From Flavobacteriales bacterium (GTDB lineage: Bacteria > Bacteroidota > Bacteroidia > Flavobacteriales_C > GCA-002722245), in the NCBI GenBank assembly GCA_947444925.1, contig CANFBW010000011.1, positions 1 to 64,000 of the forward strand: a stretch of 64,000 bases of DNA, given 5' to 3'. Positions 1 to 64,000 of the stretch are shown in pieces. Position 1 is the first letter of the stretch. Each line of letters starts with the position of its first letter. The notes under the pieces were generated by a model, which did not search any database, was not told the origin of the DNA, and saw only the letters and a list, made by a program, of their open reading frames with translations. The position numbers and the translations under genes were made by a program.

Positions 1-1
1 A

Positions 2-229
2 GGTCAACTGATTCAAAAATCTGATCCAGTTTACCGCGAAGCAAGCACTTTTCGCGCCCACTTCTTCGCTCCTGTAAAACACATCTTTGGCATGCCTGTA
101 GATACCTTTTGGGCTAATATCTTCACTATTGTGTGCATGGGCGGCTTTTTGTACTTCACCCTGTACTTTGACTTGTTTAGAAAAATAATTGAAGGCATTT
201 CCTCCCTTGCTTCATTGTTAAAAAAATAA
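2..229 (+). CDS. C-terminal end of a probable ABC exporter (partial)
   Basis: An open frame enters from the left edge (first full codon at base 2) and stops with TAA at 227-229, giving the last 75 residues of a larger protein. It has a soluble stretch with the motif AHFFAPVKHIFG, then D-T-F-W, then one hydrophobic helix (roughly IFTIVCMGGFLYFTLYF) and a short basic tail ending SLLKK. From memory, this tail resembles the C-terminus of large Bacteroidota ABC exporters in which an ATPase and an ABC-2 type permease are fused (ending near 'HFYAP...DTFW...LYFD.LRK'). The ATPase lies outside the window, so the family call is inference. No start is visible. Confidence 0.45.
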   Translation, partial: GQLIQKSDPVYREASTFRAHFFAPVKHIFGMPVDTFWANIFTIVCMGGFLYFTLYFDLFRKIIEGISSLASLLKK

Positions 230-272
230 AATCATCGATCATCCGCAGTCCCACAATTAGATTTAATTGTAG

Positions 273-409
273 GGCGATAGATCCTTTAAAGACCGAAACT
301 TAGTTTCTCCTCTTAATCTCAAATCTCAGGAGGTCAAATACAAACGATTATTTACAAACATTTTTCAAGAACGATTGTCCTCCTCATTTACTCCGAAGGA
401 TCTAGCGCC
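273..409 (+). repeat. 137-bp palindromic repeat, copy A
   Basis: This intergenic element begins GGCGATAGATCC and ends GGATCTAGCGCC, so its termini are imperfect inverted repeats. An internal arm pair, AGGAGGTCAA and TTGTCCTCCT, can form a second hairpin. A second copy of exactly the same length lies at 60300-60436 in opposite orientation. The first 59 bases differ at only 2 positions between the copies, while the centre has diverged. It contains no ORF. It could be a REP/MITE-like element; no transposase was found in the window. Confidence 0.75.
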
Positions 410-505
410 TCTTTCGTCAAAGCATTGGTGCAATTACGAATAATCATTATACTATTTTTACACTATTGCTTTTGCTGTAAAAAAAATACTGATCTTTAAC
501 GGCAA

Positions 506-901
506 ATGCTATTGAATAAAATGAAAAACAAGGCCACACTTTGGAGCATACTTGTGCTTCAAGCCTTACTTTTTTCATCTTTTGTATTTTATTCGCTTGC
601 CGAAACAAAAGTTTCTCAAAATTTCACCAATGAGTTTCAATCGGTCGAATCATTCGGCAAATCGGAATCGATGCAGCAAAAATCAGATGTGGAAGACAGC
701 GAAAACATCTTTGCTGAATTGCGTGAAAATGAAGAAGACGAGCAAGACGAAAAGACTTTTGCTCTCGACTATAACGCTTCCTCTAATTATGTTTCCTATT
801 CACTGGTTCATCAGCGCTTTAAAAACACCTGCGCCCATTTCAACACCGAAGTAATATCGGATATTCCTGATTTTCTACTTCACGGTAATTTTAGACTATA
901 G
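506..901 (+). CDS. small acidic membrane-anchored or secreted protein, unknown function
   Basis: This 131-residue protein has a short basic N-terminus, a hydrophobic segment at about residues 11-31 (signal peptide or signal anchor), then a strongly acidic, serine-rich stretch around residues 55-82 and a C-terminal part with no recognisable domain. The ATG at 521 (residue 6) is an equally good start and would give a cleaner signal sequence. It lies 88 bp upstream of the SulP transporter gene on the same strand, so the two may be co-transcribed, but nothing in the sequence links their functions. I do not recognise a family. A shorter overlapping frame at 552-854 looks like its shadow. Confidence 0.55.
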   Translation: MLLNKMKNKATLWSILVLQALLFSSFVFYSLAETKVSQNFTNEFQSVESFGKSESMQQKSDVEDSENIFAELRENEEDEQDEKTFALDYNASSNYVSYSLVHQRFKNTCAHFNTEVISDIPDFLLHGNFRL

Positions 902-989
902 CATTTCTTGTCAAGGCTTCCGCCTTGGCGTTCGCCCTGCGAGCCATATGAGAAATGAAACAGAACTATAGATCTTAAAATTACCCCTT

Positions 990-2597
990 ATGAACACATT
1001 CAAAAACACCCTGCCTAAAACCGGTTGGTTGGGATTCAAAGAAAATTGGAAAGCCGATTTGCTTTCAGGCATGTTGGTTTCACTCATTGCTTTACCACTT
1101 TCATTGGGGATCGCATCTGCCAGTGGATTTCCGCCCATCATGGGTGTAATGACAGCCATTATTGGTGGAGTGGTGGTTGCCTTTTTTGCAGGGTCTGAAT
1201 TAACGATCAAAGGTCCGGCTGCCGGTATGATCGTAATTTGCGCTGGAGCTGTTGAAGAGCTAGGGCGCGGCAACGCGGAATTAGGTTGGAAACTTGCCCT
1301 TGGCGCAGTGGTGATATCAGGTTTAATACAAATACTTTTTGGCATTTTTAAAGTCGCTAAATTGGCTGACTTCTTCCCCCTTTCTGCAGTGCACGGTATG
1401 CTTGCTGCCATTGGCATCATCATTATGGGAAAACAACTACATTTCGTTATGGGTATTGCTCCAAGTGAATTGAAAGGCAAAGAACCCTTGGAATTGATCG
1501 CTATGTTGCCACACAGCATCATGAATATGAACAAAGAGGTAGCCATCATTGGTCTGGTTTCCTTATTAATCATGTTTGGTTTGCCGATGATCAAAAACGC
1601 TACCATTAAAAAAGCACCACCTGCTTTGATAGTGCTAATAGTTGCCATTGTTTTAGAACAATTGTTACACCTCGATAGCGAACCCTTCAGAAGCGTAAAA
1701 CCACTCGTTAATCCGGGAGAATTCGAAATCAATTTTAATACTGATTTCACAGCAATGACAGATCCTTCGCTTTTACCGATCTTCTTCAAATACCTCTTAC
1801 TATTTACTGTAATTGGCAGCATAGAATCTCTCTTGACTGGAAAGGCCATTGACTTATTAGATCCATACAAACGCAAAGCAAACCTAAGCAAAGACTTAGC
1901 AGCTGTTGGTATCGGCAACACTTTGGCCGGATTACTTGGCGGTTTGCCAATGATCTCTGAAGTAGCCCGCAGCTCAGCCAACATCAACAACGGCGGAAAA
2001 ACAAGATGGGCTAATTTATTTCATGGCTTATTCCTTTTGTTATTTGTTGTCGCTTTGGTGCCCATCATCAAAATGATTCCCGTTGCCGCGCTTGCCGCCA
2101 TGTTGATTTTTATTGGTTTCAAACTAGCGCATCCACGTGAATTCGGGCATACTTATCAAATAGGAAAAGACCAACTGGCCATCTTTGTAGTTACCATCGT
2201 CACTACTTTGGCAACGGATCTCTTAATTGGTATTGGCGCAGGAATATTGCTTGAATTGATTATGCACTTGGCAAATGGAGTACATGTAAAAAGTACATTT
2301 AAGCCGCTATTGAAAGTTGAAGCTCGTGAAGTTGGTGAATTGTTTACAATACAAATTGAACACTCGGCAGTTTTCAGCAACTGGATCAAAATCAAAAAAA
2401 CCTTGAACGAAATTCCCCGCAAAAAAACCATAATAATCGATTTGAGCAAAACCAAATTGATTGACCACTCTGTAATGGAAAACCTATCGCATTATCAAAG
2501 CGACTATATTTCTGATGGCGGAAAATTTGTGCTCAAAGGTTTGGAAAAACACAAAGCCTTTTCCCACCACAAACTCGCTGGCAGAAAACTAGCATAA
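990..2597 (+). CDS. SulP family inorganic anion transporter with STAS domain
   Basis: The 535-residue protein has the SulP layout: a multi-helix transport core over about residues 15-430, opening with a segment like 'DLLSGMLVSLIALPLSLGIASASG', and a C-terminal cytoplasmic STAS domain (about 435-520) with strand/helix pattern IIIDLSKTKLIDHSVME. Family members move sulfate, bicarbonate or other anions across the inner membrane. In many Bacteroidota, SulP genes of this type sit beside a carbonic anhydrase, which suggests bicarbonate, but none is adjacent here, so the substrate is open. The large antisense frame at 911-1990 is a codon-use shadow. Its only close same-strand neighbour is the small acidic protein upstream. 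Confidence 0.9.
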   Translation: MNTFKNTLPKTGWLGFKENWKADLLSGMLVSLIALPLSLGIASASGFPPIMGVMTAIIGGVVVAFFAGSELTIKGPAAGMIVICAGAVEELGRGNAELGWKLALGAVVISGLIQILFGIFKVAKLADFFPLSAVHGMLAAIGIIIMGKQLHFVMGIAPSELKGKEPLELIAMLPHSIMNMNKEVAIIGLVSLLIMFGLPMIKNATIKKAPPALIVLIVAIVLEQLLHLDSEPFRSVKPLVNPGEFEINFNTDFTAMTDPSLLPIFFKYLLLFTVIGSIESLLTGKAIDLLDPYKRKANLSKDLAAVGIGNTLAGLLGGLPMISEVARSSANINNGGKTRWANLFHGLFLLLFVVALVPIIKMIPVAALAAMLIFIGFKLAHPREFGHTYQIGKDQLAIFVVTIVTTLATDLLIGIGAGILLELIMHLANGVHVKSTFKPLLKVEAREVGELFTIQIEHSAVFSNWIKIKKTLNEIPRKKTIIIDLSKTKLIDHSVMENLSHYQSDYISDGGKFVLKGLEKHKAFSHHKLAGRKLA

Positions 2598-2948
2598 TTA
2601 GCTTTTCCTATGCGTTTTGCATCTCTCAGCACTTCTCTGCATGGTGCTGTCTAATTAAAAAACATCTTGTAAAACACATATCGCACTATAAATAGTACTT
2701 GTAAATGTGGCTGCACAAAGCGCACCAGCCGGTGCTCAACCTAATTTGAATAACCAAATTAAGCTCAATTTAAACGAAGTGCATTTATTTTTAGGAACAC
2801 ATATTAAAACGTACCACGAAACACCTTACAAGTCTTCTTAATCGCAGATAGCTGTCGTTTCTCGATTGATGTATAGACAAATAATATCAACACAATGGGC
2901 GCCAAAGTAGATAAAAGTCTATTTTTGACGCCCATTAAAATTACAACT
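2598..2948. other. intergenic region with short hairpins, no gene seen
   Basis: About 350 bases between the SulP and MFS genes. I see no convincing ORF, tRNA or rRNA. Short inverted repeats are present: CAGCAC/GTGCTG near 2637-2659, GCACC/GGTGC near 2720-2735 and TAATTTG/CAAATTA near 2740-2762. None is followed by a proper T-tract, so I do not call terminators. The right end carries the longer hairpin annotated separately at 2894-2936. Confidence 0.5.
2894..2936 (+). promoter_or_regulatory. long imperfect hairpin just upstream of the MFS gene
   Basis: The left arm AATGGGCGCCAAAGTAGA and right arm TCTATTTTTGACGCCCATT are near-perfect inverted repeats (about 16 of 18 positions pair) around a six-base loop. 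The hairpin ends 12 bases before the preferred ATG at 2949 and is not followed by a T-run on either strand. It could be a structured 5' UTR element controlling translation, or a dyad operator. It argues against using an upstream start at 2895, because that start would lie inside the stem. Confidence 0.45.
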
Positions 2949-4202
2949 ATGAGCGAAAAACCTGCGAGTGCCAAAGTAAAATTCACGAAATACGAAGTTT
3001 TTGTAGTAATACTATTGGCCTTTTTGCAATTTTCAGTGGTGCTCGACTTTATGATTCTTTCACCCTTGGGTTATCACTTAATGCCGGCTCTAGGCATCAG
3101 CAAAATGCAATTCGGAATAGCAGTGGCTGCCTACGCCTTCAGTGCCTTTGTTTCAGGATTTATCGCCGCTGGATTTGCCGATAAATTTGACCGAAAGAAA
3201 ATACTCTTGTTTTTTTATGCAGGTTTTATTGGCGGCACTTTCTTGTGTGGCATTGCCGACTCCTATCAATTTCTGTTGTTTGCGCGAATCGTCACTGGTT
3301 TGTTTGGCGGTGTGATTGCCTCTATTTCCAATGCAATTGTGACCGACCTGTTCAAACTTGAAGTGCGCGGCCGCGTAATGGGCATGATACAAATTGCATT
3401 TGCGGGCAGTCAGGTGCTTGGCATTCCAATAGGATTGTACATGACAGAAGAAATTGGATGGCACTTTCCCTTTTTGATGATTGTCGCCATTAGCCTTATT
3501 GTTGGAGTGGTCATATTCATCTATCTGCAACCAATCGACCAACATTTGAAAATTAAAAGCGAAAAAAGCGCCGTTCAACATTTGCTGAATACCTTATCCA
3601 ACCGCAGCTATTTGCGCGCTTTTGCAGCAACAACGCTTTTAGCCACCGGCGGATATATGTTGATGCCCTATGGCAGCGATTATGGCGTTCACAACTTAGG
3701 CATTGATGAAAAAGAACAATTGCCATTTTTGTATTTACTTACGGGATTGGCGACCATGTTTGTAATGCCATTGGCAGGAAGATTGAGCGACAGCGTTGGC
3801 AAATACAAAGTTTTTTTCACAGGTTCTATCATCAGTATTGCTATGCTGTTGATCTACTGCAATCTTGGTCCGACCCCATTTTGGATGATCGTTGTGATCA
3901 ACATTATATTGTTTGTGGGCATCATGTCGCGCATTGCTCCTGCTCAAGCGCTAATGTCGGCCGTTCCCGAACAAAAAGACAGAGGTGCTTTTATGAGCAT
4001 CAACTCCTCTGTTCAGTATTTCGCTGGAGGAATTTCAGCATTGATAGCGGGCCTAATTGTTGGTGATTCAAAAGGCACAATGGTACAAAACTATGATGTT
4101 TTGGGCTATGTGGTATCAACAGCAATCGTTATTACATTGATACTAATGTTTTTGGTACACAAACAAGTGGAAAAGAAAATTGCTTTACAGAAGACTGTAT
4201 AA
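2949..4202 (+). CDS. MFS transporter
   Basis: A 417-residue polytopic inner-membrane protein with about 12 hydrophobic segments in two six-helix halves and a central soluble loop near residues 190-215. The helix 2-3 loop has the MFS signature form (G.aDkfdRKkil, here GFADKFDRKKIL), and a second copy (GRLSDSVGKYKVF) occurs in the C-terminal half. It looks like a drug/metabolite:proton antiporter of the AraJ/arabinose-efflux-like group; the substrate cannot be read from sequence. I chose the ATG at 2949 rather than the longer frame from 2895, because the transporter begins soon after and the extra codons fall in a hairpin. A strong terminator follows immediately. Confidence 0.85.
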   Translation: MSEKPASAKVKFTKYEVFVVILLAFLQFSVVLDFMILSPLGYHLMPALGISKMQFGIAVAAYAFSAFVSGFIAAGFADKFDRKKILLFFYAGFIGGTFLCGIADSYQFLLFARIVTGLFGGVIASISNAIVTDLFKLEVRGRVMGMIQIAFAGSQVLGIPIGLYMTEEIGWHFPFLMIVAISLIVGVVIFIYLQPIDQHLKIKSEKSAVQHLLNTLSNRSYLRAFAATTLLATGGYMLMPYGSDYGVHNLGIDEKEQLPFLYLLTGLATMFVMPLAGRLSDSVGKYKVFFTGSIISIAMLLIYCNLGPTPFWMIVVINIILFVGIMSRIAPAQALMSAVPEQKDRGAFMSINSSVQYFAGGISALIAGLIVGDSKGTMVQNYDVLGYVVSTAIVITLILMFLVHKQVEKKIALQKTV

Positions 4203-4206
4203 AAAC

Positions 4207-4244
4207 AAAAAAAAGGCTGCCCTCTAAAGTGCAGCCTTTTTTTT
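4207..4244. terminator. bidirectional Rho-independent terminator
   Basis: The stem AAAAGGCTGC / GCAGCCTTTT with a ten-base loop is flanked by an A-run on the left and a T-run on the right, so it can serve both converging genes: the MFS gene ending at 4202 and the outer-membrane protein gene ending at 4262. Confidence 0.85.
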
Positions 4245-4261
4245 GTTTTTATTTATTGTGC

Positions 4262-4993
4262 CTAAAACAAAATGAAGCCCGATCTCTTCTTACACTTTGA
4301 TCTAGCGAAATAACCCAAGTCCCAATTCAACTCTAACATCAACTGAACACTAATGGGAATAGTAACAGCATACGTGCCGTAGCTGGTGGTAAAATCAGTA
4401 TTTGAAATTGGATATACATTAGGTGTGTTTTTTCCACCTGCGACAGAAATCAAATCAGTCATACCTGCATCGATACGCAAACCGATGGTCGTGTATATAT
4501 TGTCAGTCGCAAAAAGCACATTTCCAAAACCAAGCACTGCGCCGTATGTATTTTGCTCAAACTTTGAAGTTACATCAATAGCTGCAGTACCGCTTTCCTG
4601 CACCGATTTGGTAAAACCCAAACGCGGTCCAATTTCAACATACCCTCCCATTTCATTGTTGTAGCGAAATAAAATCGGCACCTGAATCATATTGATTTGA
4701 ATATTTCTTTTAATGTTTACAGAAGCAAAATTATTGAAATCGTTGTTTTGATTCATTTGCAAAAACATATACTCTCCTATTATCGCATACTTCTCGTTGA
4801 AATCGAAACCCAATTTCGCACCATAACTGTATGCTAAATTGGGAGTTTTATTAACTCTGTTGTCTTGCAAAATATTGTTATTGAACAACATTGACGCACC
4901 GCCACCACCTTTCACTCCAATTTCAAAAAAACTTTGCGCTTGTGCAGCATGACAAAGAGGTAAAAACAAGATTGATAAAACTAATTTTCTCAT
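4262..4993 (-). CDS. outer-membrane beta-barrel protein (PF13568-like)
   Basis: A 243-residue protein with a signal peptide ending around AQAQS, followed by alternating polar/aromatic strands typical of the small PorT-like barrels of Bacteroidota: FEIGVKGGGG at the N-terminus, Y.YGAKLGF, YVEIGPRLGF and TTIGLRIDAG. The family lies in the outer membrane; most members have no assigned role. The C-terminus (SKCKKRSGFILF) is basic and Cys-containing, unusual for a barrel that normally closes with an aromatic-ended strand, though the last residue is Phe. It converges on the MFS gene across a shared terminator. A promoter-like site lies just upstream. Confidence 0.75.
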   Translation of the reverse strand: MRKLVLSILFLPLCHAAQAQSFFEIGVKGGGGASMLFNNNILQDNRVNKTPNLAYSYGAKLGFDFNEKYAIIGEYMFLQMNQNNDFNNFASVNIKRNIQINMIQVPILFRYNNEMGGYVEIGPRLGFTKSVQESGTAAIDVTSKFEQNTYGAVLGFGNVLFATDNIYTTIGLRIDAGMTDLISVAGGKNTPNVYPISNTDFTTSYGTYAVTIPISVQLMLELNWDLGYFARSKCKKRSGFILF

Positions 4994-5011
4994 ATATTTG
5001 GGTTATGCTTG

Positions 5012-5044
5012 CGAAAGTAAGCCTAAATAAAGCAGATTACAAAA
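5012..5044 (-). promoter_or_regulatory. candidate Bacteroidota-type promoter for the OM barrel gene
   Basis: Read on the minus strand, TTTTG is followed by 20 bases and then TACTTTCG, one mismatch from the Bacteroidota -7 consensus TAnnTTTG. The predicted transcription start is about 15 bases ahead of the ATG at 4993. Confidence 0.4.
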
Positions 5045-5074
5045 TCGAATTTTAATCATACAAACAACCCTACC

Positions 5075-5821
5075 ATGAGTGTATTGCAAGGAAAAGTGGC
5101 CATTGTAACTGGCGCATCAAGAGGAATTGGAAGAGCTATTGCAAAAAAGTTTGCCGAAAACGGTGCCATTGTAGCCTTTACTTATTTGTCGTCAGAAGAA
5201 AAAGCACGTCAGCTCGAAGACGAGCTTAACGCATTGGGAGGCATTGCCAAAGGTTATAAATCAGACGCAGCCAACTTTGCTGCTGCTGAGCAATTGGTGA
5301 ACGACGTTGTTGCACAGTTTGGAACAGTAGACATCGTCATCAACAATGCTGGTATTACACGCGACAACTTATTGATGCGCATGACGGAGCAACAATTCGA
5401 CGAGGTGATCAACGCCAACTTGAAATCCATTTTCAACCTCACAAAAGCAGTGACCAAGCCAATGCTCAAAGCAAAAAAAGGAAGCATTGTCAATATTGGA
5501 TCGGTAGTCGGCGTCAACGGAAATGCAGGACAAGCAAACTATGCAGCATCAAAAGCAGGTGCATACGGCTTCACAAAATCTATCGCTAAAGAATTGGGCT
5601 CACGCAACATTCGCTGCAATGCAATTGCGCCGGGCTTTATCAAAACAGAAATGACAGAAGTACTTGACCCAAAAGTGGTGGAAGGATGGGTAGCGGGCAT
5701 TCCTCTAAAACGAGCAGGGGAAGGCGATGACATCGCTGAGCTTTGTGTTTTCTTGGCTTCCGACAAAAGCACATACATCACTGGTCAAGTGATCAACGTG
5801 TGCGGCGGAATGTCCATGTAA
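5075..5821 (+). CDS. fabG: 3-oxoacyl-[acyl-carrier-protein] reductase
   Basis: The 248-residue length is exact for FabG. It is a classical short-chain dehydrogenase that reduces 3-oxoacyl-ACP with NADPH in fatty-acid elongation. Visible motifs: cofactor loop TGASRGIGRAI at residues about 12-22, NNAG near 89, catalytic Ser in NIGSVVG, and YAASKAG supplying the Tyr and Lys. PGFIKTEMT follows the active site, and the C-terminus ends YITGQVINVCGGMSM, typical of FabG. The ATG at 5075 is followed directly by the nucleotide-binding strand. No other fatty-acid gene adjoins it; accD lies about 41 kb away. Confidence 0.93.
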   Translation: MSVLQGKVAIVTGASRGIGRAIAKKFAENGAIVAFTYLSSEEKARQLEDELNALGGIAKGYKSDAANFAAAEQLVNDVVAQFGTVDIVINNAGITRDNLLMRMTEQQFDEVINANLKSIFNLTKAVTKPMLKAKKGSIVNIGSVVGVNGNAGQANYAASKAGAYGFTKSIAKELGSRNIRCNAIAPGFIKTEMTEVLDPKVVEGWVAGIPLKRAGEGDDIAELCVFLASDKSTYITGQVINVCGGMSM

Positions 5822-5840
5822 TTTTTTAAAATAGCATTCA

Positions 5841-7928
5841 TTGAAAATAGAAGCAGTCACCCAATATCCAGCGTGGTATTTTATCTTCTGCGCAGCATTG
5901 GGATTACTCTATGCAGGAATTGCCTACTATCGACAACGAAAAAACAGTGAAATCAATCGAGCAGTGCTGATTTCACTGTTTTCATTTCGATGCATCACAG
6001 TAACAATTCTGTCTTTCCTACTGCTGCTGCCTTTCATCAAAAATATCGACACACACATTGAAAAACCGGTACTCATTATTGCTGCCGACAACTCTCATTC
6101 AATACTTGCCGCAGGATCAGATAATGCCAAACAACTCAAAAACAAAATACAGGCATTGCGAAACGCCTTAGCTGAAGACTTTGAAGTTCGCGTACACTCT
6201 TTTGGTGACAAGGTGCAGGAAGGTGACTCCTTTGACTTCTCTGACAAAAGCACGAATTTCTCACAGCTCTTTGAAGATCTTGAAAGCCGGTACGCCAACA
6301 AAAACATTGGCGCTCTCATGCTGCTTAGCGACGGTATTTACAATATTGGACAAAACCCAATCTATGCCAACACTTTGCAACACGTACCTCTTTATACTGT
6401 TGTTGTTGGCGACACAGCGTTGCGTAAAGATTTATTGATCAAAGACCTCTATTTTAACAACATCACCTACCTTGGAAATGAATTTCCCATAGAAATCACC
6501 ATTGACGCCTTTGCCTGCAAAAATGAAAAAACAACACTCTCTCTAAGTCTTGACGGCATAGTAAAACAAGAAATTGAGCTAACTCTTAACAAAGTTCCGC
6601 TAACGCAAAAACTAATGTTGAAAGCCGACAAAAGTGGAATGCGCAAAATTGGCGTGCGGGTTAAAGCGGTGTCGGGAGAAAAAGTTTTAGTGAATAACTT
6701 TCGAGAAGCATACTTGGAAGTTCTTGATGGGAGACAACAAATATTACTCCTTTCAAAATCATCGCATCCCGATATTGGCGCCATCAAAACAGTAGTTGAG
6801 GCCAATAAAAACTATAAAGTCGACGTTCAGTTTTACGATACCTTCAAGGGCAATTTATCTTCATACAACATGGTGGTGCTTCACGAATTACCTGATGAAA
6901 TAGCCGCCACCGATCGTTTACTCAAAAGCGTTGATCAACAAAAAATAGGAGTTCTATTGATTCTTGGTACCCAATTGAAGTACCAACAACTCGGACATAT
7001 CAATTTGGGCATACATTGGCAAAACATTGGAGCTGGGGTAAAATCATTCAACGACGCCTATCCTGTATTTCAAAAAAACTTCAGTCTCTTCAATTTAACC
7101 GAAGGCACCCAAAATTTTCTTAAAGATGTAGCACCACTTAAAGTGCCTTTCACCTATTTTAAATTGCCTGGAGATGCTGAAAATTTAGCCCTACAAAAAA
7201 TTGGCTCCGTTGCCACCGAAACGCCACTACTCTCTTTTTTTAATTTGGGACAATCCAAAATTGCATTGATTGCTGGCGAAGGAATTTGGCGCTGGAAATT
7301 AAGCGACTATCTCAAAAACCAGTCGGAAGAACACTTTGAAGAATTGATTCAAAAAACAATCCAGTACCTGTCGTTGAAATCCGACCAGTCAAATTTTCGA
7401 ATCAAGCACGCTAAAAAATTCACTGAAAATGACGACGTTATACTGGATGCTGAACTTTACAACGACAGCTACGAACTAAACAACAGTGTTGATGTAAAAC
7501 TCAGTATTAGCAATTCGTCTGAAAAGGTATTTAAATACATTTTCGATAAAAGCGGCGAAAAATACCACATCAATCTGGGGGCTTTAGCGCCTGGAAACTA
7601 TCACTACGAAGCAAGTACCGTGCTTGGAAAAAAGGCCTATACAAAGAAAGGTGCTTTTGTTGTAGAAGAATTAAAACTAGAAGAAATCAGCACTAGGGCT
7701 GATGTTGCCTTAATGAGCAAACTTGCGCTAGAAAATGGTGGACAAGTATTTTACCTTTCTCAAATTGACGCTTTGGCAAAAGTCATCAAGGAACGAAACG
7801 ACATTAAACCAATTGAACACGCAACAGTTGAACTGAAGGAATTGATACACCAAAAGTGGATTTTCTTTTTGCTCGTCCTCTTTCTCTCCGCAGAATGGTT
7901 TTTTAGAAAGAGGTCGGGACTCAGCTAG
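5841..7928 (+). CDS. membrane-anchored VWA-domain protein
   Basis: A 695-residue protein reading from a TTG codon at 5841. No in-frame ATG lies nearby, and the first residues lead straight into a hydrophobic helix, so TTG is the likely start. Two N-terminal membrane helices (about 12-30 and 40-66) precede a von Willebrand A domain with an apparently intact metal-ion site: DNSHS near residue 83 and LLSDG near 162. A long extracytoplasmic region follows, then a C-terminal membrane helix (about 670-688) and a basic tail. This resembles the Bat/aerotolerance-like membrane VWA proteins of Bacteroidota, whose biochemical role is unclear. It begins 19 bp after fabG and stops 2 bp before the converging OmpA-family gene. 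Confidence 0.75.
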   Translation: MKIEAVTQYPAWYFIFCAALGLLYAGIAYYRQRKNSEINRAVLISLFSFRCITVTILSFLLLLPFIKNIDTHIEKPVLIIAADNSHSILAAGSDNAKQLKNKIQALRNALAEDFEVRVHSFGDKVQEGDSFDFSDKSTNFSQLFEDLESRYANKNIGALMLLSDGIYNIGQNPIYANTLQHVPLYTVVVGDTALRKDLLIKDLYFNNITYLGNEFPIEITIDAFACKNEKTTLSLSLDGIVKQEIELTLNKVPLTQKLMLKADKSGMRKIGVRVKAVSGEKVLVNNFREAYLEVLDGRQQILLLSKSSHPDIGAIKTVVEANKNYKVDVQFYDTFKGNLSSYNMVVLHELPDEIAATDRLLKSVDQQKIGVLLILGTQLKYQQLGHINLGIHWQNIGAGVKSFNDAYPVFQKNFSLFNLTEGTQNFLKDVAPLKVPFTYFKLPGDAENLALQKIGSVATETPLLSFFNLGQSKIALIAGEGIWRWKLSDYLKNQSEEHFEELIQKTIQYLSLKSDQSNFRIKHAKKFTENDDVILDAELYNDSYELNNSVDVKLSISNSSEKVFKYIFDKSGEKYHINLGALAPGNYHYEASTVLGKKAYTKKGAFVVEELKLEEISTRADVALMSKLALENGGQVFYLSQIDALAKVIKERNDIKPIEHATVELKELIHQKWIFFLLVLFLSAEWFFRKRSGLS

Positions 7929-7930
7929 TT

Positions 7931-9871
7931 TCACTGTACCACCATAAACTCTGTACGTCGGTTGTTGGCTCGTCCCTTATCATTTTCATTAGTATCTACG
8001 GGAACATCGTCGGCATAACCTTTTGCACTAAGGCGCTCTGCATTAATACCATTTTTAATCAAATAATCCCGCACTGTATTGGCTCTGTTTTGCGACAACG
8101 TTTTATTGTGCGCCTTAGCTCCTTGATTGTCGGTGTGTCCGCCCAACTCAATTTTCAATGTGGCATTGGTATTCAAAAAAGCAACAAGATTGTCCAATTC
8201 AGTTTTCGATTCAGGTTTCAATTCGTAGGAGTCCGTGGCGAAGAATACATTTTTCAAAATCACTTTTTCACCCACTGCAATTTTTTTAAGAGGCACATCT
8301 TTTCTAAAGGCATCCTCTCCTTTTTTAGGGTCCGTCAACTCAAAGTTCTCAGAGTAAAACAAATAGCCACCTTCACACGACACTTTTAAAGCGTAATTTT
8401 TGCCTGTTGGAAGACACACCAAAAAACTTCCGTCTTTGGCATCTGAATAGGATTCCACCACTTGTTTTCCAGTTTGTAAATCGATCAATTGAAAGGCTGC
8501 ACCCAATGGTTTTCGTGTTTTTTCGTCGTACACCAAGCCTTTCATATAGGTGACCGGTTTTGGCTTTGCGGATTCGGGCAATTTAAAGTAATAGATATCT
8601 AAATCTCCCAAACCTCCTTCTCTATCCGAAGCGAAATAAGCCAAATCTCCTTTGGCATCAATAAACAAGGTTCTTTCGTCATCACTCGTGTTGATAGGAT
8701 AACCAAGATTTTGCGGATCTCCCCATGTACCGTCAGCGTTACGCTTACTCATAAATAAATCACGACCGCCCATACCTACTTGTCCGTCGGATGCAAAGTA
8801 CAGTGTTTGATTGTCGGGGTGAATAAAAACACCATCTTCTTTACCGCTTGTATTGAGACGTGGACCCAAATTCTCTGGGTTCCCAAAACCTTGATCATTA
8901 ATGTTGATGACCCATAAATCAGATTCTCCTTGGCCACCCGGACGAGCACTAGAGAAATAAATAGACTTTCCATCCGACGAAATACAAGGCTGCGAATCGA
9001 AGCGATTGGTGTTAATTTTTGGACCAAGATTTCTAGGCTTTGACCAGCGGTTCTCTCCAATTCTTTGGCTCACAAACAAATCACAGCTACCCAATCCTTG
9101 TCTTCCCTCACCATAATTGCCATACACTTCACAAATGGTAAACACCATGGTTCTGCCATCAGGAGAAAGCGTCATTGCACCCTCATTTATCTCTGAATTT
9201 ATCGGCTGCCCCATATTTACAGCCTTCGTCCAGCCCTTGCCTTCTTTGTAGCTGATGAAAAAATCTTCCTGCATTTTGATCAGCGAACGGTCATCGGGAA
9301 TCGTTCTCGTCAATATAAAAGTTTCGCCATCTACCGAGATAAATGGATTGTAATCTTTAAATTCAGAATTGATAGAAGACCCCATATTAATGGCATTAAA
9401 AGGTACGGGATGCTTCACTGCTTCTTTAGCAAAATCACAACTTTTAATAATTTTTTCCGACTGCGATTTAAACTTATCCGAAGGTTTAAAAGTCACAATG
9501 TATTTTTCAAGAACCTGCTTTGCTTTGTCGTATTGCTGCGTTTTAAAATACAACCTACCTAAATTCAAATGATCGGGAGGAAACAATTCAGGATTTATCT
9601 TCAATGCTATTTCAAAGTCAGAAATTGCCCGCGCAAACTCTCCTGAATCGGCGTAAATATTTGCTCTCAAAGAATAAGCCTCTATAAAAACAGGATCTTT
9701 TTCTATGGATTTATTGGCACAAAGCAAGGCGTCCTTTTTGTTCTCCGCTTGCAAAAAACGCAGTGCGTTTTCATACTCTTTAATCGCCTTATTTGACTTT
9801 GAGCTGTATTTTTGCTGCCCGATTAAGAGTGTACAAAAAAAACACAAAGTTAAAGTTATTGCAGCTCTCAT
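7931..9871 (-). CDS. PorE-like OmpA-family protein (TPR, PD40 propeller, regulatory-like domain, OmpA_C)
   Basis: A 646-residue exported protein (signal peptide about 1-18). Domains in order: TPR-like helices at about 25-135; a PD40/WD40-type beta-propeller at about 165-425, with repeated blades such as SPDGRTMVF, SSDGKSIYFSS and YFASDREGG; a carboxypeptidase-regulatory-like beta domain at about 440-530; and an OmpA peptidoglycan-binding domain at about 538-646, with GGHTDN and NNRRTEF. The same domain order is known for PorE, a periplasmic type IX secretion component that ties the machine to peptidoglycan, but Bacteroidota carry several paralogues, so function is inferred. It lies 24 bp downstream of queE on the same strand. 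I see no convincing lipobox. Confidence 0.8.
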   Translation of the reverse strand: MRAAITLTLCFFCTLLIGQQKYSSKSNKAIKEYENALRFLQAENKKDALLCANKSIEKDPVFIEAYSLRANIYADSGEFARAISDFEIALKINPELFPPDHLNLGRLYFKTQQYDKAKQVLEKYIVTFKPSDKFKSQSEKIIKSCDFAKEAVKHPVPFNAINMGSSINSEFKDYNPFISVDGETFILTRTIPDDRSLIKMQEDFFISYKEGKGWTKAVNMGQPINSEINEGAMTLSPDGRTMVFTICEVYGNYGEGRQGLGSCDLFVSQRIGENRWSKPRNLGPKINTNRFDSQPCISSDGKSIYFSSARPGGQGESDLWVININDQGFGNPENLGPRLNTSGKEDGVFIHPDNQTLYFASDGQVGMGGRDLFMSKRNADGTWGDPQNLGYPINTSDDERTLFIDAKGDLAYFASDREGGLGDLDIYYFKLPESAKPKPVTYMKGLVYDEKTRKPLGAAFQLIDLQTGKQVVESYSDAKDGSFLVCLPTGKNYALKVSCEGGYLFYSENFELTDPKKGEDAFRKDVPLKKIAVGEKVILKNVFFATDSYELKPESKTELDNLVAFLNTNATLKIELGGHTDNQGAKAHNKTLSQNRANTVRDYLIKNGINAERLSAKGYADDVPVDTNENDKGRANNRRTEFMVVQ

Positions 9872-9895
9872 AGGAATGCTTTAAAATTTAACAAT

Positions 9896-10543
9896 CTAAG
9901 GTATACCCATGTATTTGTGGGTTTGCAGCGAAATGTTCCACTTTGGATGCTGCTGCACGTATTCAATTATTTTTGGAAGCATTTCTTTGCTCTTGCTCCA
10001 CTCGGGTTGCAAATACAATTTGCACGCTTCGTTCGCTTTAGCGGCATGTTCCTCTGCCCACAAGAAATCATTTTGATTGAAAACAATGACTTTAATTTCG
10101 TGGGCAATCTTATAAATCTCAGGCATAGGTGGCGCTGTTTTCTTGGGTGAGAGGCAAATCCAATGCCACTTTCCACTGAGCGGATATGCTCCTGAAGTTT
10201 CCACAAAAACACGTTTGCCCTTCGCTGTCAATTGTGCGCAGAGATAATCGAGATTGTACAATGAAGGTTCTCCTCCCGTAATCACCACATCTTGTGCGGG
10301 ATACTGTAAAGCATCTTGCACTACCACGTCAACACTTTTCAACGGATGTAAAGACGGATCCCATGATTCTTTGACATCGCACCAATGACAACCAACATCG
10401 CAGCCGCCCACTCTAATAAAGTACGCCGGCTTTCCTGAATTGTAGCCTTCACCTTGAATGGTATAAAATTCTTCCATCACCGGAAGTTTTTTGCCTTGGT
10501 CTAATAAGCTTTTATCGTCTTCAGAAAGATTGTTGTGCTGCAT
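9896..10543 (-). CDS. queE: 7-carboxy-7-deazaguanine synthase (radical SAM)
   Basis: A 215-residue radical SAM enzyme that converts 6-carboxy-tetrahydropterin to 7-carboxy-7-deazaguanine in queuosine/preQ0 synthesis. The N-terminal EFYTIQGEG motif is characteristic of QueE, and the cluster-binding cysteines appear as C-x3-C-x2-C in GGCDVGCHWCD. The TGGEPSLY motif for SAM binding follows. Length is normal. The other queuosine genes (queC, queD, queF) are not in the window. It sits 68 bp downstream of the PrsW-like gene and 24 bp upstream of the OmpA-family gene, all on the minus strand. Confidence 0.92.
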   Translation of the reverse strand: MQHNNLSEDDKSLLDQGKKLPVMEEFYTIQGEGYNSGKPAYFIRVGGCDVGCHWCDVKESWDPSLHPLKSVDVVVQDALQYPAQDVVITGGEPSLYNLDYLCAQLTAKGKRVFVETSGAYPLSGKWHWICLSPKKTAPPMPEIYKIAHEIKVIVFNQNDFLWAEEHAAKANEACKLYLQPEWSKSKEMLPKIIEYVQQHPKWNISLQTHKYMGIP

Positions 10544-10611
10544 CGGGTCAAAAGTAATAAATTAGTTCAGGCTTTTAATACCTATGTCTGCACTTTACTT
10601 CTGTTACAGCG

Positions 10612-12621
10612 CTATTCTGCTTTGCGGTTGAGCACTGCATAATCAACAAAGAGAAAATCACTCTTCACTTTCTTCTTCTTGGAAAGATCAGCAACATTGC
10701 CCACTAATCGCAGGTGTATGATTTGATCAGCAGCACTGAGCGGATCAATACTTAAATCTTTAAGCTTGATCAGCGCTTGATCGTAACGCTTCCAGGCAAT
10801 GTGCACCGACTGGTGCAAATCAACTAAATACCAATCTTTCTCCCACGAAATCAACTCCCTTGATCGTATCTTTCCCCGCAAAGGCAAATGATCTTTGAGC
10901 ACACTGTTGGTTCTAAAAACATCTATTTCAACTTCCGCTCCAATGATTTCATTTAGTTTGAAATGACGTGGTTTCATCCGATGCGTATTTCTCAGGGTTT
11001 CCCAGTCCCAAAAGCGCAGCGGCGCCCAATAATTGCGCACCACATCGAATTTACTAAGACTAAAAGTTAAAAATATCAGCAGAAATGCTCCGGTAAAAAT
11101 ATCGTCAACCAAAGTCCGATTGGCATAGTGTGCGCCGTGTTCAAATGCAATAGCCATATATTCAAAAAGGAAAACAAATGACAAAGCATAAAGCAAATAA
11201 TCGTTCAACACTTTACTGTCGTAGTGCGATGCCGTTTCAAATTTCAATGAATTGTTAATGCAATTATTGATCATCGACGACCATAAAAACATACTGATCA
11301 ACAATTGAAAAAATGTCAAAAAACTAAAATTATGCACCGACTGATTGATGAGCCAAAAATCGTACAAACCATGAAAAACGGCTGCCGCAACAAAGCCCAG
11401 CACAAATGTTAATAAGACATTGTACTTTCTTATATTTTTACCCAACACGATAGCATATGCAACCAGTGAACTATTGAACATATGCGTCACCGTTGCCGAC
11501 AAAGCCCTGCCCTGTATGCGACTCAACCCGCTGTGATCGAAATACAATATGTTTTCAATAAAGGCAAAACCCAAAGCGGCAACAGCGGCATAGATAATAT
11601 AGTCGATTGGTTCTTTAATGACTTTGAAAAAAGTAAGTACAATAAGAAAAGGAATAATTTTCACCATTTCTTCTACTAGTCCAATACCAATAACGCAATA
11701 CATGAGGTCGTTGAAAAATCCACCATTCAAAGTAAATGCCATTTCATACTTTAAGTAATCAGTACAAAATGATGTCAAAAATGCAAACAGCATACCCAGC
11801 ATTAAGGTGAAAAGCAACACCAGCGCATTGTCTTTTTGATTGTAATCAACTTTAAACAAATACAATAACCACACGCCAAGCACCAGAACAGCACCGGCAA
11901 AGCCAAAAACATTAAAGCCCAAAAAGAATCGACTCACCACGCAAGACACATAACTACTCCAGTCGTGTTTCAAGAAGTAAGCTTTGCGTTTTAACGCAGT
12001 ACTGAGATGCTCTTCTCCAACTGTAGACTGAGTGAGCGCATACAATGCAGGAATATTGTTACTGTATAATTCACCAAGGTTTTGATAGGCTCCTTCTACA
12101 AAACCATTGCTTTGAAGTTCATTTAAATAAAACTGTTTTGCTTTTGCCGTATCCTCATATGCGTAGAGGTTTCCATAAAGAAAATTGAGGTAGGGTAACT
12201 TGCGATTTTTGATTTTATCATATTGAAGTGAAGCTTCGTTATACAAGCCTATCTTATTGTAGCACAAACCCAAACCGAAATGACCAATATCTAAACTTCG
12301 CAAAGAATCACTCTTCAAAAAATTTCCATAGTAATTAAAAATATCATCATCATTGCGCTCTTCTGTCTCCGAAAAAACATGATTAATTTCTTTGTCCTGA
12401 TTGAAATGCGCAGTAATGTGCTCGTAATGGTAAAACAAGTTAAACGAGTCCTCTGCACTCAACTTCCGATAGCAGCGCTCCAACTCAGGATAATCTTCCA
12501 CCAAGCGGTATTGCACCGCTTCTTGTTGCAAAGAATCGTACTTTGACTCCCCCACAAAGAAGTTGACCATCAAAAATAACAGCAGCGCAACAGGCGCTAT
12601 ATAAAATAGAAATCCTTTCAA
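10612..12621 (-). CDS. PrsW-family glutamic intramembrane protease with large extra domains
   Basis: A 669-residue protein with one N-terminal membrane helix, an extracytoplasmic helical region (about 25-215) that looks TPR-like, a multi-helix core (about 235-450), more helices to about 530, and a soluble C-terminal domain (about 555-669). The core has the PrsW motifs: EEMVK at 317-321, FAFIEN at 352-357, THMFNSSL with His380, and FHGLYDFW with His417. These supply the glutamates and histidines expected of the family. PrsW in Bacillus cleaves an anti-sigma factor; related CPBP proteins process other membrane proteins. Typical PrsW proteins are much shorter, so the N- and C-terminal domains are notable. 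The substrate is unknown. Confidence 0.75.
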   Translation of the reverse strand: MKGFLFYIAPVALLLFLMVNFFVGESKYDSLQQEAVQYRLVEDYPELERCYRKLSAEDSFNLFYHYEHITAHFNQDKEINHVFSETEERNDDDIFNYYGNFLKSDSLRSLDIGHFGLGLCYNKIGLYNEASLQYDKIKNRKLPYLNFLYGNLYAYEDTAKAKQFYLNELQSNGFVEGAYQNLGELYSNNIPALYALTQSTVGEEHLSTALKRKAYFLKHDWSSYVSCVVSRFFLGFNVFGFAGAVLVLGVWLLYLFKVDYNQKDNALVLLFTLMLGMLFAFLTSFCTDYLKYEMAFTLNGGFFNDLMYCVIGIGLVEEMVKIIPFLIVLTFFKVIKEPIDYIIYAAVAALGFAFIENILYFDHSGLSRIQGRALSATVTHMFNSSLVAYAIVLGKNIRKYNVLLTFVLGFVAAAVFHGLYDFWLINQSVHNFSFLTFFQLLISMFLWSSMINNCINNSLKFETASHYDSKVLNDYLLYALSFVFLFEYMAIAFEHGAHYANRTLVDDIFTGAFLLIFLTFSLSKFDVVRNYWAPLRFWDWETLRNTHRMKPRHFKLNEIIGAEVEIDVFRTNSVLKDHLPLRGKIRSRELISWEKDWYLVDLHQSVHIAWKRYDQALIKLKDLSIDPLSAADQIIHLRLVGNVADLSKKKKVKSDFLFVDYAVLNRKAE

Positions 12622-12708
12622 TTGATTGAACCTTTACTTGCTTACGAAAATTGGAGTCAATTGGTTTAATAAAAAACCAAACACCAAGACATGAAAGCAC
12701 AAAAAATC

Positions 12709-13479
12709 TTAAGCCCGAATAGCTCGAACAAAATTCTTTGCAGCCAAGGCAACATCAGCTTGCCCCGCAATAGCTTTAACAAAAGCACTTCCAATAATTG
12801 CTCCATCAGCAAAACGCGTCGCCGATTCAAAACTCTCTTTATTTGAGATATTAAAACCCACCATAGTAGGTGACTTCAAATTCATTTTTTGAATACGCGA
12901 CAAATATGCTTCAGCCCCTTCTATTCCAACCTTCTTACCAGTTGTGCTCGAAGACGATACCAAATAAATAAAACTACTTGAATGCTCATCAATAAAGCGA
13001 ATACGCTCTTCAGAAGTTTGAGGCGTCACCAAAAAAATATTTTTAATGTCATATTTCGCGAAAATCGACTGATAATCTTCCAAAAACTCCCTCATCGGAA
13101 GATCAGGAATAATGATACCATCCACCCCAACTTCACTGCACTTCTTAGCTAAATTTTCAATACCGTACTGCAAAACCGGATTAATATAACCCATCAACAA
13201 AATAGGCAACGCAACCTCTTTTCGGATCTCCACAATTTGAGACAAAAGCAATTTTAAAGTCATGCCGTTTTCCAAGGCGACAGTGCTACTCTCTTGAATT
13301 ATCGGGCCATCCGCTAAGGGATCTGAAAAAGGAATTCCAACTTCAATAAAATCTACACCAGAATCCTGCAAAGCCTTAACAACAAGCAATGTATCACTCA
13401 ATTGAGGATAACCTGCCGTAGTGAAGATTGACAATAAATTTTTCTTTTTGCTATTAAAAAGCGTATCTAAGCGATTCAT
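12709..13479 (-). CDS. trpA: tryptophan synthase alpha subunit
   Basis: A 256-residue TIM-barrel subunit that cleaves indole-3-glycerol phosphate to indole, which is channelled to TrpB. Visible signatures: [16 protein letters not shown] near residue 40 (catalytic Glu and the DP loop), GIIIPDLP near 125 and [10 protein letters not shown] near 170. Its ATG overlaps the trpB stop by 4 bp, implying translational coupling. It is the last gene of the operon; I found no clear terminator in the 87 bp after it. Confidence 0.95.
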
Positions 13480-14681
13480 TGTTTTTCAAACCATTTTATG
13501 TACGTTGCCAAATCTTTATCACCTCGTCCCGACAAATTAATGACCACCACTTGATCGGCCCCAAATTTTCTTTTCTTTAAATAAGCCAAAGCGTGCGCCG
13601 TCTCAATCGCCGGAATAATACCTTCTAAGCGACAAAACTCAAAACCAGCTTGCATCGCTTCTTCATCCGTCACAGCTTCAAAAACACCTCTTCCAGACTC
13701 AAACAAATGCGCATGAATAGGACCAATTCCAGGATAATCCAAACCCGCCGAAATAGAATAAGGCTCTACAATTTGTCCATCCTCCGTTTGCATCAACAAT
13801 GTTTTACTAGAATGAATCACACCAGGCTTTCCAATTTTCGTAGTAGCGGCTGTTTCACCAGTATCTACACCGAGTCCGGCCGCCTCAATAGCAATCAACT
13901 CTACTTTCGGATTGTCAAGATAATGATAAAATGCACCAGCTGCATTACTTCCACCGCCAACACAAGCTATGATTGCGTCAGGATAATCACGCCCTTCCTT
14001 CTCCATCATCTGCCACAGAATCTCCTCACTTATTACCGACTGCAAACGCGCCACAAGATCGGGATAAGGATGCGGCCCTACTACAGAACCAATGATATAA
14101 TGCGTATCCACCGGATTGTTAATCCAGTCGCGAATCGCCTCGTTAGTCGCATCTTTCAAGGTTTTACTTCCACTTTCTGCCGGAATCACAGTAGCCCCCA
14201 ACATCAACATCCTTTTCACATTTGGCTCTTGACGCACCACATCAATTGCCCCCATGTAAACCACACATTCTAAACCCATTAAAGCACATACCGTTGCAGT
14301 AGCAACGCCATGTTGACCCGCTCCGGTTTCGGCAATAATTCGGGTTTTCCCCAACTCCTTGGCCAATAAAATCTGACCTACCGTATTATTTATTTTATGT
14401 GCTCCAGTATGGTTCAAATCTTCTCTTTTAAGATAGATCTTCGTTTCATATTTCTCTGACAAGCGCTTCGCATAATACAAAGGCGAGGGACGACCAACAT
14501 AATCTTTAAGCAAAGACCTAAATTCCTTTTGAAAGGACTCTGACCCAATGATACGCAAATAATTGTCCTCCAATTCCTTTACATTAGGGTAGAGCATTTC
14601 GGGAATGTAAGCACCTCCATAGTTTCCATAGAAACCACGTTCATTTACACTGAACTTGGAATGACCTGCCGCTTCGTTCAT
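13476..14681 (-). CDS. trpB: tryptophan synthase beta subunit
   Basis: A 401-residue PLP enzyme that joins indole and serine to give tryptophan. The PLP lysine lies in HTGAHKINN near residue 92, the phosphate-binding glycine loop in GGGSNAAG near 235, and the C-terminal signature in SGRGDKD. It overlaps trpF by 4 bp upstream and trpA by 4 bp downstream. A 207-codon frame on the plus strand at 13650-14273 is an antisense shadow. Length and motifs are normal for the TrpB1 type, which works in complex with TrpA. Confidence 0.96.
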
Positions 14682-15310
14682 AACTTCAATAATTCTAAAA
14701 AGGCCTCAATCAACCAAACATCCTTAAGACCCGGCTTTTCTTCAAACTTACTATTAATATCCACTGCCTTAATAAACTTGTAAGGCAAATTCTTGATTGC
14801 TTTGCCATCGTGCGGCGTAATTCCACCACTCAGCATTACAGGCACTTTCAATTTATATTTCTTCAAGAGTTTCCAGTCGAACTTTTCTCCCGAACCTCCT
14901 TTTTCTTTTGACTTCGTATCGAAAAGAAAAAAATCAACATCCTTTTCGTATTTCTTTAATTTCTCAAAATCAAATTTCGCATCAATGCCAAAAGCTTTTA
15001 TCACCTTAGCATGTTTGCGCACCGACTTACAAAACGCAGGTGTTTCATTGCCATGCAATTGAATATAGCCCAACTCTAAATCTTCAGCATCTTCAAGAAT
15101 GGTATCCAAATCCTCATCAACGTACACCCCTACTTTATTCACTTTCCCAGTCAATGCTTTAATGAAGTTAGCATCCAAATTATCGCCGATATAGCGCTTT
15201 GAATCTTCGTAGAAGATAAAACCGATGAAATCAACACCCAATCCAATAATGTCTGTAATGTTTTTTGGATCAGTCAATCCGCAAACCTTTATGTAAAATC
15301 TATCTTCCAT
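14678..15310 (-). CDS. trpF: phosphoribosylanthranilate isomerase
   Basis: A 210-residue TIM-barrel isomerase that converts N-(5'-phosphoribosyl)anthranilate to CdRP. The N-terminal [13 protein letters not shown] contains the catalytic Cys of the KxCG motif (here KVCG), [12 protein letters not shown] near residue 130 contributes the catalytic Asp, and PVMLSGGI marks the phosphate-binding loop. It overlaps trpC by 11 bp, so the two remain separate genes rather than the TrpC-TrpF fusion found in enterobacteria. Confidence 0.93.
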
Positions 15311-16094
15311 GTCCTTTAATTGCTTCTATAAATCGTTTACATGCCAAGCCTGGATTTTTTTCTTTCATGAAATTCTCTCCGATTAGAAACCCTTGAAAAC
15401 CTGCAGCCTTCAATTGTTTCACAGACTCAACATTATCAATACCACTTTCGCTGATTTTCAAAAATTCATTTGGAATCTTATTCACGAGGTCCAAAGATGT
15501 TTGAATATCGACGCTGAATGTATTTAAATTTCTGTTATTTACACCAACTGCATCCACAAATTCATTAATATATTTCAACTCAAATTCATCGTGCACTTCC
15601 AAAAGCACATTCAAACCCAATGCCTTCGCGGATTTCGCCAATATTTTACATTGCGCCACTTCTAGGTTCGAAGCGATCAATAAGATGATATCAGCCCCTA
15701 TCGATTTAGATTCAAGCAACTGAAACTCATCGATAATGAAATCTTTACGCAACAGAGGGATGTCATTCACCCTTCTGGCAGCGATCAAATTGTTGTTCGA
15801 TCCGCCAAAAAACTGAACATCAGTAAGTACTGACAATGCAGATGCCCCAGCGTCGTTATACCCCTTAGTTGTTTCAGCTGGATCAGCTAGCGAATTTATG
15901 ATGCCCTTTGAAGGTGACTTTGTTTTGTATTCCGCAATAACACCAGATCGTTCAGGATCAAGCAAAAAGGATTTAAAAGACAAAATTGATTTGTCAAAAA
16001 ACTCTCTTTTTTCAAAATCGCGAATGGAAAATTGCTCTTTCAGCAATGCCACTTCTTTCTTTTTGTTCTCTATAATCTGCTCGAGAATAGTCAT
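15300..16094 (-). CDS. trpC: indole-3-glycerol-phosphate synthase
   Basis: A 264-residue TIM-barrel enzyme that closes the indole ring of CdRP. It begins with the usual ILEQIIENKKKEV helix, followed by IAEYKTKSPSKG (catalytic Glu and Lys), LLRKDFIID near residue 110, EVHDEFE, VGVNNRNL and the SESGI phosphate loop near the C-terminus. Only one base separates its ATG from the trpD stop. Confidence 0.95.
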   Translation of the reverse strand: MTILEQIIENKKKEVALLKEQFSIRDFEKREFFDKSILSFKSFLLDPERSGVIAEYKTKSPSKGIINSLADPAETTKGYNDAGASALSVLTDVQFFGGSNNNLIAARRVNDIPLLRKDFIIDEFQLLESKSIGADIILLIASNLEVAQCKILAKSAKALGLNVLLEVHDEFELKYINEFVDAVGVNNRNLNTFSVDIQTSLDLVNKIPNEFLKISESGIDNVESVKQLKAAGFQGFLIGENFMKEKNPGLACKRFIEAIKGHGR

Positions 16095-16095
16095 T

Positions 16096-17091
16096 TTATC
16101 CTTTGTTGATTGCTAATAATTTATTTAAAAGTAGCTCCGCTTTTGCTGATTTTATAATTTCTTGCGCCTCTGCAACACCAGATTGAAATTGGATATTTTT
16201 CGCCACACTAATGGCAAGTCCAGCATTTGCCGCAACAACATTGTTTTGCGCCAGCGTTCCTTCTCCAGCAATAATACTGCGCAATACGGCAGAAGCCTCC
16301 CCTACAGTCTCCCCACCATCAATCTCCGATTGTAAAGTGTGCAACAAGCCTATATCTTGAGGTGAAAATTGCTTTTCCCCACCCTTTTGAAGCACCAAAA
16401 AATCGCCCGTTAATGAAATCTCATCGTAAACATCAAGCGAGAAAGCGATAGCATAATTTGTAGTACTGCGATCGAGCACATATTGATACAAAGGCATTAT
16501 ATCTTTCGCATACACGCCCGTCAATTGTTTTTTAGGACGCGAAGGATTCACAAGCGGACCAAGTAAATTGAAAAATGTTTTTCGCCCTAATTCCTTGCGC
16601 ACTGCCGCCACATGTTTCATCGCGGGATGAAACAACGGTGCATGCAAAAAAGTAATTCCCACCTCATCCAACTCACGCTTCAACTGATCTTGCTTGTTAC
16701 TGAATTGATATCCTAATGATTCGATCACATTTGATGACCCAACAGCTGATGAAACACCATAATTCCCATGCTTTGTTACCTTCACCCCCGAAGCAGCAAG
16801 CACCAATGATGAAATCGTGGACACATTGAAAGTGTTTTTCCCATCACCTCCTGTACCGCACATATCTATGGTATCAACATCAGAAAAATCAACAGGAATG
16901 CACAAATCTAGCAAGGCAGTTCTAAATCCATACAACTCTTGCGCTTCAATCGGCCGCATCATGTACACGGTCAAAAAAGCGGCCATCTGACTGTGATTGA
17001 CCTCTCCCTTTCCAATGTAAAACATAGCAGCACTGGCCTCCTCGAAAGAAAGCGGATGCCCCTCTATTGCTTTATTTAAGATATGCTTCAT
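16096..17091 (-). CDS. trpD: anthranilate phosphoribosyltransferase
   Basis: A 331-residue enzyme that transfers phosphoribose from PRPP to anthranilate. The helical N-terminal domain leads into DMCGTGGDGKNTFNVST (PRPP-binding glycine loop), VTKHGNYGVSS and LGPLVNPSRPK, all diagnostic for TrpD. It starts 28 bp after trpG and is a stand-alone gene, not fused to trpG. Confidence 0.95.
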   Translation of the reverse strand: MKHILNKAIEGHPLSFEEASAAMFYIGKGEVNHSQMAAFLTVYMMRPIEAQELYGFRTALLDLCIPVDFSDVDTIDMCGTGGDGKNTFNVSTISSLVLAASGVKVTKHGNYGVSSAVGSSNVIESLGYQFSNKQDQLKRELDEVGITFLHAPLFHPAMKHVAAVRKELGRKTFFNLLGPLVNPSRPKKQLTGVYAKDIMPLYQYVLDRSTTNYAIAFSLDVYDEISLTGDFLVLQKGGEKQFSPQDIGLLHTLQSEIDGGETVGEASAVLRSIIAGEGTLAQNNVVAANAGLAISVAKNIQFQSGVAEAQEIIKSAKAELLLNKLLAINKG

Positions 17092-17119
17092 GACGTGCGC
17101 GCTAAGTTCAAAAAAAACA

Positions 17120-17686
17120 TCAGTTTTCCAACCAATTTTTCATTATTTCTAATCCATGCTCTGTAAGCACAGATTCCGGATGATATTGCACTCCCACCAC
17201 TTGATGCGTTTTGTGTCTAATAGACAATATACTTCCTTTTTCATCTACTGCAGTAACCATTATTTCGGGGGTCAATGAATCGCTCTTAATTTGCCATGAA
17301 TGGTAGCGACCAACATTGAACCTTGAAGGCAAACCAGTGTATATCAAATCTTTTTCAACAACTTCCATTGGCGTAGCGATACCATGCAACACCTTATCCA
17401 TGTTTTCCAAAGAACAACCATAAGCTTCGCCTATAGCCTGATGCCCCAAACACACTCCTAAAATGGACTTTGATGCCCCATACTCCTTGATGACATCTAG
17501 CAAAATACCCGCTTCACTTGGAATCCCAGGACCAGGAGAAAGCAATATTTTATCATAAACCGCAATGTCAGCCAATGCAATTTTATCATTTCTAAAAACA
17601 TCCACGTCTTTATATCCCAATTGTTTCACGTAATGAACCAGATTGTATGTAAAAGAATCGTAATTATCGAATACCAATATTTTCAT
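17120..17686 (-). CDS. trpG: anthranilate synthase glutamine amidotransferase subunit
   Basis: A 188-residue class I glutamine amidotransferase that supplies ammonia to TrpE. The DNYDSFTYNLVHY start is typical, the nucleophile Cys lies in GVCLGHQAIGEA near residue 79, and the His/Glu pair in QYHPESVLTEHG near the C-terminus. Such subunits are sometimes shared with para-aminobenzoate synthesis (PabA), but placement between trpE and trpD supports TrpG. It starts 10 bp after trpE. Confidence 0.95.
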   Translation of the reverse strand: MKILVFDNYDSFTYNLVHYVKQLGYKDVDVFRNDKIALADIAVYDKILLSPGPGIPSEAGILLDVIKEYGASKSILGVCLGHQAIGEAYGCSLENMDKVLHGIATPMEVVEKDLIYTGLPSRFNVGRYHSWQIKSDSLTPEIMVTAVDEKGSILSIRHKTHQVVGVQYHPESVLTEHGLEIMKNWLEN

Positions 17687-17696
17687 AGCACTTATT

Positions 17697-19112
17697 TTAA
17701 ACTAATTCTTCAGCCAACTCCAATGCATTGTGCAAAGCCGCTAACTTGTTGTACACTTCCTGTTTTTCGCTTTCGTCAATAGATAAATCTACGATTCCCG
17801 CTCCAGCTTGATAAAACAGTTTTTTGTTTTTACAGAGAAAAGAACGAATGATGATCGCGTGATTAAAATCACCATTGAAACCCACAAAACCAATACACCC
17901 GCCATAAATTCCTCTTTGGTTTTTTTCATAGCGATTGATCAACTGCAGCGCCATGTGCTTGGGCGCACCAGAGAGCGTACCGGCGGGAAAGGTATCTGCA
18001 ACGATGCGTAATTTATTGGTGCCAGCCTGTATTTTACCCGACACTTTTGAAACCAAGTGAATCACATGAGAATAGTACTGCACTTCTTTATAGACCTCAA
18101 CCTTTACTTTTTCCGAACTGCGACTCAAATCATTTCTCGCCAAATCCACGAGCATCACATGTTCTGAATTTTCCTTTGGATCAGCCATCAGCTGGCGCGC
18201 AAGTTCAGCGTCTTTTTCATCATCACCCGTGCGTCGAAAAGTACCCGCAATAGGATAGATCGTCGCATTGTCTTTGTGAATTACAATTTGTGCTTCTGGC
18301 GACGAGCCGAATATTTTATAAGTGCCGTAGTCAAAATAAAACAAATAAGGTGAAGGATTAACCGAGCGCAACGCGCGGTACAAGGTAAAATCATCACCGT
18401 CGAATTCTTGAGAAAACTCACGCGACAAAACCAATTGAAAAACATCGCCTCTGCGGCAGTGTTGCTTTGCTTTAGCGATCACATTCAAATATTCTTCGTC
18501 TGTAAAATTACTTTGTTGTTCTCCTTTTTTGTGAAAGGCTTGTGAAGTAGGATTGCTCTCTTGAATAATATCAAGTATTTGTTCAATGGGAACCACATTG
18601 GTACCTGACTCTTCGCAGTGGTGTTCAAAAAGATAAAGTTCATTTTTAAAATGATTGACCGCAATAATGTTTTGAAAAATGAAGTAATGCATCTCCGGCA
18701 CCTTCTTTTCATCTTTTTCCTTGTACGTAAAAGCAATATCCTCAAAATGCTGAACTGCTTCAAAGCTTGTGAAACCAAAAAGTCCATTATTGATAAACTT
18801 GAATTCATTTTCATCAGGCACAAAAGAAGCTATAAAGTCTTTCATCTCTTCGATAACATCAGTTGTTTCTGTGCTTTTTTGTGTAAAAGCTCCGTCTGGG
18901 AAAACTGAAGTGATTTTACCATCTTCCACTTTGTAAGAAGCCATTGGGTTGAAGCAAATGAAAGAATGGCTGTCTTTGTTTCCGTGATAATCAGAACTTT
19001 CAAGTAAGAAACTATTTGGAAAACGTTTTCTGATATTGAGGTAAATACTCACTGGCGTGATCGTGTCAGCCAGCATTTTTTTATACTTAGTGCTTATTTT
19101 AAATTTTTGCAT
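17697..19112 (-). CDS. trpE: anthranilate synthase component I
   Basis: A 471-residue chorismate-utilising enzyme that makes anthranilate with TrpG. The N-terminal SFLLESSD contains the LLES motif that binds tryptophan for feedback inhibition. The catalytic half shows GDVFQLVLSREF, SPSPEA-type sequence (GSSPEAQIV), YPIAGTFRR and TFPAGTLSGAPK, with GGCIGFVGFNGD near the end. It is the first structural gene, starting 44 bases after the A-tract partner of the upstream attenuator and about 93 bases after the leader peptide stop. The operon is therefore likely controlled both at the enzyme (feedback) and RNA (attenuation) levels. Confidence 0.96.
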   Translation of the reverse strand: MQKFKISTKYKKMLADTITPVSIYLNIRKRFPNSFLLESSDYHGNKDSHSFICFNPMASYKVEDGKITSVFPDGAFTQKSTETTDVIEEMKDFIASFVPDENEFKFINNGLFGFTSFEAVQHFEDIAFTYKEKDEKKVPEMHYFIFQNIIAVNHFKNELYLFEHHCEESGTNVVPIEQILDIIQESNPTSQAFHKKGEQQSNFTDEEYLNVIAKAKQHCRRGDVFQLVLSREFSQEFDGDDFTLYRALRSVNPSPYLFYFDYGTYKIFGSSPEAQIVIHKDNATIYPIAGTFRRTGDDEKDAELARQLMADPKENSEHVMLVDLARNDLSRSSEKVKVEVYKEVQYYSHVIHLVSKVSGKIQAGTNKLRIVADTFPAGTLSGAPKHMALQLINRYEKNQRGIYGGCIGFVGFNGDFNHAIIIRSFLCKNKKLFYQAGAGIVDLSIDESEKQEVYNKLAALHNALELAEELV

Positions 19113-19155
19113 GAGTCATTCATTAATGTGGTAAAAATAATTTTTTCTGGGAAAC

Positions 19156-19181
19156 AAAAAAGCCCCGCTGGAAAGCGAGGC
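19156..19181 (-). terminator. trp attenuator (intrinsic terminator in the leader)
   Basis: On the minus strand an 8-bp stem, GCCTCGCT pairing with AGCGGGGC around the loop TTCC (one G-T pair), is followed by six T residues. It lies 24 bases after the leader-peptide stop and 43 bases before trpE, where an attenuator terminator should be. I could not identify the alternative antiterminator pairing with certainty. Confidence 0.8.
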
Positions 19182-19205
19182 CAATATATTACATAGCGCA
19201 TCGAT

Positions 19206-19265
19206 TCACAGTCCTACTGACATAGAAACTTGCCAACGCCAAATACCAATTTGCTTAATCGTCAT
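19206..19265 (-). CDS. trpL: trp operon leader peptide
   Basis: A 19-codon ORF on the minus strand reads MTIKQIGIWRWQVSMSVGL and stops with TGA. It has two tryptophan codons separated by one Arg codon (WRW), followed after 24 bases by an intrinsic terminator and then trpE. This is the arrangement of ribosome-stalling attenuation: charged tRNA-Trp lets the ribosome run on and the terminator form, whereas tryptophan starvation stalls it at the Trp codons. The peptide is too short to be called on length. The assignment rests on position, Trp codons and the terminator. No Shine-Dalgarno sequence is seen. Confidence 0.8.
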   Translation of the reverse strand: MTIKQIGIWRWQVSMSVGL

Positions 19266-19269
19266 GATA

Positions 19270-19300
19270 CAAATGTATACGCTTTGTTTTAATTCACAAA
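19270..19300 (-). promoter_or_regulatory. trp operon promoter (Bacteroidota type)
   Basis: On the minus strand TTTG (19297-19300) is followed by 19 bases and then TACATTTG (19270-19277), an exact match to the Bacteroidota -33/-7 consensus TTTG...TAnnTTTG. Only four bases separate the -7 element from the leader-peptide ATG, so transcription should start at or within a few bases of that ATG. Confidence 0.7.
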
Positions 19301-19340
19301 AAATTTCGAAACTATTTTCGTAGAGTCTATATTAGCAGCT

Positions 19341-19850
19341 ATGGAAAAAATGATAGAACTCAGTACCAAGCAGGAAAAATTGCGCAAGAAAATGCTAAAC
19401 CCTTTTATATTTTTTCTTTTCACATTGCTCAAAGTCCCCGCTGTCGCCATTGCCGGCATTCGGATAAAAACACTAAGCGCAGCCACATGCACTGCCTCTG
19501 TGCCTTTTAAATTTTTAAACAAAAACCCATTCAAGTCCATGTATTTCGCAGTACAGGCAATGGCAGCTGAAATCTCCACCGCAATTCCAGCGATGCTCGC
19601 AATTGAAAAACACGATCTATCATTTGCCATGTTGGTGATAGACGTAAAAGCTGAATTTTTTAAAAAAGGAATTTCAAAAGTGACCTTCACCTGCAGCGAT
19701 GGCCTTGCTTTTGCAGCTGCCTTGGAAAAATGCGTCAATACTTCAGAACCAATTACTGTTGTTGCTAAAACAGTGGGCACCATGGCCGACGGCACAATCG
19801 TATCAGAATTTCATTTTACTTGGTCTTTCAAAGCCCGAAAGACAAAGTAG
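19341..19850 (+). CDS. DUF4442-type hotdog-fold protein
   Basis: A 169-residue protein with an N-terminal helical region, then IAGIRIKTLSAATCTASVPF, NPFKSMYFAVQAMAAEISTA and a beta-rich C-terminal half (about 110-165). The pattern of a glycine/arginine strand, an 'N..k..yfgvq..aae' central helix and antiparallel strands matches DUF4442 (PF14539), a hotdog-fold family related to thioesterases. No substrate is established and I see no unique catalytic residue. It is transcribed divergently from the trp operon and shares a 75-bp intergenic region with the trp leader. A 168-codon antisense frame (19289-19795) is a shadow. Confidence 0.7.
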   Translation: MEKMIELSTKQEKLRKKMLNPFIFFLFTLLKVPAVAIAGIRIKTLSAATCTASVPFKFLNKNPFKSMYFAVQAMAAEISTAIPAMLAIEKHDLSFAMLVIDVKAEFFKKGISKVTFTCSDGLAFAAALEKCVNTSEPITVVAKTVGTMADGTIVSEFHFTWSFKARKTK

Positions 19851-19880
19851 CTTACATAATTATTCTTTATAACACCAATA

Positions 19881-19910
19881 CTTTGAAGGATCTCACGCGC
19901 TAGATATAAA
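19881..19910. repeat. degenerate fragment related to the 137-bp repeat
   Basis: The 3' intergenic gap between the DUF4442 gene and the converging T9SS gene contains CTTTGAAGGATCT followed after a few bases by GCGCTAGAT. These match the two end sequences of the 137-bp repeat (…CTTTGAAGGATCT… and GGCGcTAGATcc), here placed almost end to end. It could be a decayed or rearranged copy, or chance. Confidence 0.3.
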
Positions 19911-19941
19911 GCTATGGGTACGATTCTGAAAAATAATTAAC

Positions 19942-22900
19942 TTATTTAATCACGGTAACAATTCCATTATAAACCTCTTTTTCGCCACACTCTGTGCTGG
20001 CAATAATACGGTACACGTAAACATCGTTTTGCACCAAATTACCATTCATTCTTCCATCCCACGATCCCGTCACACCCTCCCATTTGTGAATTTCAGCTCC
20101 CCAACGGTCAAATATCATCGCTTTTAAGCTGGCTATATACTGGCCCTTCACTTCAAAATAATCATTAATTCCATCGTCGTTGGGTGTAAATGCATTGGGA
20201 ATATAAAGTCCACCAACGCTTTCGTCATTCATAACACTTACTAGCACAGAGTCATAATCAACGCATACATTTTCAATCCGCACGTGCACATAACCCGAAG
20301 AACTTAAACTCACCATCGTGGCGGCTGTTGTATCACCATTGTCCCACAAATAATGAACACCACCCGTTGCTTCCAGATGCACATTTTTATTTTTACATAT
20401 TCGTGCACTTTGACTAACAGCACCTTTAATAGTGGGAAACAAGGCAATATGCACAGTATCTATTGAAGTACACGCACCATTGCTTACCGTAAGATAATAA
20501 TCGATTTCTTTTACTGAAGCGCCATTGTTTTTAACTATCAACAAAGGATTCGACGATGAAGGATCATCGAGATTTATTGCTGGATACCAGCTGTATGTAA
20601 ATATACTAGTGCCCTTCGAACCTATATTTTGAGATAGTTTTGCACAGACATTTACGTCGGGACCAGCATCAGCTATTGGATTTGGCTTTAACGCTATATT
20701 CACTTCATCCTCAGATATGCAGCCCAATAACGTTACACGTATTCTATACTTAAAATCTTTCTGCTCGTTCTGTTTACTCGCTATAAAATAAGGCGTTCGA
20801 TCATTGCTTGCACTAAGAAAATCACTTGGCATCCATTGACACTGGGCTCCTAGAGTAGAATTATTAGCGAACAACAGCCCCTTACCAGAACATACAACAG
20901 TATCGCGTCCAGCATCTGCAATTGGGTTAGGATTGACCTGCAATTTAACGGCACTCGTACTTTTACAACCTTTCGCCTCGACGGTCAGCGTGTAATTATT
21001 CTCTAAGGCAACCAGAGAACTATTGACGCGTTGAAAAGTTGGTTGAGCAAGAGCTGCATTGTTTAAATGATCAACAGGCGCCCACAAATAAGTGTGCCCA
21101 AGCCTTGCCTCTGTTCCAATTGTTGCAACATCATTAGGACACACTGCTGTGTCTTTTCCTGCATAGGCAAATGGAAAAGGATGTATCAATATCTTCACTT
21201 CATCAATTGCCGAGCATCCATTCCAGGTAACATTTAAAAAATAAGGGCTCGTGATATCCACATCACCATTATTCAAAGACACTGTGTTTGCATTAGACTT
21301 AACGACACTATTTAAACCGCTCGCAGGACTCCACAAATAAGTATAACCCGAAACAGCAGCTGCACCGATCGTTAATGGCGCATTCGGACAAACAACCGTA
21401 TCACGTCCAGCATCGGGCTTTGGAAGCGGCTTGACCTTTACCCTCACCTTATCACTATCGACACAGCCCAAATAAGACACAAGCACAGTATACTCGAAAG
21501 TAGTTGTCACATTTGAAGTATTGACTCCAACAAACTTAGGATCAGCAGTATTCACATCTTCAAGAAAAGTTGCATCGTGCCATACGTAGGTGTACCCAGG
21601 TAAAGCAAGTGCACCTATACGAATTGGAGAAAACGCACAAACCACAGTATCCCTACCAGCATTTGGAATAGGATACGGATTCACCAACACGCTTACTTTA
21701 TCGCTAGACGAGCACCCTGCAAAACTTACTTTCACTGTGTATTCAGTATTCAATCCAACAGCAGAAACATTGGTTTTATAAAAATTAACTTGCGCTGTAT
21801 TGACTGAATTCAATCCACTACTCGGTGTCCATTCGTAGACGTAACCTGGAACAGCAGGCGAACCTAAAATTGCCCCCGTTGCTGAACAAAGAACAGTATC
21901 TCGCCCTGCATTTGCTTTTGGCTGTGGATTTACCGTAACAGCAACTTGATCGGTTGAAGTGCAGCCCAAAGCCGTAACCGTTAGAGTATAATTTTGAATC
22001 CATGGTGAATTTGTATTGTTGGTCTTTTGAAATAGCGGATTTGATTTTGATGCATCATCTAATGCATCAGCAGGGCTCCAACTATATGTATATGTTGGAA
22101 TCATCGCCACGCCAAAATTCATCGATACACCAGAGCATACAGCACTATCTTTGCCAGCTTCAGCATTAGGAATCGGATTAACCACTACCTGCACATCATC
22201 ACTTGCGCTACAGCCATAATACTTGACAACGAGATGATAATTACTAACCGTTGCCAATGTGCTCGTGTTCTCCTTTGTAAAAGTAGGCTGTGCCGCAATC
22301 GCATTGACAAGTCCTATTGTGGGTGACCACACATAACTATAACCTAAAATCGAAGGCACGCCAAGCAACGAAGATGCATTGGAACAAAGAACAGTGTCTC
22401 GTCCTGCATTTGCTTTTGGCAGTGGGTTTACCGTAATAACAACTTGATCAGTTGAAGAACAACCAGCAGCAGTAACACTAACTGTGTATGTGTTTAAAAT
22501 CGGCACACTACCATCGTTTGTCATTTGAAAAATCGGATTTGACTTTGCAGCGTCATCTAAATTTACACTCGGACTCCAAGAATACGAATAGCCATTAGTT
22601 GCTGTAGCACCTAATTGCAAAGACATAGCCGAACATGTAGACGTGTCCCTTCCTGCAGTCGCAACAGGACGAGGTTTTACCACTACCGTCACTTGATCGA
22701 TCTCTTGACAGCCAAAAGTGTTTTTAACGATCAATGTGTATACACTTGAAATGGATGTAGATCCCGAGTTGTCTTGTTGAAATTTAGGCATCGCCAAAGC
22801 CGCGTTATCGAGCCTCAAAATCGGTGACCACGAATAAGTATAACCAATGCTACTTGCAGCACCCAATTGCACAATAGCATTTGCACACAAAGAAGTATCT

Positions 22901-24909
22901 CGTCCAGCATCCGCTGCAGGATTAGGATATACCGTAACTACTATCTCATCATTAGCAACACAACCTTGCTTTGAAACCGTTAAAAAGAAAGTACTTGAGA
23001 TTGGTGTAGCACCAGTATTCACAATGGCTACCATAGGCTGAGCTATCACGAGTGACGACAATGACGGATTAGCAGCCCACACATAGCTATAGCCACTTTT
23101 TGCAGGCTTGCCTATTTTCAAAGAAATACCTGAACACACAGATGTATCGTTGCCGGCATTTCCCACGGGAATCACCATAATTCTAACATGAACAGGTATC
23201 AGTGCGGTAGAACAACTATAGGGACAAGCTCCAACATAAAAAACAGTATCTGCAAAAAGAGGTTCTGTTGTAAATGAAGCATCACTAGTCAAAAACGAAG
23301 TGCGTGACGAGGTTTTGTACCAACTTAAAGTTGCATTGGGAGGAATATCACCTTGCAATCCTGCGCTTAAAGTCGCTGTTTGCCCTGCACAAATTGTATC
23401 GTCTTTGACCCCAATCGAAAATATGGACTTAGAAAAAACTGCATTAGAAATTCCATCTCCTCCTTTAGTTGCACCATTGGGAATAAATTCTGTCACCGCA
23501 GTAGAATTGGTGGTGCCATTAGTACCACCTAGTGCCGAACGCGCAGCGTTTCCATTGGTGATTGCAATATATCCACCGCCTCCCCCTCCACCAGGACCTT
23601 CATTTTCGTCGCTACCAATATCTTGAATTCCACCCTTACCTCCGTTGGCGACAATAGTTATTCCAGTAACTGCACCATCAGCATTTAAAACAACAGTACC
23701 ACCACCGCCACCGCCACTAGGTGCGTCATTACCACCAGTTCCAACTGGTTTATCTTTGCCAGCATTACCATTAGCAAACACAGATCCTGTACCAGTAATC
23801 GTTCCGCAAACATTTAAAAACACCAACCCACCACCTGCTCCTCCTTCACCTGCCGAACCATTGTTAGAATCTCCAGCACCAGCACCTCCGCCAAAAAACA
23901 AACGCCCGCTCGAGTAATCTAATGGCCTTCCACCCTTACCTCCTACATTTCTCCTGTTGTCTCCTCCCCAGCCATTACTTCCAGGCGCAACTGTCAGTGC
24001 ATCTACATTATATTCTCCGTAAGTGTAACCACCTCGCCCTCCCCCTGAGCTAGTTGAATTTGCAAATCCTGCATACTCTTTATTCCAAGCATCGGCCCAA
24101 TTGCCTGTTGATAAACTTGGATTTCCATTGCCTGTATAAACCCCCATACCTGCATTTGCTCCACCTCCACCTCCAGCATTGTGCGCATCACCACCGCCTC
24201 CTCCATTAGCAGGTGCACCGCGACCATACCGCCCCCCGAAGGCATCATAATCTACTCCAAATCCTGCGATACTCTCACCCTTTTCTCCTCCATCAAAAGA
24301 GGAAAATGAAGCAAAAGCCGCAATGCTGTAATTTGTATTTTGTTCCGTCACGCCTGGTCGAAATCCCAATCCAGTGACATTGATACTTCCATTTACAATA
24401 GCATTTCCACTTACTTCCATAACAACAACCCCACCTGCACTCCCATTCCATGGTATTGCGGTAACAGTGGCCCCCGCTTGCACAGTCAATGAAGTATATC
24501 GCGGTACTTTGATCACTTGCGTACGTCCTGTGGAACTAAAAAAGTGATCAAGCGGGCAGGAAAAAGAAATACTGTTGCTTCCCCCATCCACTGTTAATAC
24601 CTCATGAAATTCGTAAAATCCGCAACTATTGTATGCCGTAACAGCACCCCAAGTGCTATCTCCTCCATTTTTAACGGTAGCACCCTGCATTTGAATGATC
24701 ATCACTAAATCGCCTGCATTAATACCTGCAACTGAAGCTACGGTACACACAGTTGCTCCTGCCGCCGCATTTGCAGTCAATGCAGTATAAGTATTCACCA
24801 CAGCATTAGCTGCAACGATATTGCCCGCACCATTTTTTCCCTGCTGAGAGAAAACCGAATGTGAAAGCAACAGTGATGAAAAAAGATATATCAACTTTTT
24901 CAGCATCAA
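19942..24909 (-). CDS. giant glycine-rich T9SS-secreted repeat protein
   Basis: A 1655-residue protein with a signal peptide (about 1-21, ending VFSQQG). An N-terminal beta-rich region leads into a very glycine-rich segment (about 195-500) with many GGGGG runs. Next come a Cys-containing Ig-like part and 11 tandem repeats of about 83 residues (about 582-1490). Each repeat has the form P-x-A-x-AGRDT-x-x-C ... GY-x-Y-x-W-x-P ... GC-x-x-x-D-x-V, with two conserved cysteines. The last about 92 residues (YIPNAFTPNDDGINDYFEVK ... DRWG ... W.G) form a CHU_C domain, the type B sorting signal for type IX secretion. It is probably a surface adhesin or matrix protein. No enzymatic domain was recognised. 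Confidence 0.85.
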   Translation of the reverse strand: MMLKKLIYLFSSLLLSHSVFSQQGKNGAGNIVAANAVVNTYTALTANAAAGATVCTVASVAGINAGDLVMIIQMQGATVKNGGDSTWGAVTAYNSCGFYEFHEVLTVDGGSNSISFSCPLDHFFSSTGRTQVIKVPRYTSLTVQAGATVTAIPWNGSAGGVVVMEVSGNAIVNGSINVTGLGFRPGVTEQNTNYSIAAFASFSSFDGGEKGESIAGFGVDYDAFGGRYGRGAPANGGGGGDAHNAGGGGGANAGMGVYTGNGNPSLSTGNWADAWNKEYAGFANSTSSGGGRGGYTYGEYNVDALTVAPGSNGWGGDNRRNVGGKGGRPLDYSSGRLFFGGGAGAGDSNNGSAGEGGAGGGLVFLNVCGTITGTGSVFANGNAGKDKPVGTGGNDAPSGGGGGGTVVLNADGAVTGITIVANGGKGGIQDIGSDENEGPGGGGGGGYIAITNGNAARSALGGTNGTTNSTAVTEFIPNGATKGGDGISNAVFSKSIFSIGVKDDTICAGQTATLSAGLQGDIPPNATLSWYKTSSRTSFLTSDASFTTEPLFADTVFYVGACPYSCSTALIPVHVRIMVIPVGNAGNDTSVCSGISLKIGKPAKSGYSYVWAANPSLSSLVIAQPMVAIVNTGATPISSTFFLTVSKQGCVANDEIVVTVYPNPAADAGRDTSLCANAIVQLGAASSIGYTYSWSPILRLDNAALAMPKFQQDNSGSTSISSVYTLIVKNTFGCQEIDQVTVVVKPRPVATAGRDTSTCSAMSLQLGATATNGYSYSWSPSVNLDDAAKSNPIFQMTNDGSVPILNTYTVSVTAAGCSSTDQVVITVNPLPKANAGRDTVLCSNASSLLGVPSILGYSYVWSPTIGLVNAIAAQPTFTKENTSTLATVSNYHLVVKYYGCSASDDVQVVVNPIPNAEAGKDSAVCSGVSMNFGVAMIPTYTYSWSPADALDDASKSNPLFQKTNNTNSPWIQNYTLTVTALGCTSTDQVAVTVNPQPKANAGRDTVLCSATGAILGSPAVPGYVYEWTPSSGLNSVNTAQVNFYKTNVSAVGLNTEYTVKVSFAGCSSSDKVSVLVNPYPIPNAGRDTVVCAFSPIRIGALALPGYTYVWHDATFLEDVNTADPKFVGVNTSNVTTTFEYTVLVSYLGCVDSDKVRVKVKPLPKPDAGRDTVVCPNAPLTIGAAAVSGYTYLWSPASGLNSVVKSNANTVSLNNGDVDITSPYFLNVTWNGCSAIDEVKILIHPFPFAYAGKDTAVCPNDVATIGTEARLGHTYLWAPVDHLNNAALAQPTFQRVNSSLVALENNYTLTVEAKGCKSTSAVKLQVNPNPIADAGRDTVVCSGKGLLFANNSTLGAQCQWMPSDFLSASNDRTPYFIASKQNEQKDFKYRIRVTLLGCISEDEVNIALKPNPIADAGPDVNVCAKLSQNIGSKGTSIFTYSWYPAINLDDPSSSNPLLIVKNNGASVKEIDYYLTVSNGACTSIDTVHIALFPTIKGAVSQSARICKNKNVHLEATGGVHYLWDNGDTTAATMVSLSSSGYVHVRIENVCVDYDSVLVSVMNDESVGGLYIPNAFTPNDDGINDYFEVKGQYIASLKAMIFDRWGAEIHKWEGVTGSWDGRMNGNLVQNDVYVYRIIASTECGEKEVYNGIVTVIK

Positions 24910-24940
24910 TCTTTATCTACTAATAATTCTTATTACCCGT

Positions 24941-25180
24941 ATGAAAATTCAGAAAAAAAATCCCCTACCCCTAAAGGAAAATTATCGAATACCCTTTTTC
25001 CAATTTACTAAACGAACCTTGTACAAAAAAATCATTCCAACTGAATTTTTGTTAAAAGGACAATGGAAGTCAAAGTATTTTGATACCCTTCGTTCTCAAA
25101 TCATTAGCACCAAAGAGAATCCCGTCAAACAACATAAATATGCACTACTCTGTTTACTCACAAAAGCGAATCTGAGTTAA
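24941..25180 (+). CDS. short ORF, possible remnant of a BT4734/VirE N-terminal-like domain
   Basis: A 79-codon frame, very basic (many Lys), starting with ATG and ending in TAA, in the gap upstream of the glycine-rich T9SS gene and transcribed away from it. It has no signal peptide. The stretch from IPFFQ through LLKGQWKSKYFDTLRSQI to KQHKYALLCLLTKANLS resembles, by eye, the N-terminal domain of Bacteroidota VirE/BT4734-like mobile-element proteins (pattern 'vsyFknv ... i.sGkwk..ie.lRs..dk.e....Kk.LpavtfSG'), ending where that motif would. It may be a decayed fragment, a real small protein, or a chance frame. Confidence 0.35.
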   Translation: MKIQKKNPLPLKENYRIPFFQFTKRTLYKKIIPTEFLLKGQWKSKYFDTLRSQIISTKENPVKQHKYALLCLLTKANLS

Positions 25181-25276
25181 AATTTATTACCTACGTATCA
25201 GTCTTAGAATCTGCGCTAAATCGTATAAAATAGAAAAATAGTATACGAATAAAAACGTACGAAAATAAAGGAGTCT

Positions 25277-25516
25277 TTACTGAGTATCAGCCAATATACC
25301 TCGATGTGGACGAAGTGCATCACGCAATAACTTCATATTGGATTCTTCTACAATAACAAAAGCCATCCAATGCTGAGACGCACCTTCATCAGTGCCCACT
25401 TCGTAAAACGAAAGTTTTTCGCGCACAGCAAAATCACCAAGATGAATGGCATGATGCTTTGCGATACCCTGCGCTTCTGCACCGCGAAAATCCCATATCA
25501 ATTTTATTTTGCGCAT
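25277..25516 (-). CDS. small conserved-looking protein, unknown function
   Basis: A 79-residue protein beginning MRKIKLIWDFRGAEAQGIAK and containing HHAIHLGDF and HWMAFVIVEE. It has no signal peptide or membrane segment and reads like a compact alpha/beta protein. From memory, similar short proteins with the 'KlIWDFrG..a...A.hH..HL' opening occur widely in Bacteroidota as hypothetical proteins, and that conservation is the main reason to believe it. It lies between the two giant T9SS genes on the same strand, with 43 bases separating it from the stop of the downstream gene. Role unknown. Confidence 0.65.
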   Translation of the reverse strand: MRKIKLIWDFRGAEAQGIAKHHAIHLGDFAVREKLSFYEVGTDEGASQHWMAFVIVEESNMKLLRDALRPHRGILADTQ

Positions 25517-25559
25517 GGGTAAAACTATCCTTAATATTCGATGTCCCCAAAAAAAATGC

Positions 25560-28500
25560 TTAGCGAACCAAAGTAACTCTACCCATCATTTGTCCAGGTT
25601 TCCCATTGAATGAATTGGTGTAGGTTAATTTCCAAACGTAAACATCTATTTCTGCATCACGTTGGGTATTCGAGCGTTTTCCGTTCCATTTTACGTTGGG
25701 TTGATCGGTGCTAAAAATTTGCTCTCCCCATCGATTGAAAATAGAAAAATCGTAATTTGCGCAGGCGTCACAAACGTGATTCAAACCATCGGGAAAGAAT
25801 TCGTCATTGTGTCCATCACCATTAGGCGAGAAGGCATTTGGAATGAAGAGTGAGAACAATCCTTTAATGTACACATCTTTGCGAATCGTGTCCACGCAAG
25901 CTCCATTTCTGGCAACCATGGTAACCGCAATGGTATCTCCATTTGGCGTATCAAAAATCACTTTCTGTGGGTTACTAATGGAAGAGTCCATGTTAGCTTT
26001 TGCACCAAAATACCAAGTGCGTGCTAACGCGCCAGATAAATCCGTAAAAGTAATTTGTGGATCTAAAGCTGATGCTGGTTGTGGATCAAAACTAAAATCA
26101 GCTACAGGTGTTTTCAATACATTTATCAATACTGGAACAGAAACGTCTTTGCAGCCATTTACAAAATCAATGGACAAAGTCACATTCAAATTATTCGCCG
26201 CCTTTTTATAAAGATGAGCCACCGATGCATTAAGAGCATTGGTATCTAGAGTTGTTCCATCTCCAAAATCCCAATGCGCATGCAAAACAGGCGCAGTAGA
26301 ACTATCGCCAAAGTGAATCAACAAAGGTTCACATCCACTATTGACATCGGGCACTACGATGGCTTCTGGCGCAGCTTGCACAAACACTGAAATAGTGCTC
26401 GTAACAGCGCATTTTCCTGCTTGGGTGTATTGAATAAAATGAGTTCCTACACCTGCTATCGAAGGATTAAAAGTTTGATGATCTACCAATCCGCTCACTC
26501 CTTTTCCGCTAAAAGTACCTCCCTTTGTAACCGCAACTAAAGCAGTAGGTGAAGAACTCAAACACTGCGCTGATAGCGGTGTAATACTTGAATCAGCAAA
26601 GGGAACCACCACTATTTGTATACTGTGGTGATCAGGACAAGTACCTGAAATTCCAGGCAAAATATAGGTTAAAGTAAAAGGACTCACGCCTCCAAGCAAA
26701 GCGACCGAAGGATCAAACTGACCTGCATTTACACCTGTCCCAACCCAAGTTCCCCCAGTATTTTTCCCCTGCAAGGTGATCGCAGCATCGTTGTAACACA
26801 ATGAATCAATTGTGGTAGTTATGGTTGCGTCTTCTCTGGGCTCTACCTTAATAGAAATACTATCTTTCGCGCTACAAGTAGGCGTGGCGCCACTTAAAGT
26901 GTAAAACACCTTGTATGTAGTTCCCGCCACTGCACTTGTTGGATTAAAATCACCACTAGCATTCACCATACCTGCAGGTACCGATGACCAAACCCCTTGG
27001 GGAGTTGTGCCGCCAGTAAGTATCACTTGATAGTGACTTGTATCTTCGCAAATTGACACCGCACTTTGAGTGATGTCTGCCACCATTTGGTTCACCACAT
27101 AAATTGACATGGTGTCAACCGCTGCACAAGCGCCGCTTGTTGTGTAAGTCACTAAATTTGGCCCTATCAATGCTGCCGAAGGATCAAAAGTACCAGCAAC
27201 TCCCGAAACAATCCCTGTAGCGCTCCATACACCAACATCAGAAAGCGCATCTATTTTTAAGATTTGTATCGGGTCGCTCAAACAAAATGGTCCTTGACCC
27301 AATGTTATTTTAGCCTTATCCGCTGCCGAAACTGTGATTACCACACTATCAATAGCACTGCATGATAACATGGATCCCAATTTTGCGTAGTAAATTTTGT
27401 AAACCCCAGGACCCGCTGACAATGGATCAAAAACACCTGTAACGCCTATTTTACCGGCGGGCGATGAAGTCCAAACACCTCCAGCTACGCTGTTGCTACT
27501 CAATCTAATTTGTTTACTAGACGCATTGGTGCACATTGCTGTATCAGCAGTAAGAATAGTAGCAGTCAACTGTCCCGCTACTTTGACCGTTGCTGTATCG
27601 GTTGTTGGACACAAACCATTTGTCGTATACGAAATCAAATAAGATCCCGCTCCTAAGCCCGCATTAAATGCACCACTTGCCGCATTGCTAATCCCCGTTC
27701 CACTCCAAACGCCACTTTGCGAAAATGGATTAAGTGCTAAGCTAACACTTCCTTCTGACTCGCAAAATGTTTGACCTGTCACAATACTCGCTATATCCGC
27801 ACCAGAAACTGAAATATCTATAAACGTAGTATCACCACATTGTCCACTTTTACCATACCAAATTCTGTTGCTGCCGACGGGTGCTAACTTAGGATCGTAA
27901 TACCCAAAAAGAGAATCTGTAATTCCTTTTCCGCTCGTTGTCCAAAACACACCGCCAGTTGGACTCACTTCTATCGTATCGCTGCTACCATTGAGACAGT
28001 AAGCCGTTTGTGTTGAGGTAATACTTAAAGACACTCCATTTGAAATTAAGATATTTATTGAGTCAACAATTGGACAAGCACCTGCCGTAGCATATTTTAT
28101 CTTATAAGAACCCACCACTAAAAGTGAAGGATCAAATGCCCCTGTGCTGGTATTTGTAACACCACCACCACTCCATGTGCCTCCCGTAATTGAACCTGTT
28201 TTCAATTTCAAAGTCGTTGCTATATCAGAAGAGCAAAAGGGACCCGCAGGAATAATTTTCGCAGAATCTTTTAATAGAACTGTAATTTTAACAGCTGCAG
28301 ACCCTACAGTACCGCACGTTCCAGAAGTCACAAATCGCTTATAATAAGTAGTATCAATCAATGCCGGCGGAGAATAGGTTGCAGAAGTCGCCGACAAAAT
28401 ATTACTGTATGAAACACCATCCAACGACGACTGCCATTGGTAAGTGTACGCTCCTGTACCACCAGTAGCGGCTGTCAACTGCGTCAATGGCGCAGGCGTT

Positions 28501-31500
28501 TTGGCAGGACAAATTGTTTGCGCAGCAGTGATGCTTCCTGCAGTTAAATCGGCATTTACAATAACAGTAAGTGGGGTGCTATTTACAGAGCCACAAGTTC
28601 CTGAAGTAGCAACTCTTTTGTAATATGTTTTTGCTGTCAACGGCGCAATCGCAGCATATACAGTGGTTGTAGCGCCCAAAATATTAGTCCACACCAAACT
28701 GTCAGGCGACGATTGCCATTGGTAAGTGTACGTTCCAGCTCCACCGCTTGGCAGTGTGCTACTCGTAAAAGCAAGAGGTATTGTATTGTAACAAATATTT
28801 TGCGATGCCAATACGATTCCTCCTGTCAACGGCGCATAAACAGTTACTTTAACCGGATTGGTATAAACAGCCGCTCCTCCCGCAGTAACTTTTCTCTTAA
28901 ACCATGTTGTGGCGGTCAATGCTGGTGAAGCATAAGCAGCCGCTGTAGCAGAAGCAACATCAGTCCATACAATACTATCCAATGACGACTGCCACTGATA
29001 AGCGTAGGTGCCACTTCCTCCACTTGCTGCCACTGTATTTGTAAATGCTGCAGGAACAACATTGTTGCAAATGGTTTGACTAATCGCAATAGTACCAGGA
29101 ACAGTTAGTGGCGTTGAACCGCTGCAGGCCACTATGTTTTGCGCTCCAGGGTCAGGTGTAATACCCATCATTTTCATGAAGGCAGTATTGGTAATTTTCC
29201 CACTTGTACAAGCACTAACCGCACCTGTCCATGTATAGGTAATGGTATCATTTGCCAATACAGGTCCGGCAATTTTTGGGTAGGTAACAGTACCGGCTAT
29301 ATTGGTTCCTCCATTAGAAGCCGAAACAAATGTAACTTCCCCCGGTATCGCGTCACTCAACTGCTGATCGAAACCAGAATCCAAAGAAGTGTACCAATTA
29401 GAAAGTGAAGCGACGGCACCATCTGAAGATCTTACGCCAGCGTATCCAGTTTGAATAGGAATTGTACTTTGAGAAATTGGAGCTGCTCCAACAATAGCGG
29501 CGCCCGAATTCACGAGCCAAAAATTTGCCACTGCCCCAACCAACTGTATTTTAAAATCAAACGCTCCGGGCAATGCACTATACGTTATGGTTTGCGTAGC
29601 GCCAATTTGAGTGTTCGCCGGCATATTAAAAAATGAAACCGCAACATTGGCATTGTCTACTTTAATTCTCACTTCACTCCAAGTAGCACCATTGTGCCGA
29701 AACATAACTGCGTAAGGACCCGCGTATTGCGCAAAAGTAGCCGTGCCTTTTATAATACCATCTTTGCCATGCGAATATTTATACGTCATTCCCTTATTCG
29801 CAAAGGCAGAATTCATATCGATCACCCCTGCTCCATTTACCGTTAATTTTCCTGTTCCGCTAATTGCTGTCCAGTCGGCAGCAGCGGTAGCGCCGCTGAC
29901 AACGGTACCATGCGTGTTTTTGTAGCCAATAGTATAAGTGATAGGATCTCCTACATTGTAAGTTGCAGCGTCTGCTGTTTTTTTCATACTCGTCACCGCA
30001 GGCACAACAATTATCGGATTACAAGTTGCAGTGACAATTGCAGTATCAGAAACCTGACACTCACTGGTAGCATTGGCATACGCAACATTTGTATAAGTAG
30101 CATCGGCCTTTGGACAAACGCCATCCACCGTGACCCAAAATTTATAAATAGTACTGTCGCTGATTTTCATGTTGGCAATAGTCGGCCAAGTAATTGTTCC
30201 TCCAGCCAAAGAACCAGTTGGGTATCCTGTAAAATACCCGCCAAAAGTCACTCCTGCAGGAAGCACATCCGTCACTACAACATTGTTCAATTCTCTTCCT
30301 GATATTGGAGCATCTCCATAAATTCTTCTCCACGTATAGCCATCCCACTCCTCAACCAGCTGTTTGGTGATCGTTTTAGTAACATTGTTGGTACAGTTGT
30401 TAGGATGGTATTTCAATACCGCTTGATTTGGCAAAAGTGGATCGGTCCAATCTTTTGCAATAGGCCAGTACACATCGCCATCAGCAGCAGTCATAGTAGG
30501 TTCGGAAGACCAATCTTTAGTCCAGTCAAACCCCGCCCAAGATGCGGCATGCACATCGGCAACCAAGCGCTGAGGCGTTAACGCTCCTTCATGAATATAC
30601 CTTCCTTGTCCCGAATAAAAGGCTAAAAACGGAGTAATTGTTGCAATTTGATTGGGAAAGGTCAGCAAAAACCTATGGTTCCAAGTTGCGCCGGGAGTGA
30701 TGCTTTGCTGAGTTGCAGTAGGTAAAACAGCAGCTCCTTCATTTACCGTTGGAGCAACAACCCACGTCGGAGGACCTGGCTTATTTAAATAATAGGAAAC
30801 ACGATAGTTTTGATAATTAATATAAGCCTCTTCAGCTCCATGGTAAATTCTATACTTCAGTGTTAAAGTACTTGCCGCTGCTCCCAATCCTGAATGACCT
30901 CCAGCAACAATAACACCCGGACGACCACCATTTAAAAAAGCAACCGATTTGTTCTTCACAACAATAGTATATGATACTGTATCTCCCGGATGCAGCGTGG
31001 TTTTAGATGCCGTTTTAGAAATATTCAAAGGATGTTCGGAAAGAATATCAACACAATTACGCATCATAATTGGCGTAATATTATTGGGATATTCATTGCT
31101 GGTCCAACCACTGCCGTTGGTGCAAGAAATTACTGCTTGGTTGCACAATCTTCCTACAGCAGCGCTGGTGACTTTACATACCACTTTAATACTGTCCATC
31201 GTTGCAGCCAAACCACCGGTAACAAAACCGGGCACGGCACCAACATTAAAAGTCAGGTTACCACCTGCAACTGTAGCGGGTTTTGTTGAGCTAACGTAAG
31301 TTAATCCGGCAGGAAGTGCATCGGTAATTTTAACTCCAGCTGCATTTGTTTTTCCATAGTTTCTGTACGAGATCGTATAGGTTACCTGATCACAAGTAGA
31401 AGCATAGGTTTTATCCACAGCCATGTACACTTTCATATTGGCTGTTGGCGCCATATCTAAGGGATCGTGATAGTTCCCCCCAAGCACCATCATACCCAAC

Positions 31501-33068
31501 AATCGATTCCATTCATGAAAATATCGCGCGCGTGAAGTCAAGTATTTTTGTGCCGGATCATTGTACTGATCCCATTCGATGACGCATTGACGAAACATTT
31601 GTGCTTGTAGATTTCTATCACCAGAAACCACCGCTGCCGGTGCGCTTGTTCCCTGCGCCCAATTGAGTGGAAATGCTCCTCCTCCCGTTCCATCAGGATT
31701 ATATGACCACTTCACATTTGGAGGACCACCATAAGTTAAAGTATTGTGTGTGCGACAAGCATTGCTATAGGGAGCAGCTTCAGGTGCCTTCATAAAATTT
31801 GCCATGCGCAAGGCAGCATCCCTTTCAAAAGTATTTGATCCAAGAGTATATTGATGGGTTGTAGGATTCCAGGTATTGGTTGGCGCTCCATTCCACAAAT
31901 AATTTAAATGTGTTCGCCATGAAAAACGATTGTCCTCAGATGCCATAAAAGAAGAGAAAGCAGGAGTGGTACCTGTAACAGTGTATGTTCCTGCCCAGGT
32001 GATATTTCCTTGCGCATGCGCTTGTCCTACCAACCAATCATCAGATGCTTCTGCCCTTTTGTATTGATTGATGCACCAAGGTGATTCGCTTTCAGCAGTG
32101 AGCATCTCATAAAAACTTCTGAAATAAGATGGCGCAGCGTAATCCACATAATTGGATTGCGGACCGTTTTGTCCCGGAACCAAACCCAACAATGCACCTG
32201 CACTAGCCCAATTTGTTGTTTCAGCCCATGAATCTCCTCCTTTGTGATAACCATCCAAACCAATGATACCGCTGATGTATTTCGCAATCGGCAATGATGG
32301 TGCATACTTCAAAGTATCAACCATTGTTTTGATGTATTTGATAGCCTCTCCTTTATAGGTCACAGGTAAACCCGTGCAAGGATCATTACATATTGTAGCC
32401 AAATCGCCCCATTGTTTCCAAGCAACCAATAATGCCATCGCTAAATCAACATCACCGTCCATGGCTGAATTCCCCCCCAAACCACCTCCTAATACATCGG
32501 TTGGGGCGCCCAAACTTCCTGCGCCTGAAATACCAGGACTATACGCATAACCTGGGGAATTGGTAATACAATCAATAAATCGTTTTGTTTTTTGAAATTG
32601 ACGATCGTGCACCCACATGTAATAACCATCAAAAGTCGCTTTATCACCCATATAGGCTGCAGCCAAGAGATTGTACCCATCTCCTTCAACACAAGTACAA
32701 TGGCCAACGTCAGCTCCAGAAGCCACGTCATGCGGCATTATGTACTTTACCCCTGCAACAGTGACCGGAGCATGAACCCCGCCCCTGTTCACGTTATAGG
32801 TCATTCCATTGGTGAGAATCGTGTATGCATCTCTGGTTCTTTGCTCCATTTCAGCATGCGGTATCCCTACTCCGTTTTGTATTGCCAAGGATGTTCCACT
32901 GGCATATTCTAAAAACTGCGGAAAAGGATGATTGGGGTTTCCTGAGTTTATATTGACGGTTACTTGCGAATATCCAATCGATGAAAAAACAAACACAACC
33001 GCGCAGAAAACAACAACTTTCTTCGCAGTGAATGCCAGTGATTTTAGATTTAACTTATTAATGTGCAT
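25560..33068 (-). CDS. giant T9SS-secreted protein with N-terminal GH8 glycosidase-like domain
   Basis: A 2502-residue protein with a signal peptide (about 1-34). Residues about 60-540 look like glycoside hydrolase family 8 (endo-glucanase/chitosanase/xylanase, six-hairpin fold): VEGDGYNLLAAAYM with candidate acid Glu128, and AMDGDVDLAMALLVAWKQW at 202-220, which nearly fits the GH8 signature and supplies Asp204. Next come DUF11-like domains near 544, 683, 925 and 1026; a jelly-roll-like stretch at about 1063-1235; three Ig-like repeats containing YQWQSS (about 1360-1600); eight repeats with G-[VT]-[WF]-S/T (about 1610-2220); a PKD domain with HWDFGDGTT near 2270; and a C-terminal CHU_C domain (about 2407-2502) for type IX secretion. 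Probably a surface or released polysaccharidase; the substrate is unknown. Confidence 0.85.
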   Translation of the reverse strand: MHINKLNLKSLAFTAKKVVVFCAVVFVFSSIGYSQVTVNINSGNPNHPFPQFLEYASGTSLAIQNGVGIPHAEMEQRTRDAYTILTNGMTYNVNRGGVHAPVTVAGVKYIMPHDVASGADVGHCTCVEGDGYNLLAAAYMGDKATFDGYYMWVHDRQFQKTKRFIDCITNSPGYAYSPGISGAGSLGAPTDVLGGGLGGNSAMDGDVDLAMALLVAWKQWGDLATICNDPCTGLPVTYKGEAIKYIKTMVDTLKYAPSLPIAKYISGIIGLDGYHKGGDSWAETTNWASAGALLGLVPGQNGPQSNYVDYAAPSYFRSFYEMLTAESESPWCINQYKRAEASDDWLVGQAHAQGNITWAGTYTVTGTTPAFSSFMASEDNRFSWRTHLNYLWNGAPTNTWNPTTHQYTLGSNTFERDAALRMANFMKAPEAAPYSNACRTHNTLTYGGPPNVKWSYNPDGTGGGAFPLNWAQGTSAPAAVVSGDRNLQAQMFRQCVIEWDQYNDPAQKYLTSRARYFHEWNRLLGMMVLGGNYHDPLDMAPTANMKVYMAVDKTYASTCDQVTYTISYRNYGKTNAAGVKITDALPAGLTYVSSTKPATVAGGNLTFNVGAVPGFVTGGLAATMDSIKVVCKVTSAAVGRLCNQAVISCTNGSGWTSNEYPNNITPIMMRNCVDILSEHPLNISKTASKTTLHPGDTVSYTIVVKNKSVAFLNGGRPGVIVAGGHSGLGAAASTLTLKYRIYHGAEEAYINYQNYRVSYYLNKPGPPTWVVAPTVNEGAAVLPTATQQSITPGATWNHRFLLTFPNQIATITPFLAFYSGQGRYIHEGALTPQRLVADVHAASWAGFDWTKDWSSEPTMTAADGDVYWPIAKDWTDPLLPNQAVLKYHPNNCTNNVTKTITKQLVEEWDGYTWRRIYGDAPISGRELNNVVVTDVLPAGVTFGGYFTGYPTGSLAGGTITWPTIANMKISDSTIYKFWVTVDGVCPKADATYTNVAYANATSECQVSDTAIVTATCNPIIVVPAVTSMKKTADAATYNVGDPITYTIGYKNTHGTVVSGATAAADWTAISGTGKLTVNGAGVIDMNSAFANKGMTYKYSHGKDGIIKGTATFAQYAGPYAVMFRHNGATWSEVRIKVDNANVAVSFFNMPANTQIGATQTITYSALPGAFDFKIQLVGAVANFWLVNSGAAIVGAAPISQSTIPIQTGYAGVRSSDGAVASLSNWYTSLDSGFDQQLSDAIPGEVTFVSASNGGTNIAGTVTYPKIAGPVLANDTITYTWTGAVSACTSGKITNTAFMKMMGITPDPGAQNIVACSGSTPLTVPGTIAISQTICNNVVPAAFTNTVAASGGSGTYAYQWQSSLDSIVWTDVASATAAAYASPALTATTWFKRKVTAGGAAVYTNPVKVTVYAPLTGGIVLASQNICYNTIPLAFTSSTLPSGGAGTYTYQWQSSPDSLVWTNILGATTTVYAAIAPLTAKTYYKRVATSGTCGSVNSTPLTVIVNADLTAGSITAAQTICPAKTPAPLTQLTAATGGTGAYTYQWQSSLDGVSYSNILSATSATYSPPALIDTTYYKRFVTSGTCGTVGSAAVKITVLLKDSAKIIPAGPFCSSDIATTLKLKTGSITGGTWSGGGVTNTSTGAFDPSLLVVGSYKIKYATAGACPIVDSINILISNGVSLSITSTQTAYCLNGSSDTIEVSPTGGVFWTTSGKGITDSLFGYYDPKLAPVGSNRIWYGKSGQCGDTTFIDISVSGADIASIVTGQTFCESEGSVSLALNPFSQSGVWSGTGISNAASGAFNAGLGAGSYLISYTTNGLCPTTDTATVKVAGQLTATILTADTAMCTNASSKQIRLSSNSVAGGVWTSSPAGKIGVTGVFDPLSAGPGVYKIYYAKLGSMLSCSAIDSVVITVSAADKAKITLGQGPFCLSDPIQILKIDALSDVGVWSATGIVSGVAGTFDPSAALIGPNLVTYTTSGACAAVDTMSIYVVNQMVADITQSAVSICEDTSHYQVILTGGTTPQGVWSSVPAGMVNASGDFNPTSAVAGTTYKVFYTLSGATPTCSAKDSISIKVEPREDATITTTIDSLCYNDAAITLQGKNTGGTWVGTGVNAGQFDPSVALLGGVSPFTLTYILPGISGTCPDHHSIQIVVVPFADSSITPLSAQCLSSSPTALVAVTKGGTFSGKGVSGLVDHQTFNPSIAGVGTHFIQYTQAGKCAVTSTISVFVQAAPEAIVVPDVNSGCEPLLIHFGDSSTAPVLHAHWDFGDGTTLDTNALNASVAHLYKKAANNLNVTLSIDFVNGCKDVSVPVLINVLKTPVADFSFDPQPASALDPQITFTDLSGALARTWYFGAKANMDSSISNPQKVIFDTPNGDTIAVTMVARNGACVDTIRKDVYIKGLFSLFIPNAFSPNGDGHNDEFFPDGLNHVCDACANYDFSIFNRWGEQIFSTDQPNVKWNGKRSNTQRDAEIDVYVWKLTYTNSFNGKPGQMMGRVTLVR

Positions 33069-33501
33069 CGTTCGTTCAATTTATTGCTTCAAATTATACT
33101 GTTAGTCATACGCAAGTTATGCGGCTAAGTTTACCCATTAAACAGGCATTCTAAACAAACTAGAATGAAAGAAAAAACAAGAATACTATCGCTTTAAAAG
33201 CCAAGCACTCATGTTCACTTTCAAAAAATGACGATTACGAAAGATTAGTTGCGTTTCTTCCCCCCGGAAGATCAAAACGACTTAACATTGCATACCGCAA
33301 CGCTTACCTAAAACAATATAGCATATTAATAGTTACAGTCCAACAATATATTTATGTCAATTTATCCCTCTTCTATTGAAGCACTAAGCCGTTGTGACAT
33401 TACTCTGATGCAAATCAGGTCATTTTGACATAAAAATCATGCTGGAATGCATATTGAATATCGATCTTCAGCATAACATAAAACTAAATTATTTCAAAGA
33501 C
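33069..33501. other. intergenic region upstream of clpB
   Basis: About 430 bases between the divergent GH8 and clpB genes. I found no tRNA, ORF or match to the TTTG/TAnnTTTG promoter. Close to clpB there is a small perfect dyad, CTGAT-GCAA-ATCAG (33405-33418), flanked by two TGACA direct repeats at 33395 and 33426, 31 bases apart. These could be part of a heat-shock control region, but they do not match the CIRCE operator. The rest shows nothing I can name. Confidence 0.4.
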
Positions 33502-36141
33502 ATGAACTTCAATAACTTCACCATCAAAGCGCAAGAAGCGGTGCAAAAAGCACAGCAACTTGCAATGGAGAAAGGCAACCAAGCCATAGAAAATGGACAT
33601 CTACTCAAAGGAATTTTTGAAGTAGATGAAAACGTGAGTCCCTTCTTGCTAAAAAAATTAGGCATCAACGAAAACATATTAAAACAAGCATTAGATAAAA
33701 TCATTGAATCCTACCCAAAAGTTAGCGGGGGTTCGCAAACCATTGGCCGCTTTGCCAATGAAGCTTTGTCAAAAGCAGAAAGCTTGATCAAAGAATTTAA
33801 AGATGACTTCGTTTCAATTGAACATCTTTTGTTGGGCATCGTTTCTACAAAAGATGGTGCTGCGCAATTGATGAAAGACATGGGCGTGAAAGAAAAAGAA
33901 TTGAAGCAAGCTATTTTAGAGCTGCGCAAGGGCGAAAGAGTGACTTCTCAAAATCAAGAAGAGACCTACAACGCGTTGAATAAATACGCCAAGAATTTAA
34001 ACCAGTTGGCGAAAGAAGGAAAATTAGATCCGGTGATTGGACGCGATGACGAAATCCGTCGGGTATTGCAAATACTTTCACGACGTACCAAAAACAACCC
34101 CATACTTATCGGAGAACCCGGTGTTGGTAAAACGGCTATTGCCGAAGGAATTGCGCACCGCATTATCAATGGCGACGTCCCTGAAAACCTGAAAGACAAA
34201 ACAATCTTTTCATTAGACATGGGCTCGCTCATTGCGGGCGCAAAATACAAAGGCGAATTCGAAGAAAGACTAAAGTCGGTGGTGAAAGAAGTTACTGGTG
34301 CCGAAGGACAAATTATTTTATTTATCGACGAAATACATACCCTTGTTGGCGCTGGCGGAGGTGGCGAAGGCGCTATGGATGCAGCAAACATTTTAAAACC
34401 TGCTTTGGCGCGTGGCGAACTCAGAGCCATAGGCGCCACTACCCTCAATGAATACCAAAAATACTTCGAAAAAGACAAAGCCTTGGAGCGCAGATTCCAA
34501 AAGATAAATGTTGACGAACCTTCAACCGAAGATGCTATTTCTATTTTGCGAGGACTCAAAGAACGTTACGAAAATCACCATAAGGTGCAAATAAAAGATG
34601 AAGCCATTATCGCTGCAGTAGAACTTTCTCAGCGCTACATCACAGATCGTTTTTTACCTGACAAGGCTATTGACTTGATTGACGAAGCTGCATCAAAATT
34701 ACGAATGGAAATCAATTCCAAGCCAGAAGAACTCGACGAACTGGAACGAAAAATCATGCAACTTGAAATTGAACGCGAAGCGATCAAACGCGATGGAGAT
34801 CTTGCCAAAGTGGCGCGCCTCGGCGAAGAGTTAGCAAACTTAAGCGAGCAGCGCAATGGCTTGAAGGCAAAATGGGAATCTGAAAAAAGTGTGGTAGAAG
34901 GCATACAAAAAACAAAGGAAAACTTAGAACACCTCAAACTCGAAGCAGAACAAGCAGAGCGCTCTGGAAACTACGGATTGGTAGCTGAAATTCGCTATGG
35001 CCGTGTGAAAGAAGCCGAAACGGAATTGGAACTCGGCAAGAAAAAACTAATTGAATTGCAAGTATCTTCTAAACTTATAAAGGAGGAAGTGGACAGTGAG
35101 GAGATTGCCGATGTAGTGAGCAAATGGACAGGCATTCCAGTGCAAAAAATGGTGGAAAGTGAAATTCAAAAACTATTGAAATTAGAGGACGAATTGCATA
35201 AAACTGTGATCGGTCAAGAAGAAGCTATACAAGCGGTTGCGGATGCCGTGCGCAGAAACAGAGCCGGACTACAAGACGTCAATCGCCCTATAGGATCATT
35301 TATTTTCTTAGGCACCACCGGTGTCGGTAAAACTGAATTGGCAAAGGCTTTGTCAGATTATTTATTCAACGACCGCAACGCAATGGTGCGCATCGACATG
35401 AGTGAATACCAAGAAAAACATTCTGTATCTCGCCTCGTGGGTGCACCTCCAGGATACGTTGGTTACGAAGAAGGTGGTCAATTGACGGAAGCTGTGAGGC
35501 GAAAACCCTACTCTGTTGTGCTGCTTGACGAGATTGAAAAAGCGCATCCCGATGTATTTAACATTTTACTTCAAGTACTTGACGATGGACGACTTACGGA
35601 CAACAAAGGTCGCGTAGTGAATTTTAAAAACACCATCATCATTATGACTTCTAATTTAGGGGCCCATATTATACAAGCCAACTTCGCCGATTTGCACAAC
35701 AAAAAACTCGACAAGGTGATGGAGCAAACGAAAACAGAAGTGTTTGAGATGCTGCGCCAAACCATCCGCCCTGAATTTCTCAATCGCATAGACGAAACCA
35801 TATTGTTTGCCCCATTGAGTCGTCAAAACATTCATGCTATCGTAAAAATTCAATTGCAACAACTTGAATCACGTTTGGCGCACCAAAACATTACGATGGA
35901 AGCCAGTGATTTTGCACTTGATGCCTTGGCGGAGAAAGGATATGACCCGCAATTTGGTGCTCGTCCACTCAAAAGAGTAATACAAAAAGATGTACTCAAT
36001 GAATTGTCAAAAGAGATTTTGCGTGGCAACATAAAACCGCATGCACACATTTTGTTAGATATCTTTGACGATAAATTTGTTTTTAGGAATGTTGATATTG
36101 AAAAACTGAATGAACTTGTTCATGAAAACGAAGAAGCATAA
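33502..36141 (+). CDS. clpB: ATP-dependent disaggregase ClpB
   Basis: An 879-residue Hsp100 chaperone that, with DnaK, pulls proteins out of aggregates in the cytoplasm. Domains: Clp N-domain (about 1-145), AAA+ NBD1 with Walker A GEPGVGKT at 204-211, a long coiled-coil middle domain (about 400-530, characteristic of ClpB rather than ClpA/C), NBD2 with GTTGVGKT at about 604-611, and the C-terminal small domain with GARPLKR. I chose the ATG at 33502 ([14 protein letters not shown]) because ClpB proteins start there. The in-frame ATG at 33439 would add 21 residues unlike the family. A terminator follows. Confidence 0.95.
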
Positions 36142-36154
36142 GCTAAAATAATTC

Positions 36155-36188
36155 AAAGCCCGATGACAAACATCGGGCTTTGTTTTTT
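36155..36188 (+). terminator. Rho-independent terminator of clpB
   Basis: A perfect 11-bp stem, AAAGCCCGATG pairing with CATCGGGCTTT around a five-base loop, is followed by G and six T residues, 14 bases after the clpB stop codon. Confidence 0.9.
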
Positions 36189-36227
36189 CAAGTCTTTGCA
36201 CTACCTTATAACAGCTAAAGTTAATTT

Positions 36228-36713
36228 ATGAAAAAAATATTGTTTTTTGCAGTACCTGTTTTGCTCTCGCTTTCGTTCACCGAACGCAACACCGACCAAT
36301 GCGACTGCTCCTATTCTATTTCCAGTATGGAAGAAGCTTTAAAAGCACCAGAAATCGTTACTTGCCTTGACTTAGGAATGCAGAAATTAAAAGTAGTTCC
36401 TGCTGATATTGCAAAATTGGTAAATCTGCAATGCTTGGATTTATCATTCAACCAAATCAGTACGCTCCCTGAATCTATAGCCACACTTAGTAAACTGAAA
36501 TACATTAACCTTGACGGAACACGCTATATGGCAAAACTTCCGGCGGTGCTTGCTAAAATCCCAAGTCTGAAAAGAGTCGACATCAAAGACCACCCTGAAT
36601 GGAGTGTCGCAACAAAAGATGCTGCTGTCAAACTATTGCCCAATGTTCAGGTTGTATTAGAGGAAGAAGTGAATAAGGAAATAGACATTATTATTCCAGG
36701 CGCAAGCAAATAA
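36228..36713 (+). CDS. small exported leucine-rich repeat protein
   Basis: A 161-residue protein with a hydrophobic N-terminal signal (about 1-18), then a Cys pair (QCDCS) and the segment SMEEALKAPEIVTCLDLG, the usual opening of Bacteroidota LRR proteins ('slEeAl..pe.V..LdLs'). About four LRR units follow (residues 48-125: LQCLDLSFNQISTLPESI, LKYINLDG, LKRVDI). The CDC motif is a few residues past the hydrophobic stretch and is not a clear lipobox. LRRs usually mediate protein binding; the partner is unknown. It stands alone between clpB and a convergent M23 peptidase gene. Confidence 0.75.
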   Translation: MKKILFFAVPVLLSLSFTERNTDQCDCSYSISSMEEALKAPEIVTCLDLGMQKLKVVPADIAKLVNLQCLDLSFNQISTLPESIATLSKLKYINLDGTRYMAKLPAVLAKIPSLKRVDIKDHPEWSVATKDAAVKLLPNVQVVLEEEVNKEIDIIIPGASK

Positions 36714-36766
36714 AAAGGAAGTAAGCGTTGAAATGATCTGCTTAAAAAAGAGAGTTTAACTAAAAA

Positions 36767-37738
36767 CTATTGACTGACCTTTAATTTTCTACCTGCAACC
36801 AAATTGGCTTTTTTGCCAATACCATTCCATGCACACAGTTGCTTAACAGTAATGCCGTATTGTAGAGCTACTTTATACAAGTAATCACCACCTCTTACAG
36901 TGTGAAAAATAGTACCTACAGGATAGGCAACAAAACCCGTATTGGTTTTTTTCACCACTACAGCATCGCTTAATATTTTTTTCTTGTCTAAATCAACAAT
37001 GTAACGCGGATTCACCGCATTTCCTTTGAATCTAATTTCAAAGTGCAAATGTGCACCTCTTGATCTTCCCGTGTTTCCTCCTTTGCCTATATATTGACCA
37101 GGATCAACCATATCTCCTGGCTGCACGTCAATTTTCGACAAATGCGCATATACTGTTTCAAAACCATTGTAATGACGGATCACCACCACATTTCCAAATG
37201 AACCATAGCGTTTTGCAACGCGAACCATGCCACGAAAAGCAGAAACAACGGTATCTCCAGTATGCAAAGCAATGTCAATTCCGTTGTGCATTTTGCCATC
37301 TCTGTAACCATATAATGAAGTAATAATACCACGTGCTGGCATCGCAAAACCACAACCATTGAGTTGATCTACCAAATCAAAATTGAAAGAAGTATCATTT
37401 ATGGATAATTCCGGACGGTAACAATTTGGATTTTCAATGTCCCAAGAACCATACAAATTGTGAGCTGGCGGATTGGTATCTATGGCTAAATTGTAGAAAG
37501 ATGCAGTTGCCATCCTTTTGTTCAATGCATCTAAAACGCAGAAGGAAATTGTATCGCCATTCAAGAGAGAATCCACCAAGTACACTAACTTTTCGCGACT
37601 AAGTTGTGACTGCTGAATCAAATTCACCAAAGCGTCGTCAGTTTCTCTATCAGATCCTGATTTTTCAGATCCGGCTGAGGCTGAGGCAAACAAAAAGAAT
37701 CCCAGGATGAACAGTATGTTTTTAAAAAAAAATCGCAT
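36767..37738 (-). CDS. M23-family peptidoglycan metallopeptidase with C-terminal LysM
   Basis: A 323-residue exported protein (signal peptide about 1-22). The M23 (LytM) domain at about 150-255 shows the zinc ligands in MHNGIDIA (H..D) and GAHLHFEIR (H-x-H), with the conserved GNTGRSRG loop before the latter. A LysM domain at about 280-323 (HTVRGGDYLYKVALQYGITV) should bind peptidoglycan. Such proteins are DD-endopeptidases that cut peptide cross-links, or inactive regulators; all visible ligands are present, so activity is likely. It acts in the periplasm. Confidence 0.88.
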   Translation of the reverse strand: MRFFFKNILFILGFFLFASASAGSEKSGSDRETDDALVNLIQQSQLSREKLVYLVDSLLNGDTISFCVLDALNKRMATASFYNLAIDTNPPAHNLYGSWDIENPNCYRPELSINDTSFNFDLVDQLNGCGFAMPARGIITSLYGYRDGKMHNGIDIALHTGDTVVSAFRGMVRVAKRYGSFGNVVVIRHYNGFETVYAHLSKIDVQPGDMVDPGQYIGKGGNTGRSRGAHLHFEIRFKGNAVNPRYIVDLDKKKILSDAVVVKKTNTGFVAYPVGTIFHTVRGGDYLYKVALQYGITVKQLCAWNGIGKKANLVAGRKLKVSQ

Positions 37739-37812
37739 TATTAACTCTTGGTATTTTGATCAAGGGTTGGTAAGATAGGAATATATTTTCGAACCCACAA
37801 ATCGAGAAAGGA

Positions 37813-39462
37813 CTATTTAACAGTCAAAGGGTATATCGGACTGTTCCACAGCGTAGAACAAAATTTATCGTGTACACCAAACAAAACAGTATACTCACCT
37901 TTCTCAAGCAGAACAGGTAGTTCAAAGGGAATTTGCTTTCCTGTAACCAACTCATTTGCGTGCACACAAGCCACCGAATACAGGGTTTCTGCGCCTTCTC
38001 CACGCAACACCACTCCAATCTCTACACTTGCACTATCTGACACTAAATCATGGTCCCAAATATTCTTTACAAACAATGAATCTCGAAACATTTCGCCAGC
38101 TTCAATTTGAAACTTTTTTTTATTTGCGCTGAGTTCTAAATAACCATATGATTTAAAATTCGAATGACGTGCAAAATAGATATCTGAATATTTTGCGCTT
38201 AGTTTTTGTGCACCATCAAAATTATCAGTGGCCACTACCAATACCGCTTTACCTTGCAAATCCTTTTGAATGGGCCATTTATCAAATTGATTTCTTCGAT
38301 ACCAAAATGAATTCAAAGAAAAAGAAGGAACATTGTAGTAAAAATAATACTTCGAAGGTTTCTGATAAGTATTCATGAAAACTACCGGCAAATCTCCAGC
38401 CAATGCTTTGACCTTTGGGTAAAATTCGCTGTCATGGTAAAACTGTTTGGTAATGCTCAGGCGCAAAAATTCATTTGGAAAAACCAAGGCAACGCGCAAC
38501 GCTACTAAAATAAAAACAACGATGTACGAAAATGTCTTCCATACTTTAGCAACAACATCCTGCAAGGCACTGTGTACATACAAAAGCACTGGCACGAAAG
38601 CGATAGCACCCCAATTCGCCTCTATAAAAGTGCGAAAAGAAAACAAAAAGAAAAATGCAAAAATAGCTAAAGCTGTATACTTCATTGTCTCATAAAAGGA
38701 AGTCACTGATTTGCGTAAGGAAGCAAAAAAAAGTATAAACAAAACAGGTCCGCACAAACCCAATTGACCCAAGAAATATTGCAATGTAAAATTGAATTCA
38801 TAAGGCCTATTCACCCTATCCACCAAATGGTAGCGCAATGAGGGATAATCATTGGCAATTTGCCAAAAAATATGTGGCAAAAACAAAAGCAACGCAACGA
38901 GCGTCATCAGCCAAAAATTAAGACGCTTCAATAAAGTAATGTTGGGCAAAAGAGTAAACAATATGAGCAATATTCCGTGGTATTTACTGTACATCATCAA
39001 TGAAGCCACCACCCCAAGTAGCAATGCATTTTTCAACGTATTGTCTTCAACAAAACGTTTAAAGCATAAAATGTACAAGGCGCCAAAAAACATCAGTGGC
39101 ACGTCTGGTGCAGAAATAAAACCAAAAGCATGAAAAGCAGGAGCAGTTAAAAACAGTAAAAAAAACAACTTTACGTTTTTAAACTCAGTAATCACAAAGA
39201 GCACATAAAGCGTGAGACCTGAAAAAACAGCAGTAAAAAAGCGCACGCCCAATTCATTGGAAAAAAACATACCCCCTGCCCTGATCATCAATGCAATCAT
39301 CGGTGGATGGTCAAAATATCCCCAGTCCAAATATTTAGCAAACAACCAATAGTAGGCTTCATCCTCTGCTAAATCTGTGTAAGCACAAAGCAGCAAATTG
39401 AAGGCAATCCAAGACAACACAAAAATTGCTGCCCATCGTTTGTTGGAGATTTTCTCGTTCAT
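37813..39462 (-). CDS. GT39-family (PMT/ArnT-like) membrane glycosyltransferase
   Basis: A 549-residue protein with about 10-12 membrane helices in the first 340 residues and a soluble C-terminal domain (about 350-549) that looks beta-rich. The first extracytoplasmic loop carries DEAYYW and DHPPM, the acidic DE motif of the GT-C fold dolichyl/undecaprenyl-phosphate sugar transferases (PF13231-like). It probably transfers a lipid-linked sugar to a lipid or protein in the periplasm; donor and acceptor are unknown. The gene lies 74 bp downstream of nothing on its strand and precedes the M23 gene, with no obvious partner. Confidence 0.8.
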   Translation of the reverse strand: MNEKISNKRWAAIFVLSWIAFNLLLCAYTDLAEDEAYYWLFAKYLDWGYFDHPPMIALMIRAGGMFFSNELGVRFFTAVFSGLTLYVLFVITEFKNVKLFFLLFLTAPAFHAFGFISAPDVPLMFFGALYILCFKRFVEDNTLKNALLLGVVASLMMYSKYHGILLILFTLLPNITLLKRLNFWLMTLVALLLFLPHIFWQIANDYPSLRYHLVDRVNRPYEFNFTLQYFLGQLGLCGPVLFILFFASLRKSVTSFYETMKYTALAIFAFFFLFSFRTFIEANWGAIAFVPVLLYVHSALQDVVAKVWKTFSYIVVFILVALRVALVFPNEFLRLSITKQFYHDSEFYPKVKALAGDLPVVFMNTYQKPSKYYFYYNVPSFSLNSFWYRRNQFDKWPIQKDLQGKAVLVVATDNFDGAQKLSAKYSDIYFARHSNFKSYGYLELSANKKKFQIEAGEMFRDSLFVKNIWDHDLVSDSASVEIGVVLRGEGAETLYSVACVHANELVTGKQIPFELPVLLEKGEYTVLFGVHDKFCSTLWNSPIYPLTVK

Positions 39463-39515
39463 TTCTTGTAAAAATAAGTATTATTGTCCACTGTGTTTAT
39501 AATGTATGCTTTAGG

Positions 39516-40415
39516 ATGGTAGAAAAACTTTTTGAACTTAACGGACACAGCGCCTCGATATATGCACTAGAGCGCGGAGTTACAGACGGCACTGTGTTTT
39601 CAGGCAGCGGCGATAAAATCGTCACCGCCTGGAATTTAGAAAAACAGTGCAACGAAAACTTTACTATCAAAACAAATTCTCCAACCATTTCTTTAAAACA
39701 CATAGAGAAGCACCATATGTTGTTGGTTGGACTATTCAATGGAAATTTGCATGCCATCGATACACGCAGTAAAAATGAAGTAAAGTTTCTGCCATATCAC
39801 AAAGAAGGAATCTTTCACATAGAATATGATGAAAAAGGAGATCGCTTCTTCTTGCTTAGTGGCGACGGCACGGTGTCAATATGGACAATGGATTTCAAAT
39901 TGATCAAAGCATTGTTATTGAGCAGTGACAAGATTCGGTCGATGAGCATTCACCATGAATTGAACATTGCCGCTTTTGCAACTGGTGATGGACTCATTAA
40001 AATAATGAAGCTTTCCAATTTTGAGATCACACATGAATTTCCTGCTCACGACAAGGTCAATGTGGTGTATTTTCATCCCGAAAAAAGGGTACTCATTAGC
40101 GCCGGCAAAGATGCCTTTCTGAAGTTCTGGAATATGGATCACGACTACCAAAACATTTTATCTATCCCTGCCCACAACTGGGCGATATATGGCATTGCAT
40201 TCAGCTCCGACAACAAATACTTCGTCACTTGCAGCAGAGACAAGACCATTAAACTTTGGGATGCACAAAACTTAGAAGTATTGGAACGTCTCGATTACAA
40301 AGGACACAATGGACACACGCATTCAGTAAATTGCATCTATTGGCCAAAAGACAAAGACTATTTTCTTTCAGGCAGTGACGATAAAAAAATTATAGCTTGG
40401 AGGGTTCAGCTTTAA
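39516..40415 (+). CDS. WD40-repeat beta-propeller protein
   Basis: A 299-residue protein made of about seven WD40 blades, for example SGSGDKIVTAWNL, LSGDGTVSIWTM, ISAGKDAFLKFWNM, VTCSRDKTIKLWDA and LSGSDDKKIIAWRV, each with the [GS]-[SD]-D ... [IV]-x-x-W ending. There is no signal peptide, so it should be cytoplasmic and act as a protein-interaction platform; the partner is unknown. I chose the ATG at 39516 over the longer frame from 39426, which adds a hydrophobic stretch that runs into the divergent GT39 gene. Its 3' end overlaps the convergent 134-residue gene by 26 bp. Confidence 0.8.
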   Translation: MVEKLFELNGHSASIYALERGVTDGTVFSGSGDKIVTAWNLEKQCNENFTIKTNSPTISLKHIEKHHMLLVGLFNGNLHAIDTRSKNEVKFLPYHKEGIFHIEYDEKGDRFFLLSGDGTVSIWTMDFKLIKALLLSSDKIRSMSIHHELNIAAFATGDGLIKIMKLSNFEITHEFPAHDKVNVVYFHPEKRVLISAGKDAFLKFWNMDHDYQNILSIPAHNWAIYGIAFSSDNKYFVTCSRDKTIKLWDAQNLEVLERLDYKGHNGHTHSVNCIYWPKDKDYFLSGSDDKKIIAWRVQL

Positions 40416-40794
40416 AGCGTTTTAAAACAATTTCCCCACTTCTTCCCTTATTATCTTGATAACGTCCGCGCAATGTATTGCCATCTTCCGACAAAAAAAG
40501 TTCATGCGTTCCACGGGTTGCCCAACCTTCGATAGGCAGAGTCACTTTCACTTTGTATTTCAATTTACCCGCATTCCATTTACCCGAACCTATTTCAACA
40601 AATGACTGGCCCTTCCATTCTAAATAATGACTAAAAGTAACTTTACCTCCTTCTTGCGCAATGACTGCATAGGCGTTTGAAAATGCACTTGACGCAGAGT
40701 CCTGCCACAAACCATTTATATTGGCACTTGACTGTGCGAAAGACAATAAAGATGAATGAAAAAATAAAGTGAATATTGCAGTGAATTTCCCCAT
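40390..40794 (-). CDS. small secreted beta-rich protein, unknown function
   Basis: A 134-residue protein with a signal peptide (about 1-20, ending LLSFAQS) followed by INGLWQDSASSAFSNAYAVIAQEGG and alternating strands (VTFSHYLEWKG, KLKYKVKV, GTHELFLSEDGNTLRGRYQD). The 'G.W.d..g....i.q.g..v.g...w.g.....G.w....l.......' pattern resembles lipocalin-like or DUF-type periplasmic domains that detect or bind small ligands, but I cannot name the family. It overlaps the 3' end of the convergent WD40 gene by 26 bp and starts 23 bp from the divergent Nudix gene. Confidence 0.65.
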   Translation of the reverse strand: MGKFTAIFTLFFHSSLLSFAQSSANINGLWQDSASSAFSNAYAVIAQEGGKVTFSHYLEWKGQSFVEIGSGKWNAGKLKYKVKVTLPIEGWATRGTHELFLSEDGNTLRGRYQDNKGRSGEIVLKRFKAEPSKL

Positions 40795-40817
40795 AACTTT
40801 GATCTTTAGCTCAACAT

Positions 40818-41447
40818 ATGTTTTCTGAATTTATCATACAGCTTACAACAGCCTTGCAAAATCCACTTCCAGGAAAAGAAGTGCAGATCAAAATGGCCCC
40901 CTACCAGAGCAAAGTAAATGAAAAATTTAAAGACAGAACAGAAAAAGCGAAAACAGCTTGTGTTTTAGTACTGCTGTATCCCATAAATAACATTCCGCAC
41001 ATAGTACTAATGAAGCGCCCCAGTTACGATGGACATCATAGCGCACAAGTTAGTTTTCCAGGCGGAAAATGGGAATTAAGCGACGAAAGCTTTGAATATA
41101 CCGCTTTGCGAGAAGCACAGGAAGAATTGAATATTGAGCCTTCCACAGTTGAAATTGTTGGGCAACTTAGTCCACTTTTTATTCCTCCAAGTAATTTTGA
41201 AGTGCTACCGTTCGTAGGCATTTGCATGACGCGGCCAGATTTTATAAAAGATCCTAAGGAAGTTGATGCCATATTGGAATTCGATGTACCCTTCCTACTT
41301 TCAAATGATGCCATCAAATCAAAAAAAATGCTTCTGTCGGCAGGTTTCAACTTTGAAACACCTTACTTTGACATACAAAACGAAGTCGTTTGGGGCGCAA
41401 CAGCTATGATGCTCTTTGAATTGCGAACAATCCTGAAAGAAAATTAA
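40818..41447 (+). CDS. Nudix hydrolase, CoA pyrophosphatase-like (NudL/YeaB type)
   Basis: A 209-residue protein with the Nudix box GGKWELSDESFEYTALREAQEEL (residues about 78-100; consensus G-x5-E-x7-R-E-x2-E-E). Upstream is LMKRPSYDGHHSAQVSFPGG, the UPF0035-type motif that separates CoA diphosphatases from other Nudix enzymes. Expected activity is hydrolysis of CoA or its derivatives to 3',5'-ADP and phosphopantetheine in the cytoplasm. Its TAA overlaps the convergent mazG stop within the four bases 41444-41447. Confidence 0.85.
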   Translation: MFSEFIIQLTTALQNPLPGKEVQIKMAPYQSKVNEKFKDRTEKAKTACVLVLLYPINNIPHIVLMKRPSYDGHHSAQVSFPGGKWELSDESFEYTALREAQEELNIEPSTVEIVGQLSPLFIPPSNFEVLPFVGICMTRPDFIKDPKEVDAILEFDVPFLLSNDAIKSKKMLLSAGFNFETPYFDIQNEVVWGATAMMLFELRTILKEN

Positions 41448-42217
41448 GCGCGGCCTTTAGCTTTTTGCCAAATCGCTTCCATTTCAGGAAGCGTCATATC
41501 TTGCAGTGATTTCCCTTGTTGTTCAGACTCTTTTTCTAAAAACTGAAAACGCGACAAAAATTTCCGATTGGTCTTCTCCAGCGCATCTTCGGGATTAATG
41601 CCCACGAAGCGAGCGTAATTAACTAGAGAAAAAAGCACGTCACCAAATTCGTCCTCCATTTTTTCTTGGTCATTGCGCGCCTCTTCAACTTGAAATTCCT
41701 GAATTTCCTCCTGAACTTTTTCCCACACTTGTGTTTTATTGTCCCAATCAAAACCAACTCCTCGTGCTTTATCTTGCATGCGTATGGCCTTAACCAACGC
41801 AGGAAGTGAGTGCGGCACACCTTCTAAAACAGATTTCTTTCCTTCCTTGAGTTTGAGTTGCTCCCAATTTCTTTTTACGTCCTCTTCATCGGCAACTTTG
41901 ACATCACCATAAACGTGTGGATGGCGATGCACGAGTTTGTCGCATACACCATTTAACACATCAGCAACATCAAAAGCATTGCTTTCAGAAGCTATTTTGG
42001 CATAAAAAACCAAGTGCAAAAACAGATCACCCAACTCACCTTTAATCTGTTGCATGTCTTTTTGGAGGATAGCGTCACAAAGTTCGTAGGTCTCTTCAAT
42101 GGTTAAAGTGCGCAACGATTCAATACTTTGTTTTTTATCCCAGGGGCACTGCTCACGCAGTTCATCCATAATGATCAATAGCCTTTCAAAGGCTTTTAGC
42201 TTATCGTTCATCGCCAT
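41444..42217 (-). CDS. mazG: nucleoside triphosphate pyrophosphohydrolase
   Basis: A 257-residue two-domain MazG that removes pyrophosphate from non-canonical NTPs, a house-cleaning function. The first domain shows CPWDKKQSIESL and EETYELCDAI...GELGDLFLHLVFYAKIA, and the second repeats the EExxE...ExxD metal-binding pattern (VQEEIQEFQVE...EDEFGDVLFSLVN). Length matches E. coli MazG. It follows the ApbE gene by 9 bp on the same strand, so the two are probably co-transcribed. Confidence 0.92.
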   Translation of the reverse strand: MAMNDKLKAFERLLIIMDELREQCPWDKKQSIESLRTLTIEETYELCDAILQKDMQQIKGELGDLFLHLVFYAKIASESNAFDVADVLNGVCDKLVHRHPHVYGDVKVADEEDVKRNWEQLKLKEGKKSVLEGVPHSLPALVKAIRMQDKARGVGFDWDNKTQVWEKVQEEIQEFQVEEARNDQEKMEDEFGDVLFSLVNYARFVGINPEDALEKTNRKFLSRFQFLEKESEQQGKSLQDMTLPEMEAIWQKAKGRA

Positions 42218-42226
42218 AAAAAGAAG

Positions 42227-43417
42227 TTATTTTTTTGCGGAAGACTTGCTGTCATTTGCCAAAATCTCCGTCAAACCTGGCGAGGCGTATGTTTTAAATT
42301 CCCCTTTTTCATTTTTATAAATGAAAAAGGCTTCAAAAGATTCAAATGGATTGGTCTCTACAAAGTCGATTGACTCCGTAATACCCATTACCATAAATGC
42401 CGTGGCATAAGCATCAGCTTTGACACATTCTTGTCCTAAAATAACAACAGCCACCATTTCGTTTTCTACTGGCAGATGTTTGCGTGGATCAAAGGTGCCA
42501 CTAATTACTTCTTTACCAACTCTTTTGGATGTACTGTAATTTTCACAAACCGCCATAGCAGGAAATTCAGCATTTAATTTGAAACCAAGTTTGGTTGCTT
42601 TTTCTTTTGTTGGATTATCCACTTCCACCGACCAAGAACTGCCATCAGGGCGTGTTCCAGCAGCAATTACTTCACCCCCAACATAGACCAAGAAATTGCT
42701 TATCTTCTTTTTGTACAACAGATAATCGTATATCTTATCCACTATATATCCATTGGCTAATGCAGAAAAATCCATCTGCAAAGCAGGATCTTCTTTACAT
42801 GCAAAATTATCTTGCATGTTTTTGTCGTTCATTTCTTCCATGGTGTTGTACAACAAATCACCACCAATGCGTACTTTGCTATAGCCCATATGGCTTTCCA
42901 TTTCTGCGGATGCAGCATCCACATAATCCAAAACTAAAGAATCCCGCAGATCACGGTCTTCCATGTTTCGGTACAAACCATCTATTTGCTCGGAGCCATC
43001 TGGACCAAAGCCCCATAGTTTCGCAATAGTATATACCGTTGGATCAAAAGCGCTATCAGTGCATTCGTATACTTCGTCAGAAATCAAAAATAAATCCAAA
43101 AACACACCATCTACAAAAACACAAGAATCACCCTTGTTGAATTTAGAAATGATAGAATTACTGTCTTTAAGTGATATTGAGGCGTTTACCTCAGCTATAA
43201 TACTGTCGATTCCCTTTTGAATGTCTACTTTAATCGTATCAGAGTATTTGACATAGTATTCGTTTTCATTGTATTTGCCTTTCACCTCGTAAATGGTAGA
43301 AGGCGGTACAGGAACTTTCAAAAAACCCAAGAAAAAATCGAAGAAAAAAAACCAAGCAACAAAAACCACCACAAACAGGCCAGCGAATAATATTACTAAG
43401 GGGTGTTTTTTCATCAA
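42227..43417 (-). CDS. apbE: FAD:protein FMN transferase (ApbE family)
   Basis: A 396-residue protein with one N-terminal membrane anchor (about 8-30) and an ApbE domain. Recognisable parts are VNASISLKDSNSIISKFN, FDPTVYTIAKLWGFG, QMDFSALANGYIVDKI, FLVYVGGEVIAAGTRPDG and the C-terminal KADAYATAFMVMG. ApbE uses FAD to attach FMN covalently to Thr in flavoproteins such as NqrC or RnfG in the periplasm; no such target gene is nearby. Some extra length lies in an acidic insert (about 165-205: MEDRDLRDSL, MEEMNDKNMQD). It is usually a lipoprotein or membrane-anchored, as here. Confidence 0.88.
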   Translation of the reverse strand: MMKKHPLVILFAGLFVVVFVAWFFFFDFFLGFLKVPVPPSTIYEVKGKYNENEYYVKYSDTIKVDIQKGIDSIIAEVNASISLKDSNSIISKFNKGDSCVFVDGVFLDLFLISDEVYECTDSAFDPTVYTIAKLWGFGPDGSEQIDGLYRNMEDRDLRDSLVLDYVDAASAEMESHMGYSKVRIGGDLLYNTMEEMNDKNMQDNFACKEDPALQMDFSALANGYIVDKIYDYLLYKKKISNFLVYVGGEVIAAGTRPDGSSWSVEVDNPTKEKATKLGFKLNAEFPAMAVCENYSTSKRVGKEVISGTFDPRKHLPVENEMVAVVILGQECVKADAYATAFMVMGITESIDFVETNPFESFEAFFIYKNEKGEFKTYASPGLTEILANDSKSSAKK

Positions 43418-43513
43418 ATTGGATCTACTGAGGTAAATTTAAGCTAAGTTGCCCAAATTAAAGGTACTTAATAGAAAGGAATTTATTAAAACCTGTTGAA
43501 AACCTTAAGCAGA

Positions 43514-43723
43514 TCAGTTCGCCAAGTGCTCAGCATCAAGAAAATCGCTAATCAATCGCTCTTGCGCACTCTCTTCTTTGAGCGCTTCTCTTTCAAATTT
43601 CTTAACAGCAATCATCAATTCTTTGAGTCTAAGCTTAACTTCTGGACCAAAAGAACGCTTGTCGATAATTTCAGCGATACTGTCGAGAACCTTTAAATAT
43701 TCAAATGTGGATTTGATTTCCAT
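43514..43723 (-). CDS. small helical protein, unknown function
   Basis: A 69-residue, mostly charged protein (MEIKSTFEYLKVLDSIAEII ... RLKELMIAVKKFEREALKEE ... DAEHLAN) likely to form two or three amphipathic helices. It has no signal peptide, membrane segment or recognised motif. Codon choice and the clear ATG make it more credible than the overlapping plus-strand frame (43496-43696), which runs through its antisense. It lies between the SpoU methyltransferase and ApbE genes on the same strand. Confidence 0.5.
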   Translation of the reverse strand: MEIKSTFEYLKVLDSIAEIIDKRSFGPEVKLRLKELMIAVKKFEREALKEESAQERLISDFLDAEHLAN

Positions 43724-43784
43724 TCAATTGCTTTTTAGCGAAAATAGGTGAAGAAGCACTAAAAGTCAAATTTTTTCACCTCAA

Positions 43785-44546
43785 TTATAAACACACACCT
43801 GTTAGGGAATGACAAAAAATCGCTGCAGCAACCGCTACATTCAATGACTCTGTTTGCGAATTAGCGCTTCTTGGTATGCTTATTTTCTGATTGATTAACG
43901 CACTCAATGCCGATCTAATTCCCTCCGACTCATTGCCCAACACCAGTGACCCTTTGCCTTTAAATCTGAAGGAGGACAGTGGGGTTCCATCCATAAATGC
44001 GCCCATTAACACAAAATCAGAGGCAAAAGTATTTTGTTCAAACAACGCCACAAGATCGCTGCACACAACGCTTACTCTTGACAAAGAACCCATTGTCGCC
44101 TGCACCACTTTGGGATTGTAAATATCCACGCAATCTTCTGAGCAAAAAATATTTTTTACGCCAAACCAATCAGCTGTGCGCAAAATAGTACCCATATTTC
44201 CAGGATCACGCACACCATCCAAGACCAGAGAAAAACCATCTTTCCAATCTTCAGACAGATGTTCTTCAGGAATAGCAAAAACGCCGAATACACCTGGAGC
44301 AGCATTCAGCGACGACAATTTCTTCATGTCTTTTTCAGTAATCCTCAGAAATTCGTTCGGCGCCAAGTAAGCGACATCTTGATTGCCATCAACCACCACC
44401 AAATCGATTACTTTAAAGCCAGATCTAATAAATTCCTCAACACCCTTCTTGCCTTCCACAACAAATTCTCGATGCAGTTTCCTGTATTTCTTCTGCTGCA
44501 GTGCAGTATAACGTGAAATTTTATTTTTTGAAATCGCAGACTGCAT
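43785..44546 (-). CDS. TrmH/SpoU-family RNA methyltransferase
   Basis: A 253-residue SPOUT methyltransferase that methylates a ribose 2'-OH in tRNA or rRNA. The N-terminal substrate-binding domain (about 1-90) starts QSAISKNKISRYTALQQKKY. The knot domain has motif 1 DPGNMGTILRTADWFG (about 117-132), motif 2 LVLGNESEGI (about 199-208) and motif 3 IPRSANSQTESLNVAVAAAI near the end. The exact RNA target cannot be read from sequence. It is transcribed divergently from tamL with 78 bp between, a gene pair I believe is common in Bacteroidota. Confidence 0.88.
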   Translation of the reverse strand: MQSAISKNKISRYTALQQKKYRKLHREFVVEGKKGVEEFIRSGFKVIDLVVVDGNQDVAYLAPNEFLRITEKDMKKLSSLNAAPGVFGVFAIPEEHLSEDWKDGFSLVLDGVRDPGNMGTILRTADWFGVKNIFCSEDCVDIYNPKVVQATMGSLSRVSVVCSDLVALFEQNTFASDFVLMGAFMDGTPLSSFRFKGKGSLVLGNESEGIRSALSALINQKISIPRSANSQTESLNVAVAAAIFCHSLTGVCL

Positions 44547-44624
44547 AAAACTAATTAAAGAGTAAATAAAAATTCCGCCTAAAGTTCGCTTAAAATTAGT
44601 TTATTTTGAGGAAGAATTATTTCG

Positions 44625-46946
44625 TTGAACAAAAGAAAAACATATCTGTACAGCACAATACTGTTAGTTCTCGCGCTATGCTCTGCTTGTAGATCTACCC
44701 GATTTGTGCCTGAAGAAAAATTTATGCTTCAGAAAAACGAAGTGAAAATTACTGGACATTATAATTTTGACGCTGATGAATTAACTTCATATATCAAGCA
44801 AAAACCCAACGACGCAATTCTCTTTGGAACTTGGAAATTCTACTTAACAGCTTATAATTTCTTGCACAAAAAGAAAGATGACCGCGAAGATTTTCAAATG
44901 GAGAAACACCATTTATTTACTCGCATCCGTTTAAAATCAAGTGAGGCAGTTGGCGAAGCACCAGTGATCCTTGATTCTGCCAAGATCCCTTATTCGATCA
45001 AACAAATGCAAATTTATTTGCAAAACAAAGGCTACTACCGTAGCAAGATGCATAGCGAAATCAACTACGGAAAAAACAAAAAAGCCACTGTTCTATACCA
45101 CATTACTTTGAATGAACCCTTCACCATCAACGAAGTGAAAATTATAACAGAAGACCCATTCATAAGTTCAAGCTATGGCGAATTCGCTAAAAGCTCTAAT
45201 TTAAAAGAAGGGAAACTGTTTGATGTAGGAGCACTTGATCTCGAAAGAACCCGATTGACCGAGCTTTATCAAAACGAAGGCTTATTTGATTTTAATGAGT
45301 ATTTCATTCACTATCGCGTTGACACAACGATTGGCGCTAACAAAGTCAATATTGTATTAATTATCGACAATCCAGTTGAAAAATACAATGCTAACGACTC
45401 CAGTATTAGCTCTACACACAAAAGATACATCATCAGAGACATCAGCATTCAAACCGACTTTATACCCACCAATCCCAACCTACCGTCTCAACACTCAATT
45501 GTCGTCGATGACATGTATACTTTTAAATACCGAGACACGCTACATTATAAAACTACTCCCATTTTAAAAGCGATCTATTTCAAGAAAGGAGATTTCTATA
45601 AAATCAAAAATCACAACCACACCTACAATCAGCTAACTGAATTGGGGATTTTCAATTTTATCAAGATTGATTACAAAAGAATTGAAAACGACAGTATTCC
45701 CAAAATGGATGTACTTATAAAACTAAGCGCAAAGAAAAAATATTCAATTAGCCTTGAAGGACAAGGCACCTTCAGAGAAGGTTTTGGGGGTGGCGGCATC
45801 GCTGTATTTAAAACCAAAAATCCGTTTAAAGGGCTTGAACAAATTGAGTTCAGATTGCGTGCTTTTGCAGAATCTGTAAAAAACACGGCAACCGACAGCC
45901 GTATTATCGGTACAGATATTGGTCCCCAAGTTTCGATCAAAATCCCCAGCCTTTTGTTTTTTCCACGCTTATCAAAAAGCTTATGGAGCGAAGCCTACCC
46001 TAAAACGATATTGTCAGCCTCTTTCAATTATCAAAACAGACAGGAATACCGCCGTTGGATATACTCTTTTAGCAACACCTATGAGATGAATGAATCAAGC
46101 TGGAAAACACACAAACTTTCCATTCCCGACATCAGTTTATCATACATTGATAAAAACTCTTCAATATTGAGTAGTCTAGATTCACTGAGTCCCCGATTGG
46201 CATTCTCTTTTCAAAACTACGTGAACGCAGGAATCAAATATTCCTATATTTTCAACGGTGTGCTGAAAAAAGAAAAAAATCCAATCTTGCTAATGGCCAA
46301 TATTAACATCACCGGACTGCTCGGTTCGCTATTGAATTATACTGGTTTTTTTGAAAAAGACTCCTCTGGCGCACAATTAGTGGGCAGCATGAGATATTCT
46401 AAATTTGTAAAAGTAGATGGCGACTACCGTAAATATTTCAATTTGCACAAGGAAGAACAAATTATATTTAGATCGTATGCAGGATTTGCACTCCCATTTG
46501 GCCGTGGAGACATTGCCGTACCTTTTGACAAGTTGTTTTTTAGCGGAGGCGCCAATGGTATACGCGGATGGAAAGTGAGAAACCTTGGTCCAGGTTCGTC
46601 GCGCGACACCACAGCAATAGCCAACATAGATAAATTAGGGGAAATTAAATTGGAGCTCAATGGCGAATACCGTTTTAGAATCAGCAGCATGGTCAAAGGT
46701 GCAGTTTTCACAGATGTTGGAAATGTATGGCGATTGCAAGACCGTGACGACAAAGCTGTATTTCACCTCAATCGTTTTTATAAAGAATTGGCTGTTGCAG
46801 GAGGACTTGGTTTGCGTTTTGACCTCAGCTTTTTAATCGCACGTCTTGACGTTGGTTGGCCCTTACACAAACCATATATGGGTGACACTTGGGAATTTAA
46901 GTTAAGTGAAGCTGAATTCAATGTTGGAATCGGCTACCCTTTCTAG
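44625..46946 (+). CDS. tamL: TamL-like lipidated Omp85 (BamA/TamA family) protein
   Basis: A 773-residue protein reading from a TTG start at 44625 into a lipoprotein signal peptide with lipobox LCSAC (Cys near residue 22). POTRA-like domains follow (about 30-400), then an Omp85 barrel (about 410-773). The barrel shows the Omp85 loop-6 motif as IRGW near residue 648, FTDVGNVW after it, and a final strand ending in Phe (VGIGYPF). Lipidated TamA homologues of Bacteroidota are called TamL and are thought to work with TamB in outer-membrane protein assembly or lipid transport. tamB is often adjacent but is absent here: the next gene is accD. Confidence 0.85.
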   Translation: MNKRKTYLYSTILLVLALCSACRSTRFVPEEKFMLQKNEVKITGHYNFDADELTSYIKQKPNDAILFGTWKFYLTAYNFLHKKKDDREDFQMEKHHLFTRIRLKSSEAVGEAPVILDSAKIPYSIKQMQIYLQNKGYYRSKMHSEINYGKNKKATVLYHITLNEPFTINEVKIITEDPFISSSYGEFAKSSNLKEGKLFDVGALDLERTRLTELYQNEGLFDFNEYFIHYRVDTTIGANKVNIVLIIDNPVEKYNANDSSISSTHKRYIIRDISIQTDFIPTNPNLPSQHSIVVDDMYTFKYRDTLHYKTTPILKAIYFKKGDFYKIKNHNHTYNQLTELGIFNFIKIDYKRIENDSIPKMDVLIKLSAKKKYSISLEGQGTFREGFGGGGIAVFKTKNPFKGLEQIEFRLRAFAESVKNTATDSRIIGTDIGPQVSIKIPSLLFFPRLSKSLWSEAYPKTILSASFNYQNRQEYRRWIYSFSNTYEMNESSWKTHKLSIPDISLSYIDKNSSILSSLDSLSPRLAFSFQNYVNAGIKYSYIFNGVLKKEKNPILLMANINITGLLGSLLNYTGFFEKDSSGAQLVGSMRYSKFVKVDGDYRKYFNLHKEEQIIFRSYAGFALPFGRGDIAVPFDKLFFSGGANGIRGWKVRNLGPGSSRDTTAIANIDKLGEIKLELNGEYRFRISSMVKGAVFTDVGNVWRLQDRDDKAVFHLNRFYKELAVAGGLGLRFDLSFLIARLDVGWPLHKPYMGDTWEFKLSEAEFNVGIGYPF

Positions 46947-46996
46947 TTATTTGCGCTAAACTTAAGCGTGAAATCAAATTTTCAAAGTCTTTTTAT

Positions 46997-47004
46997 TACA
47001 TTTG
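46997..47004 (+). promoter_or_regulatory. -7 promoter element for accD
   Basis: TACATTTG matches the Bacteroidota -7 consensus TAnnTTTG exactly and lies 37 bases upstream of the accD ATG. The expected -33 TTTG is not clear at the right distance, so the call is tentative. Confidence 0.4.
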
Positions 47005-47041
47005 CCATCTGAAATTTGATAGTCCATATAAATTGTAACGA

Positions 47042-47887
47042 ATGGGATGGTTTAAAAGGATAAAAGAAGGTATCAAGACACCAACACAAGGGAAAAAGGA
47101 AACCCCAGAAGGTTTGTGGTACCAGTGTCCAAAATGCGGAAAAGTAGTTGCTTCTGAAGATCACAAAGAAACTTTGTGGGTGTGCGAAGGATGCAGTCAT
47201 CATGAGAGAATTAATGCAAAGGAATATTTCCATGTTATTTTCGACAACGACAAATACACAGAAATAGCTCCCAATATCTATTCTGGAGATCCTTTGAACT
47301 TCACTGACACTAAGAAGTACGTTACTCGTTTGGAAGATTCCATTTTAAAAACGGGAGTAAATGATGCCGCCACTTCTGCATTTGGCAAAATTGAAGGCAT
47401 TGATATTGTTGTTGTTGCAATGAACTTCAATTTTATTGGAGGTTCTATGGGATCAGTTGTGGGCGAGAAGATATCGAGAGCAATTGATCATTCATTAAAA
47501 TACCATAAACCACTAATTATTATTTCTAAATCTGGTGGAGCGCGAATGATGGAAGCAGCATTTTCATTAATGCAAATGGCAAAAACATCAGCCAAATTAA
47601 CTTTGCTGGCAAAGCAAAAAATACCCTACATCTCTTTAATGACAGACCCCACTACAGGTGGAGTTACCGCTTCGTTCGCAATGTTAGGAGACGTAAACAT
47701 AGCAGAACCAGGAGCACTAATTGGATTTGCTGGTCCGAGAGTCGTTAAAGAAACCATCAAAAAAGATTTACCTAAAGGATTTCAAACATCAGAATTTGTT
47801 TTAGATCATGGTTTTTTAGACTACATCGTAGAACGCAAGAATTTAAAAGCGAAAATCGCACAAACAATAAGATTATTCCTAAATTAA
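47042..47887 (+). CDS. accD: acetyl-CoA carboxylase carboxyltransferase subunit beta
   Basis: A 281-residue subunit of acetyl-CoA carboxylase that, with AccA, transfers CO2 from biotin to acetyl-CoA to make malonyl-CoA for fatty-acid synthesis. An N-terminal four-Cys zinc finger (YQCPKCGKVV ... WVCEGCSHH, residues about 27-53) is diagnostic. The crotonase-like carboxyltransferase core has IISKSGGARMMEAAFSLMQM near 160 and PTTGGVTASFAMLGD near 200. Length is normal. It is followed after 11 bp by the aldolase gene on the same strand. Confidence 0.95.
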   Translation: MGWFKRIKEGIKTPTQGKKETPEGLWYQCPKCGKVVASEDHKETLWVCEGCSHHERINAKEYFHVIFDNDKYTEIAPNIYSGDPLNFTDTKKYVTRLEDSILKTGVNDAATSAFGKIEGIDIVVVAMNFNFIGGSMGSVVGEKISRAIDHSLKYHKPLIIISKSGGARMMEAAFSLMQMAKTSAKLTLLAKQKIPYISLMTDPTTGGVTASFAMLGDVNIAEPGALIGFAGPRVVKETIKKDLPKGFQTSEFVLDHGFLDYIVERKNLKAKIAQTIRLFLN

Positions 47888-47898
47888 ATCCCTAAAAA

Positions 47899-48975
47899 AT
47901 GAGTGAAACAGCTACACAAATCAAACCAGGTGTAATAACTGGCGAAGGCGTTCAACAACTCTTTCAGTTGGCTAAAGCGAAAAAATTTGCGCTTCCTGCC
48001 GTAAACGTTACAGGATCGAATACGATCAATGCTGTTTTGGAAACTGCAGTTGCAGCAAACGGACCAGTAATCATCCAATTCTCTAACGGCGGAGCTGCTT
48101 TCACAGCAGGTAAAGGCTTGAAAAATGATGGCGAACGCGCTGCCATTGCAGGCGCTGTTTCAGGAGCTCATCACGTTTGGCAAATGGCTGAGCTGTATGG
48201 CGCTAGAGTTATTTTACACACCGACCACTGCGCAAAAAAATTATTGCCATGGATGGACGGCATGTTGACCGCAGGTGAAGCTTTTTACAAAGCCAACGGC
48301 GTTCCTCTCTTCTCTTCTCATATGATCGACCTTTCTGAAGAGCCTTTGCATGAAAATATTGAAATCTGCAAAAGATATTTAGACAGAATGTCAAAAATGG
48401 GCATGACCTTAGAAATTGAATTGGGTGTAACTGGTGGTGAAGAAGATGGCGTTGACAATTCTGACATTGACAGTTCTAAATTATACACACAACCTGAAGA
48501 AGTTGCATACGCATACGAGGAATTGAAAAAAGTTAGCGATCGTTTCACCATTGCTGCAGCTTTTGGAAATGTTCATGGTGTATACAAACCAGGAAACGTG
48601 AAATTGACTCCGAAAATATTAGACAATTCGCAAAAATACATCGAGAAAAAATTCAACACAGGACCTAATCCCGTTGATTTTGTATTCCACGGTGGATCTG
48701 GCTCAACAGTTGAAGAAATTCGCGAGGCGATCTCGTATGGAGCTATCAAAATGAACATCGACACAGACTTGCAATGGGCGTTCTGGGATGGTATCAGAAA
48801 ATTCTACGAAGCAAAGAAAGGCTATTTACAAGGCCAAATTGGAAACCCTGAAGGCGAAGATGCTCCTAACAAAAAATACTACGATCCACGTGTTTGGATG
48901 CGTAAAGCTGAGGAGTCGTTGAAAGAAAGACTAACGCAATCTTTCCAAGATTTGAATAACATAAATACATTGTAG
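47899..48975 (+). CDS. fbaA: class II fructose-bisphosphate aldolase
   Basis: A 358-residue zinc-dependent aldolase of glycolysis and gluconeogenesis (fructose-1,6-bisphosphate to DHAP and glyceraldehyde-3-phosphate). Length and motifs fit the E. coli FbaA (class IIA) type: LPAVNVTGSNTINAVLETA, the metal and catalytic residues in LHTDHCAKKLLPW, FGNVHGVYKPGN, FHGGSGSTVEEI and MNIDTDLQWAFWDGI. The strong codon regularity fits a highly expressed gene. A Rho-independent terminator follows. Confidence 0.94.
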   Translation: MSETATQIKPGVITGEGVQQLFQLAKAKKFALPAVNVTGSNTINAVLETAVAANGPVIIQFSNGGAAFTAGKGLKNDGERAAIAGAVSGAHHVWQMAELYGARVILHTDHCAKKLLPWMDGMLTAGEAFYKANGVPLFSSHMIDLSEEPLHENIEICKRYLDRMSKMGMTLEIELGVTGGEEDGVDNSDIDSSKLYTQPEEVAYAYEELKKVSDRFTIAAAFGNVHGVYKPGNVKLTPKILDNSQKYIEKKFNTGPNPVDFVFHGGSGSTVEEIREAISYGAIKMNIDTDLQWAFWDGIRKFYEAKKGYLQGQIGNPEGEDAPNKKYYDPRVWMRKAEESLKERLTQSFQDLNNINTL

Positions 48976-48988
48976 TAATATTCCATCA

Positions 48989-49026
48989 AAAAAAAAGGAT
49001 CGTCTTATGACGGTCCTTTTTTTTTT
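48989..49026 (+). terminator. Rho-independent terminator of fbaA
   Basis: An 8-bp stem (GGATCGTC with GACGGTCC, loop TTAT) flanked by an A-run and a ten-base T-run, 21 bases after the aldolase stop. Confidence 0.88.
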
Positions 49027-49100
49027 GCAACAACTTTTCCTTTGTCACATTATTTGCGCAACAGTTCTTTACATGAGAACAATAGATTAAGCTGAATGGT

Positions 49101-49135
49101 ATAAAAACAAAAAAGCCCTCGATTATTCGAGGGCT
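49101..49135 (-). terminator. Rho-independent terminator of the cold-shock gene
   Basis: On the minus strand a perfect 9-bp stem (AGCCCTCGA with TCGAGGGCT, loop ATAA) is followed by a T-rich tract. It lies 22 bases after the stop of the cold-shock gene. Confidence 0.85.
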
Positions 49136-49157
49136 CTTTCATTTAATGATGACTGGG

Positions 49158-49349
49158 TTACGCCAATTTAACGTTTACAGCATTCGGGCCTTTTTTGCCG
49201 TCTTGAACTTCAAAAGTTACATTGTCATTATCACGGATTTTATCTTTCAAACCTGATACATGAACAAATACTTCTTGTCCACTTCCGTCTACTTTGATAA
49301 ATCCAAAACCTTTAGTTTCGTTAAAAAATTTTACTACTCCGTTTTCCAT
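49158..49349 (-). CDS. cold-shock domain protein
   Basis: A 63-residue CspA-family OB-fold protein that binds single-stranded RNA and acts as an RNA chaperone. Both RNA-binding motifs are present: RNP1 as KGFGFIKV (residues about 13-20) and RNP2 as VFVHVS (about 27-32). It ends GPNAVNVKLA. It is monocistronic, with its own terminator, and a 5' region rich in A and T. The family name does not prove cold induction. Confidence 0.93.
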   Translation of the reverse strand: MENGVVKFFNETKGFGFIKVDGSGQEVFVHVSGLKDKIRDNDNVTFEVQDGKKGPNAVNVKLA

Positions 49350-49515
49350 TGTTGATATTATTAATTGTTATTATGGTGCTAAAGTAGTCATTTCCAACAG
49401 AAAGTAAAAATAAATTTACTTTTTGTTTTATAAATTGTTAATTACTTACTTACTTTTCTCCGCTTCACTATGCCTTTTGGCTATAATTATTATCTTAGCA
49501 AACTCAATAAAAACG

Positions 49516-50475
49516 ATGACTACGTACTTAATTACCGGTTGCGCCGGCTTCATAGGGTCTCACCTTGCAGAAAAACTTCTTTTGGAGGGAAATAAGGTTG
49601 TTGGTATTGACAATTTTGATCCTTTTTACGCAAGAGAGATCAAAGAAAAGAATTTAGACTTTGCGCTCAGAGATAAAAACTTCAGCTTCTACGAAGTAGA
49701 CCTAAAGAATGCTGAAGAAATGCAAAATATCAGTCAAAAAATCGATATTGTGATCCATTTAGCGGCAAAAGCAGGCGTACTTCCTTCAATAAAAGATCCT
49801 ATTTCTTACATCAACGACAATATCTTGGTGACACAAAATATTTTAAACTACTGTCAAGAAAATAGTATATCAAAGTTTATTTTTGCTTCATCCTCCTCCA
49901 TTTATGGCAACAACAAAAGCGTGCCTTTTTCTGAAGACGATCGTGTAGACGAACCTATTTCTGTTTATGCAGCATCCAAAAAATCATGTGAGTTACTGAA
50001 TTACACCGCACATCATCTGTATAAAATGGATGTGGTGAACTTACGCTTTTTCACCGTTTTTGGTCCTAGACAACGTCCAGATCTTGCTATTCATAAATTC
50101 GTAAAACTCATTGATACCGATCAGCAAATCAATATGTATGGCGATGGGTCAACAGGACGTGATTATACTTATATTCAAGATACCGTTCAAGGCATCGTAG
50201 CCGCAAGTAAATATGTCTTACAAAACAATAAAATTTACGAAATCGTAAATCTTGGTAATCATCAGCCAATAAAGTTGACCCAACTGATTGAAACAATAGA
50301 AAAAGTGCTCCATAAAAAGGCCAACATAAAAAAAATGCCCATGCAACCAGGAGACGTCGATCTTACTTTTGCTAACATTGAAAAAGCAAAAACACTCTTC
50401 TCTTATGCTCCATCCACTTCCTTTGAAGAAGGTGTTTCCCAATTTGTAAAATGGTACAATGGTCAAAAATCCTAG
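49516..50475 (+). CDS. NAD-dependent sugar-nucleotide epimerase (UDP-glucuronate 4-epimerase-like)
   Basis: A 319-residue extended SDR. The nucleotide loop is GCAGFIGSHLAEKL at the N-terminus, followed by GIDNFDPFYAREIKEKNL, which resembles UDP-glucuronate/galacturonate epimerases of capsule clusters. The catalytic residues lie in FASSSSIYG and VYAASKK (Tyr and Lys). RFFTVFGPRQRPDLAIHKF and the YGDGSTGRDYTYI loop complete the family pattern. I chose the ATG at 49516; the longer frame from 49423 adds a spurious hydrophobic leader. It overlaps the next glycosyltransferase gene by 17 bp, so they are co-transcribed and probably share one glycan pathway. Confidence 0.88.
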   Translation: MTTYLITGCAGFIGSHLAEKLLLEGNKVVGIDNFDPFYAREIKEKNLDFALRDKNFSFYEVDLKNAEEMQNISQKIDIVIHLAAKAGVLPSIKDPISYINDNILVTQNILNYCQENSISKFIFASSSSIYGNNKSVPFSEDDRVDEPISVYAASKKSCELLNYTAHHLYKMDVVNLRFFTVFGPRQRPDLAIHKFVKLIDTDQQINMYGDGSTGRDYTYIQDTVQGIVAASKYVLQNNKIYEIVNLGNHQPIKLTQLIETIEKVLHKKANIKKMPMQPGDVDLTFANIEKAKTLFSYAPSTSFEEGVSQFVKWYNGQKS

Positions 50476-51658
50476 AATACTTTATTTAGCATATGATGGA
50501 CTAACTGAGCCATTAGGACAGTCGCAAATACTGGCCTACCTTTCTAGAATTAATCGCGAAAGCGGATTCGAAATAAGTATTATCAGTTTCGAAAAAACAG
50601 AAGGCTTTGCCGCCAATGAAGGTCGGGTTCGAGAGATCCTAAGCACCACAAGTATTCAATGGCATCCGTTGGTATACCACAAATCACCTCCTGTATTGTC
50701 TACCATTACCGACTTGCGAGCAGGGTGGAAGAAAATAAAAGAACTCTACAAGAAAGAGCCCTTCGATATTGTGCACTGTAGAAGCTACATCTCGGCATTG
50801 CTCGGTCAAAAAGCGAAAAAAAAATACGGCAGCAAATTCATCTTCGATATGCGAGGATGGTGGCCTGACGAAAAAAAAGAAAGTGGTTTGTGGGGAAATC
50901 CGATTTTCAAACCTATCTATCGCTATTTTAAAGAAAAAGAAAGACAATACTTTGCCCAATCAGATTTTACGGTTTCACTCACTTACGCTGGACAAAAAGA
51001 AATAGTAGAACGATTTCACAAAGAAAAATCGAAAGTAGGTGTTATCCCAACCTGCGTTGATTTTGATGTTTTCAAACCGTTCAGCCAGGAAACCCGAGAC
51101 AAAGTTAGACTTGATTTCAATATTCCTTCAAATGCTTTTGTTGTAATATACAGCGGATCCATTGGCGCCAATTATCCTCCAAAAGACATTCTTAAACTTT
51201 ACCAAAGCATTACTGCCGCAAGTGAAAAACACTTAATAATTCTTTCGCGTAAAGACCATTCCCTAATTCTGAATGCAGCTGCAGAATTAGGAGTTACTGA
51301 AAAAATTCATTTTGCAAGTGCCACTTACAATAATGTCCATCAATACTTGCACGCAGCTGATTTAGGAATCATATTGTATAAACTTGCTTTTTCCACCATA
51401 GGTCGAAGTCCAACAAAACTTGGAGAATACTGGGCTTGCGGAATTCCTGCTGTTTCGATTAAAGGAATTGGCGACCTGGATTTTATACAAGAGAAGTTCA
51501 AAGGAGTAGGATTGCAACTTGTTGATCCTACCTTTGAAAGCTCGAGCGATTCAGTGTATTGCGACAAAGAAATTTTAAGGAAAAATTCAATTGAATATTT
51601 CGACATCAAAAATGGAGTATCCTTCTATACAGGTGTATACAAAGCCATTTTAGCCTAA
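50459..51658 (+). CDS. GT4-family glycosyltransferase
   Basis: A 399-residue GT-B fold enzyme. The N-terminal domain opens with PRILYLAYDGLTEPLGQSQI, the glycine-rich opening of GT4 enzymes, and contains FDIVHCRSYISALLG. The C-terminal domain has VVIYSGSIGANYPPKDIL, then LGIILY and SPTKLGEYWACGIPA, the donor-binding region where GT4 enzymes carry the E-x7-E-like motif. Donor and acceptor are unknown. It is coupled to the epimerase gene and converges on a multi-pass membrane protein gene, with overlapping stop codons. Confidence 0.87.
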   Translation: MVKNPRILYLAYDGLTEPLGQSQILAYLSRINRESGFEISIISFEKTEGFAANEGRVREILSTTSIQWHPLVYHKSPPVLSTITDLRAGWKKIKELYKKEPFDIVHCRSYISALLGQKAKKKYGSKFIFDMRGWWPDEKKESGLWGNPIFKPIYRYFKEKERQYFAQSDFTVSLTYAGQKEIVERFHKEKSKVGVIPTCVDFDVFKPFSQETRDKVRLDFNIPSNAFVVIYSGSIGANYPPKDILKLYQSITAASEKHLIILSRKDHSLILNAAAELGVTEKIHFASATYNNVHQYLHAADLGIILYKLAFSTIGRSPTKLGEYWACGIPAVSIKGIGDLDFIQEKFKGVGLQLVDPTFESSSDSVYCDKEILRKNSIEYFDIKNGVSFYTGVYKAILA

Positions 51659-53055
51659 GAGACAAATGTTGGTGAAACTATTTCTTCTTTCTTTTCAACG
51701 GGTATCTTTTTGTAGTTACTAAGAATGTATACCATCGAAAGATAAAAAGGCATTAAAGGAATTTTATAGCGCACCAACGCCCCGAAATTTGCCGTAGTTA
51801 AACCAACTGAAAATGCGAAGAAAAGAGAAAAAACAAAGGAAAAAAACAACAGTGGATTTTTCAACAACACTCCTTGAAGGTTTAATAACTTAATTCTAAA
51901 AAGCGCCATTAGTGTAAAAACCAAAACGACTAAAGACTCCAAAGCAGACATCAAAATAAATGGATTATCGGCCTCCCAAACAAAGGGACGAAACAAAGTG
52001 GTAGCAATGGCTATAGGCGCCTTCACAGCAATTCCAGCAACTGTTGGCTCAAACGAACCTATATCAAATCGATGCCCACCATAATAATCCTGTTTTAAGT
52101 CATTTTGAACCACAACAGCTTCATCCATTACTTTATCTACAGAATATTGACCTGTATTGTCTGAAAAAGTATTTAAACTCAACACAACCAGTCCCCCTGC
52201 TAAGGCTAATAAAATCGGAAAAATCAGAGCTCTAAATACCACTGATTTAATTTTTACCAAGTAATTTGATAAAACCCAACATCCCATTCCAATCAAAAAT
52301 GCATTAAAGATATACGGCTTAATCGAAATAATTAAAAAACTTGAAACAATGCACCAAATTACCGCTCTAATTAAATTTTCTTTCTTCATCACCGCATGAA
52401 AATAAAACACCAACAAACACAATGCCCCCAAAGTAATGGGGTCTTTTAATATTCCCGAACCCCAAAAGACCACGGACGGTATATAAAGAACAGTATAACT
52501 CAATTGCCTTTTGAAAATAGGATAATACAAAATAAAAAGCTTATACACCTTCCACAAGGCCAAATAACAAAATAGTGATACAATAAATCCTGCTGCAAAA
52601 ATAGATCCTCCCGCAGCTACCAATAACAATCCAGCAATTCGAACCACAAACATCGCCCTCTCATCTCCTTTAAAAACGAAATAATCTAAACCCAACTGTC
52701 GCACACGAAAATACTGCTTATAAAGTTTTATTATTCCATCCTCCTCCATACCATTGAATATGAAATCAAAAAACAAAGAAGGTTCGTCCCAAAACAAACT
52801 GCGCATAATATCACCATCATGAAAATACGAGATAGTATCACCACCTTTATAATAAAACATGTAAACTAAAGGAAGCATAATTGATGAAAGTATTTTTAAT
52901 TTTAGTCCATTAAAAAATAACTTTTTTGACATTTCATCTTCATTCTTAATAATTCCCCTACACAAAAAAACAGCTATTAACAGGAAAAGCAGAAACATAA
53001 TAATTTCCACCTCCCAGTAAATTTTTACACGAATTCCATGTTCTCCTATTTCCAT
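51655..53055 (-). CDS. multi-pass membrane protein, possible polysaccharide polymerase
   Basis: A 466-residue protein with about 10 hydrophobic helices and a large extracytoplasmic loop (about 290-350). Signature-like stretches are YKGGDTISYFHDGD, IPSVVFWGSGILKDPI and SIKPYIFNAFLIG. The layout resembles Wzy/EpsG-type polymerases or GT-C enzymes, and the neighbours (epimerase, GT4) support a glycan role, but I cannot assign a family. The start may instead be Met20 at 52998, giving a leader-free first helix. It begins 9 bp after the rlmH stop on the same strand. Confidence 0.6.
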   Translation of the reverse strand: MEIGEHGIRVKIYWEVEIIMFLLFLLIAVFLCRGIIKNEDEMSKKLFFNGLKLKILSSIMLPLVYMFYYKGGDTISYFHDGDIMRSLFWDEPSLFFDFIFNGMEEDGIIKLYKQYFRVRQLGLDYFVFKGDERAMFVVRIAGLLLVAAGGSIFAAGFIVSLFCYLALWKVYKLFILYYPIFKRQLSYTVLYIPSVVFWGSGILKDPITLGALCLLVFYFHAVMKKENLIRAVIWCIVSSFLIISIKPYIFNAFLIGMGCWVLSNYLVKIKSVVFRALIFPILLALAGGLVVLSLNTFSDNTGQYSVDKVMDEAVVVQNDLKQDYYGGHRFDIGSFEPTVAGIAVKAPIAIATTLFRPFVWEADNPFILMSALESLVVLVFTLMALFRIKLLNLQGVLLKNPLLFFSFVFSLFFAFSVGLTTANFGALVRYKIPLMPFYLSMVYILSNYKKIPVEKKEEIVSPTFVS

Positions 53056-53064
53056 AAACTTTTT

Positions 53065-53535
53065 CTAGTGATGGTATTTTTCATTTGCCAGAATAGTAAA
53101 AACGCGATACAGCTGCTCAACAAAAAGTAATCTCACCATTTGATGAGTGAAAGTCATTTTTGAGATTGCTATCTTATTTTTTACATAATTTTTCACCTGA
53201 TCGCTAAATCCATATGCACCGCCAATAACAAAAGCAATCTCCTTTTTTCCACTTAGTGTTTGTTTTTTAATAAAACCAGCAAAATCAATCGATGAATACT
53301 CATTGCCTTTCTCATCCAACAAGAACAGATGAGTTTGATTCATTCCATCAAAATAATCAAGCAACAATTTACCCTCATGCTCCCTCATCGACTCCATATC
53401 GTGACCCTTTACCTTTAAATTCAATGTCACAATCTCCACCGAGCAATAATGATTTACGCGCTTGATGTATTCATCAATCATTTCCTGCAACTCTTTCTTT
53501 TGAGTTTTTCCTATTTCAATAATTTTAATTTTCAT
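53065..53535 (-). CDS. rlmH: 23S rRNA (pseudouridine1915-N3)-methyltransferase
   Basis: A 156-residue SPOUT enzyme that methylates pseudouridine 1915 in helix 69 of 23S rRNA. Diagnostic stretches are LDEKGNEYSSIDFAGFI, FVIGGAYGFSDQVK (SAM-binding knot) and the C-terminal THQMVRLLFVEQLYRVFTIL ending KYHH, nearly invariant in the family. Length is exact. The upstream region is shared with the divergent DUF4783 gene. Confidence 0.95.
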   Translation of the reverse strand: MKIKIIEIGKTQKKELQEMIDEYIKRVNHYCSVEIVTLNLKVKGHDMESMREHEGKLLLDYFDGMNQTHLFLLDEKGNEYSSIDFAGFIKKQTLSGKKEIAFVIGGAYGFSDQVKNYVKNKIAISKMTFTHQMVRLLFVEQLYRVFTILANEKYHH

Positions 53536-53692
53536 TTCTCAGCGCTGATAAAAGTAGTCAAAAATGACCTTTTAATCCGCCTTTGATGTATTTTTGTAAA
53601 AAATCATTAGGTTTGACAACTTTAACTTTTTTGGTTTGGTTTTTGCAAACACATTAGAAGATCACTAATTAAGTAATGAAACAGCAATAAAA

Positions 53693-54076
53693 ATGAAAGG
53701 AATCATCAGTATTTTCTTAGCGAGTTTGTTGTTTAGCGCACCAGGAGTTAAAGACAACATTAATAGCGCCATTAAATCTGGAAACAGTCAGGCTGTAGCC
53801 CAATATTTCAACACCAGCATAGACTTATCCATACTCGATCAAGAAAATGTTTGCAGTAAAGCGCAGGCCGAAATCATTGTACGCGACTTCTTTGCCAAGC
53901 ACAAACCAAGCAGTTTTAAAATTGAACACGAAGGCAATGCACAAGACGGCAGCACATACATGATCGTGAAAATCGTAACTGCAAGTGGCAATTATCGAAT
54001 TTATTACCTTTTAAAACAGAGCGCAAATCAATTGCTCATACACAAATTTAGAATCGACACAGATAGTGATGAATAG
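53693..54076 (+). CDS. DUF4783 domain protein
   Basis: A 127-residue exported protein (signal peptide about 1-17). It opens with INSAIKSGNSQAVAQYFNTSIDLSI, the N-terminal helix-strand pattern of DUF4783 proteins (an NTF2-like fold, Bacteroidota only as far as I know), followed by AEIIVRDFFAKHKPSSF and YMIVKIVTASGNYRIYYLLK. The cone-shaped NTF2 fold suggests ligand binding, but no function is established. It overlaps nadC by 11 bp and is often found beside nadC in this phylum. A possible -7 element (TATTTTTG) lies near 53589. Confidence 0.85.
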   Translation: MKGIISIFLASLLFSAPGVKDNINSAIKSGNSQAVAQYFNTSIDLSILDQENVCSKAQAEIIVRDFFAKHKPSSFKIEHEGNAQDGSTYMIVKIVTASGNYRIYYLLKQSANQLLIHKFRIDTDSDE

Positions 54077-54923
54077 CACAACTCAATTTGAGATCTTTCT
54101 GCGAAATGCCATAGCAGAAGATGTTGCCGATGGCGATCACTCCTCCCTATCCACCATCCCCAAAGACAGCTCAGTCAATGCAATTATAATTTCAAAAGAC
54201 ACAGGAACAGTTGCTGGAATGCAACGCGCTTCTGATACTTTTCATTTTATTGACCCAAACATAAAAATCATACTCCATGCAAATGACGGTCAATCTGTGT
54301 CACCTAAAGACCTCTTAATTTCACTGGAAGGCAACGCAAGAAACATTTTAATGATGGAGCGTATCGCCTTGAATTGTATGCAGCGAATGTCAGGTATTGC
54401 AACACAAACAAAACTCCTTTCGTCAAAGATTAGCCATACCAATTGTAAAATACTAGACACACGAAAAACGAGTCCTGGACTTCGTTTTTTAGAAAAAGAA
54501 GCTGTATTGATTGGCGGTGGTAAAAATCACCGAATGGGCCTATACGACATGATCATGATCAAAGACAATCACATTGATTTCTCTGGTGGCATTAAAAACG
54601 CCATTCGCAAAGCCAACGAATACATCATTGAACGTCATCTTGATTTAAAGATCGAAATTGAAGTTCGAAACTTCATTGAACTCGAAGAAGTGCTAGCAAT
54701 AGGAAAAGTACAGCGCATCATGCTCGACAATTTTACCCCAAGCAATTTAAAATTGGCGCTGCAAAAAATAAACAAACGCTTTGAAACCGAAGCTTCTGGT
54801 GGAATCAGCGAAGAAAACATAGTTACTTACGCGGAAACCGGAGTGGATTATATTTCAATTGGCGCTTTGACGCACACAGTAAAAAACTTTGACATTAGTT
54901 TAATCGCCTCAAAGAATGACTAA
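54066..54923 (+). CDS. nadC: nicotinate-nucleotide pyrophosphorylase (carboxylating)
   Basis: A 285-residue enzyme that converts quinolinate and PRPP to nicotinate mononucleotide in de novo NAD synthesis. The diagnostic region is LDTRKTSPGLRFLEKEAVLIGGG with KNHRMGLYDMIMIKDNH; also RIALNCMQRMSGIAT, EIEVRNFIELEE and EASGGISEENI. Length is normal. nadA and nadB are not in the window. It overlaps the DUF4783 gene before it by 11 bp and the yihY gene after it by 8 bp, so the three form an operon. Confidence 0.95.
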   Translation: MMNSTTQFEIFLRNAIAEDVADGDHSSLSTIPKDSSVNAIIISKDTGTVAGMQRASDTFHFIDPNIKIILHANDGQSVSPKDLLISLEGNARNILMMERIALNCMQRMSGIATQTKLLSSKISHTNCKILDTRKTSPGLRFLEKEAVLIGGGKNHRMGLYDMIMIKDNHIDFSGGIKNAIRKANEYIIERHLDLKIEIEVRNFIELEEVLAIGKVQRIMLDNFTPSNLKLALQKINKRFETEASGGISEENIVTYAETGVDYISIGALTHTVKNFDISLIASKND

Positions 54924-55851
54924 AAGAAATTACAAGCAAATCTTCTTGTCGCTACGTTTAGTGCAAAAACTAATCCTTTTTGCAAAAACGCATAGTTTTC
55001 CAGGTTTTCAAAGGGTAGCTATATACGAAGTTGGCAAACATTTTCTTGAAGGCATTATGAAAGGCACTTTTTCAACAAGAGCATCTTCGCTCGCCTTCAA
55101 ATTTTTCTTTGCCATTTTTCCGGGCATCATTTTTCTCTTTACTCTTATTCCGCTTATTCCCATTGATGGGTTTCAACTCGCTCTGCTCAACTTCATCAAA
55201 GACGATCTTCCAAAAGGATTGAATGAAATCGCAATATCTACTATTGAAGATTTAATCAGCACCCCACGCGGTGGCTTACTTTCATTTAATTTTTTATTAA
55301 TGCTGTATCTTACTACCAATGGCGTTCACTCACTTATCATTGAATTCAATAACAGCTACCATGTCAATGAAACTAGAAATCCCTTTAAACAGCGTCTGGT
55401 TTCATTCGTGTTGGCGATTGTACTCACTGGTCTGCTGGTTATAAGCATATCATTAATTATCGCAACGCACATCCTTGTTGATCTAGCGGAACAAAGAAGA
55501 GATTTAACCGATTCATTTTATAGCTTTCTAATACATGCAGGCAAATGGGTAGTGGTTTTTGCTTTGTATTATTTCGCAATCGCTCTGTTGTATTATTACG
55601 GTCCGGCCAAAAGAAAATTCTTTAAATTCTTTTCACCAGGATCTATCGTAACAACTCTATTACTGCTGCTTACTCTATATGGATTCTCGATCTATATCCA
55701 ATACTTCAGCACGTACAACAAAATTTACGGATCAATTGGAACGATTATGTTGGTGATGCTTTGGTTCTACCTAAACTCATATATCCTGCTTCTTGGTTTC
55801 GACATCAACGCAAGCATAGCTAAAGCCAAAAAAAACAATCACCTACTGTAA
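54916..55851 (+). CDS. YihY/BrkB-family inner-membrane protein
   Basis: A 311-residue protein with about six membrane helices (residues about 58-300). It has the family pattern: FSTRASSLAFKFFFAIFPGIIFL near the N-terminus, and YYGPAKRKFFKFFSPGSIVTTLLLLL and GSIGTIMLVMLWFYLNSYILLLG near the C-terminus. Once misannotated as RNase BN, the family is now described only as a putative transporter or membrane factor. It is the third gene of the DUF4783-nadC operon. Its 3' end overlaps the convergent UDP-GlcNAc 2-epimerase gene by 9 bp. Confidence 0.87.
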   Translation: MTKRNYKQIFLSLRLVQKLILFAKTHSFPGFQRVAIYEVGKHFLEGIMKGTFSTRASSLAFKFFFAIFPGIIFLFTLIPLIPIDGFQLALLNFIKDDLPKGLNEIAISTIEDLISTPRGGLLSFNFLLMLYLTTNGVHSLIIEFNNSYHVNETRNPFKQRLVSFVLAIVLTGLLVISISLIIATHILVDLAEQRRDLTDSFYSFLIHAGKWVVVFALYYFAIALLYYYGPAKRKFFKFFSPGSIVTTLLLLLTLYGFSIYIQYFSTYNKIYGSIGTIMLVMLWFYLNSYILLLGFDINASIAKAKKNNHLL

Positions 55852-56937
55852 AAAATTGTGCAACGCGTCAACAATACGCTCCGTTGCCTTCCCGTCCCAC
55901 AAATCAGGTAATGAACCTTTCTTGTAAGTACCAGAAAGTATGCTTTTAACATGCTGAAGAATCAACGATTCGTCCAAATCCAAAAGTGTATTTGTCCCCA
56001 CCTGCACTGTGATCGGACGCTCCGTATTGGGTCGAACAGTTAAACAGGGCACGCCTAAAAAAGTAGTTTCTTCTTGTATTCCACCCGAATCAGTTAGTAC
56101 AGCTTTCGCATCGGTAACTAATTTCATGAAATCAAAATAGCCAAGTGCATCGCACAGCACTATATTCGGAGAAGAAAGCAGCTCTTTAAAGCCAAACGCT
56201 TCCGCATTTTTTACTGTTCTCGGATGTATCGGAAAAATAATTTTAATGTCTTTCGCTATTTGTGAGATCAATTGAAAAATCACACGCAAATTAACAGCAT
56301 CGTCAACATTAGCGGGACGATGAAAAGTCATCACGATGTAATTCCCTTTTTCCAAATGGTATTGCTGCAACACCTTGCTTTCGGCAATTTTTGATTTAAA
56401 CTTCACCAAAGTATCAATCATTGTATTCCCACTAAATACTATGCTTTTGGGAGACTTCCCCTCCTTTAATAAGTTTTCATTTCCCGACTTTTCAGTGGTG
56501 AAAAACAAAGCCGACAAATCATCCACCATTATGCGATTGATTTCTTCAGGCATTGTTTTGTCAAAACTGCGCAAACCACTTTCGATATGTGCCACAGGAA
56601 TATTATAGCGAGACGCCACAAAAGCGCATGCGAAGGTTGAATCTACATCTCCAGGAACCAGCACTAAATCGGGACGGTCTCTTTTAATCTCTTTCTCAAA
56701 TTGTAGCATTATATCAGCAATCGGCGACATGGTGGAATCTCTGCTTAACTCAAATAAAACGTCTGGTTTTGGAATTTCCAGCTCCTCAAAAAAAACCTCA
56801 CTCATCTTATAATCGTAGTGCTGCCCAGTATGCAACAACTTAAAACGCAAACTCGGATATTTTAAAAAGCACTCCTTAAGACGTGTGATTTTTATCAGAT
56901 TTGGACGAGTACCAACACAAACCAATACTTTTTTCAT
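55843..56937 (-). CDS. wecB: UDP-N-acetylglucosamine 2-epimerase (non-hydrolysing)
   Basis: A 364-residue enzyme that interconverts UDP-GlcNAc and UDP-ManNAc for surface polysaccharides. Signatures: CVGTRPNLIKITRL, LLHTGQHYDYKMSEVFF, HIESGLRSFDKTMPEE, DSGGIQEETTFLG and RPNTERPITVQVGTN. I start at the ATG at 56937 (MKKVLVCVG), where the Rossmann strand begins; the longer frame to 57036 adds a family-foreign, Lys-rich tail. It is a lone gene on the minus strand, pointing away from the M1 peptidase. Confidence 0.9.
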   Translation of the reverse strand: MKKVLVCVGTRPNLIKITRLKECFLKYPSLRFKLLHTGQHYDYKMSEVFFEELEIPKPDVLFELSRDSTMSPIADIMLQFEKEIKRDRPDLVLVPGDVDSTFACAFVASRYNIPVAHIESGLRSFDKTMPEEINRIMVDDLSALFFTTEKSGNENLLKEGKSPKSIVFSGNTMIDTLVKFKSKIAESKVLQQYHLEKGNYIVMTFHRPANVDDAVNLRVIFQLISQIAKDIKIIFPIHPRTVKNAEAFGFKELLSSPNIVLCDALGYFDFMKLVTDAKAVLTDSGGIQEETTFLGVPCLTVRPNTERPITVQVGTNTLLDLDESLILQHVKSILSGTYKKGSLPDLWDGKATERIVDALHNFLQ

Positions 56938-57048
56938 TTTTTCTGTTGAAATATTATTTATCAAATCTACTGTTTTACAGTGTCTTTTGAAAAATTGATT
57001 CTTGTCTTTTTTAATTAGATTGTATATTTGATGCAATCTAATTTTATT

Positions 57049-60000
57049 ATGCGTTTCCTACACTTACTACTATTTATATTGCTAGCGGAATTGAGTTCGG
57101 CTCAAATTTACGATCCACTCCACTCTCCAAATTCATATCGAAACATCAATAATCCTGAATACTGGAAAAATCGGAAGCCACACGATGCCTACTGGCAGCA
57201 AGATGTTCACTATACCATCCAGGCCAATTTAGACGAAAAAACAAACATTATTTCCGGAACAGAATTTCTGACCTATTGGAACAATTCACCAGACACCCTC
57301 AACTTTGTTTATTTTCACCTTTACCAAAATGCCTTTCAACCTGGATCTTATTATGATCAGCTTTCAAAAGAAAATGGTGTCAGTGCATATTATGGAAAAT
57401 ACGAAGCACAAAAAAAAGGAACCCTTATCTCCACTATCAAAATCAACGGAGAAGAAGTCAAAACAGAACTCGACAACACGATTTTAAAAGTATACCTTCC
57501 AGAAGCATTGAAACCAGGCGCTAAAGCTGCCTTCGAACTTGAATTTAAAACTTTTTTCGATACAGGATCTTCGCGCCGCAGAATGAAAACATTTAAGGTC
57601 GCACATGGCTACAAACATTTCGATGGCGTGCATTGGTACCCGCGCATTAGTGTGTACGACAGGAAATTCGGATGGGATACCGAGCAACATTTGGGCAAAG
57701 AATTTTACGGCGACTACGGCACTTATGACGTTGAGTTGAATCTTGCCTCCAATTATGTTGTTGAAGCCACTGGCTATTTGCAAAACAGAGCCGATGTGCT
57801 ACCCGACGATTTGCGCAAAAAGTTAGATCTTAAAAATTTCATTTACCGCAAAGCAAGTGATACAATTACTATTGTAACACCTTACAATCCTATTGAACGA
57901 AAAACCTGGATTTATCACGCTGAAAACGTGCATGATTTTGCATTCACAGCAGATCCAACTTACCGTATAGACGAGAAATTTTGGGGAGACATTCAATGTG
58001 TTGCCCTCGTGCGTGAGCAAAATGCTTCCAAATGGATCAATGCCGCTGAATACACAGCTAAGGTAATCAAAACCTATTCTCAAAGTTTTGGACAATATAT
58101 TTATCCCAAAATGGTAGTGGCCGATGCAGAAGACGGAATGGAATATCCAATGCTTACACTCGATGCCGGGCAAGATCCCAACTACAGAAGTCTGCTTGCC
58201 CATGAAATTGGCCACAATTGGTTTTTTGGAATGGTGGGCAACAACGAAACCTATCGCGCTGCGCTCGACGAAGGTTTTACCGAATTTTTAGATTCATGGG
58301 CCTACCACGCCATTGATGGCGACACTGTTTACCACCTTCCTTCGACTTCTGCATACATCAGAAAATTCAGAAAAGAAACACTTATCCTCAACTCAAGGGT
58401 TTACGACAATTATATTTATGCTGCAGCACAAAACGACGACCGCGCGTTAAACACGCATTCCAGCGACTTCGATGGCGGCATGATCGACCAAGGAGGGGGC
58501 TATGGTCAGGTCTATTATAAAACCGCTACCATGCTTTACAACTTGCAGTATGTATTGGGTGATTCTCTTTTTCTTTCGGCCATGCAACACTATTTCAGTC
58601 AATGGAAAAATTGCCATCCTTATTTTGAGGATTTCAGAAACAGTATTATACAATACACACATGTCGATTTAAACTGGTTTTTCGACCAATGGATGGAAAC
58701 CACTAAAGTCATTGATTACGCAGTGCATTGTATTAAAAAAGGAAAAGAAAAAGACCAGTACATTCTGCAATTTAAACGCAAAGGCGATATGCAAATGCCG
58801 CTTGACTTTCAAATCATTAGCAACAACGACAGCATCAGTAATTACCACATTCCCAATACATGGTTTGTCAAAAAAACACAAGCCACTATTTTACCAAAGT
58901 GGTACGGCTGGGGAAACCTTGCTCCTACCTATGAAGCAACCGTTACAATCCCTGGAGGAATCTACAATGTGATCATCGACCCAAGCACTAGACTTGCTGA
59001 TGTAAACCTTCTTGACAATTCTAAAAAAACACCATACACCGCCGACTTTGATGCACGACTAAATAATCCTCTCGACCGCAATAATTATGAACTACGCTGG
59101 AGACCCGATGCTTGGTACAACCAATACGATGGCGTAAAAATAGGCATGCACCTCAATGGAAATTACTTGAAAAATTTCCATGTGTTCGATGCCAACTTTT
59201 GGTTCAACAGCGCGCTGGGACAAGTGCATTTTCCTGAAGCTGTGTACATCAATAAATTCGACGTTTTCTCTTTCCGCGTAAACTACAATACCTTGCTGCC
59301 AAAGCTTGGTAAAAATGTAAAAGTTGACGTGCACTCTAGTTTTCTCGAAGGTTTACAGCGCCATGAATTAGGTTTAAGTAAAACTTCAAAAAGCAAAAAC
59401 GACAAAATCAAAATATACCTTAAAGCGCTGTATAGAAAAGACGCCAATGCTCTCACCTACTTGCTCAATCCAACTGAATGGTTGGAAAATAAATGGAACA
59501 ACACACTCAATATTGAATATACACACCTCTATCATTATGCATCAGGAATGGGTGAAATCAAATTGGGTATGAAAACTTCAGCATTCGGAAGCAACTACGA
59601 CTACTCCTCCCTTCGTCTTTCTGTTGTGAATCATTCTAGAATTGCCAAAATGATTTTAAGTACGCGATTTTTTGCACAGTACGGCAGCGGTACAAATATT
59701 GCCCGCGAATCTGCTTTGTTCGCTGCAGGAGCCAATTCAGAAGAATTAATGGACAACAAATACACGCGTTCAATCAGCGTATTTTCAGCCAGCAACGCAG
59801 GTTTCGGAAGCAATACCAATATCTTTCAAGCAGGTGGCGGACTTAATTTACGAGGATATGCAGGTTACTTGATAGCCGAATCTAAAAAAAACAGCTATAT
59901 TGCTGGTTACAAAGGAATCTCCGGAACTTCTTTCAGCGCTGAACTTGAATTCAGTGATTACTTCCGCTGGATGCCGAAACGAATGCGCACGTATCTTGAT

Positions 60001-60252
60001 TTTGACACCTACCTTTTTTCTGATGCAGGAATATTATTGGTACCAACCGGTAGTGTTCAAAATCAATGGGGAACTTTTTCTGCAGACGCTGGACTCGGAG
60101 CCACGATGAAAATTAAAAAGTTTGGAAGACTAGAAACTGTAAAACCACTGGTATTGCGTGTTGACTTTCCTTTGTTCTTAAACCGTACGCCAAATTTATC
60201 TCCCGACAACTTTCAGTTCCGATGGATAATTGGCATCAACAGATCATTTTAG
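57049..60252 (+). CDS. M1 metallopeptidase fused to an Omp85-like outer-membrane barrel
   Basis: A 1067-residue protein with a signal peptide (about 1-19, ending LSSAQ). Residues about 35-610 are an M1 (gluzincin aminopeptidase-like) domain: substrate loop GMEYPML near 363, zinc motif HEIGHNW with His385, Glu386, His389 and the third ligand Glu408 exactly 19 residues on. From about 680 to the end the sequence becomes alternating amphipathic strands. It carries LRGY at about 934-937, followed by ELEFSDYF and YLFSDAGILL, and closes in Phe (IIGINRSF). That order and spacing (LRG motif about 130 residues from the end) match Omp85 loop 6 and its following strands, as in TamL at 44625. I chose the ATG at 57049; TTG at 57028 is possible. 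The protease would sit on the cell surface or in the periplasm. Confidence 0.85.
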   Translation: MRFLHLLLFILLAELSSAQIYDPLHSPNSYRNINNPEYWKNRKPHDAYWQQDVHYTIQANLDEKTNIISGTEFLTYWNNSPDTLNFVYFHLYQNAFQPGSYYDQLSKENGVSAYYGKYEAQKKGTLISTIKINGEEVKTELDNTILKVYLPEALKPGAKAAFELEFKTFFDTGSSRRRMKTFKVAHGYKHFDGVHWYPRISVYDRKFGWDTEQHLGKEFYGDYGTYDVELNLASNYVVEATGYLQNRADVLPDDLRKKLDLKNFIYRKASDTITIVTPYNPIERKTWIYHAENVHDFAFTADPTYRIDEKFWGDIQCVALVREQNASKWINAAEYTAKVIKTYSQSFGQYIYPKMVVADAEDGMEYPMLTLDAGQDPNYRSLLAHEIGHNWFFGMVGNNETYRAALDEGFTEFLDSWAYHAIDGDTVYHLPSTSAYIRKFRKETLILNSRVYDNYIYAAAQNDDRALNTHSSDFDGGMIDQGGGYGQVYYKTATMLYNLQYVLGDSLFLSAMQHYFSQWKNCHPYFEDFRNSIIQYTHVDLNWFFDQWMETTKVIDYAVHCIKKGKEKDQYILQFKRKGDMQMPLDFQIISNNDSISNYHIPNTWFVKKTQATILPKWYGWGNLAPTYEATVTIPGGIYNVIIDPSTRLADVNLLDNSKKTPYTADFDARLNNPLDRNNYELRWRPDAWYNQYDGVKIGMHLNGNYLKNFHVFDANFWFNSALGQVHFPEAVYINKFDVFSFRVNYNTLLPKLGKNVKVDVHSSFLEGLQRHELGLSKTSKSKNDKIKIYLKALYRKDANALTYLLNPTEWLENKWNNTLNIEYTHLYHYASGMGEIKLGMKTSAFGSNYDYSSLRLSVVNHSRIAKMILSTRFFAQYGSGTNIARESALFAAGANSEELMDNKYTRSISVFSASNAGFGSNTNIFQAGGGLNLRGYAGYLIAESKKNSYIAGYKGISGTSFSAELEFSDYFRWMPKRMRTYLDFDTYLFSDAGILLVPTGSVQNQWGTFSADAGLGATMKIKKFGRLETVKPLVLRVDFPLFLNRTPNLSPDNFQFRWIIGINRSF

Positions 60253-60299
60253 ATGATTTATTTTTTTATGATTGTCCGTAATCGTACCTGTACATTTAA

Positions 60300-60436
60300 G
60301 GCACTAGATCCTTCGGAGTGCATCAGGAAGACAAGTATATTCAAAATAACTTTATTCGGAATCGGTCACATTTGTCTTCCTGAGATTTGAGATTAAGAGG
60401 AGAAACGAAGTTTCGGTCTTTGAAGGATCTATCGCC
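60300..60436 (-). repeat. 137-bp palindromic repeat, copy B
   Basis: An inverted copy of the element at 273-409. Read on the minus strand it begins GGCGATAGATCC and ends GGATCTAGTGCC, with the same 137-bp length and 57 of 59 identical bases at one end. The inner arms are AGGAAGACAA and TTGTCTTCCT. Relative to copy A, a G-C pair has become A-T on both sides, so pairing is kept. It lies in the gap between the converging M1 peptidase and GT2 genes. Confidence 0.75.
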
Positions 60437-60473
60437 ACTTGCGAAACACAACGGGTACAATCGCTGACAATCA

Positions 60474-61229
60474 TTAATTTTTTAAAGCATTCTTAAACAC
60501 GCGCCCCAACACGAATAGGTGATTGTACAAATTGCGCAGAAAACCATAGTGGTATTGATAGAGCACAAAACGCTCGCGCACTGCCCTCCACCTGTTCTCG
60601 CTGGACACGCCGCCTACTAAAAATTTAGACAAAGGAAAAGGCAGCTTGCGATTGCTCCGGCTTTGTTTCAAACACTTGATAACCCAGTCAATGTCAGCAC
60701 TAATTTTATATTTCAAATCAAACCCAGGCGCAATACTGCGCTTCACCACAAAAGATTGATGACACACCACCATGCCGCGCTCCATTGACTTCCAAGTCAG
60801 TGGATCAGGTGCATTGTTGTGGCCAATTTCACTGAGCATGGAAAGAAATTCACCACGATCATCTATCAATTCAGTATCGCTGTAATACACATCAATGTCT
60901 TGGCCATCGGCCAACATTTTCTCAATGGTATTTGGTTCACAAATTTGATCGCCACAATTGACAAACCAAACATAGTCACCCGTTGCCACTTTCAATCCCT
61001 TGTTCATAGCGTCATACAAACCGCTGTCTTTTTCACTAATGACCTGCGCGATTTTACTTTTGTAGCGCGCTACAATTTCCATTGTATTGTCAGTTGATTT
61101 TCCATCAACAACAATATATTCAAGGTTTGAATAGGTTTGCGCAAAAATACTGCACATGGTTTTTTCCAATAGCTTTCCGCCGTTGTAAACCACTGTTATG
61201 ATACTTATTTTCGGGGCAATCACTGACAT
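60474..61229 (-). CDS. GT2-family glycosyltransferase
   Basis: A 251-residue GT-A fold enzyme: ISIITVVYNGGKLLEKTM at the N-terminus, EYIVVDGKSTDNTMEIV (nucleotide-binding Asp), SEKDSGLYDAMNKGLKVATGDYVWFVNCGD (acceptor/metal region with an NCGD in place of the usual DxD), and CHQSFVVKR further on. The last 60 residues are basic and helical. It matches WcaA/WcaE-like enzymes that add sugars to lipid-linked oligosaccharides. The donor is unknown. Its 5' end overlaps the preceding GT4 gene by 10 bp, and it is the last gene of a minus-strand operon. Confidence 0.87.
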   Translation of the reverse strand: MSVIAPKISIITVVYNGGKLLEKTMCSIFAQTYSNLEYIVVDGKSTDNTMEIVARYKSKIAQVISEKDSGLYDAMNKGLKVATGDYVWFVNCGDQICEPNTIEKMLADGQDIDVYYSDTELIDDRGEFLSMLSEIGHNNAPDPLTWKSMERGMVVCHQSFVVKRSIAPGFDLKYKISADIDWVIKCLKQSRSNRKLPFPLSKFLVGGVSSENRWRAVRERFVLYQYHYGFLRNLYNHLFVLGRVFKNALKN

Positions 61230-62449
61230 ATATTTTTATAAAAAGCCAAATGTTTTTCAGCGATTATGGTATTGCCATAATTTTCAAGAGCAAATCTCCT
61301 AGCATTATCGTTGTAAGAAATTGACTGTGGATTTTCGAGTATTTCAATAATTCCTTTTGCTAAATCCTTTGCGTTTCTTGCCTCAGCAAGGTAGCCGTTT
61401 TCAGCACTTACAATCATCTCTTTAATTCCGCCAATCGCGAAACCTACAGATGGCGTGCCACAACTTAATGCTTCTACTATGGTGTTGGGAAGATTGTCCT
61501 CCAAAGATGGAATCACAAAAACAGATGCCGCATTGTAAATCATGGCGGCGTCTATTTCTGATTTCACAAAGCCCATATAATTCAATTTCAAAGGAAGTGT
61601 TTCAAATTCCTTTTGTTCTTTGCCCATCACAATCAACTCCACCGCGCCTTTGTATTGCGCTTTCACGATCTCAATTGCTTCTACGAAATAAGCAAATCCT
61701 TTGCGCACATCGTTTGGATTTGCGGCAGAAAACAAAAGATATTTGACCTCAGGATCGAGGCCTAATTTTTCGCACACTTGCGACTTTGAAATCGGACTAA
61801 AAAGCACGCTATCCAATGTATTTGCAATACTTTTCACTTCAGCGTTCTTGGTCAAACTTGCCGACGAACAAACATCTCCCAACCATTTACTTGGTGTAAT
61901 AATATTTAATTTTTGACTAGAAAAAATCTCTTTTTTCTTCAACCACATTGCATGCGCCGCACCTTCAAAATGCAACATCGGGCAATGCGCACACTCCAAC
62001 GCATACTGCTCACATGTTCCCGAATAATGACAACCACCGGTAAACAACCACATATCGTGCAGCGTCCATACGATAGGCTTTTTCAATGCATACAATTTCT
62101 GAATATCGTTTAAAGACAAGCCTCCAAAATTGATCCAATGAATATGAATCACGTCGGCAGCCAAAACCAAGGGATGCGACGAAACATCAACTCCCACTTT
62201 ATTGGTAGAAAACATAGAAACTGTTTTGTCTTTCAACAAAACACGACGTTGAAAAAGATATTCAAGATAAGTACGGGCTTTTAAAAAAAAAGAATTTTTA
62301 AGCTGTTCTACTTTCGCAAAAGAAGTTACTTTATCCACGACCAATAATGTTGCATCAATACCACCGGCATTGAGCGCATCATTGAGCCGACGCGCTGCAA
62401 TCGCTGCGCCGCCGCCACCATCCGTTTTGCTTATGACAACAACCTTCAT
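61220..62449 (-). CDS. GT4-family glycosyltransferase
   Basis: A 409-residue GT-B enzyme. It opens KVVVISKTDGGGGAAIAARRL, the variant of the GT4 N-terminus seen in WcaC-like enzymes. The segment HIHWINFGGLSLNDI, then LHDMWLFTGGCHYSGTCEQY with a Cys-rich CAHCPMLHF loop, is typical of that subgroup. The C-terminal domain has YLLFSAANPNDVRKGFAYFVEA, FVIPSLEDNLPNTIVEALSCGTP (donor site with the E-x7-E arrangement) and VSAENGYLAEA. It overlaps the FkbM gene by 4 bp and the GT2 gene by 10 bp. Confidence 0.88.
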   Translation of the reverse strand: MKVVVISKTDGGGGAAIAARRLNDALNAGGIDATLLVVDKVTSFAKVEQLKNSFFLKARTYLEYLFQRRVLLKDKTVSMFSTNKVGVDVSSHPLVLAADVIHIHWINFGGLSLNDIQKLYALKKPIVWTLHDMWLFTGGCHYSGTCEQYALECAHCPMLHFEGAAHAMWLKKKEIFSSQKLNIITPSKWLGDVCSSASLTKNAEVKSIANTLDSVLFSPISKSQVCEKLGLDPEVKYLLFSAANPNDVRKGFAYFVEAIEIVKAQYKGAVELIVMGKEQKEFETLPLKLNYMGFVKSEIDAAMIYNAASVFVIPSLEDNLPNTIVEALSCGTPSVGFAIGGIKEMIVSAENGYLAEARNAKDLAKGIIEILENPQSISYNDNARRFALENYGNTIIAEKHLAFYKNICQ

Positions 62450-63246
62450 ATTTTATACGCAAAAATATTGATCTGCATGTCCATATTGCCCGAATTGCCT
62501 TTGCTAACAAAAGGCTGATTCAACACCACTTCTTCTTTGATGTAATATCTGAAACCATTGTTCACCAAAATACCAAGTAATTCATGCAAGTGCTGCGCTT
62601 GTCCTGTAAAAGAATGGTACTCAATAAATACATTTTTGCATTTATGAAGCACCTCTTTACAAGAGCGAATTACTTCCACTTCAGCTCCTTCAATGTCCAT
62701 TTTTAAAAGATCAACCGTTTCGTATTTTAAAATCACGGCACTTAAGGAAATACTCTCAACAGCAATGCCTGTGCTTTGCGAAACGGCGCCACCGTCGGCA
62801 CCCTCCTCTGCAAAGCGCACTCCTTCATCATTGATCCAAACTGCTTTTTGCAGCGCTTCTACATGGCGCATCTTATTTGTTTCAACGTTGGTATTCAAAT
62901 ACTTGAATATTGTGGCATCGGCTTCAAAAGCAAGCACTGTAGCATTGGGATAGTATTGAGAAAAGTACAATGCGCTCAACCCCACATTAGCTCCGCAATC
63001 CAAGATGATTTGACTTGATCCATCAGCAGTAAATCGGTAACATTGGTCAACATAAATTTGTTTGTATTGCCAGAAAAAAGATTGAAAATCAGCCACTAAA
63101 AACACATTTCCCTTGAACTTTATTTCTTTTGCATCATAGCGTTTGCTAAATCCGTATCTCAGCGCCAGAAACAATAAAGTTCTATACTCCTTGATGGTCA
63201 GAAAGCGTTTAACTTCGTTAAAAAGGATGTATAAAAAACTTTTCAT
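62446..63246 (-). CDS. FkbM-family methyltransferase
   Basis: A 266-residue SAM-dependent methyltransferase. The SAM site is ILDCGANVGLSALYFSQYYP (motif I) followed by VLAFEADATIFKYL (acidic ribose-binding residue), and VDLLKMDIEGAEVEVI is the FkbM hallmark. Such enzymes O-methylate sugars or peptides; in glycan clusters they usually cap or modify a sugar. It is the first gene of the FkbM-GT4-GT2 operon, each step overlapping, so it likely methylates the glycan made by those transferases. Confidence 0.88.
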   Translation of the reverse strand: MKSFLYILFNEVKRFLTIKEYRTLLFLALRYGFSKRYDAKEIKFKGNVFLVADFQSFFWQYKQIYVDQCYRFTADGSSQIILDCGANVGLSALYFSQYYPNATVLAFEADATIFKYLNTNVETNKMRHVEALQKAVWINDEGVRFAEEGADGGAVSQSTGIAVESISLSAVILKYETVDLLKMDIEGAEVEVIRSCKEVLHKCKNVFIEYHSFTGQAQHLHELLGILVNNGFRYYIKEEVVLNQPFVSKGNSGNMDMQINIFAYKI

Positions 63247-63350
63247 TTTGATTTAAATTACTGAAACAACAACCTTTAGGTAAATATTTGCGGATCGAAA
63301 ATAATAAATTCCTCCTTATTAGTATCTTTAATGCCTACAAGATAAATGAA

Positions 63351-63965
63351 ATGAAACTATTTCTCCGCAAAATATATTTGTCCTTCGACGCAGAAGTCAA
63401 AAAAATTCGTCTCAAAAAGCAAATCAAAAAAGGCAATACTAAAATCACCATCGGCGCTTCTGATATTTACGAAAGTGGATGGAATCCCACTGAACTAAGT
63501 TTTTTGAATCTCACTAAAGAAGAAGATTTTAAAGCTTTATTTTCCCTTAACAGCATTGAAGCAATTATCGCCGAGCATGTGTGGGAGCATCTAACACCTG
63601 AAGATGGAAAAAAAGCATTAGCCAATTGCTTTAAGTACATGAAACCAGGTGCATACCTGCGCATCGCTGTGCCTGATGGTTACCACGAAAGTGAAGAATA
63701 CATCAACAGCGTTAAGCCTGGAGGTCATGGCAATGGTTCTGACGACCATAAAATTTTGTACACTTACCAAAGCATGGCCAAGGCGATGGAAGAAGTGGGA
63801 TTCAAAGTAAATTTACTAGAATACTTCAACGAGAAAAAAGAGTTTGTAATGAACCCTTGGGATAAAAAACAAGGAAATATCCGCCGCTCAAGATACAATG
63901 ATCCGCGAAATACGGCTGACAAAATCGTTTACACCTCACTCATTGTTGACGCTGTAAAACCATAA
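63351..63965 (+). CDS. class I SAM-dependent methyltransferase-like protein
   Basis: A 204-residue protein. AIIAEHVWEHLTPEDGKKAL and MKPGAYLRIAVPDGYH correspond to motifs of methyltransferases of the glycan-associated Methyltransf_11 group, while the usual N-terminal GxGxG SAM loop is replaced by ITIGASDIYESGWNPTELSF, so SAM binding is not certain. The C-terminal half (RYNDPRNTADKIVYTSLIVDAV) is conserved-looking. I prefer the ATG at 63351; the frame also opens from TTG at 63288. It is divergent from the FkbM operon and probably belongs to the same glycan locus, which continues past the window. Confidence 0.78.
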   Translation: MKLFLRKIYLSFDAEVKKIRLKKQIKKGNTKITIGASDIYESGWNPTELSFLNLTKEEDFKALFSLNSIEAIIAEHVWEHLTPEDGKKALANCFKYMKPGAYLRIAVPDGYHESEEYINSVKPGGHGNGSDDHKILYTYQSMAKAMEEVGFKVNLLEYFNEKKEFVMNPWDKKQGNIRRSRYNDPRNTADKIVYTSLIVDAVKP

Positions 63966-63970
63966 GCGAT

Positions 63971-63985
63971 GAAGGATCTAGCGCC
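63971..63985 (+). repeat. terminal sequence of the 137-bp repeat, right after a stop codon
   Basis: GAAGGATCTAGCGCC matches the terminal 15 bases of copy A (395-409) and follows the methyltransferase stop codon by five bases. The rest of a copy is not visible at the window edge, so this is a solo end or an element in a different arrangement. Confidence 0.4.
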
Positions 63986-64000
63986 CATCGCTGTTTTCGT

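Follow-up and report, generated by a model that had tools for sequence, protein, structure and literature searches.

In bacteria as in mitochondria and chloroplasts, outer membranes are built by Omp85 proteins, whose barrels are found behind N-terminal parts of several kinds. In the 2014 survey, Heinz and Lithgow described ten bacterial subfamilies, which include POTRA types, lipoproteins, WD40 and patatin forms, a 'Metallo' form with a PF00149 domain and a form with no N-terminus, and no M1 form is among the ten (PMC4104836). Two signatures mark these barrels: loop 6 bears (V/I)RG(Y/F) at its tip, and strand 13 bears (F/G)xDxG. They are linked by an Arg-Asp salt bridge, and strand 14 has a conserved glycine (Maier et al., PMC4490367). 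LRGY is also borne by the BamA of Flavobacterium johnsoniae, a member of the Bacteroidota (PMC12611786).

In the present study, we analysed a window of 64,000 nucleotides, by which the whole stretch of DNA is meant, in which the first-pass annotation had proposed an M1 metallopeptidase fused to an Omp85-type barrel and had known of no described M1 version. The open-access literature, to which our search was confined, likewise yielded no description of an M1-Omp85 protein. On the basis of a structure model and of conserved motifs we consider the protein to be, quite probably, an outer-membrane-anchored M1 zinc aminopeptidase carried on a POTRA-less barrel of the Omp85 type.

The fusion gene and its M1 half

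The gene is an uninterrupted ORF of 1067 aa on the forward strand at 57049..60252 (ATG at 57049, stop at 60250-60252), and all its features are given below in window coordinates on the same strand. The protein is composed of a type I signal peptide, the M1 peptidase, the M1 beta-sandwich and a C-terminal barrel, in this order. Full-length homologues in relatives show 43-82% identity, and an assembly artefact was dropped as the source of the fusion because the same fusion is present in dozens of separate contigs. Upstream of the gene, at 57002-57030, TTG is followed by 18 bases and then by TATATTTG, a putative match to the promoter consensus of flavobacteria, TTG ... TAnnTTTG.

The predicted type I signal peptide MRFLHLLLFILLAELSSA (57049..57102), assigned from the sequence with cleavage before Gln19, has the usual Bacteroidetes form. 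A lipobox was found in none of 89 homologues of the fusion protein, and lipoprotein anchoring was therefore dropped.

The M1 N-terminal and catalytic domains occupy about residues 40-555 (57166..58713), as delimited by PF01433 (Peptidase_M1, residues 378-548, E 4.7e-11) and by homology to M1 proteins that stand alone (about 630 aa). The zinc site agrees with the first-pass annotation, with HEIGH at residues 385-389 (58201..58215) and the third zinc ligand, Glu408 (58270..58272), 19 residues past His389. The HEXXH-x18-E site of peptidase family M1 is complete (H385, E386, H389 and E408), and among 89 aligned full-length homologues the two histidines are kept in 88 and the two glutamates in all. 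The exopeptidase motif GxMEN, which in M1 enzymes concerns the substrate N-terminus, has a partial counterpart in GMEYP (residues 363-367, 58135..58149), where Gly, Met and Glu are retained (Glu365 in 88 of 89) and Tyr replaces Asn throughout the family. Tyr489 in VYxKT (58513..58515), present in 88 of the 89 with one gap, is presumably the catalytic Tyr by analogy to E. coli PepN. Since the alignment with free-standing M1 relatives reaches residue 657-668, about residues 556-657 (58714..59019) were assigned to the beta-sandwich domain III of M1.

The barrel and its probable kinship with Omp85

For residues 605-1067, AlphaFold2 with an alignment of 90 homologues gave a model with mean pLDDT of 89.9 and pTM of 0.85. 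Counted from residue 680, the model has 16 strands and, as the first-pass annotation had anticipated, carries LRGY at the position of loop 6. Together with Foldseek, it marks residues 680-1067 (59086..60249) as a predicted 16-strand beta-barrel of the Omp85 type. The loop between strands 11 and 12, 74 residues in the secondary structure of the model (59698..59919), is the sole very long loop of the barrel, and it contains LRGY (residues 934-937, 59848..59859). The strand-13 lid-lock motif FxDxG reads FSDAG (residues 990-994, 60016..60030), and strand 14, SADAGLGATMKI (60079..60114), has invariant glycines at 1015 and 1017. The barrel thus has all three elements described by Maier et al. (PMC4490367): the loop-6 motif, the strand-13 motif and the strand-14 glycine. 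The chain ends with Phe (60247..60249; Phe in 87 of 89 homologues), a typical residue for recognition by BAM. LRGY, FSDAG and the terminal Phe had been pointed out earlier, LRGY being 134 residues from the end (about 130 had been given).

Conservation of the motifs is nearly complete. In the alignment of 89 full-length homologues no sequence departs from Arg935, Phe990, Asp992 or Gly994, and 86 have Gly936. At position 937 only Tyr or Phe occurs, and at 934 only Leu, Val or Met; the non-invariant positions vary only in the canonical way (L/V/M, Y/F). The FxDxG is in the F form, as in BamA and TamA and unlike FhaC. When the C-terminal half was shuffled, both motifs appeared at suitable spacing in 0.06% of shuffles, so the pair exceeds chance. 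The window also contains a bona fide Omp85 protein as comparator, TamL (44625..46946, forward strand; NF052279 E 8e-179, PF01103 E 2e-26). In TamL, IRGW stands 128 residues from the end and FTDVG 49 residues further on, a parallel that had been drawn before with a distance of about 127.

A POTRA-domain match was not obtained in the fusion protein. About 22 residues separate M1 domain III from strand 1 at residue 680, which leaves no room for a POTRA domain, and the first-pass annotation, which had seen no clear POTRA domains, was right in this respect.

In the Foldseek search of PDB with the barrel model, the best 50 of 650 matches were all BamA or TamA (E 9e-9 to 3e-7), with moderate TM-scores of about 0.4-0.57 at 10-14% identity. 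A viral library served as specificity control, and there porins, autotransporter domains and SusC-like barrels were found at E 1e-2 or worse, together with one strong match to an unnamed protein. The best 50 PDB matches favour the Omp85-type reading of the first-pass annotation.

Profile searches gave a different result. The HMM check that the first-pass annotation had proposed was negative, as PF01103 finds the barrel in none of 90 homologues at E up to 1, and no Pfam model is common to more than three of the 90 over the barrel half at the same limit. Searches of Pfam, NCBIfam and PDB sequences with the barrel half alone gave no match, nor did the search of PDB sequences with a 90-row barrel profile. 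Because PF01103 detects the barrel in none of the 90, the evidence for Omp85 membership is structural and motif-based. By hhalign, the profile of the fusion family (family 1) scored weakly against Bacteroidota BamA (P 0.011, slightly above shuffles) and against TamL no higher than its own shuffles.

Further information came from 26 free-standing barrels, which are encoded as separate genes. These were also without match in Pfam (PF01103 in 0 of 26), NCBIfam and PDB sequence searches, and they align with family 1 at 9e-45 in profile-to-profile comparison. Against TamL they gave a score of 42.0 (P 1.3e-4), where the maximum of 60 block shuffles was 37.7 and the reversed control 18.2. The alignment is in register, GGaNLRGY falling on GGANGIRGW and SYLFxDxG on AVFTDVG. 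Homology of the fusion barrel to Omp85 is likely, and it is not proven by sequence.

It could be argued that this is a generic 16-strand outer-membrane barrel in which RGY and FxDxG arose by convergence, with no Omp85 kinship, as would fit the lack of sequence-family matches and the moderate TM-scores. We regard this as very improbable, since both motifs are invariant and lie at the exact topological places of Omp85, Foldseek strongly favours BamA/TamA over other outer-membrane barrels, the model of a sister family also favours SAM50, BamA, TamA and CdiB, and the free-standing barrels match the TamL profile in register.

Distribution and relatives

The M1-Omp85 fusion is widespread in Bacteroidia genomes. 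It was present in 33 of 40 relatives, with one copy truncated at the end of its contig, and 80 loci were retained in a scan across GTDB, some of which lie in the same genomes. A second M1-plus-barrel protein of 1012 aa with an intact active site, which belongs to a second family (family 2), is encoded in the same genome (L116:2698-5733(-), G000:C37). The C-terminal half of family 2 was found in 59 of 80 Bacteroidia genomes and matched the free-standing barrels in profile comparison (P 8.6e-7). Its AlphaFold2 model (pLDDT 83.2, pTM 0.80) likewise shows 16 strands, of which the eleventh and twelfth are joined by a long loop, and its best PDB matches are SAM50, BamA, TamA and CdiB; the [VIL]RG[FYW] motif is absent from this barrel (G000:C37). 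At L120:6988-14000(-), an ORF of 1316 aa that by eye resembles TamB is immediately followed by a family-2 gene.

In the sampled Bacteroidia families f32-f38 no full-length barrel was seen, and only the tail of separate M1 proteins matched. Outside the class Bacteroidia, the barrel of family f51 is encoded separately, by a gene of about 400-470 aa, and nearly all genomes with it also have a separate M1 gene (about 630 aa). Genomes of f49 contain the separate barrel as well as the fused protein. At loci L191-L199 of these two families, the free-standing barrel lies in a conserved cluster with a greA-like gene and then a NUDIX hydrolase, whose ORF overlaps that of the barrel in most of them. The clusters often continue with acetate kinase, an SH3-like lipoprotein and a phosphotransacetylase-like gene, and at L199 two barrels follow each other in tandem.

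When the gene neighbourhoods of 64 loci were clustered, no conserved partner gene of the fusion emerged. Since only rlmH, a DUF4783-like gene, nadC and a YihY-like gene (names by eye) recur upstream, in 11-15 of the 64 loci, the synteny looks inherited rather than functional. In the tree of M1 domains, in which some long branches make the details unsure, each fused family forms one clade, and at least one fused protein lies interspersed among the separate M1 proteins, which indicates that the M1 and barrel domains were split or joined more than once. This is no single odd fusion but a family both large and old, beside which stand a sister family and the free-standing barrels.

Some members have lost or exchanged the peptidase. 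In a fused homologue at L111:3119-6157(-), HEXXH has become REXXF and the barrel is retained with its motifs, which makes it a pseudo-peptidase. A family-2 homologue of 952 aa at L239:709-3564(+) is without any HEXXH and was missed by PF01433. In one relative (L112) the barrel has a different N-terminus, and a separate M1 is encoded elsewhere. As L111 and L239 keep the barrel with the catalytic residues lost, catalysis is not the whole role everywhere, and this suggests that in some lineages the non-catalytic remainder of the protein has a role of its own.

These two losses also keep in play the reading that the protein is a scaffold or assembly factor, in which the barrel is the working part and helps insert or clear outer-membrane proteins, with M1 standing in for POTRA as a substrate-binding or quality-control module. 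The lid-lock residues and the insertase-type FxDxG are retained in keeping with such a function, and barrels persist as separate genes, with M1 replaced (L112) or with M1 catalysis residues lost (L111, L239). However, the catalytic residues of M1 are intact in 88 of 89 members of family 1, and PlpD is an Omp85 barrel that bears an enzyme without known assembly function. We therefore hold this role to be unlikely, yet worth keeping in mind, and the anchored aminopeptidase remains our preferred reading.

Proposed role and comparison with known systems

As an anchored aminopeptidase, the protein would be exported by Sec and cleaved before Gln19, and BAM would insert its barrel by way of the C-terminal aromatic strand. 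The barrel would then be held closed by the loop-6 lid lock, with Arg935 against Asp992 and Phe990, and the M1 part would hang on the periplasmic face by the joint of about 22 residues that follows the beta-sandwich domain. There it may trim N-terminal residues from unprotected peptides or from protein N-termini near the outer membrane. The even strand count and the periplasmic N-terminus would place M1 in the periplasm, and an Omp85 barrel has both its ends there, so by this analysis the M1 part is most likely a peptide-trimming enzyme at the inner face of the outer membrane. The outer-membrane anchoring suggested by the first-pass annotation is largely supported by the 16-strand Omp85-like model and its BamA/TamA matches. 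The presentation of the aminopeptidase at the cell surface, which had also been suggested, is unlikely, because the N-terminal domains of Omp85 proteins are periplasmic and experiment has placed the patatin domain of PlpD, which had long passed for an exported one, in the periplasm (PMC11116518).

The same evidence bears on an autotransporter-like function, by which the barrel would export its own M1 domain to the surface. This was the original model of PlpD for its patatin domain (PMC4104836), and the later location of that domain in the periplasm (PMC11116518) speaks against it. Besides, the conservation of the lid-lock residues points to a closed pore, the lumen is small for a folded M1 of about 640 residues, and the C-terminus is a barrel strand with no T9SS signal domain. 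Such export is improbable in our opinion, and we return to the periplasm-facing aminopeptidase.

An enzyme of this kind may be of interest for the 'Q-rule'. Most SPI substrates of Bacteroidetes expose Gln, which is cyclised to pyroglutamate for a reason left open, and shielding from the cell's own periplasmic proteases was named as one possibility; the need of cultured P. gingivalis for glutaminyl cyclase, which is essential there, was also left without an explanation (PMC5837995). The M1-barrel aminopeptidase could conceivably be the internal periplasmic activity that the N-terminal pyroglutamate guards against. A widespread aminopeptidase facing the periplasm is a candidate for the selective pressure behind the rule, and we offer it as a lead; if true, the fusion makes the question of that paper (PMC5837995) testable.

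If the main reading is true, a widespread architecture, and a second one with it, is added to Omp85 that sequence models missed, which would suggest that an enzyme can take the place of POTRA domains altogether. In a wider and rather doubtful proposal, there would be an unrecognised branch of Omp85 that PF01103 does not see. It would comprise at least two families fused to M1 as well as POTRA-less barrels that stand alone, and in it aminopeptidase and lateral gate would form a quality-control unit of the outer membrane.

Among the known systems, PlpD/FplA (patatin-POTRA-Omp85, type Vd) resembles the fusion in having an enzyme domain, likely periplasmic, N-terminal to a 16-strand barrel of the Omp85 type. 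It differs in that its enzyme is a patatin lipase and not an M1 zinc peptidase, it has POTRA, and the barrel of the fusion is not recognised by PF01103. Type Vd is defined by patatin, POTRA and barrel; the fusion has M1 for patatin and no POTRA. The 'Metallo' subfamily also carries a non-POTRA enzyme domain on an Omp85 barrel, the domain being PF00149 and not M1. Though the survey calls it a metalloprotease, we take PF00149 to be a calcineurin-like phosphoesterase fold. WD40-Omp85 proteins (a TolB-like propeller plus Omp85) share with the fusion a non-POTRA N-terminus, whereas they contain a beta-propeller and PF01103 finds their barrel. One of them is encoded in this genome (L235:270-3623(+), G000:C20). 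Its propeller is preceded by a weak match to Peptidase_MA_2, it has motifs of the RGF and FxDxG type, and it is possibly another, degenerate peptidase-Omp85 combination. Free-standing M1 peptidases of Bacteroidota (about 630 aa) have the same M1 core, including domain III, without the barrel. TamL and BamA of Bacteroidota have the 16-strand barrel with [LIV]RG[YW] in loop 6 and then an FxDxG or FxExG strand, but with POTRA domains where the fusion has M1, and TamL, unlike the fusion protein, is lipidated. Overall, as far as the open-access literature goes, M1 on an Omp85-type barrel is a new domain architecture.
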